A DNA stretch of 38,255 bases from Chloroflexota bacterium (GTDB lineage: Bacteria; Chloroflexota; Ktedonobacteria; Ktedonobacterales; JADMIN01), in NCBI GenBank assembly GCA_021814145.1, contig JAKAIY010000017.1, positions 1-38,255 on the forward strand, written 5' to 3'. This document shows positions 1-38,255 of this stretch, piece by piece; the first letter of the stretch is position 1, and each line of letters opens with the position of its first letter. The notes beneath the pieces are model-generated. The model did not search any database. It worked only from the letters and a program-made list of their open reading frames with translations, and was not told the origin of the DNA. The position numbers were made by a program, and so were the translations under genes.

Positions 1-2
1 AG

Positions 3-107
3 GCGTTAGAGCAGGCGGTGGGGCTGGCGGTCGAAGCGATCACTCGCAAGGACGCGATGGCCTGGTTCGCCCACGCTGGCTACGCCCTGCCTGCTCAAGA
101 TAACTGA
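3..107 (+). CDS. IS630-type transposase, C-terminal fragment (cut by window edge)
   Basis: The window opens inside an open frame that ends at TGA 105-107 and gives 34 residues. The stretch 'AITRKDAMAWFAHAGY' resembles the C-terminal tail of IS630-family DDE transposases, which typically end with a '(T)xxDAxxWFxHxGY' motif after the catalytic domain. The rest of the gene lies outside the window, so I cannot tell whether it is intact. I could not identify a terminal inverted repeat in 108-243, which otherwise holds no recognisable gene. The call rests on one short motif. Confidence 0.6.
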   Translation, partial: ALEQAVGLAVEAITRKDAMAWFAHAGYALPAQDN

Positions 108-243
108 AAGTTGCTCTAAGCAACGGAAGCGCATGCCCTCTCGCCATGTCCAGCAGCCACGGCGCCCTGAGACTAACTCTTGACGCCGCCTGAGCGCCGG
201 TCAGCCGCGAGTCAACACCTGCCAGCGCGGCATCGCGCGAGCC

Positions 244-1686
244 TCAGGCTGGCCACGCGAAGGCGCTTAGCGCCTGCCACTGGGCCTGTGTCGCGGTCTG
301 CCACTCGAAGTATGAGGCGCCGATGCAACCGAGCGCGCGCGCCGTCTGGAGGTCGGCGGTAATCTCTGTCCCGCTGGGATTATGAGCGGTTCCCGCGCCA
401 TCGTCCGAATACATGTCATACGTCTGGCCCAGTTCTTCGACAGGAATCGGAGAAGAGACACCCGCGGCCAGCATCGCCGCGCGGATGGTGACGACCGAGA
501 TCGTCACGAACCGTGCGACTTCCGCTGCGGTGTACGCATGATCGGCGCGGCTGTGCCAGTAGTTCATCGGCGCCATAACGTTCCAACTGGCGGCGACGGC
601 GGCGTAGGAATAACTGGCATGGGTGAAGGGATGCATGGCGGAATTCACCAGGAGCTCATTCGGGCCGAGCAGCGCCCGCAAAAGTTGCCCATAGGTGTAG
701 ACGCTTCCACTGTCTAGCACCTCCTCGATGTCTGTGGCGAGACCATCGGGACGGTCGCCAGTCGGCGTCACATAATTCGCCACGCGGACGGACATGCGGA
801 TGTCATCCGAGACATTCGCCAGTGTGGGATAGACCCAGGCGATGACGGCGATGCCCTGCGCATGCGCCGCGGGGAGCAGGCGGTCAAGCGAGATGGGCGC
901 GTAGAATCCATAGCGCGTGATGGCGACCTCGGCGTAGAGATGCGTGAGTCCAGCGGCTTTCGCGGCGGTGACCAGCTTCGTGACATCCACATGTCGGGTG
1001 AGGTAATTGGTGAACCACATGCCTTTTCCCGCGACCGGCGCCCACACCGGCTTGCCGTTCACTTCGTGCGTCGCGGGGTCCGGCTGCGACAGACGGATGT
1101 TTCCCGCCCACACCCAGCCTGTTTCCGCGACTGCCGCTACGTGATACCAGGGTCGTCCGCCCACGTCGCTAGCCCACTGGCTGATGCTGACTGTCACACC
1201 TCCAGCCAGTCCCGAGACCGGCGCCGCGCTCTCGCTGGGCCAGGCGAACAGCGTCGCGGGGCCATTCGTGGCGCCGCTCGCCGTCAGGGGGAATGGCCCG
1301 GGATCGTGCGGCAGGATATCTACCTGAGGATCGGGTACGCCGGGGAAGACGCAATTGCCCTCTGAAGCGCGGGCGGGCGGCGTGGGGGCGAGCACGTTGG
1401 TAGGGATATAGCCCTCCATGCCGCCCCAGATGCGGACGTGGCTCCAGCCGGAAGCCGTTCCAAGGGATGTCACGTCAGTCCCACCGAGTAGCTGGGTGAT
1501 GAGCGGCGCGGACGTGTTGGGCGCGGTTGAGACGGATACACAGGGGGACTGCGTATATACCAGTCCAGTCTGTAACGCGTCGGACGCGCGCGGTATGACA
1601 TCAGGGCGCCCGCTGAGCGCCAGCGTGATGGCCAGCGCGAACGCGAGCGTCGTGGCGCGGAGGATGCGCGCGAGTCCTACCCGCAT
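244..1686 (-). CDS. Secreted SH3-domain protein with putative glycoside-hydrolase-like TIM barrel
   Basis: A 480-residue protein. The N-terminus (positively charged, then a hydrophobic run at about residues 10-27) looks like a signal peptide or membrane anchor. Residues about 40-100 ('VSVSTAPNTSAPLITQLLGG', then 'GWSHVRIWGGMEGYIPT') resemble a bacterial SH3 domain. A second SH3-like segment at about 140-200 ends with 'TGWVWAGNIRLS'. The rest ('GMWFTNYLTR', 'AGLTHLYAEVAI', 'GIAVIAWVYP', 'GLATDIEEVLD', 'VMAPMNYW') reads as the strands of a TIM barrel like those in glycoside-hydrolase-like families. Likely role: extracytoplasmic cell-wall or polysaccharide binding, perhaps hydrolysis. Substrate and activity are unknown. 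ATG is preceded by AAGGAG, and the gene begins 27 bp after the smc stop, so the two are probably co-transcribed. Confidence 0.6.
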   Translation of the reverse strand: MRVGLARILRATTLAFALAITLALSGRPDVIPRASDALQTGLVYTQSPCVSVSTAPNTSAPLITQLLGGTDVTSLGTASGWSHVRIWGGMEGYIPTNVLAPTPPARASEGNCVFPGVPDPQVDILPHDPGPFPLTASGATNGPATLFAWPSESAAPVSGLAGGVTVSISQWASDVGGRPWYHVAAVAETGWVWAGNIRLSQPDPATHEVNGKPVWAPVAGKGMWFTNYLTRHVDVTKLVTAAKAAGLTHLYAEVAITRYGFYAPISLDRLLPAAHAQGIAVIAWVYPTLANVSDDIRMSVRVANYVTPTGDRPDGLATDIEEVLDSGSVYTYGQLLRALLGPNELLVNSAMHPFTHASYSYAAVAASWNVMAPMNYWHSRADHAYTAAEVARFVTISVVTIRAAMLAAGVSSPIPVEELGQTYDMYSDDGAGTAHNPSGTEITADLQTARALGCIGASYFEWQTATQAQWQALSAFAWPA

Positions 1687-1713
1687 GCGGTCGCTCCTTC
1701 TGGAGGGGGTGAC

Positions 1714-4700
1714 TCAGCGTGACAGAGGGACCTCCGCCAGCCGCATTGAGAGCACGCGCGAGACGCTGTCCGCGCCCATCGAGACACCGTAGATCGCGCT
1801 GGCGCTGGTCATCGTCACGCGGTTATGCGTGATGACGATAAATTGTGTGCGCGCGGCTAGCTGTTTGAGTATATCGCAGAAACGCACCACGTTGGCCTCA
1901 TCCAGCGCCGCGTCAACCTCGTCCAGCAGACAGAACGGCGGCGGAGTTGTCTCCAGCAGGGCAAAGAGCAGCGCTACGGAAACCATCGCGCGCTCACCAC
2001 CTGAGAGAAGTGAGAGGTCCTGCACACGCTTGCCGGGAATCTGCGCGAATACTTCGATGCCGCCAAAGCTGGTCTTGCGTGGAACGCCAGGCTCATCGAG
2101 CGCGGTTTCCTCATCGTCCTCATCGCCTGGTTCGCGACGTGGCGTGGTCAACTCCAACCGCGCCGCGCCACCAGAGAAAAGTGTGGTGAAGTGCCGCTGG
2201 AAGCGCTCGTTGACAGCCTGGAAGGTCTCGACGAACTGGCGGCGCATAGTCACGTCCAGCTCATTGATGATCTGGCGAAGGTTGGCGGATGCGTCGGTCA
2301 GATCGCGTATCTGTCCGGTCATGAAGTCGTAGCGCGTCTTCACTTCTTCATACTGCTGCGGCGCTTCAGGATCATACGCGCCAAGATGTTTCAGCCGCCC
2401 GCGCAGACTGTCAATCTGGCGGCGCATGCGGCCCAGCTCTTCGGGTGAGAGCTCCACCGTGTCACCCACCGCCGCCGCATGCCCGGTGATTGCGGGCAGG
2501 GGATCGGTGTCGTCCTCAACGCCGAGCTCATCGCGAATCTGCTGGGCCAGCGCCTCCAGCGCGTCGCGAGCGCGCTGCGCGTCAACGATCGCGCGGCGGT
2601 ACTCGACCTCTAGCCGGGCTAGCTCCTGCCGCTCGGCGCTCTGGCCGCGCTCCAGCGAGCCGATCTGTCGTTCCAGCTCCGCCTGCCGCTCGTCATGGCG
2701 GCGCAGGACCTCGCCCAGCGAGCGCACATGCTCGCGCAGCTCCTGGATAGACGCTTCTTCCTCGCTCGTCGCGACGAGTAGCTGTTCCCGCTGGGCAAGG
2801 ATGGCTGCTAGCCGCTCGCCCCGCCGGCTGACCTGCGCTTCGAGCTCGCGTAGCTGCCCGCGAACCTGCTCGGCGCGCTGGGTCAGCGCCGCCACCTCCT
2901 GCTTGCGCAGCGCCAGGGTTGTGCGGGCGCGGTTGAGGTCATCGAGCTGACCGCGATTGCGGGCGGCGATCTCGTCTACCTCCGCTTGCGCGTCCTCGAC
3001 CTGCTCGATAGTTTCTCGCTGGGCGGCCTCCTGCTCGGCTACCCGCTCGATGGTCGCGCTGACCTCCTGCTCGATGCCCTGCGCCTCCGCTTCGATTTGC
3101 CCGGCGACAGTTTCCGCCAGATGCGCCTCGCTCTCGGCTCGCTCCCGCTCACGCAAGGCGGTGGTCACGGCGCGTGTCAGTTCCTGGGCGCGGGCGTCGG
3201 CGGCCTGCGCCTCTTTCCTGAGGCGATCCTCGCGCGCGCGGCGCTGGGCCTGCGCAGCGGAAGCGTCGGTCAGTTGGGCGCGGGCGTCCTCGATGTCCAG
3301 CGTGAGGCGCTCGATCTCGACCGGCAGCGTCCGCAGCTCGCGCTCGCGACCGAGCGTTCCGGCTTCGCTGGCGCTTCCCGACCCGCTGGCGGCGGGCGCG
3401 CCACCGCGCATCCAGCCACGCGGGCTGACTACCTCGCCCGCCAGGGTTACGCATGTAAGCGGGGCGGCGTGCCCACGGGATTGGGCGGTGAGCCGTTCGG
3501 CGGCGGGGAGATCACGCACAACCAGCGTGTCCGCCAGCAGGCGGCGCAGCGCGCCTAGCGCCTGGGGCGGCGCGCTGATGACGTCACTGGCCAGCGCAAT
3601 GATCTCCTGTCCATCCACCACGACATCAGGTGAGGGCGCCTGGGAAGCGGTGGGATCGCTCCAGAGGAAGATAGCGTGCCCGGTCTTGCCCGCGCGCAGC
3701 CACGCGGCCGCCTGCCGGGCGTCGGCGGGCGAGGCGACGACGACCGCCTGCAAAAATGGCCCAAGCGCGGCCTCAATCGCGGCCTCCAATCCAGGCGTGA
3801 GGGTGATAAGCTGGGCGACGACGCCAAGAATCGGGGGGCGCTCATCTGGCGCAGCGCGCAGGAGCGCCTGCGGGCCATCGCCGAAACCTTCCAGGTTGCG
3901 GCGCCACTCTTCAAGCAGGGCGAGCCGGTCAGCCAGCGCTTTGCGCTCACGTTCGGCGTCGGCTACGGCGGCGCGCAGCCGCTCGACTTCCGCCTGACCA
4001 TCAGCGATCTCGCGCGTCAGCGCTTCGCGCTCGGCGGCCAGCGCCTCAGCGCGCTGGCGTCCCTCGTCAAACGCCTTGCTCCGCTGCTCGCTTTGCGCGA
4101 TAGCGGCGTCCAGCTTGCGGCGCGCCTGAGTCACCGCCTCGCGCCGTGTCGCCAGCGCCTTGTTGCGTTCGCCCAACTGTTTCTGGAGCCGCCCAAGCTC
4201 GGTTTGCGCCGCGCCCAGCCGCGCCTGCGCCTGAATGGCCTCACGCTGGGCGGCGCGCAGCCGGGCTTCGGCTTGCTCCTGTTCCTGGCGGGCGGTGTGC
4301 TGGCCGCTCTCCAGCTTATCCACCTCAGCGGCGGTGGCGGCGGCGCGCGCGTCAGCCTGGGCGATCTGCGCCTCCACCGCGTCAACATGCGCGCGGGCGA
4401 CCTCAATGGCCTCGGCCTGCTCTTCCTGTTCGCCGTCGAGATCGGCCCGCTGCCGCTCCAGACTGGCCAGCCGCTCGCGGCCAACGGCCAGGTCACGCTC
4501 AGTGGTCTGTAACCGGCCTGATGCCTCGCCACGCTCACGGCGGACCACGCCGACCTCGGCGATCAAGGCTTCACGCTCTTCGCGCGCCTGCCGGGCGGCG
4601 TCTTCCCCCTGCGTGAGCGACGCCTGGAGCGCCTGAATGCGTGCGCCGAAATCGCGCTCAGTCTTCTCAGCGGCGGCGAGCGCGCTCTGGCTATCGGCCC

Positions 4701-5400
4701 ACTGGCGGCGGTACCAGCTTCGCAGCAGGCGTGTCAACTCGTCGCGCGCGCTGGAGTATTCGCGGGCGCGGCGGGCCTGCTCCGCCAGCGGACCCAGGCG
4801 CGGCTCGATCTCGCTGGTGATGTCACGCAAGCGGGCGATATTCGTCTGCGTGAGCGCAAGCTTCTGCTCGGCCTCGCCACGCTGCGCCTGAAAGCCGCGA
4901 ATGCCCGCGGCGTCCTCGAAGAGCGCGCGGCGCTCATCGGCGCGTAGGCTGAGCGCCTGGTCCACCATTCCCTGGCCGATGACAGTATAGGAGTCGTGGC
5001 CGATGCGCGCCTGTGTGAGCAGCATCAGCAGGTCCTTGAGGCGCGTGCGCTGGCCATTGTTGAGATATTCGCTCTCGCCGGAGCGGAAGCTACGCCGGGT
5101 GACGCTGATTTCGGCGAACTCGCTGGGAAGCCAGCCAGAACTGTTGTCGAGCGTCAGACTGACCTGGGCCATCTGCATCGGCGCGCGGCCCTGACCACCG
5201 GCGAAGATCACATCGTCGCTCTTCTTGCCGCGGATCTGGCGCATACTCTGTTCGCCCAGCACCCAGCGGATGGCGTCGGACAGATTGGACTTTCCTGACC
5301 CATTCGGCCCGACAATCGCCGTCACGCCGGGGCTGAACTCCAGTATGGTGCGCGGCGCGAAGCTCTTGAATCCCTGGAGCTCCAGTCGCTTGAGATACAC
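1714..5400 (-). CDS. smc: Chromosome segregation ATPase SMC
   Basis: SMC forms the long-armed ATPase dimer of bacterial condensin and organises the nucleoid with ScpA/ScpB. The N-terminal head has Walker A 'GPNGSGKSN' near residue 31 and the family motif 'LELQGFKSFA' at the start. Long heptad-rich Glu/Arg/Gln arms surround a hinge at about residues 510-680 ('PILGVVAQLITLTPGLEAA', 'GWMRGGAP'). The C-terminal head carries the ABC signature 'LSGGERAMVSVALL' and Walker B 'FCLLDEVDAALDEAN'. At 1228 aa it is slightly longer than the usual 1170-1190. Two GTG starts are possible: 5412 gives MAPAVYLKR and 5400 gives MYLKRLELQ. I prefer 5400 because it matches the common SMC N-terminus and leaves space after the purine-rich GGGAAAGGGTGG. 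No scpA or scpB is adjacent. Confidence 0.96.
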   Translation of the reverse strand: MYLKRLELQGFKSFAPRTILEFSPGVTAIVGPNGSGKSNLSDAIRWVLGEQSMRQIRGKKSDDVIFAGGQGRAPMQMAQVSLTLDNSSGWLPSEFAEISVTRRSFRSGESEYLNNGQRTRLKDLLMLLTQARIGHDSYTVIGQGMVDQALSLRADERRALFEDAAGIRGFQAQRGEAEQKLALTQTNIARLRDITSEIEPRLGPLAEQARRAREYSSARDELTRLLRSWYRRQWADSQSALAAAEKTERDFGARIQALQASLTQGEDAARQAREEREALIAEVGVVRRERGEASGRLQTTERDLAVGRERLASLERQRADLDGEQEEQAEAIEVARAHVDAVEAQIAQADARAAATAAEVDKLESGQHTARQEQEQAEARLRAAQREAIQAQARLGAAQTELGRLQKQLGERNKALATRREAVTQARRKLDAAIAQSEQRSKAFDEGRQRAEALAAEREALTREIADGQAEVERLRAAVADAERERKALADRLALLEEWRRNLEGFGDGPQALLRAAPDERPPILGVVAQLITLTPGLEAAIEAALGPFLQAVVVASPADARQAAAWLRAGKTGHAIFLWSDPTASQAPSPDVVVDGQEIIALASDVISAPPQALGALRRLLADTLVVRDLPAAERLTAQSRGHAAPLTCVTLAGEVVSPRGWMRGGAPAASGSGSASEAGTLGRERELRTLPVEIERLTLDIEDARAQLTDASAAQAQRRAREDRLRKEAQAADARAQELTRAVTTALRERERAESEAHLAETVAGQIEAEAQGIEQEVSATIERVAEQEAAQRETIEQVEDAQAEVDEIAARNRGQLDDLNRARTTLALRKQEVAALTQRAEQVRGQLRELEAQVSRRGERLAAILAQREQLLVATSEEEASIQELREHVRSLGEVLRRHDERQAELERQIGSLERGQSAERQELARLEVEYRRAIVDAQRARDALEALAQQIRDELGVEDDTDPLPAITGHAAAVGDTVELSPEELGRMRRQIDSLRGRLKHLGAYDPEAPQQYEEVKTRYDFMTGQIRDLTDASANLRQIINELDVTMRRQFVETFQAVNERFQRHFTTLFSGGAARLELTTPRREPGDEDDEETALDEPGVPRKTSFGGIEVFAQIPGKRVQDLSLLSGGERAMVSVALLFALLETTPPPFCLLDEVDAALDEANVVRFCDILKQLAARTQFIVITHNRVTMTSASAIYGVSMGADSVSRVLSMRLAEVPLSR

Positions 5401-5513
5401 TGCTGGCGCCACCCTTTCCCCGCGCGCTCCTCGCGCCTATCGCGCAAGCAGCATATCATGGCAGGCCGCGACCTGGTGAACAGCGGCCTCATGGGTGGCC
5501 CGCTTTGGCTAGG

Positions 5514-8129
5514 CTATCCGCGTCGCTCGCGCATCAGCCGCTGCTTGACGATTTCCACCAGGAAAAGATAGGTCGCTACCGCCGCGATCAGGAAGATGAA
5601 ATAGGCGGCTGGGAGCGGCGTAAAGCCCAGGTCGGGCGCGATTGGCGTATAGGGCAGCGCCATCGCCATGAGCACGATCAGGATCACAGTAATGGCGAGC
5701 GGCCGGCTGGGGCGGCTCTTGAGCGGATTACCCATTGTGCGGATGACAAAGATCACTAGCGTCTGCGTCGCCAGGGACTCTACAAACCAGCCGGTGTGAA
5801 ACAATGTCTCCGACGCATGGAAGACAGCCAGCATGATAAAGAAGGTGAGAAAGTCATACACCGAGCTGATTGGCCCGATGATCAACATGAAGTTGCGAAT
5901 CAGTGTGATATCCCAGTGGCGCGGCTTGACGATATAGGACTTGTCCACCGCATCGGATGGAATCGTGACCTGCGAGAGATCATACAGAAAATTGTTGAGG
6001 ATGATTTGCGTTGGAGTCATCGGCAGGAATGGCAGGAACAGCGTCGCTCCCGCCATGCTGAAAACATTGCCGAAGTTCGAGCTGGTCGCCATGAGCAAAT
6101 ATTTCATGACATTGCCGAACGCCTTGCGGCCTTCCAGCACGCCCGCGTGCAGCACGGCCAGGCTGCGCTCCATCAGGATGATCTCCGCCGCGTCCTTGGC
6201 GACATCCACCGCGCCCGCGACCGAGATGCCGACATCCGCCATGTGGAGCGAAGGCGCGTCATTCACGCCATCGCCGAGGAAGCCGACAACATGTCCGCGC
6301 GCCTTCAGCGCGAGCAGGATGCGGTTCTTCTGGCCCGGCGTCACCCGCGCGAAAACAGTCGTCCGCTCCGCGAGCGCGCCGAGCGCCTGCGGATCGAGCT
6401 TGTCAATCTCGGCGCCCATGACGATTCGGCCAGGATTGACGCCGACCTGCTGGCAGATATACGCCGTCACCAGTTCATTATCCCCTGTCAGAATCTTGAC
6501 CTCGACCCCATCGCGGTTGAGCGCCGCGATGGTTTCACCCGCGTCCTCCTGTGGCGGGTCAATGAACGCCAGATAGCCAGCGAGGATCAGATGGATCTCG
6601 TCCCGCGCGGTATAGGCTGGCTGGTCGGGCGCTTCACGATACGCGACCGCCAGCAGCCGGAAACCTCGCGCGCTGAGGTCGCGCGCAACCTCCTGGCTCC
6701 GTGCCCTCTCCTCCTCGTCCAGCGGGATGATAGCGCCATCCGCCTGATAAAAGTCGCACTGGGACAGCACACTTTCCGGCGCGCCTTTGGTAATCAGCAG
6801 GCGGCGTCCTTCCCGCTCGACAACGACCGAGAGGCGGCGACGCTCAAAGTCAAATGGCGCTTCATCTATCTTTGTGTAGGACGAGAGCGGGGGAGTGTCC
6901 TGAGGAGGGCGCGCCAGTATCGCCGCATCCAGCGGGCTGCGCACGCCGGTCTGCATCGCGCTGTTGAGATAGCCGAGCTCCAGGGGCTGGGTCCGCTCCT
7001 CACCCCGCCAGTCCACTATTTGCATGAGCCGCATATCGCCCGCCGTGATTGTGCCAGTCTTGTCGCTACACAGAATGTCCATGCTGCCGAAGTTCTGGAT
7101 CGTGGCGAGGTGTTTGACGATGACCCGGCGTTTCGCCATCCGCAGCGCTCCCTGGCCAAGCGTCACTGTGGTAATCATCGGCAGGAATTCAGGCGTGAGG
7201 CCAACAGCCAGCGCCACCGCGAAGAGCAGCGCCTCAAACGGGTCACGCTGGCGCGCCAGTGTGACAACCAGCGCAAAGAGCGCCAGGAAGACGACCGTCC
7301 GCATAATGAGGTAGCTGAACTGCCGGACGCCACGGTCGAACTCGGTCTCCGGCGCACGGGCGGAAAGCCGCGTGACGACATCTCCAAGCTCGGTCGCGTC
7401 GCCGGTTGCGAAGACCATCGCCGTCGCGGCTCCGCTGACAACCGATGTCCCGAGCAGGACGACGTCGCGCCGCTCGGTGATTGGCCGTAGCGGGTTCGGG
7501 TCAGGCTCCGCGCTTTTCTCAACGGGAAATGATTCCCCAGTGAGCGCCGCCTCCTGCATGTGCAAGTCGTGCGCGTCAAGCAGCAGCGCGTCGGCGGGAG
7601 TCATATCACCTGCCGCCAGGCGCACGATGTCACCACGCACGATCGTATCGCGCGGAACCGCCCGCCATTCACCATCGCGCAGCGCAAGGGCTGTGGGCGC
7701 GACGGCGCTGCGCAATGCCCTGGCGGCTTGTTCCGAGCGGGTGGACTGGATCGAGTTGATTATCACGCTGAGGATCGCCATCGTGGCTATGATTCCGCCA
7801 TTGAGCGTTTCGCCCAGGCCAATCGCGAGCGCGCTGGCGATAATGAGGATGATAAACAAGGGGCTGGTAATGTAGGCGATCACTTGCCGCCAGGCCGAAA
7901 AGCCCATGCCGCGACCAGGAGCGTTCGGGCCGTCGCGCGCGAGTCGCTGGCGGACCTCTTCGCTGGTCAGTCCGTTCGCCGTTGCGTCCAGCTCGCGCAT
8001 GAGCCGCGCGGCGTCGAGCGGGTGGTCGCTGACCGGCGCTTTCGCGCGTCCGGAAGCGCCGGTCCGTCCGTCGCTCCGTCGCGCCGCTACGGACTCCCGA
8101 CCGCTGGAAACAGGCGCGTTCTGTCGCAT
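5514..8129 (-). CDS. mgtA: Magnesium-transporting P-type ATPase (MgtA/MgtB type, P3B)
   Basis: An 871-residue inner-membrane cation pump. Visible motifs: actuator 'TGES' at 197-200, transmembrane 'LTPEFLP' at 311-317, phosphorylation site 'SDKTGT' with Asp356, 'KGAPE' for nucleotide binding, and 'GDGVNDAP' in the P domain. The segment 'HLATIQNFGSMDILCSDKTG' is typical of MgtA/MgtB Mg2+ importers rather than Ca2+ pumps. Two hydrophobic helices lie at about 85-125, a pair at about 270-320, and a C-terminal bundle covers about the last 200 residues, consistent with about ten membrane segments. The frame opens 12 codons earlier, but ATG at 8129 is preceded by AAGGAG at ideal spacing and is chosen as start. 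The 108-bp gap upstream is too short for a full M-box-type leader, and I see none. Confidence 0.93.
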   Translation of the reverse strand: MRQNAPVSSGRESVAARRSDGRTGASGRAKAPVSDHPLDAARLMRELDATANGLTSEEVRQRLARDGPNAPGRGMGFSAWRQVIAYITSPLFIILIIASALAIGLGETLNGGIIATMAILSVIINSIQSTRSEQAARALRSAVAPTALALRDGEWRAVPRDTIVRGDIVRLAAGDMTPADALLLDAHDLHMQEAALTGESFPVEKSAEPDPNPLRPITERRDVVLLGTSVVSGAATAMVFATGDATELGDVVTRLSARAPETEFDRGVRQFSYLIMRTVVFLALFALVVTLARQRDPFEALLFAVALAVGLTPEFLPMITTVTLGQGALRMAKRRVIVKHLATIQNFGSMDILCSDKTGTITAGDMRLMQIVDWRGEERTQPLELGYLNSAMQTGVRSPLDAAILARPPQDTPPLSSYTKIDEAPFDFERRRLSVVVEREGRRLLITKGAPESVLSQCDFYQADGAIIPLDEEERARSQEVARDLSARGFRLLAVAYREAPDQPAYTARDEIHLILAGYLAFIDPPQEDAGETIAALNRDGVEVKILTGDNELVTAYICQQVGVNPGRIVMGAEIDKLDPQALGALAERTTVFARVTPGQKNRILLALKARGHVVGFLGDGVNDAPSLHMADVGISVAGAVDVAKDAAEIILMERSLAVLHAGVLEGRKAFGNVMKYLLMATSSNFGNVFSMAGATLFLPFLPMTPTQIILNNFLYDLSQVTIPSDAVDKSYIVKPRHWDITLIRNFMLIIGPISSVYDFLTFFIMLAVFHASETLFHTGWFVESLATQTLVIFVIRTMGNPLKSRPSRPLAITVILIVLMAMALPYTPIAPDLGFTPLPAAYFIFLIAAVATYLFLVEIVKQRLMRERRG

Positions 8130-8237
8130 ACGCCGCTCCTTACTGTACCGATGTCCAGCGCCCATAGCGTCGGAGCGCGAAGCGGCGGCCTGTTACTGGA
8201 CACCACCCCGCGCTCCGTTACTCGTGAAGAACGCTAG

Positions 8238-8837
8238 CTAGATTGACGGACCAGGTGTGGACTCCGGTGAAATCTCGAGCGAAGGCCCAGGAACAGACTC
8301 AGGCGTAACCTCCATCGGGACCCAACCAGTCGTTTCGAGCTTCTGGCGCTGGGCGTCAACATCCAGCCCGTGGAACTGGCGCATCACATCGCTCGCGATC
8401 GAAGCGCGATCATCCGTGGTTCGCACGACGAGCAGGATATTGCCACGCTTGACCCCTTCGGCGAAGACATGCGCTTCATGCTCTGGGAGCCCCAGCGCCG
8501 TGAGGCTGCCGATCAGGCCGCCGCCGATCGCACCCGCAGTCGCGCCAAGCAATGTCGCGCCCACCCAGGTCAAAAACTCGCCAGCCGCGACGATCGGGCC
8601 GATTCCTGGCACCACAAGCACACCGAGGCCAAGCAGCAGGCCAGCGACTCCACCAGCGACGCCACCGGTAATCGCGCCAAGCTCAGCGCCGGTCACCACA
8701 TCCACTCCAGTTTCCTTGATCACCTCTTTGCGAGCCAGCACAGAGATTTCAGGCTTGGAGAACCCCTGTCTCATGAGCTCAGTGATCGCATCGTTGAGAT
8801 CTTTACTGTTCTCGAACATTCCAACAACGGTTTTCAC
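8238..8837 (-). CDS. General stress protein with glycine-zipper segment (YflT/DUF1269-like)
   Basis: A 199-residue protein. Residues 1-50 ('VVGMFENSKDLNDAITELMR', then 'GFSKPEISVLARK') match the alpha/beta 'heat-induced stress protein' domain found in YflT and 17M-type general stress proteins. The middle (about 60-125) is a Gly/Ala-rich hydrophobic stretch ('GAITGGVAGGVAGLLLG', 'GATAGAIGGGLIG') like a glycine zipper, so the protein may associate with membrane. After this, 'HEAHVFAEGVKRGNILLVVR' is typical of the family. The tail holds two copies of a PES(V/T)PGPS(L/I) motif. GTG at 8837 is chosen over an ATG 16 codons upstream because a strong GGAGGAGG lies just before it. The molecular function is unknown; stress induction is inferred from the family. 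Confidence 0.75.
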   Translation of the reverse strand: MKTVVGMFENSKDLNDAITELMRQGFSKPEISVLARKEVIKETGVDVVTGAELGAITGGVAGGVAGLLLGLGVLVVPGIGPIVAAGEFLTWVGATLLGATAGAIGGGLIGSLTALGLPEHEAHVFAEGVKRGNILLVVRTTDDRASIASDVMRQFHGLDVDAQRQKLETTGWVPMEVTPESVPGPSLEISPESTPGPSI

Positions 8838-9215
8838 GTCGCCTCCTCCTTTTTGTCGGGCTTTCCGCGGCGGGAATCTCTCCACGCCATGCGAGAGATC
8901 TCCCGACCGTCTGACACGCCTTCGCTTCCTGGACCTGGTGGCCCATACGCATGTTTGACGCCACGGGGCCCGAAAGTCCCTTCGGTTTCCCCGAAGCGCG
9001 CGGGCGCGCTACAGCCACTCTCATGCTGTACGGCGCCGGGTTTACGATTACGTCACGAACTGGCGTGTCTTCCTCACAGAGCAGCCAAGGCGCCCGACGA
9101 ACTCAGCAATACTGTGGGAGCGTTGGATGCAATGAAAGATGGCCCCTGGAAGAGGGCAACGACGCCAAAGAAGGAAGCAGGAGGTGGAGAAGGAAAGGTG
9201 GAAGTTTCGCATACT
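8838..9215. other. Gene-free interval upstream of the stress gene
   Basis: No convincing gene is seen on either strand over about 380 bp. It should contain the promoter of the minus-strand stress gene, but I found no good -35/-10 pair. A small perfect stem-loop is present at 8980-8996 (CTTCGG / CCGAAG with a 5-nt loop). Confidence 0.5.
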
Positions 9216-9244
9216 AAAAAAAGACCCCAGATCACTGGGGTCTT
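9216..9244 (-). terminator. Rho-independent terminator of tRNA-Gly
   Basis: A 10-bp perfect stem (AAGACCCCAG at 9221-9230, CTGGGGTCTT at 9235-9244) with a 4-nt loop is followed on the minus strand by a run of seven T (the A-run at 9216-9222 on the plus strand, partly shared with the stem). It starts 6 nt beyond the tRNA 3' end. Confidence 0.93.
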
Positions 9245-9249
9245 TTCGG

Positions 9250-9321
9250 AGCGGGAGACGGGATTCGAACCCGCGACCCATTGCTTGGGAAGCAATTGCG
9301 CTACCACTGCGCCACTCCCGC
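9250..9321 (-). tRNA. tRNA-Gly (anticodon CCC)
   Basis: A complete cloverleaf of 72 nt. The acceptor pair is GCGGGAG / CTCCCGC with discriminator T. The D arm contains AGTGGTAG. The anticodon stem ATTGC / GCAAT encloses loop TTCCCAA, giving anticodon CCC. The T arm is GCGGG-TTCGAAT-CCCGT. The CCA end is not encoded. It has its own promoter and terminator, so it is a single-gene transcription unit. Confidence 0.97.
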
Positions 9322-9332
9322 GTAACACAGAC

Positions 9333-9362
9333 AGTATAGATCGGGAAGTCGCGATCTGTCAA
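9333..9362 (-). promoter_or_regulatory. Sigma70-type promoter of tRNA-Gly
   Basis: On the minus strand, TTGACA (9362-9357) and TATACT (9338-9333) are separated by 18 bp. Both are close to consensus. Transcription would start just upstream of the tRNA 5' end at 9321. Confidence 0.85.
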
Positions 9363-9431
9363 GGCGCATTAAACTTGGAGCCTCTGCATCAAAGGGGAGA
9401 AAGAGCGTACGTCATTACGCAGGTAGTCCGG

Positions 9432-9749
9432 GTGACGCGCTGCATCATCGCCTATGATGTCGCCTCCGACCGCGAGCTGTGGCGGCTGCAATCGCTGCTC
9501 AACGCCGCGCCTTCCGCCAGCCAGCGCTATTCCGATCAACTCGCCGCCTCTACCAACCTGGCCTATTATCCGGGCCAGCATGAGGCGCTGCCCAACAAGA
9601 GCCAAACCCACTCCGTCGAAGGCGACAACGCCGACCTACACCACGATCTGACGGTCAAGCTGTTGGTCTATGCCTGGAACCGCCGCCAACTCTACCGGCG
9701 ACAGCACCCCGAGTATCCCGCGCATGTCTTTCAGTTCGCCTATCCTTGA
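9432..9749 (+). CDS. Small protein of unknown function
   Basis: An open frame of 105 codons from GTG 9432, beginning MTRCIIAYDVASDRE and ending YPAHVFQFAYP. I do not recognise a family. It is rich in polar and aromatic residues ('HSVEGDNADLHHDLTVKLLV', 'AWNRRQLYRRQHPEYPAHVF') and has no membrane segment or signal peptide. Third codon positions are strongly G/C in the manner of neighbouring genes, which favours real coding. The frame remains open far upstream, but the sequence before 9432 crosses the tRNA-Gly unit, so a start near 9400-9432 is required. The ribosome site (AGGT, about 7 nt before GTG) is weak. The opposite strand also has an open frame here, judged a shadow. Confidence 0.5.
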   Translation: MTRCIIAYDVASDRELWRLQSLLNAAPSASQRYSDQLAASTNLAYYPGQHEALPNKSQTHSVEGDNADLHHDLTVKLLVYAWNRRQLYRRQHPEYPAHVFQFAYP

Positions 9750-9774
9750 CTGTAGCCACTCCCCCGGTTAAATT
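9746..9774 (+). promoter_or_regulatory. Possible upstream promoter for tRNA-Leu
   Basis: TTGACT (9746-9751) and TAAATT (9769-9774) are 17 bp apart. The site overlaps the stop codon of the small ORF and lies 34 bp upstream of a stronger promoter. The -10 hexamer is only a partial match. Confidence 0.45.
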
Positions 9775-9779
9775 TCCTC

Positions 9780-9808
9780 TTGACAAGGGAGACGCGACTT
9801 CATATACT
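9780..9808 (+). promoter_or_regulatory. Sigma70-type promoter of tRNA-Leu
   Basis: TTGACA (9780-9785) and TATACT (9803-9808) are separated by exactly 17 bp. Transcription would start near 9815, about 30 nt before the mature tRNA-Leu. tRNA-Val at 10060 could be read from the same start, since no terminator is evident between them. Confidence 0.88.
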
Positions 9809-9843
9809 GTTTTGTGCGCTGGGGCGCGAGTCACGGCGCGTAA

Positions 9844-9925
9844 GCCCTCGTGGCGGAATGGTATACGCAGCAGGTTGAGGGCCTGTGCCCGTAAGGGCGT
9901 GGTGGTTCGAGTCCACTCGAGGGCA
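9844..9925 (+). tRNA. tRNA-Leu (anticodon GAG)
   Basis: An 82-nt class II tRNA. Acceptor GCCCTCG / CGAGGGC, discriminator A. Anticodon stem GCAGG / CCTGT (one G-T pair), loop TTGAGGG, anticodon GAG. The long variable arm (GCCCGTAAGGGC) is expected for leucine. The T loop is TTCGAGT. CCA is not encoded. Confidence 0.96.
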
Positions 9926-9978
9926 CCCGTCGCTGGAATACACTTCCAGCGGATATGTGACGCGCTGGCGCCGCTGGT

Positions 9979-9993
9979 CGGGAATACTTCCCG
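9979..9993. repeat. Short perfect inverted repeat between two tRNA genes
   Basis: CGGGAA-TAC-TTCCCG, a 6-bp arm with a 3-nt centre, lies between tRNA-Leu and tRNA-Val. It could be an RNA hairpin in the precursor or a protein-binding site. It lacks a T-run, so it is not a canonical terminator. Confidence 0.4.
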
Positions 9994-10059
9994 GAAACAT
10001 TCAGCGATGGCTGGCGCGTCATGTCATTTCACGGCGAAGCGCGCGACTCCAGTGGTTCT

Positions 10060-10131
10060 GGGCGGCTAGCTCAGCGGCAGAGCGTCTGCTTTACACGCAG
10101 AGGGTCGGGGGTTCAAATCCCTCGCCGCCCA
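10060..10131 (+). tRNA. tRNA-Val (anticodon UAC)
   Basis: A 72-nt cloverleaf. Acceptor GGGCGGC / GCCGCCC, discriminator A. D arm TAGCTCAGCGGCAGAGC. Anticodon stem TCTGC / GCAGA, loop TTTACAC, anticodon TAC. T arm GGGGG-TTCAAAT-CCCTC (one G-T pair). CCA is not encoded. It ends 10 bp before the stop of the minus-strand acetyltransferase. Confidence 0.96.
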
Positions 10132-10140
10132 CCTCAATCC

Positions 10141-11145
10141 TCATGCTTCCAGGCTGCGCACGACGAGATTCTCGCCGGAGCGCAGCTCTTTTTCGTATGT
10201 CGCGACGCGCATCTCAACTTCCATCCCGACGCTCTCATAGAGGTGAGCGGCCCCGGTCAGGCTCTGGGAATCCACGCCAAGGCCCACGAAGCGCTGGCCA
10301 CGTTCCCAGAACGCCCCAAAGCACTGAAAGAGCAACGCGCGCGCCAAGCCTCGCCGCCGCCATTCGCGTATCGTAGCGATGGTGCGAATCCAGCCTTGCT
10401 CGGGCCGCATGCGGCACAGCGCCACAGAGACTAACGAGCCGCCATCCGTCTCGACGAGGAACCAGAGCGACGGATCTGTTGAGTACCGCTCCATTCGGGC
10501 GCGCCACTCCTCGAAGGAAACCGGCGTGTGTCCCCAGTGGTCGCTAAACGCGGATTCGACCACCTCATACACTGCCCGCTCGTCGTGTCCGCGCTCAAAC
10601 GGCCGCACGCGGACGCCTGAGGGCCACTCCGGCGCGGGAGGTGGCTCTGTCATCTCCAGACGCATGCGCCAGAAGACGCGCGTGAGGGTGTAGTTTTCCG
10701 TCTCCAGCAGCGCGCATGCGGCGTCATCCTCGGCCAGAACGGAGTTTAGAAGTGTGACCCGCGCGCCGGTCGGGGCAGCGTCAACCAGTTCGCGGGCCCG
10801 TGTCTCGGTCAGACGGAGGAGCAGCGCGCCCAGCCCCTGCCCGCGCCACTGCGGATGAACATATCCATCGGCGACAAACTGGCCCAATCCTTCGTCGTTG
10901 AGCAAGCCATAGGCCGCCAGCGCGCCATCTGGCGCAACGACAACCCAGGTGTCGGTCTCGGTGTTCAGATTGCGCCACTCGCTCGCGATGTCCTCGATGT
11001 CAAGCGTCAGGACCACATTGCCAAACACCACATCAATCGCGTCCATAAGCGCGATGATCGCCGGAATATCCTCGTGACGGGCCGGTCTGAGCGTGAAGCC
11101 CGGCGGTGTCGCGCCGCTCATTGGCGCGTTTGCCATATTTGCCAT
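10141..11145 (-). CDS. Double-domain GNAT acetyltransferase (MshD-like)
   Basis: A 334-residue protein with two tandem GNAT folds. The first spans about residues 14-165 (acetyl-CoA loop 'HPQWRGQGLGALLL'). The second spans about 180-330 ('RTIATIREWRRRGLARALLF', then 'GLGVDSQSLTGAAHLYESVG'). This layout and the second-domain signature resemble mycothiol synthase (MshD) and related double GNATs that N-acetylate small amines or peptides. No other thiol-biosynthesis gene is nearby, so the substrate is unassigned. The ATG at 11145 has AGAGG about 7 nt upstream. The 11146-11260 gap to the PBP stop shows no clear terminator. Confidence 0.82.
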   Translation of the reverse strand: MANMANAPMSGATPPGFTLRPARHEDIPAIIALMDAIDVVFGNVVLTLDIEDIASEWRNLNTETDTWVVVAPDGALAAYGLLNDEGLGQFVADGYVHPQWRGQGLGALLLRLTETRARELVDAAPTGARVTLLNSVLAEDDAACALLETENYTLTRVFWRMRLEMTEPPPAPEWPSGVRVRPFERGHDERAVYEVVESAFSDHWGHTPVSFEEWRARMERYSTDPSLWFLVETDGGSLVSVALCRMRPEQGWIRTIATIREWRRRGLARALLFQCFGAFWERGQRFVGLGVDSQSLTGAAHLYESVGMEVEMRVATYEKELRSGENLVVRSLEA

Positions 11146-11260
11146 GGATGAACCTCTACCACACCACCATGGGCGCTGTCCAGGCCGACGCTGTCCAAAA
11201 GTTGGCAGGAAGTTAACCGGCCCAGCTTATGGAAGGCTATCAGCGCCAGGGCATGGAGGA

Positions 11261-13906
11261 TCAGCCGCCCGGCCGTCTCGGCGGCCCTCCCCCGGCTCCA
11301 GCGCCACCGCCACCACCACCGGCTCCAGCGCCGCTAGGCGCGGGTGTTGAAGGTGACGGCGGCGCTGATGGACAGATGCTCCAGAACTGGGAGTTGGGCG
11401 GATAGCAAATCGGGAAATTTGTTCCTGTGCTGCCTGTGTTGTTCGCGGGCAACGGACCTGCCAGGAACCAGTCAGTGGATGTGATGCCGTTTGAGGTCCA
11501 TGTCGCACGCTGCAAGCCGCTCGGCACGGGGAAATCGGTCTTGGGCAGGTTGTCACGCTCCATCGCGTAGAGCATCGCACGGTTCCAGGTTGGGGCAGCG
11601 CCTGTGACACCGTCAATGTTATGCATGGGTGAGTGGTTGTTATTGCCCGCCCAGACCGCCATCGTGTACTTCGTCGTGTAGCCCACGGTGTAGTCATCGG
11701 TGAAGTTCGACGCCGTGCCGGTCTTGACCGCCGCCGGCCAGGCGAGTGGGCTCGTTCCGTGATTCGCGTAGATCCGGCTACACTCTTTCGTGCCAATCGG
11801 CCCGAATCTCCCTGGATGGATAAAGTCAGGGCCATCAGGGCTGATGAGCGGATCCAGGTACAGCGGCGTGCAGGGGTTGAATTCTGGCTGGCGGTCCCAG
11901 TTATCTTCCAGCATGCTGGTAATCATATAGGCGACCTGCGGGGTGAGCACCTGCACAGGCCGGGGCTCTTGGTATTGGTACAGCACGTTGCCCGAGCTAT
12001 CCGTGATGCGGTCAATTGAGTAGAGCGGGATGAACTGCCCATAGTTGGCGAAGACTGTGTACATCTGGGCCATATCGTATGGGGTGACATCCAGCGTGCC
12101 GAGCACTGAGGACAGGCCCCATGTGCCCTCCCACGTCCGCAGGCCCATCCGGATCGCGGTGCGCTCAACGTCAGCGATTCCCGCGTACTGCATCACCTTT
12201 ACCGCCGGGATGTTGCGCGAATTCTGCAGCGCCTTGCGCAAGGTGATCTCGCCATACCAGGTCCCGCCGTAGTTCGATGGCCTGTACTGGCTCTGCGAAC
12301 CCGCGTCCCAGAAAATGGTCGGGGTATCAGAGATCGTCATCGCCGGGAACCAGCCCTTGGAGAAAGCGGTGGCGTAGACCATCGGCTTGAAAGCCGAGCC
12401 TGCGCTGCGATACCCCGACGTAACAACGTTAAACTCGCCGTTGATCTTCGTGCTGTAGTAGTCGACACTGCCCAGCATCACCCGGATTCCACCCGTGGCG
12501 TTGTCTACCATGATGCCAGCGGTATTTGTCAGGTTATCATTCCGTATGTAGCCGCCATAATCATCGCGGTCATTGCCATACAGATGTTTCTTCATCGCGG
12601 CCTGCGTGAAGTTCTGCAGGTTGAGGTCCAGCGTCGTGTAGACGTTGAGGCCAGTGCGCCCCAGCGCCAACTGCCCCGAGGCGACCATCGCCTGAAGCTG
12701 GTCAATCACGAAGTAGACGAACGCTGGCGCGAGATTCGGCGCAGCGGTTGAGATATTGCTGAAGAAGCCCGGCTTACCCGCCTCAGCCCAGGCCGCGTCA
12801 GCCTGCTCCTTGGTGATGTAGCCATACTTCAGCATGTCATTGAGCACTTCACGCTGACGCGCGCGCGCCGTAGCGAAGTGCGCGATGGGATCATTGAGGT
12901 TCGGGTTCTGGGGAATACCCGCCAGCATCGAGGCCTGCGCCAGATCGAGTCGCTGCGCGGCGGACATGCCCGTGCGCGGGTCATCCTGGTAGCCGAAATA
13001 GACCTGGGCCGCTGATTCAATGCCATAGGCCTCATGGCCGTAGTCAATCGAATTGAGATACATCGCCAGGATCTGCTGCTTGGAGTACGTCCCCGTCTCG
13101 GTCATGCCAACAGAGAGGATCGCTTCCTCCAGCTTGCGGGTATAGGTCTCATGCGCGCCCAGGATATTCTGCTTGATGAGTTGCTGCGTGATCGTGCTGC
13201 CGCCCTGGGAGATAGTGCCGCTCGAGAAGTTCGCTTGCGCCGCGCGAACAATAGAGGTCGCGTCAATACCGGGATTGGTCCAGAAGGTGTGGTCCTCAAT
13301 GGCGACAGTGGCATTGACAACCGTGATTGGAATCTGGGCGATAGGGATGCTATGCTGCGCGCCGACGTTGTTGACCTGATACAGCAGAATACCGGTCTTG
13401 TCATAGATGCGTAGACTGTCGCGACCCGCGACCGTGCGACCGAGCGCCGCGATAGAGACTTCCTGTGACTGGTAGTAGGCCGCCGCTGCTCCCGCAGTGC
13501 TCGTCAGTACAGCCAGTGTCAGGATACCCAGCGCGATCACACTGACCCATGTCACGCGCGCGAACGTCATCGAGCGGGCGGCGGAGCGGGCGCGTGTGGC
13601 GCGCCGCAGATACATCGCATACCGGCGGCGGCGTCTGGAGCGTTCTGTGACCGGCGATGCCTGCGCTTGCGGCCCTACGTGGAAAGGCGGCTGATACGGC
13701 GCTGGCACGCCAGGCTCATCGGTCACGCCCGGGCCGGGTTCCGCTCCGGAACCATTCACGGCGTCTGGTCCGGCGCTGGGCGGCTCGTCCACCGGGTCAG
13801 GCTGGCTGGCCTGATTCCCACGGTCTGGCTCCAGGTCGCTGGCGCCCATCCCCGCGTCACGTCGCTCTGACTCATCCGGGTTTGGCGTGTTTCCTGATGT
13901 GTCCAA
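11261..13906 (-). CDS. Bifunctional class A penicillin-binding protein
   Basis: An 881-residue membrane-anchored peptidoglycan synthase that polymerises and cross-links glycan outside the membrane. Residues 1-115 are a Pro/Asp/Glu-rich, then Arg-rich cytoplasmic tail. One membrane helix lies at about 118-141. The GT51 transglycosylase domain has 'AIEDHTFWTNPG' with catalytic Glu204 and 'QGGSTITQQLIKQN'. The transpeptidase has SxxK 'SAFK' (Ser504-Lys507), SxN 'SRN' (563-565) and KTG 'KTGTASN' (728). The C-terminus is a Pro/Ser/Thr stretch and then a Gly/Ala run ending in PPRRPGG. Start is TTG at 13906 with GGAGG 7 nt upstream. It is divergent from gltX. Confidence 0.94.
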   Translation of the reverse strand: MDTSGNTPNPDESERRDAGMGASDLEPDRGNQASQPDPVDEPPSAGPDAVNGSGAEPGPGVTDEPGVPAPYQPPFHVGPQAQASPVTERSRRRRRYAMYLRRATRARSAARSMTFARVTWVSVIALGILTLAVLTSTAGAAAAYYQSQEVSIAALGRTVAGRDSLRIYDKTGILLYQVNNVGAQHSIPIAQIPITVVNATVAIEDHTFWTNPGIDATSIVRAAQANFSSGTISQGGSTITQQLIKQNILGAHETYTRKLEEAILSVGMTETGTYSKQQILAMYLNSIDYGHEAYGIESAAQVYFGYQDDPRTGMSAAQRLDLAQASMLAGIPQNPNLNDPIAHFATARARQREVLNDMLKYGYITKEQADAAWAEAGKPGFFSNISTAAPNLAPAFVYFVIDQLQAMVASGQLALGRTGLNVYTTLDLNLQNFTQAAMKKHLYGNDRDDYGGYIRNDNLTNTAGIMVDNATGGIRVMLGSVDYYSTKINGEFNVVTSGYRSAGSAFKPMVYATAFSKGWFPAMTISDTPTIFWDAGSQSQYRPSNYGGTWYGEITLRKALQNSRNIPAVKVMQYAGIADVERTAIRMGLRTWEGTWGLSSVLGTLDVTPYDMAQMYTVFANYGQFIPLYSIDRITDSSGNVLYQYQEPRPVQVLTPQVAYMITSMLEDNWDRQPEFNPCTPLYLDPLISPDGPDFIHPGRFGPIGTKECSRIYANHGTSPLAWPAAVKTGTASNFTDDYTVGYTTKYTMAVWAGNNNHSPMHNIDGVTGAAPTWNRAMLYAMERDNLPKTDFPVPSGLQRATWTSNGITSTDWFLAGPLPANNTGSTGTNFPICYPPNSQFWSICPSAPPSPSTPAPSGAGAGGGGGGAGAGGGPPRRPGG

Positions 13907-13977
13907 AGACTATCCTCCATGACCGTATCTATATGGGCTGGCCTGACGGGAGGCCCCACGTCAACCCAGGTCGCTGC

Positions 13978-14007
13978 TTGACAGGCTACTATCTGGCTGG
14001 ATACACT
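13978..14007 (+). promoter_or_regulatory. Sigma70-type promoter for gltX
   Basis: TTGACA (13978-13983) and TACACT (14002-14007) are spaced by 18 bp on the plus strand, between the divergent PBP gene and gltX. The predicted start near 14014 leaves a leader of about 215 nt. Confidence 0.65.
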
Positions 14008-14013
14008 GCGAAA

Positions 14014-14230
14014 ACATGCGCGCTCGCGCAGAAACGCTTCAGGGATGTGCCCCCTTTGCGTAACGTTCCGTTCGTGACCGGCTCACGGTCTACAACGGAC
14101 AGCCTGCGCGTGAGGTCGCGGGACAGGCGCTTCGGGCAAGCGGGAACTGTCACGCTCGCACAGGACTAGACGCTTGGCGTCCTCCCTGTGTTTCCCTTCC
14201 ACACTTAAGAATTTCCTCAGGAGTTGTAGC
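14014..14230 (+). other. Long 5' leader of gltX
   Basis: The divergent PBP-gltX interval (13907-14230) holds no gene. If the promoter at 13978-14007 is used, about 215 nt of transcript precede the gltX start. It contains GC-rich potential stems, for example GACGC / GCGTC at about 14169-14181. I searched by eye for T-box landmarks and did not find the conserved antiterminator sequence. A leader regulator remains possible but unproven. Confidence 0.35.
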
Positions 14231-15787
14231 ATGCCACAGGGCTCCATCACCACACCTGCGCCAGCGGCCGCCACCAGCGACCGCTCGGAAACTCCGGCTC
14301 GTACCCGCTTCGCACCCAGCCCGACTGGCCTGCAACACATCGGCGGCTACCGTACGGCGCTCTTCAGCTGGCTGCTGGCCCGGCACACCGGAGGACAGTT
14401 CCCGCTACGTATCGAAGATACCGACATCGCACGGACTGTGCCAGGAGCCGTAGAAGCGGTCATCGAGGGATTCAAGTGGCTGGGGATGGAGATTGACGAA
14501 GGGCCTGAGATAGGCGGCCCTTTTGGCCCGTACTTCCAGACACAGCGTCGTGACCTGTACCCCCCTTATGCAGAGCGGCTGATCCGGTCAGGCGCGGCCT
14601 ACCGCTGCTTCTGCACGCGTGAGCGGCTCGACCAGGTGCGCCAGTCACAGATAGCGCGTCACTTACCGCCGCGCTATGACCGTCACTGCCGCAACCTGAG
14701 CGAGGAAGAGATCGCGCGCAACTTGAGCGCGGGCCAAGGTTACACCGTGCGCCTGGCGTCTCCCCTGGAAGGCAAAACGTCGGTTGTTGACGCGCTGCGC
14801 TCGACCCCCATCGAGTTCGACAACGCGAATCTGGACGACGCGATCCTGCTCAAATCTGACGGCTACCCAACCTATCATCTCGCCAACGTGATTGATGACC
14901 ACCTGATGCGCATCACCCATGTGTTGCGCGCGGAGGAGTGGATATCCAGCGCGCCACTGCACGTCATCCTCTACCAGGCGCTGGGCTGGGAGCCGCCGGT
15001 GTTCGCGCATGTGCCTGATGTGCTGGAGCCGCAGGGCGGGATGAAACTGAGCAAGCGCAAGAGCGCCATCCCCATGCTGGAATATCGCGAGCGTGGCTAT
15101 CTTCCCGAGGCGCTGTTCAATTACATGGCGCTGCTGGGCTGGTCGTATGACGACAAGGAGAGTATTCTCTCGCGTGAGCAGCTGATCGCGGCCTTTACCC
15201 TTGAGCGTGTCGGTGTGGCCCCAGCGCGCTATGATGAGGGGCGTCTTCTCTGGTTCAATGGCTACTACATCCGCCAGCTCTCGCTAGACGATCTGCTGGC
15301 GCGGACCCTGCCATTCCTGGAACGCCCAGAGGCGTCGGGTGGCCTGCCCGACAGCGTCACGCGCCCGATTGAGCGCGACTACGCCCGCCGCGTGCTGGCG
15401 CTGGAACAGGAGCGCATGAAGACGCTGGCTGAGGCTCCCGACATGACCTCCTTCTTCTTCGTGGATACGCTGGAGTATCCAGCGCAAACACTCATCGCGA
15501 AGAACATGGACGCCAGCGCCACGCTCAACGGCCTACGGCGATCACTCGCTATCCTGGAGTCCCTGGATGGCTGGGTGGCGGCAGAGATGGAGACGCGCCT
15601 GCGCGATCTGGTGACGGAGCTAGGCCTGAAGCCTGTGCAACTCTTCTCCAGTCTGCGCGTGGCCGTGACCGGGCGCGCCGTCTCGCCGCCTCTCTTTGAG
15701 ACAATGGAGACGCTGGGTCGCGGGGTCTCGCTGAGCCGGCTGCGCCAGGCGATCAGCACCTTGGAGTCCCTGGCTTCGGGCGAATGA
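14231..15787 (+). CDS. gltX: Glutamyl-tRNA synthetase
   Basis: A 518-residue class I aminoacyl-tRNA synthetase that charges tRNA-Glu (and possibly tRNA-Gln, if the amidotransferase route is used). The HIGH-type signature is in 'APSPTGLQHIGGYRTALF' at 28-45. The KMSKS-type loop is 'MKLSKRK' at 271-277. 'RIEDTD' at 60-65 recognises glutamate. The C-terminal all-helical anticodon domain ends with 'SRLRQAISTLE'. The frame is open 19 codons further upstream, but ATG 14231 is chosen because AGGAG lies 7 nt before it. The Ser/Thr/Ala-rich first 25 residues are an unusual extension before the catalytic core. Confidence 0.96.
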   Translation: MPQGSITTPAPAAATSDRSETPARTRFAPSPTGLQHIGGYRTALFSWLLARHTGGQFPLRIEDTDIARTVPGAVEAVIEGFKWLGMEIDEGPEIGGPFGPYFQTQRRDLYPPYAERLIRSGAAYRCFCTRERLDQVRQSQIARHLPPRYDRHCRNLSEEEIARNLSAGQGYTVRLASPLEGKTSVVDALRSTPIEFDNANLDDAILLKSDGYPTYHLANVIDDHLMRITHVLRAEEWISSAPLHVILYQALGWEPPVFAHVPDVLEPQGGMKLSKRKSAIPMLEYRERGYLPEALFNYMALLGWSYDDKESILSREQLIAAFTLERVGVAPARYDEGRLLWFNGYYIRQLSLDDLLARTLPFLERPEASGGLPDSVTRPIERDYARRVLALEQERMKTLAEAPDMTSFFFVDTLEYPAQTLIAKNMDASATLNGLRRSLAILESLDGWVAAEMETRLRDLVTELGLKPVQLFSSLRVAVTGRAVSPPLFETMETLGRGVSLSRLRQAISTLESLASGE

Positions 15788-15822
15788 GACAGGCTTGCGT
15801 CTGGCCGGTATGTGTGGCGCGG

Positions 15823-15851
15823 TTGCGCTCCAACGCGCATAAGGCTAGAAT
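15823..15851 (+). promoter_or_regulatory. Candidate promoter downstream of gltX
   Basis: TTGCGC (15823-15828) and TAGAAT (15846-15851) are 17 bp apart. The -10 is good and the -35 poor. It would drive the glycan cluster beginning at 16024, but a strong hairpin at 15861-15892 would be at the very start of the transcript. Confidence 0.35.
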
Positions 15852-15860
15852 GGGACTCAG

Positions 15861-15892
15861 AGATCGCCGCGCGCCGGATCGGGCGGCGATCT
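15861..15892 (+). terminator. Strong stem-loop after gltX, possible terminator
   Basis: A perfect 10-bp stem (AGATCGCCGC / GCGGCGATCT) with a 12-nt loop lies 75 bp after the gltX stop. Only a short T-poor tail (TAATG) follows, so it may be a weak or factor-assisted terminator, or a leader structure of the next operon. Confidence 0.5.
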
Positions 15893-16023
15893 TAATGACG
15901 CTAACGCTGTGACAGTGAGGCTGACGCCGTCGCAATCGCGGAGCGCTAGCGTTTCATGAACGAGATAATCCAAACGTAGCAAAACGCCTGTCTCATCAAC
16001 CACTACCGTTGTTGGAGGTTGCG

Positions 16024-16989
16024 TTGAAGGTCCTGGTCGCTGGAGGCGCGGGATTCATCGGTTCCCACCTGTGCGCGCGCCTGCTACATGAAGGGCATGA
16101 CGTCATCTGCGCAGATTCCTTGCTGACGGGAGCCGAGCGCAACATCGCGCCACTCCTGGGGAATCCACGCTTCAAGTTTCTCCGCCACGATGTGACGGAG
16201 CCGCTCGATATCGCGGTGGATGCGATTTTCCAGCTCGCCAGCCCCGCCAGCCCCGTCGGCTACTGGATGTATCCCTTTGAGACGATTCGCGTCAACACTG
16301 AGGGGACGATGCGCCTGCTCGATCTGGCGAAGGCGCACAATGCGATCCTGCTGACCGCTTCAACATCAGAAGCTTACGGCGACCCGCTGGAACACCCCCA
16401 GGTCGAGACGTACTATGGCAACGTCAATCCGATTGGCGTACGCGCCTGCTACGACGAGAGCAAGCGGCTGGGCGAAACGATCACCATGGAATACGTTCGC
16501 AGGATGGGAGTAGATGCGCGCATCGTTCGCATCTTCAACACCTACGGACCCAACAGTCAGCTCGACGATGGCCGCATGATTCCCAACTTTATCACCCAGG
16601 CCATCACCGGCAAGCCGCTATCAATTCATGGCGATGGCTCGCAGACCCGCAGCATTTGCTATGTGGATGACCTGGTGGACGGCCTGATGCGCGCCCTGTT
16701 TACTTCCGGCACGACTGGCGAAGTCTACAATCTGGGCAATCCTGAAGAGCATTCGGTGCTCGAGTGGGCCAATATCATCATCCGCCTCTGCGACTCATCC
16801 TCCGATTTGCTCTTCGAGCCCAAGCGCGAGGATGATCCCGAGCGGCGACGGCCCAACATCGAGAAGGCGCGAGCGGCGCTTGGCTGGGAGCCGCGTGTCG
16901 CGCCGGAGGAGGGACTCCGGCGTACCATCGCCTGGTTCCGCGTCGAGATGGAGCGTGAAGGTCTATGTCAGCCAGCGCGGGCAGGGTAG
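16024..16989 (+). CDS. NAD-dependent nucleotide-sugar epimerase/decarboxylase (UDP-glucuronate decarboxylase-like)
   Basis: A 321-residue extended short-chain dehydrogenase. The NAD-binding GxxGxxG is 'GGAGFIG' at 7-13. The catalytic Tyr/Lys pair is 'YDESK' (Tyr143, Lys147). The segment 'FQLASPASPVGYWMYP', the 'TSTSEAYGDP' motif and 'RIFNTYGP' are typical of UDP-xylose synthases (UDP-glucuronate decarboxylases) and close dTDP-glucose 4,6-dehydratase relatives. It should supply an activated sugar to the glycosyltransferases downstream. TTG at 16024 is chosen because GGAGG ends 5 nt before it. Its last 25 bp overlap the next gene, implying coupled translation. The exact product sugar cannot be settled from sequence alone. 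Confidence 0.85.
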   Translation: MKVLVAGGAGFIGSHLCARLLHEGHDVICADSLLTGAERNIAPLLGNPRFKFLRHDVTEPLDIAVDAIFQLASPASPVGYWMYPFETIRVNTEGTMRLLDLAKAHNAILLTASTSEAYGDPLEHPQVETYYGNVNPIGVRACYDESKRLGETITMEYVRRMGVDARIVRIFNTYGPNSQLDDGRMIPNFITQAITGKPLSIHGDGSQTRSICYVDDLVDGLMRALFTSGTTGEVYNLGNPEEHSVLEWANIIIRLCDSSSDLLFEPKREDDPERRRPNIEKARAALGWEPRVAPEEGLRRTIAWFRVEMEREGLCQPARAG

Positions 16990-18395
16990 CCACGGCGCGC
17001 GGTTTCATCACGCACGAGCGGGCGGCGCGCGCGCTGCTCTATGTCACCCCGCTGGCAGTCAGCTTCGCTCAACCGCTGACCCTGAATGTCATGGGACTGC
17101 GCGCTTCCCTGACTGATGCGATCGTCGGGGCGCTGATCGCTTTGGATATCTATTCGTTGTGGCGCGTGCGCGACGCCCGGCGACCCGATATCCGCCGCAC
17201 GCTCCGCGAAACCTGGCGCACACAGCCTCAGGCGCTGGCGCTGATGGCGTCTTTGCTGGCCTATCTGCTGATCATCATGCTCTCCATCATCAGCGCCTAT
17301 ACCCGCACACCAGTCGTCAAAGAGACGATTAAGTGGAGCGAGGTCTTCATCGTCGTCTGTTCCGCCTGGGCCTTCATTCGCACGGAGCGGCAGGCGCTGT
17401 GGCTGGCGTGGGGCGCGATCATTGGCGGGCTGGCTGAAGCGCTTCAGGGCTGCGCGCAATACATCTTCGCTTACGGGCTGCTGGGGCCAGGTGGCGCCAG
17501 CGTGCGGGTCGTTGGCGCCTTCGACCAGCCAAACCCCTATGGGGGTTATCTTAACCTGTCGCTGCCGCTGGCGCTGGCGCTGGCGCTTTTTGGGCGCGAT
17601 CCACGCATGCGCTGGATTGCGGGTGGGGCCAGTGTCATCTCGCTCTTCGCGCTCTACCTCGCCAATTCGCGCGGGGCGTTATTGGGACTGGTAGCGGCGA
17701 TGATTGTCATCGCCGCCGTGGGCTGGCGACGGGAGCGGCAAACGCTCATAGCGGCGGCTGTTGGTGTCCCGCTGGTCACTATCGCGTGGGTGACGCGCCT
17801 GATCCCGCACAGCCTGCAAAACAAGCTTCTGGAGCAGTTCCGTGTCAATGACGTCTCGCTCACCGCGCAGGTCAATGACGCGAACTTTTCGACCATTGAG
17901 CGGCTGGCGCACTGGGTCGCGGGCTTGCGCATGTTCCAGGCCCATCCGATCCTGGGGGTGGGAGCCGGAAACTACAGCGCGGCCTACCAGCAATACAAGG
18001 TCTCTGGCTGGGATGAATCCCTGACCCATGCGCATAACTACTACATCAACGCTGCGGCGGAGACAGGGGCGCTGGGGCTGCTGGCCTTTCTGGCGGTAGT
18101 GGCCGCGGCGATTTACCTCGGCTGGCGCGCCACCCGCGCGACAGACCGCCAGCGCGGCGGCCAGAGCGCGCTGGCCAGCGCCGACGCGCGCGCGCTAAGC
18201 ATCGGCTTCGCCGCCGTGATCGTCGCGCTCTGTGTTCACAACTTCACTGACGATCTGTTTGTCCATGCGATGGAGCTCCAGTTCGCCCTGGCGCTTGGCG
18301 TGCTGCTGCGGCTAGCTATGAGCGCCCGCCCTCAGCTCCTACGCCTGGGCGTCACTCCGTCCGCTACATTCTTCCCAGGGCCAGACATGAAGTAA
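16965..18395 (+). CDS. O-antigen ligase/polymerase-like membrane protein (Wzy_C family)
   Basis: A 476-residue polytopic membrane protein with about ten or more hydrophobic helices. The large extracytoplasmic loop carries 'RMFQAHPILGVGAGNYSAAY' and 'THAHNYYINAAAETGALGLL', the hallmark of the O-antigen ligase / Wzy polymerase superfamily (WaaL/Wzy_C). These enzymes act on lipid-linked glycans at the outer face of the membrane. ATG overlaps the end of the epimerase gene by 25 bp. Ligation and polymerisation cannot be told apart from the sequence. In this cluster it probably assembles an exopolysaccharide or surface glycan. Confidence 0.85.
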   Translation: MSASAGRVATARGFITHERAARALLYVTPLAVSFAQPLTLNVMGLRASLTDAIVGALIALDIYSLWRVRDARRPDIRRTLRETWRTQPQALALMASLLAYLLIIMLSIISAYTRTPVVKETIKWSEVFIVVCSAWAFIRTERQALWLAWGAIIGGLAEALQGCAQYIFAYGLLGPGGASVRVVGAFDQPNPYGGYLNLSLPLALALALFGRDPRMRWIAGGASVISLFALYLANSRGALLGLVAAMIVIAAVGWRRERQTLIAAAVGVPLVTIAWVTRLIPHSLQNKLLEQFRVNDVSLTAQVNDANFSTIERLAHWVAGLRMFQAHPILGVGAGNYSAAYQQYKVSGWDESLTHAHNYYINAAAETGALGLLAFLAVVAAAIYLGWRATRATDRQRGGQSALASADARALSIGFAAVIVALCVHNFTDDLFVHAMELQFALALGVLLRLAMSARPQLLRLGVTPSATFFPGPDMK

Positions 18396-18418
18396 CGGCG
18401 GTATGTTATTCTGTGCTG

Positions 18419-18437
18419 ACGTGGCGTTGCGCCACGT
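18419..18437. repeat. Short hairpin upstream of the first glycosyltransferase
   Basis: ACGTGGCG-TTG-CGCCACGT is a perfect 8-bp stem with a 3-nt loop in the 71-bp gap between the ligase-like gene and the glycosyltransferase. There is no T-run. It may modulate readthrough or be a protein site. Confidence 0.45.
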
Positions 18438-18466
18438 GACCTGGTGAGAGAGCGGATACGTCAACG

Positions 18467-19621
18467 ATGCGAGTCGCGATCAACGCGCTGTTCCTTCAAG
18501 AACCAACAGTCGGCCAGGGACGCTGTCTCTATAACCTGCTGGAGGCGCTGGGGCAGGTGGACGGCGTCACCGATTACCTCGTCCTTGGCCCCAAACCACC
18601 CAAAGTCGCTCCTGAAACACCTTCCACATTCCATTGGGAAGTCGCTCCGGTTGGTGGCCCGGCCCGTGGAGCCAACCTGGAGAAGCTGGTCTGGGAGCAG
18701 CTAGGATTTCCGGCGGCGGCGAAACGTGGCGGCGCGAAGCTCGCCCACATCCCTCACTTTGCCCCGGTCTATCGCAGTATGGGGATCCCCCAGGTTGTTA
18801 CGATCTATGATGTCATCATGCTGGCGTTGCCTGAATATCATATGAGTCCAAGCGCGCAGCTCTATACCCGGCTTGTCAGCCAGGCCGCGCGTCACGCGGA
18901 CTCTATCATCACCACCTCCGAGTGGTCCAAGGGCGACATCATGGAATACCTGCGCATCCCGGAGGAGCGCATCACCGTGATCCGGATAGCGCCCGCGCCC
19001 ACCTTCAACCGCGTTACCGACCCGGAACGGCTGCGCGCCGTGCGGGCGAAATACGGCCTTGGACAGCGATTCGTCCTGAACGTCGGCGGGATGGACGCGC
19101 GCAAAAACGTGGAGCGGCTGATTGGCGCGTTCGCCGCTGTCTATCATGAGATGCGCGAGCCCGATTTAAAACTCTTCATCGTTGGCGATCATACCAAACT
19201 GGGGACCAGCCCGGTCTACCCCGACTGGCGCCCGCTGGCGGAGTCGCTCGACATTGGCCGGCAGGTGGTCTGCGCGCGCGTGGCGGAGGCTGACCTGGCG
19301 GCGCTCTATAGCGCGGCGTCATGCTTCGCGTTCACTTCGCGTTACGAGGGCTTCGGCCTGACCCCGCTCGAGGCGATGGCCTGTGGCGCGCCAGTCGTCT
19401 GCTCCAACGCCACCTCGCTACCTGAGGTTGTTGGCTCAGCGGGCATCCTCGTTAATCCAGATAACACCGACGAGATTGGCGCGGCGATCTACCGCACGCT
19501 CATGGCTCCGGAGCTAAACGCGGACCTGCGCGCGCGTGGGCTGGCGCATGCCAGACAGTTTAACTGGCGGCGAGTCGCGGCGGAAACTAGCGCGCACTAC
19601 GCCGATATCGCCGGTCGCTAA
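18467..19621 (+). CDS. GT4-family glycosyltransferase
   Basis: A 384-residue GT-B fold retaining glycosyltransferase. The acceptor-side N-terminal domain begins '[19 protein letters not shown]', and '[13 protein letters not shown]'-like sequence ('[12 protein letters not shown]') is typical of mannosyl- or glucosyl-transferases. The donor-binding C-terminal domain has '[20 protein letters not shown]' and the EX7E-type motif in '[20 protein letters not shown]'. It probably adds a sugar from a nucleotide or GDP donor to a lipid-linked intermediate in the cytoplasm. No membrane helix is seen. Start ATG 18467 has only a weak purine-rich site (GAGAGAGCGGA). Donor and acceptor are unknown. Confidence 0.9.
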
Positions 19622-19666
19622 CTTGGAGCGGGCTATCGGGTTAAGCCATGAAGGGAGCCAGGCGCT

Positions 19667-20791
19667 GTGCGGGTAGCGGTCGTCTCAAAGACATTTGTCG
19701 CGGCGTCCTCGCAGCGCATGCTAGAGGAGCTGGCCACCGCGCCGGGCATGGAACTCACGCTCATCACTCCGCCGGAGTGGCGCTCGGACGATGGCCGCAT
19801 ACTCCCCTTTGTTCCCACCTATACACGCGGCTATCAGGTTCGCCCCACGCCGGTCGTCTTCAATGGACGCTACCATTTCTACATGTATCGCGGTCTCTCC
19901 GGGATCATCCGCGAGCTACACCCCGACATCGTGCACATTGATGAGGAGCCGTATAACCCGGCAGGGGCGCAGGCCCAGCGCGCCGCGCAGCAAGCCGGGG
20001 CGAGATCAGTCTTCGTTGTCTTGCAGAACCTCTACAAGGATTATGTGTTCCCCTATTCAGCGATGGAGCGCTACAACTACGCGCGCACGGCGCATGTGAT
20101 CGCGGTCAACGCCGCCGCTGGCGATGTATTGCGGCGCAAGGGCTATAAAGGCCCGCTCTCGGTCTTTACCGTCTATGGCATCGATCCGGAAATGTACCAG
20201 CCCATGCCACGCCGCGAGGCGCGGCCGGCGCCTGATACGGTGGTGATCGGCTATCTGGGCCGGCTGACGCTTTATAAGGGAACTGGCCTGCTGATTGAGG
20301 CGCTGGCCAGCATGCCGCCGCGCTATCGCCTGCGTTTCATCGGCAGCGGGCCAGACGAGCCCACGCTGCGTCAGATGGTGGACAGGCGCGGGCTGCGCGA
20401 GCGGGTGGACTTCCACCCCGCCGTGCCAACCACTGGCGTACCCGCCGCGCTGGCTGAGGTGGACATGCTCGCCGTGCCTTCGATGACACAGCCCAACTGG
20501 GTGGAACAGTTTGGACGGGTGCTGATTGAGGCGATGGCTTGTGGGACTCCGGTGATCGGCTCCAATTCCGGCGAGATTCCGCGTGTCATTGGCGATTGTG
20601 GCCTCATCGTCCCCGAAGGTGATGTCAACGCGCTGCGCGCCGCGCTGTCGCGGCTGGGCGAAGACCCCCAGATGCGCGCCGCCTACGCGCGGGCTGGGCG
20701 CGAGCGTGTGTTACGGATGTTCACCAACCTCGCCGCCGCCCAGAATATTTACCGCGTCTATCAGAGCGTCCTCGGCGCGAACGCGAGCTGA
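19667..20791 (+). CDS. GT4-family glycosyltransferase (second)
   Basis: A 374-residue GT-B glycosyltransferase, a different subfamily from its neighbour. The N-terminal domain begins 'MRVAVVSKTFVAASSQRML', then 'PDIVHIDEEPYNPAGAQAQR'. The donor-side domain has 'VIGYLGRLTLYKGTGLLIEA', 'LRFIGSGPDEPTLRQM' and 'EQFGRVLIEAMACGTPVIGS', which contains the EX7E glutamates. GTG at 19667 follows GGGAG. It is 45 bp after the previous gene and 11 bp before the PHP gene, so all are probably one operon. It should act sequentially with the first GT in building the glycan. Substrates are not assignable. Confidence 0.9.
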   Translation: MRVAVVSKTFVAASSQRMLEELATAPGMELTLITPPEWRSDDGRILPFVPTYTRGYQVRPTPVVFNGRYHFYMYRGLSGIIRELHPDIVHIDEEPYNPAGAQAQRAAQQAGARSVFVVLQNLYKDYVFPYSAMERYNYARTAHVIAVNAAAGDVLRRKGYKGPLSVFTVYGIDPEMYQPMPRREARPAPDTVVIGYLGRLTLYKGTGLLIEALASMPPRYRLRFIGSGPDEPTLRQMVDRRGLRERVDFHPAVPTTGVPAALAEVDMLAVPSMTQPNWVEQFGRVLIEAMACGTPVIGSNSGEIPRVIGDCGLIVPEGDVNALRAALSRLGEDPQMRAAYARAGRERVLRMFTNLAAAQNIYRVYQSVLGANAS

Positions 20792-20802
20792 GGGAGCGGA
20801 CT

Positions 20803-21642
20803 GTGGACACGTTGATTGACCTGCACCTGCACACCACATGCAGCGACGGACACTGGACCCCGCCCGCGCTCTTCGATCAACTCGCTGAGCGCGGCGTTAC
20901 CATCGCCAGTGTCACAGACCACGACCGGCTCGATCACCTGCCTGAAATCCTGGCGCTAGGCGCCGAACGTGGGATCACCGTTATTCCCGGCGTGGAGATC
21001 ACGGCGCGCTGGCGCGAGACGGCGGCGCACATTTTGTGCTATGCGCCGCTTGGCGCGGGATTCACCAGTGACGCGCTACGGAGCGTGGTGGACGGGATAC
21101 GCTCCACGATGTTGGCGAACACCACCATGATCTACCAGACGCTGCGCCAGCGCGGCTACGACTTCCCCCGCCAGGACGAAATTCTCGCTGACCAGAGCGG
21201 CCAGCCCATCCGCGCGGGTGATGTGGCGCGACTGCTGCTTGAGAGTGGGCATGTCACCACGCCAGCGCAGGCGATGGCGCTGATCTACGAGGCTGGCTAC
21301 CTCCAGGCGACAGCGCCGCTGGGTGAAGTTGTCGAGGTGGCGCGCGCCAGCGGCGCGGTGAGCCTGTTGGCGCATCCGGGCCGGGGCGGGGGTGAGATCC
21401 ATCGCTACGACCAGTGGGAGATTGAGGCGCTGTTAGGAGAAATCCCGCTGGACGGCATCGAAGTCCATTATCCTGCGCATACCGAGGAGCAAATAGCGGT
21501 TTACATGGGCCTCGCCCGCCGCCATGACCTGCTCATCTCAGCAGGCTCTGACTCGCATGGTCCCCGCCAGCGCTTGCCTGTCGCCTATCCAGCCGCACGC
21601 GCCAGCGCGCTGCTCAGCCGCCTGGGGCTCGATGCCTGTTAA
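20803..21642 (+). CDS. PHP-domain phosphoesterase (RNase AM / 3',5'-nucleoside bisphosphate phosphatase-like)
   Basis: A 279-residue PHP-superfamily metal-dependent phosphoesterase. Metal ligands are visible in 'DLHLHTTCSDG' (His8, His10, Asp15), 'TDHDRLDH', 'PGVEITA', 'LLAHPGRGG' and the C-terminal 'SAGSDSHGP'. Length and motif order match the YciV/RNase AM group, which releases phosphate from nucleoside 3',5'-bisphosphates or trims RNA 5' ends. GTG is preceded by GAGGGAG. Its place at the end of the glycan operon is unexplained. It might recycle a nucleotide by-product, or simply be a passenger. Confidence 0.88.
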   Translation: MDTLIDLHLHTTCSDGHWTPPALFDQLAERGVTIASVTDHDRLDHLPEILALGAERGITVIPGVEITARWRETAAHILCYAPLGAGFTSDALRSVVDGIRSTMLANTTMIYQTLRQRGYDFPRQDEILADQSGQPIRAGDVARLLLESGHVTTPAQAMALIYEAGYLQATAPLGEVVEVARASGAVSLLAHPGRGGGEIHRYDQWEIEALLGEIPLDGIEVHYPAHTEEQIAVYMGLARRHDLLISAGSDSHGPRQRLPVAYPAARASALLSRLGLDAC

Positions 21643-21690
21643 CACTCTGCACAGGCTCAAGCCACAGCGGATTCGGCTCTCCGCCACAGC

Positions 21691-21807
21691 CTACGCCACG
21701 ACTCCCCGAAGAGCCTGCCCGGCCCATTGGATAGTGCGCGCCGTGTTCTCGTCTCTGGCCACCAGCGCGGCGATCAGCGCGCGGTCCTCAGGCGCGGCGC
21801 GCTTCCA
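21691..21807 (-). pseudogene. In-frame open tail after the dehydratase stop (possible decayed extension)
   Basis: Directly after the dehydratase TGA (21810-21808) the same frame stays open for 38 codons, starting WKRAAPEDRALIAALVAR and ending QALRGVVA, then TAG at 21693-21691. Its amino-acid makeup (Ala/Arg/Glu/Leu, alpha-helical) and codon use look protein-like. It could be a C-terminal extension lost to a nonsense change, a fragment of a deleted neighbouring gene, or chance in GC-rich DNA. Normal dehydratases of this length end where the TGA is. Confidence 0.3.
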
Positions 21808-22797
21808 TCACTCACCGAGAATCTTGCAGAGTGTCTCAGGCGCGACGTTGCCTCCGCTGAGGATCACACCGATCCGCTTGCCATAGCCATTGAGCTTGCC
21901 AGTGAGCGCAGCGGCGGCGGCCACCGCTCCGGTTGGTTCGACCAGCGTCTTCATCCGTAGCAGCAGGAAGCGCATCGCCTCCTTGGCCTCATCCTCGCTG
22001 ACCAGAGCGACATCCGCTACTTCCTGGCGCACTACCGGCCATGTCAGCGTTCCCAATGCGGCGGTGCGGATGCCATCAGCGATGGTGTCGGGCGGCGGAA
22101 TCGTGACACGCTCATCCTGGCGCTTCGAGAGCCAGGCGTGGTTGGCGGCCTCTGTCTCCACGCCAACCACGACCACGCTGGGCAGGACGCCATGCGCGGC
22201 GACGGCGGTCCCGGAGATCAGCCCGCCGCCACCGACTGGCGCGGCGATCACGTCGAGTTCGGGCTGCTCCTCCAGCAACTCCAGCGCGGCGGTTCCCTGC
22301 CCTGCCATAATCGCAGGATCGTTATACGGCGGGACAAGCGTCAGCCCGCGCTCCTGAGCGATCTGTCGTGTGAGCGCCTCGCGGTCTTGTGTCATGCGGT
22401 CGTAGCGCACGATCTCGGCCCCATAGCCCGCCGTCGCGGCGACTTTCACCGAAGGCGCGTCGGTGGGCATGACGATCACGGTGGGGATAGCGAAGAGGCG
22501 CCCGCAGAGCGCGACAGCCTGGGCATGATTACCGGACGAGAAAGCGATCACGCCAGCCTGACGCTCCTCCGGCGTCAGGCTGGCGATCTTGTTGTAGGCT
22601 CCGCGAAACTTGAACGCCCCCGCACGCTGGAATTGCTCGCATTTAAACCAGACCTGGGCGCCTGCCGCGGCGTCGAACGTAGAAGAGCGCAGGACCGGTG
22701 TACGGCGCGCGACCCCACGCAGGCGGGCGGCGGCGGCGCGCACGTCATCCAGGGTGATGGGCAGAGGTGATGCGTTTGTAATGGCGTCGCTCGCCAT
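21808..22797 (-). CDS. PLP-dependent threonine/serine dehydratase
   Basis: A 329-residue fold-type II PLP enzyme that deaminates threonine to 2-oxobutanoate and/or serine to pyruvate. The PLP lysine is Lys63 in 'AGAFKFRGA'. 'SSGNHAQ' at 88-94 binds the substrate carboxylate. 'GGGG' at 189-192 holds the PLP phosphate. The C-terminus is 'ILSGGNV' with the pyridine-nitrogen serine. It has no ACT-like regulatory domain, so it is of the short, catabolic (TdcB-like) or serine racemase-like kind. ATG 22797 is preferred over a TTG 7 codons upstream because GGAGG lies just before it. A TATACT -10-like site is present at 22858-22853 with no clear -35. Confidence 0.9.
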   Translation of the reverse strand: MASDAITNASPLPITLDDVRAAAARLRGVARRTPVLRSSTFDAAAGAQVWFKCEQFQRAGAFKFRGAYNKIASLTPEERQAGVIAFSSGNHAQAVALCGRLFAIPTVIVMPTDAPSVKVAATAGYGAEIVRYDRMTQDREALTRQIAQERGLTLVPPYNDPAIMAGQGTAALELLEEQPELDVIAAPVGGGGLISGTAVAAHGVLPSVVVVGVETEAANHAWLSKRQDERVTIPPPDTIADGIRTAALGTLTWPVVRQEVADVALVSEDEAKEAMRFLLLRMKTLVEPTGAVAAAAALTGKLNGYGKRIGVILSGGNVAPETLCKILGE

Positions 22798-22940
22798 GCG
22801 GTATAGTCCTCCTCGCAATCTGGCAGCGCGGAGCCAGACCGCGCGCCATCACAGTATACACGCGTGCGAGCGGCGAACGGAATGATCACCAGCCGGTCAT
22901 GTTGGGAGGAAAACAGACGTCGTCACGCGACGCGAGGCCA

Positions 22941-22957
22941 CCTACCTGTCAGGTAGG
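22941..22957. repeat. Near-perfect palindrome over the stop of the dnaX partner gene
   Basis: CCTACCTG-T-CAGGTAGG, 8-bp arms around one base, centred on 22949, with outer GGCC / GGCC allowing a longer imperfect stem on the minus strand. A short T-run (gttttcc) lies further downstream. It may be the end of the dnaX operon transcript. Confidence 0.4.
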
Positions 22958-23494
22958 GCCATTGATGTGGACGCCATAGCGCGCGTCTGACCAGGCGAAG
23001 TAGGTCGGAAGATCATCGAACGCGCCTGTCGCCTGGGCCTCATCCAGCCAGTCAAGCGCCTCGCGCGCCACCGTGGCGTCAGGGCCGCCCACGCGGGCGA
23101 GATCCGCCAGCGACGCGCGCGTGGCGCCCAGGCCCGCGCGGGCGAACTGCTCGGCGTCCACACCCACACGCGTCTCCGCTGTCGCCTGGCGCGCGCGCCA
23201 TAGCGCCATCGCGTCGGACGGCTGGCCGAAGCGCGCCAGCGCCGCAACCAGGACAAACAGCGCCTCTGACGCGCCAGCGCCGCGCGCCTCGTGCGCGACG
23301 GTCTCCTGTTCGAGTAGCCAGCGCGCGATGGGCCGGTCGAATGGCCGTAGATCGGCGGCGAGCGCCCCGGCCACCTGCTCCCGGAACTCATCGCTCCGCT
23401 GGGCGCCAGCCACCAGCCGGGCGCGGGCGTCATCCGCCGCCTCGCCACCAGCGCGGAGCCGCTCAAGCAGAGACTGCGGCAATGAGATGGTCAT
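22949..23494 (-). CDS. Uncharacterised alpha-helical protein downstream of dnaX
   Basis: A 181-residue protein, beginning MTISLPQSLLERLRAGGEA and ending AWSDARYGVHINGPT. I do not recognise a family. It is rich in Ala, Arg, Glu and Leu and is predicted to be mainly helical, with no membrane segment or signal peptide. The frame is open further upstream inside dnaX, but ATG 23494 fits an AGGAG and starts 4 bp after the dnaX TAG, the usual spacing for translational coupling. Co-expression with DnaX suggests, but does not show, a link to replication or recombination. Genes in this position are often ybaB/recR, and this is neither. Confidence 0.6.
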   Translation of the reverse strand: MTISLPQSLLERLRAGGEAADDARARLVAGAQRSDEFREQVAGALAADLRPFDRPIARWLLEQETVAHEARGAGASEALFVLVAALARFGQPSDAMALWRARQATAETRVGVDAEQFARAGLGATRASLADLARVGGPDATVAREALDWLDEAQATGAFDDLPTYFAWSDARYGVHINGPT

Positions 23495-23498
23495 GGCG

Positions 23499-26126
23499 CT
23501 AACGCTCCTGCCTCGAGCCCTCATTTCCCTGGTCGAGCGGGCGCACCTCGGCGACTTCCAGCCCGTGGCGCACAAACTCCTGCACGACCGGATCCTCTCT
23601 GGCCGCCTGATCGAGGTCGGCAAGGGACGCGGCGCTGGACGCTGGCGGCGCGCTGGACGGAGCGGGCTCAGGCTCCGCCGGGCGCGATGGATTACCGTTG
23701 ACAGCGGCGCGCGGGTCGGGTGGTGGTGATGGAGGCGCACCGCGATAGGCGCCAGAATCCTCTCGCACAGGGCTGGATGGCGCCGGCTCTACAGTGCGCG
23801 ACGGCGCGGGCGCGCGGCGCGCGGGAACGGCGCTCATCCCTGGCTGCGCCTCTCCCGCGAGCACAAAGCGCGCGTGAAAAGGCGTTCCTAGCGTCTGCCC
23901 CAGCGCCCACTCAACCACCTCGCGCTTGGGGTCCTCGCGCAGACTCCTGAGGTGGAAATCGTGTCGCGCGGCCAAGATGAGCGTTGGCGGCGAACCAGGC
24001 TCCAGCCGGAGCGGCTCCGCGTCGTTGAGCAGACCATAGACCGTTGATCCTACGCCGGACCTCTGCTTGCAGACCTTGCGGATTAGCGCCCACTGCCTCC
24101 GCGCCTCCTCAACCCAGTCATGGCCATCCTGCCCAACGGCGGGCGCGGGCTCCTCCACTGGCGCATAATCACCAGTGGAAGCGGGGTCCATCGCAGCGGA
24201 CGCGGCCTGCGCGGGTGGCGCGGCGGGTTCTGTCAAGGTCCCCGCGTCTATCGCCGCCAGGTCCAGCTCCTCGACGGGGCGCTTGGGCTCTGGGCGCGGC
24301 TCCGGACGCGGCGAGGCGGCGCGTGGCGCCTGTGGACGCTGTGGGGGCGCGACCTGCGTGGTGTCAGCGGGTTGCGCCGAAATGGCGAGAGTGGGTGTTA
24401 CACCTCGCCGCACACTGACGCACTCCAGGAACGAGAGCTCCAGCGCGAGCTGAGGCACGGGCAGCCCGTGCGCTGGCCCCTCATTGTGGGTAAACGCGCG
24501 GGCGCTGGCCATTAGCTGCTCCAGAGTGAAGCGCTCCGCCAGCGCGGTGAGGTCGCGCGCCTCATCGCTGGTGTATTCCATCAGATGGGTGAGGTCACCG
24601 CCCGCGCGGGCCAGCATCAACGCGCGCCACTCCTCGGCAAGCTGGCCGTTGAGCTGGCGCAGGTCGGCTCCGCTCGCCACCAGATCATTGATGATCTCCA
24701 GCCCATTAGCCGGGCGATCATCAGCGACACAGGCGATCAGGCGTCGCAGCGCCGTCACGTCGGCCAGGCCCAGCATCGCCCGAGCGCGTTCGAGGTCAAT
24801 CCGCGAGCCACAGAAAGTGATCGCCTGATCGAGCAGACTCAGCGCATCGCGCATACCACCCTGCGCCGCCCGCGCCAGCAACTCGGCGGCCGCTGGCTCC
24901 AGCTCTAGCCCCTCGCCCCTGGCGACATGCTCCAGCCGCGCCACGATGTCGCGTATGCCAAAGCGGCGGAAGTCGAACCGCTGGCAGCGCGAGACGACGG
25001 TGGGCAACACCTTATGCGCCTCAGTTGTCGCCAGCACGAAGATCACATGCGGCGGCGGCTCTTCCAGCGTCTTGAGCAGCGCGTTGAAGGCCGATATCGA
25101 AAGCATGTGACAGTTCGACACGAGCGTATCGCGCACAAAGTAGTTGTGGTTATCGGCGACTTCAAGGTTGTAAACGAACTCTGGCGAGGGAACCTGAACG
25201 ATAGCGCTGACAGCGCTTACACCTAGCCCCCATGCGCCTGTCCTGGAATAGGCTCTCTCTCCACTCTGGTATCGCGCTGGACCCCGCACAAGATTGCCCA
25301 GCGGCTTGACCTTATAATCGAGGCGCGCACTCCGCGCGCGCCCGCGCGCCAGGCGCAAATGGCCGCGCATGGCGTTCCCTGCCAGGTCGAGGCTCCCATT
25401 ACCAGGGGCGGCTCCCATGATAACCATCCGCTGGCCCTGCGATATCCGCTCGCGATTGGTATATACGAACTGGCCTACCTCAAGATGTCCCGCGCAGACC
25501 TGCCCCTGGGGGGTGTAGAATTTATGATTAATGGTGCAGACAATTGAGCGGTTATTGTCGAAAGTTACCTTTACCGTGGGAACCGTCGCGGGCTTCTTCA
25601 TATGCCGGACAATAGGTTTGGGCTCAATTGCGCCTGTATGGGTGTTATAAGACAGGACCTCGCCTTGCCATTGAGACTCAACGAGTTTTCCTATTGGTTG
25701 CTGCGAACCATCCGCTAGCGTCACCAACTCTCCATAACTGAAACATTCGTCCACCACATATACCTTATAGTGACCGCCAACGCCTAGCATGTTGACGTTC
25801 TCGCGGATGTCACGAATGTTGTCCACGCCAGTGTTGGAGGCGGCGTCAATTTCGATTACGTCGGGCGATCGGCCTGAGGTAATCTCCTGGCAGGAGAGGC
25901 AGTTGTTGCAGGGTTCACCATCCTGAGGGTTCTGGCAGTTGATGGCCTTGGCGAGCAGGCGCGCGACGCTGGTCTTGCCTGTGCCACGCGGCCCGCAGAA
26001 GAGATAGGCGTGCGCCAGCCGTCTCTCACGCACAGCGTTGAGCAGCGTGCGAACAACCGCCTCCTGACCGATGAGATCGGAGAAGGTCTGTGAGCGCCAT
26101 TTGCGGTACAGGGATTGCGACGCCAT
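23499..26126 (-). CDS. dnaX: DNA polymerase III subunit gamma/tau, interrupted by an intein
   Basis: An 875-residue precursor, about 664 residues after splicing. DnaX is the AAA+ motor of the clamp loader. Walker A is 'GPRGTGKTS' at 45-53. The zinc-binding cysteines are Cys64, Cys73, Cys76 and Cys79. The Walker B motif is split by the intein at 'VVDE' (residue 127) and resumes 'CHMLSISAFNALLKTLEEPP' at 339. Sensor 1 ('FVLATTEAHK') and the arginine-finger 'VSRCQRFDFRR' follow. After the clamp-loader domain comes a Pro/Ala-rich linker and a C-terminal domain ('HDWVEEARRQWALIRKVCKQ'). No slippery A-run for a tau/gamma frameshift is evident. Upstream are a tandem repeat and the SRP RNA. The partner gene begins 4 bp downstream. 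Confidence 0.97.
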   Translation of the reverse strand: MASQSLYRKWRSQTFSDLIGQEAVVRTLLNAVRERRLAHAYLFCGPRGTGKTSVARLLAKAINCQNPQDGEPCNNCLSCQEITSGRSPDVIEIDAASNTGVDNIRDIRENVNMLGVGGHYKVYVVDECFSYGELVTLADGSQQPIGKLVESQWQGEVLSYNTHTGAIEPKPIVRHMKKPATVPTVKVTFDNNRSIVCTINHKFYTPQGQVCAGHLEVGQFVYTNRERISQGQRMVIMGAAPGNGSLDLAGNAMRGHLRLARGRARSARLDYKVKPLGNLVRGPARYQSGERAYSRTGAWGLGVSAVSAIVQVPSPEFVYNLEVADNHNYFVRDTLVSNCHMLSISAFNALLKTLEEPPPHVIFVLATTEAHKVLPTVVSRCQRFDFRRFGIRDIVARLEHVARGEGLELEPAAAELLARAAQGGMRDALSLLDQAITFCGSRIDLERARAMLGLADVTALRRLIACVADDRPANGLEIINDLVASGADLRQLNGQLAEEWRALMLARAGGDLTHLMEYTSDEARDLTALAERFTLEQLMASARAFTHNEGPAHGLPVPQLALELSFLECVSVRRGVTPTLAISAQPADTTQVAPPQRPQAPRAASPRPEPRPEPKRPVEELDLAAIDAGTLTEPAAPPAQAASAAMDPASTGDYAPVEEPAPAVGQDGHDWVEEARRQWALIRKVCKQRSGVGSTVYGLLNDAEPLRLEPGSPPTLILAARHDFHLRSLREDPKREVVEWALGQTLGTPFHARFVLAGEAQPGMSAVPARRAPAPSRTVEPAPSSPVREDSGAYRGAPPSPPPDPRAAVNGNPSRPAEPEPAPSSAPPASSAASLADLDQAAREDPVVQEFVRHGLEVAEVRPLDQGNEGSRQER
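25113..25745 (-). other. Intein in DnaX (211 aa, no endonuclease domain seen)
   Basis: Residues 128-338 of the precursor form a protein-splicing element. Block A is 'CFSYGELVTLADGS' with nucleophile Cys128. Block B contains 'VCTINHKFYT' with the TxxH motif. Block F is 'VYNLEVADNHNYF'. Block G is 'DTLVSN' followed by Cys339 of the C-extein. The usual penultimate His is Ser here. Between blocks B and F are about 110 residues with a basic Arg/Gly/Ala-rich stretch and neither LAGLIDADG nor HNH motifs, so this looks like a mini-intein or an endonuclease-decayed one. The splicing blocks are visibly more A/T-rich than surrounding dnaX, while the linker is G/C-rich. The DnaX Walker B insertion site is one I recall for cyanobacterial DnaX inteins. 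Confidence 0.93.
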
Positions 26127-26136
26127 CGCTCGCCTC

Positions 26137-26160
26137 AGCTCAATAGCTCAATAGCTCAAT
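26137..26160. repeat. Triple 8-bp tandem repeat upstream of dnaX
   Basis: Three perfect copies of AGCTCAAT (ATTGAGCT on the dnaX strand) lie immediately upstream of the dnaX ribosome-binding region. The dnaX ATG is at 26126-26124, so the repeat ends about 11 nt before the start. Slippage would change leader length in 8-bp steps. Confidence 0.85.
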
Positions 26161-26326
26161 GCGCCACGCGCGGCGCACGTATCTCGCAGAGATTAATACG
26201 AAGAGGACGGCTGCCAGGCGCCACGCGAGGGACTCTGTCAGCTCTCGCGGCGCGGACGCGTGTGGAGGTCTGGAAAGAATGTGGAAATGAGGAATGATGC
26301 GGTCGCGCACCCACCGTCGGTTCGCA

Positions 26327-26573
26327 TCTGCCAGCTCCTGTTACTCTCCGACTCAGACCCGGCGGTTCCGCGGCGCCCACAGTGATCCACTTACCGCTGC
26401 TTCGTTCCCGACCTGACGGGGTTCGCAGATGTATGTCGCGCGGGGACCGGATCCTCATAATCATCAAGCACGAACAGAACTGGGTCGACGCAACTCTCGG
26501 GTGGGAGTTCAGCCTTGCCTACGGAGCGTTTCAAGTACAGGGTAGCCCCAACTCCCCACCTAGCGCGACCTGG
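26327..26573 (-). ncRNA. ffs: Signal recognition particle RNA, large bacterial type
   Basis: On the minus strand, helix 8 carries the diagnostic 'GTCAGGTC-GGGAAC-GAAGCAGC': the GGAA tetraloop and asymmetric loop that bind the Ffh M domain. The loop-closing pair is G-C rather than the usual C-G. Toward the 5' end, 'GCTAGGTGGGGAGTT', 'CCCTGTACTTGAAA' and 'AAGGCTGAACTCCCACCCGAG' match the Alu domain of long SRP RNAs of the Bacillus/Thermus kind. Helix 5 strands pair across the middle, and the terminal CCAG / CTGG can close the molecule. Length is about 247 nt; ends are estimated from the promoter and pairing. It lies directly upstream of dnaX, a known arrangement. Confidence 0.93.
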
Positions 26574-26577
26574 CCTC

Positions 26578-26606
26578 AGTGTACCCCAGCGACGCCGCCG
26601 CGTCAA
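26578..26606 (-). promoter_or_regulatory. Promoter of the SRP RNA gene
   Basis: On the minus strand, TTGACG (26606-26601) and TACACT (26583-26578) are separated by 17 bp. Start of transcription is expected near 26571, matching the inferred RNA 5' end. Readthrough may also supply dnaX, since the sequence after the RNA lacks a strong terminator. Confidence 0.78.
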
Positions 26607-26644
26607 ACGTGGCCGGACTGGCTAGCGACGCCCGCGGCAAGGAA

Positions 26645-26674
26645 TAGACGGCGTGGAGCGCCGTCCATTATACT
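26645..26674 (+). promoter_or_regulatory. Candidate promoter of the GT-C-like membrane protein gene
   Basis: TAGACG (26645-26650) and TATACT (26669-26674) are 18 bp apart on the plus strand. A start near 26681 would leave a leader of about 60 nt before the GTG at 26744. It is back to back with the SRP RNA promoter. Confidence 0.55.
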
Positions 26675-26743
26675 TACCAGGTGGCTTGGGGAGGCCCTCA
26701 GATTCAGCGTCAGTGGGAGCGCCAGGGCCACCAGGAGAGACGC

Positions 26744-28150
26744 GTGAACGATGAAAAAAGAGCGCGGCGACTCGTGCGCGCGCTTGGACGTCTGCCTCAG
26801 CGGACGCCGCCCGCGCTGATCGCGCTGGTAGCGGGCGTCGTCACGCTGAGCCTCTCCTTCTGGCTGGCGAATATCAAGGGCATGAATGGGTTCGACGCCT
26901 CCTTGCAGGCCATTGGGCGTCTCACTACACTGCTGCTTGCTTATGTTTGCTTTGGCCTCGCCCTCGCGCGCGAGACACCCGCGCTTGTACGCCGTGTCGC
27001 GCCGCTGCTCTTCTGGCCTTTGCTGCTCTGGGCGCTCTGGACGGCGCCACAAGGGCTGCTGGTCATGGCGCGCGAGTGGCCCCGGACACTGGCCAGCCCG
27101 CTGCTCTATGGCAGTGACGCCCTCTTCGACGCGCACTATAACGCCTGGCTGGTCCTCCACGAGCAAAATCCCTATGTGGGGCAGCGGCTCACCGGCCTCT
27201 CCGGCTACTTCCACGTCATCGCCTATACGCCCATAGCGCGCGGTTCATTCGCCAGCCCGCGCGCGACGCCAAGCGCGCATGCCTTGCATCTGATCTACAA
27301 CCAATTCGCGCGCGACCCCAGCCACCCGCCAGCTGAGATTGATCCGCGCGTGACGCATAGCTACCCGGCTGGCTCGTTTCTGCTGGTGATCCCGGCTGTA
27401 TGGGCCGGATTGCCCAGCATAGCGCCCACCTTCGTTGTCGCGCTTGTCACGATCTGGCTCGCGCTCGTCGTGGCCGCTCCATCAGCCTGGCGCTGGCTGG
27501 CCATCCTTGCCCCGCTGCTAATGGTCAGCGGGTTGCGACAGGTTGGAGGTGGCGATTTTGAGATCCTGCCGCTCGCGCTGACGCTGGGAGCCTGGCTGGC
27601 GCGTGACCGGCGCTGGCTCTCGGCGCCGCTGCTGGGGTTGGCGGCGGCGACCAAGCAGACGGCATGGCTCGCCGCGCCCTTCTATCTCTTGTGGATATGG
27701 CGCGCATACGGCCCACGCGAGGCGCTGCGCCGGGGCGCGATCACCGCTGGCGTCTTTACACTGGTCAACCTGCCATGGATCCTGCTCAGCCCGCGCGAGT
27801 GGCTGGCAAGCGCGCTTCTGCCCGTCAGTCTTCCTCTCCTGCCCGATGGCGCTGGGGTGATTGGGCTGTCCGCCCAGGGCGGGCTGCCGTTCGCTCCCTC
27901 CTGGGTCTATCCACTCCTGGAGATCACCGCGCTTATCGCGCTGCTCACCCTGGCCTGGCGGCTTTGGAAGCGCGCGCCTTTCCTGGCGATGGTTCTGCCG
28001 CTGGCGCCTGTGCTGCTGGCGTGGCGCTCGCCGGAGCGGTATTACGATTTGCTCCCCCTCGCCGCGCTGGCGGCGTTCCTGCTCACCCTGACAGCGACGC
28101 GCCCGCGCAAGTCGTCCTTTGAGGGAGCGACCAGCGCGGGCGCGAGTTGA
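26744..28150 (+). CDS. Polytopic membrane protein, DUF2029/GT-C glycosyltransferase-like
   Basis: A 468-residue integral membrane protein with about eleven hydrophobic segments. After the first helix, a soluble loop contains 'SDALFDAHYNAWLVLHEQNP' and 'HVIAYTPIA', followed by 'THSYPAGSFLLVIPAVWAGL'. This pattern (acidic residues after TM1 and a 'YPP/SYPAG' stretch) resembles GT87/DUF2029 polyprenyl-phosphate-sugar mannosyltransferases. 'AAATKQTAWLAAPFYLLW' also fits that family. Such enzymes add sugars from lipid donors at the outer face of the membrane. GTG 26744 is chosen over an earlier in-frame start because AGGAGAG lies 5-6 nt upstream. Donor and acceptor are unknown. Confidence 0.65.
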   Translation: MNDEKRARRLVRALGRLPQRTPPALIALVAGVVTLSLSFWLANIKGMNGFDASLQAIGRLTTLLLAYVCFGLALARETPALVRRVAPLLFWPLLLWALWTAPQGLLVMAREWPRTLASPLLYGSDALFDAHYNAWLVLHEQNPYVGQRLTGLSGYFHVIAYTPIARGSFASPRATPSAHALHLIYNQFARDPSHPPAEIDPRVTHSYPAGSFLLVIPAVWAGLPSIAPTFVVALVTIWLALVVAAPSAWRWLAILAPLLMVSGLRQVGGGDFEILPLALTLGAWLARDRRWLSAPLLGLAAATKQTAWLAAPFYLLWIWRAYGPREALRRGAITAGVFTLVNLPWILLSPREWLASALLPVSLPLLPDGAGVIGLSAQGGLPFAPSWVYPLLEITALIALLTLAWRLWKRAPFLAMVLPLAPVLLAWRSPERYYDLLPLAALAAFLLTLTATRPRKSSFEGATSAGAS

Positions 28151-28172
28151 GCAATGCGCGAACGCGTGACTA

Positions 28173-28760
28173 CTACGCGGCCATCGCGAACACAGGCAGA
28201 TTCCACTTGCCGCCCGACACAGCGGACAGGATGCCTGCCAGCGCCGTGTACCACGCCAGGATGGCAGTGATGATGCCGACCCAGCCACCCAGCTGTGACA
28301 TGCTCGAATTGGCGGTCAGCGCCCCAACCGTCAGCAGCAGGAAGGTGAGGGTCAGCGCGGCGAACACCGCGACCAACGCGCCATTGATGCGGAACGTGCC
28401 AAGGAACATGATTGCGGTGAAGATCGTCCAGCCGAGCAGGTAGAAGCCAATCCCTGTATCCGTCGGGCCTGTTTTCAGACCAAGGCCAACGCCAAAGCCA
28501 GGAATGAGAAGCGCGGCGAAGGAGAGCCAGAAAGCGCCATAGGAAGTAAACGCGGTAGCCCCGAAGGTGTTGCCCGAGCGGAACTCCCACATACCAGCGG
28601 CGAACTGGGCGATGCCGCCATAGAACACTGCCAGGCCGATGACAACGGTTTCTTCGTTGCCTTTGAGAATGCCCGCGTTAACGCAGCTGAGGAAGAAGGT
28701 GGTCAGAGCGAAGCCGCAGAGACCAAGGGGACCAGGATTCGCGATCTTGACTTCAGACAC
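28173..28760 (-). CDS. satP: Acetate/succinate transporter of the GPR1/FUN34/YaaH family
   Basis: A 195-residue membrane protein with six hydrophobic helices. The family signature is 'NPGPLGLCGFALTTFFLS' at 8-25 (NPAPLGL type). The N-terminal half has 'FYGGIAQFAAGMWEFRSGN', and 'FWLSFAALLIPGFG' follows, both typical of SatP/AceTr channels that take up acetate or succinate with protons. GTG 28760 is preceded by AGGAG. The gene is divergent from acetyl-CoA synthetase, so uptake and activation of acetate are probably regulated from the shared interval. Its stop lies 22 bp from the convergent membrane-protein gene. Confidence 0.92.
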   Translation of the reverse strand: MSEVKIANPGPLGLCGFALTTFFLSCVNAGILKGNEETVVIGLAVFYGGIAQFAAGMWEFRSGNTFGATAFTSYGAFWLSFAALLIPGFGVGLGLKTGPTDTGIGFYLLGWTIFTAIMFLGTFRINGALVAVFAALTLTFLLLTVGALTANSSMSQLGGWVGIITAILAWYTALAGILSAVSGGKWNLPVFAMAA

Positions 28761-28859
28761 GATGATGACTCCTCTCGAGGACTGGGAGGCAGCTCTGTCT
28801 CCAGGTCATACAAAGCGAGGCGGGCGGCGACATGCCGCTGGTCTCTTCACGAGAGTCAG

Positions 28860-28909
28860 GCGCAGGCTTACTCCTGCGCGTCCGTCGAGCGCGGAGGGAC
28901 TATCCGCGC
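28860..28909 (-). promoter_or_regulatory. Stacked hairpins in the satP leader
   Basis: Two perfect 7-bp stems lie 9 nt apart: GCGCAGG / CCTGCGC (28860-28866, 28873-28879; 6-nt loop) and GCGCGGA / TCCGCGC (28889-28895, 28903-28909; 7-nt loop). A weaker CTCT / AGAG stem lies alongside (28843-28855). They are 80-150 nt upstream of the satP start and would sit in its 5' leader. They match no riboswitch class that I recognise. Confidence 0.45.
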
Positions 28910-29133
28910 GTTCCTCCTTTCACAAGTGTCTGGCTGCGATGATAAGTCCGCGTGGTTTATGGCCACAGCCGCGCGGGCGGAAAGGCTCGCGGCGGCTGGC
29001 GCCACTGGGTCTGGGTGTCAGGCCGCATGGCGCTTCCTGACAGTCAGGTATCCACGCTTGCCTCGTGTCACGATATAAACTCACTGAGAACTGATGCAGC
29101 AAGGCAAGCGCCAATTCACTGGTCTGAGGCCAG

Positions 29134-29189
29134 TGTAACATAAGAAAACGTGAGCTGGAATAGCAATCAGCGCATTGTGACATAAAATC
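29134..29189 (+). promoter_or_regulatory. Paired direct repeat upstream of acs
   Basis: TGTAACATAAGAAA (29134-29147) and TGTGACATAAAATC (29176-29189) share TGT(A/G)ACATAA. They are offset by 42 bp, four helical turns, so both face the same side of the DNA. This is a plausible tandem binding site for an activator or repressor of acs and/or satP. Confidence 0.4.
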
Positions 29190-29307
29190 TGATAGAATGC
29201 GAGCGACGAGCGCGCCATGAGAGCGCGCCCGCGCTGTTCCGTCACTGTAGCGTAAAGCGGCGCCACCAGCGGAGGCAAGGCGCCGCGCCAGTGCGAAGGG
29301 GGCAAGC

Positions 29308-31290
29308 ATGTCAGCTCCTCAGGGATCATCCGAGCAGTCATCTACCATTGACGCGCTGCTTCAGGAGACCCGGCGGTTCCCTCCATCCGCGGAGTTTACC
29401 GCCAACGCGAATGTGCGTGATCCATCCGTCTATCAACGGGCTAAAGATGATCCCGAAGGGTTCTGGGCGGAGGCCGCGAACCGGCTGGACTGGTTCCAGC
29501 GCTGGGAAAAAGTGCTCGAGTGGGATGCCCCGTGGGCCAAGTGGTACGTCGGCGGCAAGCTGAACGCCTCGTATAACGCCGTAGACCGCCACGTGAAGAC
29601 CTGGCGTCGCAACAAGGCCGCCATCATCTGGGAAGGCGAGCCAGGCGACAGCCGCGTCCTCACCTACCGCGACCTCTACCGTGAGGTCAACACATTCGCC
29701 GCTGTGCTCAAAGAGCTTGGCGTGAGCAAGGGTGATCGGGTCGCGTTCTACATGCCGATGATCCCCGAACTGGCTATCGGCCTGCTCGCTTGCGCCCGCA
29801 TCGGCGCCCCGCACACTGTGATCTTCGGTGGATTCAGTTCCGAGGCTCTCCGCGACCGCTGCAACGACTCCGGCGCCAAGCTCGTCGTGACCGCTGATGG
29901 TGGCTGGCGGCGCGGCAATGTCGTCCCACTGAAGGACACGACCGATGCGGCGGTGGCCGAGACGCCGACTGTCGAGCACGTGCTCGTCGTCCAGCGCGTT
30001 GGCCCTTCCGTGCGCGAAGTCACCATGCAAGAAGGGCGCGACATCTGGTATCACGAGATGGCCGCCAAGGTCGGGCGCAAGATCATCGAGCCAGAGCCGC
30101 TCGACAGCGAGCACCCGCTCTATATCATGTACACCTCAGGCACGACGGGCAAACCGAAAGGCCAGTTGCACACGACCGGCGGCTACCTGGTCGGCGCGTC
30201 GCTGACGCACGAGTGGATCTTCGACCTGAAAGAAGATGACATCTACTGGTGCACAGCGGACATCGGCTGGGTAACAGGCCACAGCTACATCGTCTACGGC
30301 CCGTTCACCAACGGCGCGAGCGTTGTGATGTATGAGGGCGCGCCTGACTTCCCCGACAAGGACCGTTTCTGGGATATTGTCGAGAAGTATGGCGTCACGA
30401 TCCTGTACACCGCGCCTACCTCGATCCGTACCTTCATGCGCTGGGGTGAACAATATCCCGCGATGCACGACCTTTCGACGCTGCGGGTGATGGGTACCGT
30501 CGGCGAGCCGATCAACCCTGAAGCGTGGATGTGGTACAACGAGCACATCGGCCACGGTCGCGCCCCAATCGTGGATACGTGGTGGCAGACCGAGACCGGC
30601 ATGATCTTGATCACACCGCTGCCGGGCATCGTCGCCACCAAGCCTGGCTCGGGAACCTTCCCCTTCCCTGGCATCGAGGCGGATATCCTTGACGAAGCGG
30701 GCAACCCTGTGCCCGTCAACACTGGTGGCAACCTGGTCATTAAGCGCCCCTGGCCCGCCATGTCGCGCACGATCTGGGGTGACCCGGAACGCTACAAGCG
30801 CACGTACTGGGAGCGCTATCCTGGCCTGTATCTGACTGGCGATGGAGCCCGGCGCGACGAGGACGGCTACTACTGGCTGCTGGGTCGCGTGGATGACGTG
30901 CTCAACGTCTCTGGACACCGCATCGGCACGATGGAGGTCGAAAGCGCGCTCGTCAGTCATCCCGCCGTAGCCGAGGCCGCTGTCATTGGCGCCAGCGACC
31001 CACTCACTGGTCAGGCGATCGTCGCGTTCGTCACTCCGCGCTCCGGGCAATCGCCCAACGACGCGCTGCAAGCCGACCTGCGCGAGCATGTCGTCAAGCA
31101 TATCGGCGCGCTGGCCCGGCCCAAGAAGATCTACTTCACGACTGAGCTGCCCAAGACCCGCAGCGCCAAGATCATGCGCCGCCTGCTGCGCGACATCGCT
31201 GAGGGGCGTGTGCTGGGTGACACCACCACGCTGCTCGATCCGAACATCGTCTCGCAGATCAAGGAGCAGTACGAGTCTACCGAGGGCTAG
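29308..31290 (+). CDS. acs: Acetyl-CoA synthetase (AMP-forming)
   Basis: A 660-residue acyl-adenylate enzyme converting acetate, ATP and CoA into acetyl-CoA, AMP and PPi. The P-loop-like motif is '[11 protein letters not shown]' at 275-285. '[18 protein letters not shown]' is the acetate-specific core of Acs. 'WWQTETG', '[15 protein letters not shown]' and '[15 protein letters not shown]' are the adenylate-binding and hinge motifs. Catalytic Lys621 in 'TRSAKIMRR' is the residue acetylated in bacterial Acs to switch the enzyme off. Length matches the family (about 650). ATG 29308 follows GGGGG. It is paired divergently with the SatP-type transporter, giving an acetate uptake and activation module. 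Confidence 0.97.
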
Positions 31291-31343
31291 TTCGGATGGG
31301 TTCCCGCTAACCCGAAACCCTGGCGAACTAGCGAGGTCCGCGT

Positions 31344-31400
31344 CTGGAAGCGGTGGCAGGGCATTTCCTCGCCACTGTTTCCAGGCGCGTTTTCATTTTT
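31344..31400 (+). terminator. Terminator after acs
   Basis: A 14-bp stem with two wobble pairs (CTGGAAGCGGTGGC at 31344-31357 with GCCACTGTTTCCAG at 31371-31384) and a 13-nt loop is followed by T-rich sequence ending TTTTCATTTTT at about 31390-31400. It lies about 55 bp after the acs stop. Confidence 0.75.
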
Positions 31401-31711
31401 CCCGATCGCCGTGCGCAGATGTGATGTGATCGCGAGAGATCCAAAGTCCGGAATCCTCCCGCCGCCATCCACGCCTGATGAGATGACTGGAACAAGCGCA
31501 TGGCCTCGGCCATGAACCGCCACGAGAGCGATTCCAGAAAGTGAGGGGCGGAGTGCGCGATTATCGAGCGCGGCGGCTTTATGGGCATTCTCAGCCCGCG
31601 CCAACATGGCCGCCTCAGCGCAACACACCAGGGGCTATATGCCAGCATCAACGTGAGAGCGCGCGGTAAAGTTGAGGAGGTACAGCCAGAAACAGCGCGA
31701 AAGAGGTTTTC
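31401..31711. other. Gene-free interval upstream of the MFS gene
   Basis: Short open frames on both strands (one about 107 aa on the minus strand) have no recognisable family and no good ribosome site. I take the interval as non-coding, presumably with the MFS promoter, which I could not pinpoint. Confidence 0.45.
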
Positions 31712-32992
31712 GTGGACACCGGAACCGCCAGCGAAGAGCGCCAGGAGTTATCCGCTGGCGTTGAGCGCGCGCCAGGAAGCGCCTCCCGCCTCTGGCGCAA
31801 TCGTGGGTTCAACATTCTCTGGGCAGGGCAGACGCTCTCCGCGCTGGGCGACGCCTTCGCGCTGGTCGCGCTGCCGCTGCTTGTGCTGGCGGCGACCGGC
31901 TCAGTCGCGCAGATGGGCCTGGTGACGGGCGTGTATGGCGTGGGCCAGCTTGTCGCGGGCCTTTTCGCGGGCATGCTCGTGGATCGCATGGACCGGCGCG
32001 GCGTGATGATCGTCTGCGATAGCCTGCGCTTCGCGCTCTATGCGGCGCTGCCCGTCTGGTGGGCGCTGGCTGGGCCAGCGCTCTGGCTGATCTATGTCGT
32101 GTCGCTTTTCGGCGCGCTGCTGGGCATGACCTTCCAAGTCGCGTACATGACCGCCATCGCCAATCTCGTTGACCGCGACCAGCTCACCGACGCCAACGGA
32201 CGGCTTCAGGCCACCTACTCTGTCGCCTACGTGGTGGGCCCGCTGCTCGCCGGTGTCATCACCGGACGCGCGGGCGCGCCGCTGGCGATTGGTGTGGACG
32301 CGGTGACGTTCGCCATATCCGCCGCGTCGCTGCTGCTCATCCGCCTGCGAACGCAAACAGGGGATGGAGCGAAGCGGGAAGGCAAGCTCAGTGAGCTTCT
32401 GGCGGGCGCGCGCTACTTGTGGAGCCAGCCTGCCTTGCGCGCCATTACCTGGCTGACAGTCATCCTCATGCTGCTAGTCGGCGGCGGTATTGATCTGTTC
32501 ATCTACCATCTCAAACACGATCTGCGGCAAGGTGATGAAGCAGTCGGCGTTGTGCTGGGGCTGGCGAGCGTCGGCGCGGCGCTGGGGTCTACGCTGGCGC
32601 CGTGGCTGCGACGAAGAGCTGGATTTGGCGTGATCTGGATTGGCGGCCTCGCCCTCAGCGGCCTGGCGCTGGCGCTCATCGGGCCGGCGCCAACGCTCTG
32701 GGCGGTGGCTGCGCTGGCGATGGGCTTCACCCTGGGCGATTCGCTGCGCGCGATCCTGCAAATTACGCTGCGCCAGGAGTTGACGCCCGATCACTTGCTC
32801 GGCCGCGTCACCTCAGCTTTCTGGACCCTCGGCGCAGTCCCCACATCCTTCGGCGCAGCGCTTACGGCTGGTGTAGCGCAGCGCGTGGGCACCCCTTTAA
32901 CTTTGCTGGGTATGGGGCTGGGTGTCGTCGCGCTCGCGCTGCTCGCGCCGCTTACTCCTGTGCGTGACGCGCGCCCAGAAACGAGCGCCTGA
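31712..32992 (+). CDS. Major facilitator superfamily transporter (MFS_3/EntS-like)
   Basis: A 426-residue membrane protein with twelve predicted helices. 'FNILWAGQTLSALGDAFALVALPLLVL' at the first helix (quoted in part) and 'GLFAGMLVDRMDRRGVMIVC' between helices 2 and 3 (MFS signature A) are typical of drug or siderophore exporters. A central cytoplasmic loop holds 'GDGAKREGKLSELLAGARYL'. GTG 31712 is preceded by AGAGG. The substrate is unknown. The gene converges on the formyltransferase, with 15 bp between the stops. Confidence 0.88.
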   Translation: MDTGTASEERQELSAGVERAPGSASRLWRNRGFNILWAGQTLSALGDAFALVALPLLVLAATGSVAQMGLVTGVYGVGQLVAGLFAGMLVDRMDRRGVMIVCDSLRFALYAALPVWWALAGPALWLIYVVSLFGALLGMTFQVAYMTAIANLVDRDQLTDANGRLQATYSVAYVVGPLLAGVITGRAGAPLAIGVDAVTFAISAASLLLIRLRTQTGDGAKREGKLSELLAGARYLWSQPALRAITWLTVILMLLVGGGIDLFIYHLKHDLRQGDEAVGVVLGLASVGAALGSTLAPWLRRRAGFGVIWIGGLALSGLALALIGPAPTLWAVAALAMGFTLGDSLRAILQITLRQELTPDHLLGRVTSAFWTLGAVPTSFGAALTAGVAQRVGTPLTLLGMGLGVVALALLAPLTPVRDARPETSA

Positions 32993-33007
32993 GCATCATG
33001 CGCGTCA

Positions 33008-33889
33008 CTACGCCTCGCCTACCTCGGCTGGCGCCATCTCCTCGATCAGCAGCGCGCCATTTCCAGTCTGGATCAGCGCGCCCGCCTCGGTCGTCAGGAT
33101 GATTTCGCCGGGATTGACGCCAGCGGTGGCGATCTCTGGCGCCAGCCGCGCGCGGTGAATCAGCCGCTCCTCGCCGCCAACCAACGCCAGCGCTCCGGAG
33201 CCGAAGCAGGCGCGTATCTGGTTGTGGATTTGCCGGGCTGTGCGTCCCCAGGCCACCCGCCGGTCGTCCACACTAGGAATCGGCGCGTAACTGGAGCGCG
33301 CGGGGTCTTGCGGCGTCCCAGGGTCTCCCGCGATGACCTTCTCCAGCGCCGCAGTGAGCAGTGGTGGAGCGATCTCGAACAGCCTGGGAAAGACATCATC
33401 CGGCGTCTCATCCGGGCCGATTGGCGTTGAGCCTTGCGCCAGGATTGGGCCTGTATCGAAGGATGTGTCCATGCGGTGAATTGTCAGGCCAAGCTCCGGC
33501 TCGCCATTGTAGAACTGCCAGAAGATGGGGTCAGGCCCGCGATAGGCCGGCAGCGGCGCGGGATGGACGTTAACGCAACCCAGGCGCGGCAGCGCCAGCG
33601 TCTCCGGCGGCAGCAGACGAGGAAAGCCTGTCACCAGAATCAGATCAGGTTTAAGGCCGGCGAGCAGGCTGGGAAGCTGCGCCATCTTGCTGGTGATGAG
33701 CAGGCTGGCTGGCAATGGCGGGTTCGCCGTGACATCCTGATAGGCGAGAGTGGGGCGGCGCGCCGTGCCTGGCGTCATCACCACCAGCGCGACTTCATGG
33801 CCAAGCTGCCGCAGGAGTCCAGCGACAGCGCCCGTGCCTGTCGCGCCCTGCGAAGAGAAATACACAATCCGCAGCGATGGCTCGCTCAT
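33008..33889 (-). CDS. Formyltransferase, methionyl-tRNA formyltransferase-like
   Basis: A 293-residue protein of the 10-formyltetrahydrofolate-dependent transferase family. The catalytic Asn-His-Asp set is present: Asn107 and His109 in 'VNVHPAPLPAYRGPDPIFW', Asp145 in 'DTSFDTGPIL'. The C-terminal part ('IHNQIRACFGSGAL') resembles the Fmt tRNA-binding domain. Fmt usually has about 310 residues and often sits beside def (peptide deformylase). def is absent here, so this may be Fmt itself, a paralogue, or a formyltransferase acting on a sugar or amino acid. 'GRTARQIHNQIRA' and 'INVHPS'-like sequence favour an Fmt relative. Confidence 0.78.
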   Translation of the reverse strand: MSEPSLRIVYFSSQGATGTGAVAGLLRQLGHEVALVVMTPGTARRPTLAYQDVTANPPLPASLLITSKMAQLPSLLAGLKPDLILVTGFPRLLPPETLALPRLGCVNVHPAPLPAYRGPDPIFWQFYNGEPELGLTIHRMDTSFDTGPILAQGSTPIGPDETPDDVFPRLFEIAPPLLTAALEKVIAGDPGTPQDPARSSYAPIPSVDDRRVAWGRTARQIHNQIRACFGSGALALVGGEERLIHRARLAPEIATAGVNPGEIILTTEAGALIQTGNGALLIEEMAPAEVGEA

Positions 33890-33963
33890 GACGCCGCCCC
33901 CACACTAATCCCCCCAGCGTGCGAGGCGCGCAAGGTGGGACAACGCGAAGAAAGGATACTGCC

Positions 33964-34596
33964 GTGGCACAGCGCGATCCGCGCCAAACACGCGCGAAAA
34001 GCGAGGACGCCATCACGCCATCTCCAATCTACAACATCGTGGGTGACAAGGTGGCGCTAGGGCCCGGCGAGCGTGAGCAGATAATCGCGGACTGGTACGC
34101 GAACGATAATGACTTTGAGATTGCCATACTCTCCGGCGACCCGCTCTGGCCTCGCTCGCGCGCTGAGATTGAAGCGGAATATGACGAGGAGGCCAAAAAA
34201 CGTGAGCGGCGCTGGGTCAGCTTCACAATCTATGATCGCGCGAGCGCCACACCGATTGGCAGGCTGGAACTGCGCGATATTGACTGGGTGGCTGGAGCCG
34301 CGACGCTTGGCGTCGGCCTCTATCGCAAGAACTATTGGGGCAAGGGCTATGGCACGGAGGCGATAACGCTCCTGCTGGATTACGGCTTCACCGTGCTCGG
34401 TTTGCACAACGTCATGCTGGAGACCTATGCGTACAACGAACGCTCGCTCGCTTCCTACCGCAAGGTAGGCTTCAAGGAGATGGGACGGCGGCGCGAGGCG
34501 CAACGCCTGGGTGACAGGCGCTACGATATCGTCTACATGGACATCCTGCGAACCGAGTTCCGTAGTCCACTCAAGCCGGTGATCACGCTGCCGTAG
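33964..34596 (+). CDS. GNAT N-acetyltransferase (RimJ/RimL type)
   Basis: A 210-residue protein of the Acetyltransf_3 family. The acetyl-CoA binding segment is 'YRKNYWGKGYGTEAITLLLDYG'-like (quoted here only as 'NYWGKGYGTEAITLL'), followed by 'NERSLASYRKVGFKEMGRRR', the hallmark of RimJ/RimL and SpeG-like enzymes. GTG 33964 is chosen because AAGGA lies 7 nt upstream; the frame is open for 15 codons before it. Substrate could be a protein N-terminus, a polyamine or an antibiotic; sequence alone does not say. Confidence 0.87.
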   Translation: MAQRDPRQTRAKSEDAITPSPIYNIVGDKVALGPGEREQIIADWYANDNDFEIAILSGDPLWPRSRAEIEAEYDEEAKKRERRWVSFTIYDRASATPIGRLELRDIDWVAGAATLGVGLYRKNYWGKGYGTEAITLLLDYGFTVLGLHNVMLETYAYNERSLASYRKVGFKEMGRRREAQRLGDRRYDIVYMDILRTEFRSPLKPVITLP

Positions 34597-34609
34597 CGCC
34601 GTCATCACG

Positions 34610-36184
34610 CTACATCGCGCTGGGGCTGGGCATCCCGCCCCGCGCGGCGACGGCTTCCTCGATCACGCGCATCGCCGCCAGCGCGACATGCTCGCGCCAC
34701 GGACGCGCTACTACCTGGGCGGCCAGCGGCAGCCCGGCGCTGCCTACTTCCGCCCGGCGCGCGGCTCGCAGCGCCACATCGCCTGAGCGCCTGCGCGGCT
34801 GCTCCTCATCCGGACGTACTGTCGAGACTGGCACGATGCCCGTCGGGTAGCCCAGCACGTTGTAGAGCGTCGCATAAGCCCCAGCGGTCACCAGGTCGCG
34901 GCTGTCGCCATGGCGGATGGCGGGCAGCGCGGCGGCGGGGCAGATGATGATATCAAATGGACCGCCTGTGTCGGTATCCAGCGCCTGCTGAAAGCGGCGC
35001 TGGTAGTCCATCTGCGCCTCGACCAGCCGCCAGTAGTGGAGCGTATCCCGGTAGCCAAAGTTGCGCGCGATGTTGGCAAGCGAGCGCTGGCCGAGCAACC
35101 CCAGCGCGCCGCTCGCCGCCGCCAGCAGCGGGCGTGGCAGGCCTGCCAGCATGACGAGCTGGGCGATGCGCGGGTCGCGCGGGTCGCGGCCCAGAAATTC
35201 ACGCGCGCCGCGCCCACCATCGGCGCTGAGAGCGCCATAGAAGATGTCCGACGCGCGGGCGACATCGGGCGGGCGCCACTCCGTGACCTGCGCGCCCCGA
35301 CCCGCCAGGAATCCGGCGGCTTCAGTGACGGCGCGGCGCACGCTGCGCGCGGATGGCAGGATGCCATCGTCGGTATAGTACGCGACACGCAGCTTCGCGA
35401 TGTCCACCGCCGCCGGGTCACCGAGCGGCGCTGGAGGCTCGCTTTCCGGCGCACGTCCGCCATTGATAATTTCCAGCGCCAGCGCCACGTCGTCTACCGT
35501 CCGCGCCAGCGGCCCAACCTGACTGACGATGGCCCGCTGGCCAAGCGATATGCCGAACGCGGCATAGTCTGGTGTGCGCCCCGTTGTTGGCTTCATCCCC
35601 ACGACGCCGCAAAACGCTGATGGTACCCGGATGCTCCCGCCGAGATCAGTGCCAAGCCCTAGCGGCGAGCCACCCGCCGCGATGATCGCCGCCTGTCCGC
35701 CGCTGCTGCCACCGGGTGTCCGCTCCAGGTCCCAGGGGTTGTTGGCGCGCCCATAGAGCGGATTGTCGCTCTCAATATAGAGCAGCAGTTGCGGGACGTT
35801 AGTCTTGCCGAGAATGATAGCTCCCGCCTCACGCAGGCGTCGCACATAGATATCATCCTCAGTGGCCAGTGTCCTGGCGCGTGAGGGTAGACCGTAGGTT
35901 GAAGGCGTCCCAGTGACATCAAGCGCGTCTTTGATCGTCACCGGTACGCCATGCAGCGGACCGAGCGGTTCTCCGCGCGCACGCCGCTCATCAGCCGCGC
36001 GGGCCTCGGCGCGCGCTTCATCGTATCGCTTGACCACCACCGCGTTGAGCTTTGGATTGACCGCTTCGATACGGGCGATATGCGCCTCGACCGCCTCGAC
36101 CGCCGTCACTTCGCCTGACGCGATCGCCCGCGCCAGCTCAATACCAGACATGGCGAGCAACTGGGTATCCGCTGTCGCGCTCAT
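34610..36184 (-). CDS. Amidase (amidase signature family)
   Basis: A 524-residue amide hydrolase with the Ser-cisSer-Lys triad. Lys85 is in 'GVPVTIKDALDV', the cis-Ser Ser159 is in 'RTPGGSSGGQAA', and the nucleophile Ser183 is in 'GTDLGGSIRVP'. The family includes GatA, fatty-acid amide hydrolase-like enzymes and many catabolic amidases. Length and absence of gatB/gatC nearby argue against GatA. ATG 36184 is chosen because GAAGGA lies just upstream; the frame stays open into the neighbouring gene. It lies 47 bp after the aldehyde dehydrogenase stop on the same strand, suggesting a shared transcript. Substrate unknown. Confidence 0.9.
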   Translation of the reverse strand: MSATADTQLLAMSGIELARAIASGEVTAVEAVEAHIARIEAVNPKLNAVVVKRYDEARAEARAADERRARGEPLGPLHGVPVTIKDALDVTGTPSTYGLPSRARTLATEDDIYVRRLREAGAIILGKTNVPQLLLYIESDNPLYGRANNPWDLERTPGGSSGGQAAIIAAGGSPLGLGTDLGGSIRVPSAFCGVVGMKPTTGRTPDYAAFGISLGQRAIVSQVGPLARTVDDVALALEIINGGRAPESEPPAPLGDPAAVDIAKLRVAYYTDDGILPSARSVRRAVTEAAGFLAGRGAQVTEWRPPDVARASDIFYGALSADGGRGAREFLGRDPRDPRIAQLVMLAGLPRPLLAAASGALGLLGQRSLANIARNFGYRDTLHYWRLVEAQMDYQRRFQQALDTDTGGPFDIIICPAAALPAIRHGDSRDLVTAGAYATLYNVLGYPTGIVPVSTVRPDEEQPRRRSGDVALRAARRAEVGSAGLPLAAQVVARPWREHVALAAMRVIEEAVAARGGMPSPSAM

Positions 36185-36231
36185 ATTTCCTTCACCATCC
36201 CGCGAGAGAATACGATATGCCACATGGCGCG

Positions 36232-37977
36232 CTAGCTGAACGCGGCCAGCGCGATGCCAGGAACTTTGCCTATCGAGGGTCGGTATTCCAGGCTGGCGAG
36301 CTGACGGAAAACGGCGGGCGCCGCCTTGGCGCGCGTGATGAACCACGGTGGGACTGGCATCAAACGGAACGACGCGCGCACCACCGACTTCTGCGCCTGA
36401 TCGAACATCAGCGCGTTATGCACTACGCCCGTCCCAGAGCGGATGTTGTCCAGCGAGTGGCCGGGGAACGCGCCCCAGGTAGTGACGCCCAGCGCGAAGC
36501 TTACCCCCGCCCAGTAATTGACACCGACCGAGCCATAACGCAGGTTGGTGACGGCGCGCTCGACCGCCGCGGCGACCTTCGGGTCGCGCAGCGAGGCGGG
36601 ATGCGCGATTAGCGTCGCGTTTAGTGTCCCCCAGACCTGCTCATTGCAGAACTCCACCGCGCGGTCCACATAGTCCGCGACGCTGGTGGCGTCGAGCGCG
36701 GTTTCAGAGAAGAGCGAGCAGAACGCCTCCGTCGTGAAGCAGATATCGTCGCTGGCGTTGGGGTCTACGCCAGTAATCAGCGTCCAGGGGAGATTGGCCC
36801 CATCAGCTGAGCCGTAGCGCTCCGCCTCGGGGTGGGCCTGGATAAACGCCTCGTAGCGGTCACGCGCGCCGGGATAATACGCCGGGCGGCTTGGCGCGGC
36901 CTTGAGGACGCCGCGCATCGCGTCGAGCAGGCGCTGGCGCTGACCCCAGCCGCTGTGCTGTACGACAACGCGCGTCGCGTTGCAGTTGAAGCCCGCGTTG
37001 TTGGTCAGCATGCTGGCGATATGCGCGGCCTGATAGTGGATGTCGGCCTCGGACCATGGCCCCGGCACGACGATCACCGGGCTGACATTGCCGAGCTCGC
37101 CGGTGATCTTCTTCGGCAACAGCGGCGTCCCCGCCGCCTTGCGCGCCTGCGCCTCCGCTCCGACGCCCCAGACAATCGCGTCGAAGGTCTTGTCGGAGCC
37201 GGTAATATGCACCTCATCTACGCCAGCGTGATTGCAAAGATAGGCGCCTTCCGCCGCGCCGCCGTAGATGATTCTCAGATAGCCGCCCTCGATCAGCGAG
37301 CGGAACGCCTGCTCCATCAGGGGACCAACATAGGCGTTGACCGGGTTGGTCTTGAAGACGACGACGTGATTCTCTACGAAGAGCTTGTAGAGCGCATCGA
37401 GCGGGCCGATGCTAGAGACGTTGCCTGCGCCCAGCACCAGCGCGACCTTGCCAGCCGGCTTCTGACGGTAGGTGACGGCCATCGTCTGCGGCAGCGCCTC
37501 GACGCTTACGCCCGGCTTCATCCAGATTTCAGCGGTGACCCCGGAATAAAAGACCTTGTCGTAACCGGTGTGTGGGAAGACGCCTGCCGCTACCTGGCCA
37601 TTGGGCAGCGCGCGGACGCCGCCGGGGATACGGGGCGAGCCGTAGCGCTCGATGTCGAGCAGGCTCATGCGTAACTGGCGCAGTTGCTTGAGTGTGGTGT
37701 AAGGTCCCGTCGCCCATTCCTCACCCGCCGCCGGGGAGTCCGATTCGACCCCCTTGGCTTCCAGGCAGGCGGCGACCCAGCGATCCCTGAGCGCGTGAAA
37801 GTCCGCCATTACCCGGTCAATCAGCGCGACGCGCTCGCGAATGGGAACGGACACCCAGGCGTCTTTGCGCTCCTGGAGCGTCCGCACGGCGTCATCCATC
37901 GCCGCCTGATCGGTTGCGGGGATCGCGCCAGAGATAGCGGGAAACTGGAATGAACCCTTCTCAAGCGTCGTTGTCAT
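36232..37977 (-). CDS. Aldehyde dehydrogenase family protein, long form
   Basis: A 581-residue NAD(P)-dependent oxidoreductase. The Rossmann segment is 'VALVLGAGNVSSIGPLD' at about 178-194. 'VVVFKTNPVNAY' contributes cofactor binding, and 'HITGSDKTFDAIVWG' resembles the ALDH 'FTGS' motif. Catalytic candidates are Glu294 ('ITGELGNVSP') and Cys332 ('NNAGFNCNATR'). The spacing (38 residues) is close to that of classical ALDHs. It is about 80-100 residues longer than a typical ALDH, mainly at the N-terminus and in the middle. The substrate is unknown. AGGAGG lies upstream of ATG 37977 at a rather long distance (about 13 nt). Probably co-transcribed with the amidase. Confidence 0.85.
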   Translation of the reverse strand: MTTTLEKGSFQFPAISGAIPATDQAAMDDAVRTLQERKDAWVSVPIRERVALIDRVMADFHALRDRWVAACLEAKGVESDSPAAGEEWATGPYTTLKQLRQLRMSLLDIERYGSPRIPGGVRALPNGQVAAGVFPHTGYDKVFYSGVTAEIWMKPGVSVEALPQTMAVTYRQKPAGKVALVLGAGNVSSIGPLDALYKLFVENHVVVFKTNPVNAYVGPLMEQAFRSLIEGGYLRIIYGGAAEGAYLCNHAGVDEVHITGSDKTFDAIVWGVGAEAQARKAAGTPLLPKKITGELGNVSPVIVVPGPWSEADIHYQAAHIASMLTNNAGFNCNATRVVVQHSGWGQRQRLLDAMRGVLKAAPSRPAYYPGARDRYEAFIQAHPEAERYGSADGANLPWTLITGVDPNASDDICFTTEAFCSLFSETALDATSVADYVDRAVEFCNEQVWGTLNATLIAHPASLRDPKVAAAVERAVTNLRYGSVGVNYWAGVSFALGVTTWGAFPGHSLDNIRSGTGVVHNALMFDQAQKSVVRASFRLMPVPPWFITRAKAAPAVFRQLASLEYRPSIGKVPGIALAAFS

Positions 37978-38101
37978 ATAGGGATTCGCGCCTCCTGTGG
38001 CGTCATGCGGTCGGGCGCTTCCGCCGGAGACCCAGTCCAGCAGCGCCCATAGCGCGCCATGGCGTCAGAACATAACGGGTCGCCCACTTTGCGGGAACTA
38101 T

Positions 38102-38129
38102 ATCATAGATACGGTTTTCTGATACAGAA
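38102..38129 (-). promoter_or_regulatory. Candidate promoter/operator for the aldehyde dehydrogenase operon
   Basis: On the minus strand, TTCTGT (38129-38124) and TATGAT (38107-38102) are 16 bp apart in an A/T-rich patch. The same patch has a small palindrome, TTCTG-ATA-CAGAA (38117-38129), and GATAC twice, 13 bp apart. The -35 match is poor, so this is weak. Confidence 0.3.
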
Positions 38130-38205
38130 CCCTGTTCACCGTGGAGAGAGCGTGTATGTGTCCAGGGGAGTGTGGGCTTTGGTGATTCCCCTCGGTTACT
38201 CAGTG

Positions 38206-38245
38206 GCCGTGGCGTTGACCGCTAGCTAGCGGTCAACGCCACGGC
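38206..38245. repeat. Perfect 40-bp palindrome at the window edge
   Basis: Two 20-bp arms with no spacer, centred between 38225 and 38226 on CTAG|CTAG. The left arm contains GTGGCGTTGACCGC and the right arm its exact complement. No T-run follows, so it is not a typical terminator. It ends 10 bp before the end of the window. Confidence 0.92.
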
Positions 38246-38255
38246 GCGCGCCTCC

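Follow-up and report, generated by a model that had tools for sequence, protein, structure and literature searches.

A perfect spacerless palindrome inside the right end of a multi-copy IS256-type insertion sequence in a Chloroflexota draft genome

Introduction

Insertion sequences of the IS256 family are typically about 1.2–1.5 kb long and typically give target duplications of 8–9 bp. Copy-out/paste-in transposition has been described for one member, ISCth4 (PMC7780238), and a survey of Mutator-type elements (PMC3942029) covers the family; the string "palindrom" has 0 occurrences in the main text of either paper. Within open-access full text, a scope outside which subscription papers and ISfinder entries lie, no description of recurrent palindromes near IS256 ends was found. 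REP sequences, according to the consulted part of PMC1525189, are insertion targets, including for an IS256 member.

Here we describe a perfect palindrome close to the end of a contig from a Chloroflexota bacterium. "The window" is the whole stretch of DNA analysed, 38,255 bases, and makes up all of C50, one of the 246 contigs in the draft assembly.

General features of the palindrome

38206..38245, no strand: perfect spacerless palindrome with 20-bp arms (inverted-repeat scan, self-complementarity and fold)

The original prediction was of a perfect 40-bp palindrome without spacer, and this is what is present: the 40-mer equals its own reverse complement, its 20-nt arms (38206–38225 and 38226–38245) being 100% complementary with a spacer of 0. 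It is the longest inverted repeat (spacer up to 6) across the 38,255 bases. The arms had also been called improbable by chance, and plain arithmetic, assuming equal base use, agrees, with 38255 x 4^-20 or about 3e-8 expected. The predicted RNA fold of the palindrome is an 18-bp stem with a CUAG loop, and a 70-nt stretch folds at -41.8 kcal/mol with a z of -4.8 (dinucleotide shuffles, single fixed stretch). The absence of a T-run noted earlier was confirmed by a terminator scan of 37900–38255 on both strands, which returned 0 sites; a canonical intrinsic (rho-independent) terminator was rejected, the stem having no T-run. Searched at gathering scores, Rfam gave four matches in the window and 0 at the palindrome. 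An exact search with the central 34 bases gave 0 matches in the genome-contig and viral-contig collections, the window's own genome lying outside both.

Elsewhere in the window, Rfam models match a bacterial large signal recognition particle RNA at 26303–26568 (minus strand) and three tRNAs at 9250–9321 (minus), 9844–9925 (plus) and 10060–10131 (plus). The runner-up inverted repeat of the window (9219–9246, 12-bp arms, spacer 4) has a T-rich end and lies just downstream of the first of these tRNAs, a terminator-like placement.

Genomic copies and element ends

The last 102 bases of the window, from 38154, are the start of a dispersed repeat; the contig break is therefore ordinary, of the kind that repeats commonly cause in assembly.

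38154..38255, minus strand: IS256-type insertion sequence, right end, truncated where the contig stops (14 copies, target duplications)
38154..38177, minus strand: right terminal inverted repeat, GTATGTGTCCAGGGGAGTGTGGGC read on the plus strand, compared with the left end GATAGTGTCCAATTGAGTGTGGGG
38146..38153, plus strand: presumed copy of the target duplication beside the right tip, GAGAGCGT, from position only

In a contig-end search of the genome (40 of 52 candidates scored, self-matches of the palindrome excluded) there were at least 13 matches of at least 57 bases and one of 24 bases. The first 19 bases of the repeat, used as a pattern on the same genome, occur exactly at 14 places and with three mismatches at one more. 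All 14 right-end copies reach the end of their contig, with an identical boundary and different flanks. Eleven of the 14 carry the whole palindrome, each at a contig end; C202 stops short of it, C189 diverges and then ends before it, and C108 is a variant. The window runs 10 bases past the palindrome, and C62, C77, C81 and C95 run 33–35 bases past it in the transposase frame.

The suggested check for further copies in the genome thus gave the full palindrome at 11 places (40 of 52 candidates scored), always as part of the same repeat. Eleven identical copies within one genome do not bear out the expected instability in vivo. Nor is the sequence REP-like, as dispersed copies might have implied: the copies are dispersed, yet all 11 lie inside the right end of the insertion sequence, and a REP-like repeat was rejected since no copies independent of it were present among the 40 of 52 candidates scored.

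The original prediction had also raised an assembly fold-back. That the window ends 10 bases past the palindrome, and that the contigs carrying it end nearby, would fit such an artifact, but complementarity ceases immediately outside the arms (TTACTCAGTG before, GCGCGCCTCC after), four contigs continue for 33–35 bases in the transposase frame, and the palindromes of relatives, that of L151, from the genome of a named strain, among them, occur away from contig ends. A fold-back is consequently very improbable.

A left-end pattern, GTCCAATTGAGTGTGGG, was found at 15 places, with GATAGT directly before it in 15 of 15. The 14 right and 15 left ends are all at contig ends. The terminal inverted repeats are imperfect, GTATGTGTCCAGGGGAGTGTGGGC and GATAGTGTCCAATTGAGTGTGGGG being equal at 17 of 24 positions by eye. 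Among the 14 x 15 comparisons of flanks, exact target duplications occur in five right/left pairs, against 0.003 expected for 8-mers:

8-bp target duplications: C54–C115, C108–C244 and C189–C35
9-bp target duplications: C62–C89 and C95–C228

The pair C8–C66, with seven bases in agreement, was kept out of this count. The window copy's own 8-mer, GAGAGCGT, had no partner among the 15 left ends found. The palindrome is thus an internal part of a multi-copy IS256-type insertion sequence with about 15 copies. Of the earlier option that it marked the end of a mobile element, the element stands; the palindrome, however, lies 52 bp inside the right tip. An operator or resolution site, also among the original options, is a candidate that gained neither support nor contradiction here.

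A separate inverted repeat in the same genome, at 33607–33625 of C68 (L034), has 15-bp arms (CATGTAGGTGTCCAG / CTGGACACCTACATG), looks like the tip of the insertion sequence and is away from a contig end; it is perhaps due to chance or a tiny relic.

Family assignment and the transposase gene

On protein evidence the element in all likelihood belongs with the IS256 (Mutator) family. This filing rests on both ends and on the relatives because the body of the transposase gene is absent from the draft genome, where a PF00872 search gave 0 matches. By eye, the left end in C242 continues into the reading frame MADKTSMALEELLRKAQLSDDVDFLHEGIRVLAQA, a 35-residue transposase start identical at 22 of 35 positions (63%) to that of the relative L086 and too short for a model match. 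The L086 transposase itself scores above the cut-offs of both PF00872 (4e-139) and NF033543 (3e-113), the latter being the IS256 model. The relatives in genomes G007 and G008, closest by right end, start with the C-terminus of such a transposase, the G007 piece matching PF00872 at 4e-10. The draft genome holds no full-length copy of the element; relatives with both ends found measure about 1.35–1.46 kb, with one gene between the ends. A plasmid search returned 554 records with related transposases, many of the 40 listed being annotated "IS256 family transposase", and a scan of viral contigs for relatives gave two loci.

38222..38254, minus strand: transposase end, EARAVALTAS plus the stop TAG (38222–38224), resembling related transposase ends
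36232..37977, minus strand: host gene, aldehyde dehydrogenase-like, downstream of the transposase (PF00171, E 3e-12)

EARAVALTAS and its stop resemble the FTLTAS, ALLAAS and ALLMAS endings of relatives, each likewise followed by a stop. The palindrome takes in the stop codon together with the seven sense codons before it, and reaches 16 bp further. The host gene is co-directional with the transposase and has its start codon at a distance of 177 bp from the tip; transcription that leaves the element would therefore be of consequence here. The reading frame of this gene has 581 residues with a PF00171 match only at 165–344, an unusual member; it scores far below the NCBI cut-offs for named enzymes.

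A strong stem at the end of the transposase gene might serve as a terminator of its message even though it has no T-run, and a survey, in the part consulted, finds U-trails not to be needed for termination in many genomes (PMC8355165). Against this, the terminator scan gave 0 sites in 37900–38255, the palindrome precedes the stop codon in the relatives L151 and L156, and in this copy it overlaps the stop codon, a position at which ribosomes repress terminators in E. coli (PMC4824070, from the part of the text consulted). We regard a terminator of this kind as quite unlikely.

Palindromes in relatives

Relatives were collected as 112 loci (27 with new loci from the matches listed in a 400-genome phylum search, plus 79 and 6), of which 111 had a hit, L055 having none; these reduce to 82 distinct elements. 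The window's own element and loci from 29 genomes of G126's class stand outside the 82. The limit for a long repeat was perfect arms of at least 13 bp, no more than 6 bases apart, within the 170 bases that follow the final conserved transposase motif, a stretch present only in part downstream of L144 and L092. Five of the 82 distinct relatives pass it between transposase and right end, compared with 0 of 421 equal windows inside transposase genes, in which the highest arm was 11:

L087: arms 26, spacer 3
L198: arms 19, spacerless
L143 (genome G007): arms 17, spacerless
L151 and L156: arms 15 each, spacerless

The remaining 77 have no such palindrome. L111 (13-bp arms) was dropped from the in-element count, its repeat lying beyond the terminal repeat by eye, and L086 (15-bp arms, 18-nt loop), L088, L089 and L148 fall below the limit and are not among the five. 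The palindrome of G007 differs in sequence from ours and occurs at one place only in its genome, within the element, and L151 and L156 are related to one another. A minority of relatives, then, have a palindrome in roughly this position, differing in sequence from that of the window.

The other 284,146 bases of these loci held two further repeats, in L200 (in the flank) and L207. The latter, at 1408–1445 of an uncultured Chthonomonas contig, is a spacerless 38-bp palindrome directly inside an IS256-type left terminal repeat, before the transposase gene.

In a tree, the Rubrobacter-type group of L149, L151 and L156 (99/97) stands beside L150, L155 and L164, all three without a long palindrome, and it is thus reasonably clear, for this group alone, that the palindrome was gained within it. 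A label test on the tree gave five changes, two of them forced by well-supported branches and in total no fewer than with shuffled labels; it set palindrome rows against weaker-hairpin rows only, with 68 other rows uncounted, and is uninformative.

With the window's own and L207 counted, six of the seven long perfect repeats found within elements have no spacer. Chance would make a four-base centre self-complementary in 1/16 of cases, so this excess calls for an explanation beyond RNA pairing. In six of nine elements the repeat is 51–55 bp from the tip; two others have 70 and the last has 79, the tips being set by hand, while the stop codon falls before, inside or after the repeat, varying by element. 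These observations would suit a role of the DNA itself: symmetric DNA, or a cruciform, just inside the end block would either bind a dimeric protein or act at a stage of copy-out transposition such as strand transfer or the start or stop of replication. Nothing in an RNA hairpin calls for the spacerless form, the tip distance holds in six of nine elements while the stop codon moves, and one palindrome, that of L207, is at a left end. On the other hand the palindromes have no common sequence, most relatives have none, and loops of three or more occur in L087 and in the L089 group. The distance to these hand-set tips may reflect only the conserved end block, and by eye the stops of elements without a palindrome are at a similar distance from the tip. 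A role at the level of DNA seems unlikely to us.

Conservation of shape and possible function

A single homologous hairpin follows the stop codon in L086, L087, L089 and L148, with 91% of cells paired. In it 8 of 23 pairs are changed on both sides, a number that none of 500 shuffles equals and that slid controls (at most 3) do not approach; the pattern is suggestive of compensatory change, in four sequences only. L151 and L156, in turn, differ by two mirrored differences in their 15-bp arms, both remaining perfect, and the stretch from palindrome to tip is 87% identical between them. In L149, from the same genome as L151, perfection has been lost.

The transposase frames of L151, L087 and L149 are interrupted, with 189, 202 and 149 codons open respectively, and those of L156, L198, L086 and L089 are open for 402–417 codons. 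Because L151 and L087 are broken yet perfect, and L149 is broken and decayed, perfection of the palindrome does not track intactness of the transposase here.

We tentatively prefer, at a probability of about 0.4, the reading that template switching creates such palindromes as inverted duplications, which persist because their hairpin insulates the end of the element. Formed in the mRNA, and also in single-stranded DNA, a strong hairpin would help to wall off this end by blocking transcription, either run-out from the transposase gene into the host or entry from outside. The co-directional host gene next to the window's copy speaks for insulation, as do the shape kept under changing sequence in the shared hairpin and in L151/L156 and the recurrence in 5 of 82 relatives against 0 of 421 control windows. 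The 77 relatives without a palindrome show it to be dispensable, and this counts against insulation, as does the copy in G008, one of the two relatives closest by right end, which folds weakly at a z of -0.8, a value that, like those of the other relatives' folds, is flattered by single-base shuffles and by taking the best of several windows. There is also no T-run on either side, with E. coli terminators near stop codons being repressed by ribosomes (PMC4824070, as above), and the palindromes of L151 and L087 are perfect despite broken frames, L149 being broken and decayed.

Several of these points favour instead a by-product without effect, produced when template switching occasionally makes a palindrome at a tolerant site and spread with a successful copy. 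The 77 of 82 relatives lacking it, the decay in L149 and the perfect repeats of the broken L151 and L087 would all be expected, and C108 looks one switch away from the common form. This runs against the occurrence of palindromes repeatedly at one place and the apparently compensatory changes in the shared hairpin and in L151/L156, although repeated switching could also mirror changes. We rank this possibility a close second to the insulating hairpin, with the DNA-level role third and the T-less terminator fourth; the four are not sharply separated.

A wider reading is that, in part of IS256, spacerless palindromes are remade repeatedly with new sequence inside the end block, shape being selected and sequence free, and the cruciform or hairpin itself serving copy-out transposition or fencing off the element. 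It loses a little probability because the palindromes stay perfect in L151 and L087 despite broken transposase frames, and we consider it doubtful.

Possible origin by template switching

At 26162–26240 of C108 there is a right end of the same length over its visible part, in which a 9-base block has seven differences and all else is identical to the other copies. This block has the outer 10 bases on one side and the central GCTAGC on the other, and the transposase stop codon is removed. Only one contig tip shows this form, and its other arm lies beyond the contig end.

A template switch at a weak inverted repeat would leave a short inverted duplication, here at the little-constrained border between transposase gene and end block and perhaps while the element is being replicated in copy-out transposition. 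One switch between the outer 10 bases and GCTAGC could convert the C108 form into the perfect palindrome, which would also explain the missing spacer. Against the insulating, template-switched hairpin it must be said that the hairpin counts come from four sequences and that C108 is a lone tip.

Comparison with described systems

The finding comes down to an element of a known kind, and it accounts for the contig end. Unrelated palindromes that recur at a single location within a common family of transposons form a natural series on how palindromes originate and persist, and offer a simple test of whether a transposon end needs a structural fence.

The element is like IS256 in the PF00872 and NF033543 matches of its relatives, the imperfect terminal repeats, the 8–9-bp duplications and, again in relatives, the single gene that the ends enclose; what sets it apart from accounts of that family is a palindrome, perfect and spacerless, that covers the last codons of the transposase gene. 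With the REP targets treated in the consulted part of PMC1525189 it shares dispersed palindromes associated with insertion sequences, but here the palindrome is inside the element and is not its target, and none lies outside among the 40 of 52 candidates scored. The change cluster that would perfect an imperfect inverted repeat, seen between C108 and the other copies, resembles quasipalindrome-associated template-switch mutation as set out in the consulted part of PMC7202029. It differs in that the event is presumed from one contig tip and in that palindromes recur here in the same position within a single mobile-element group.
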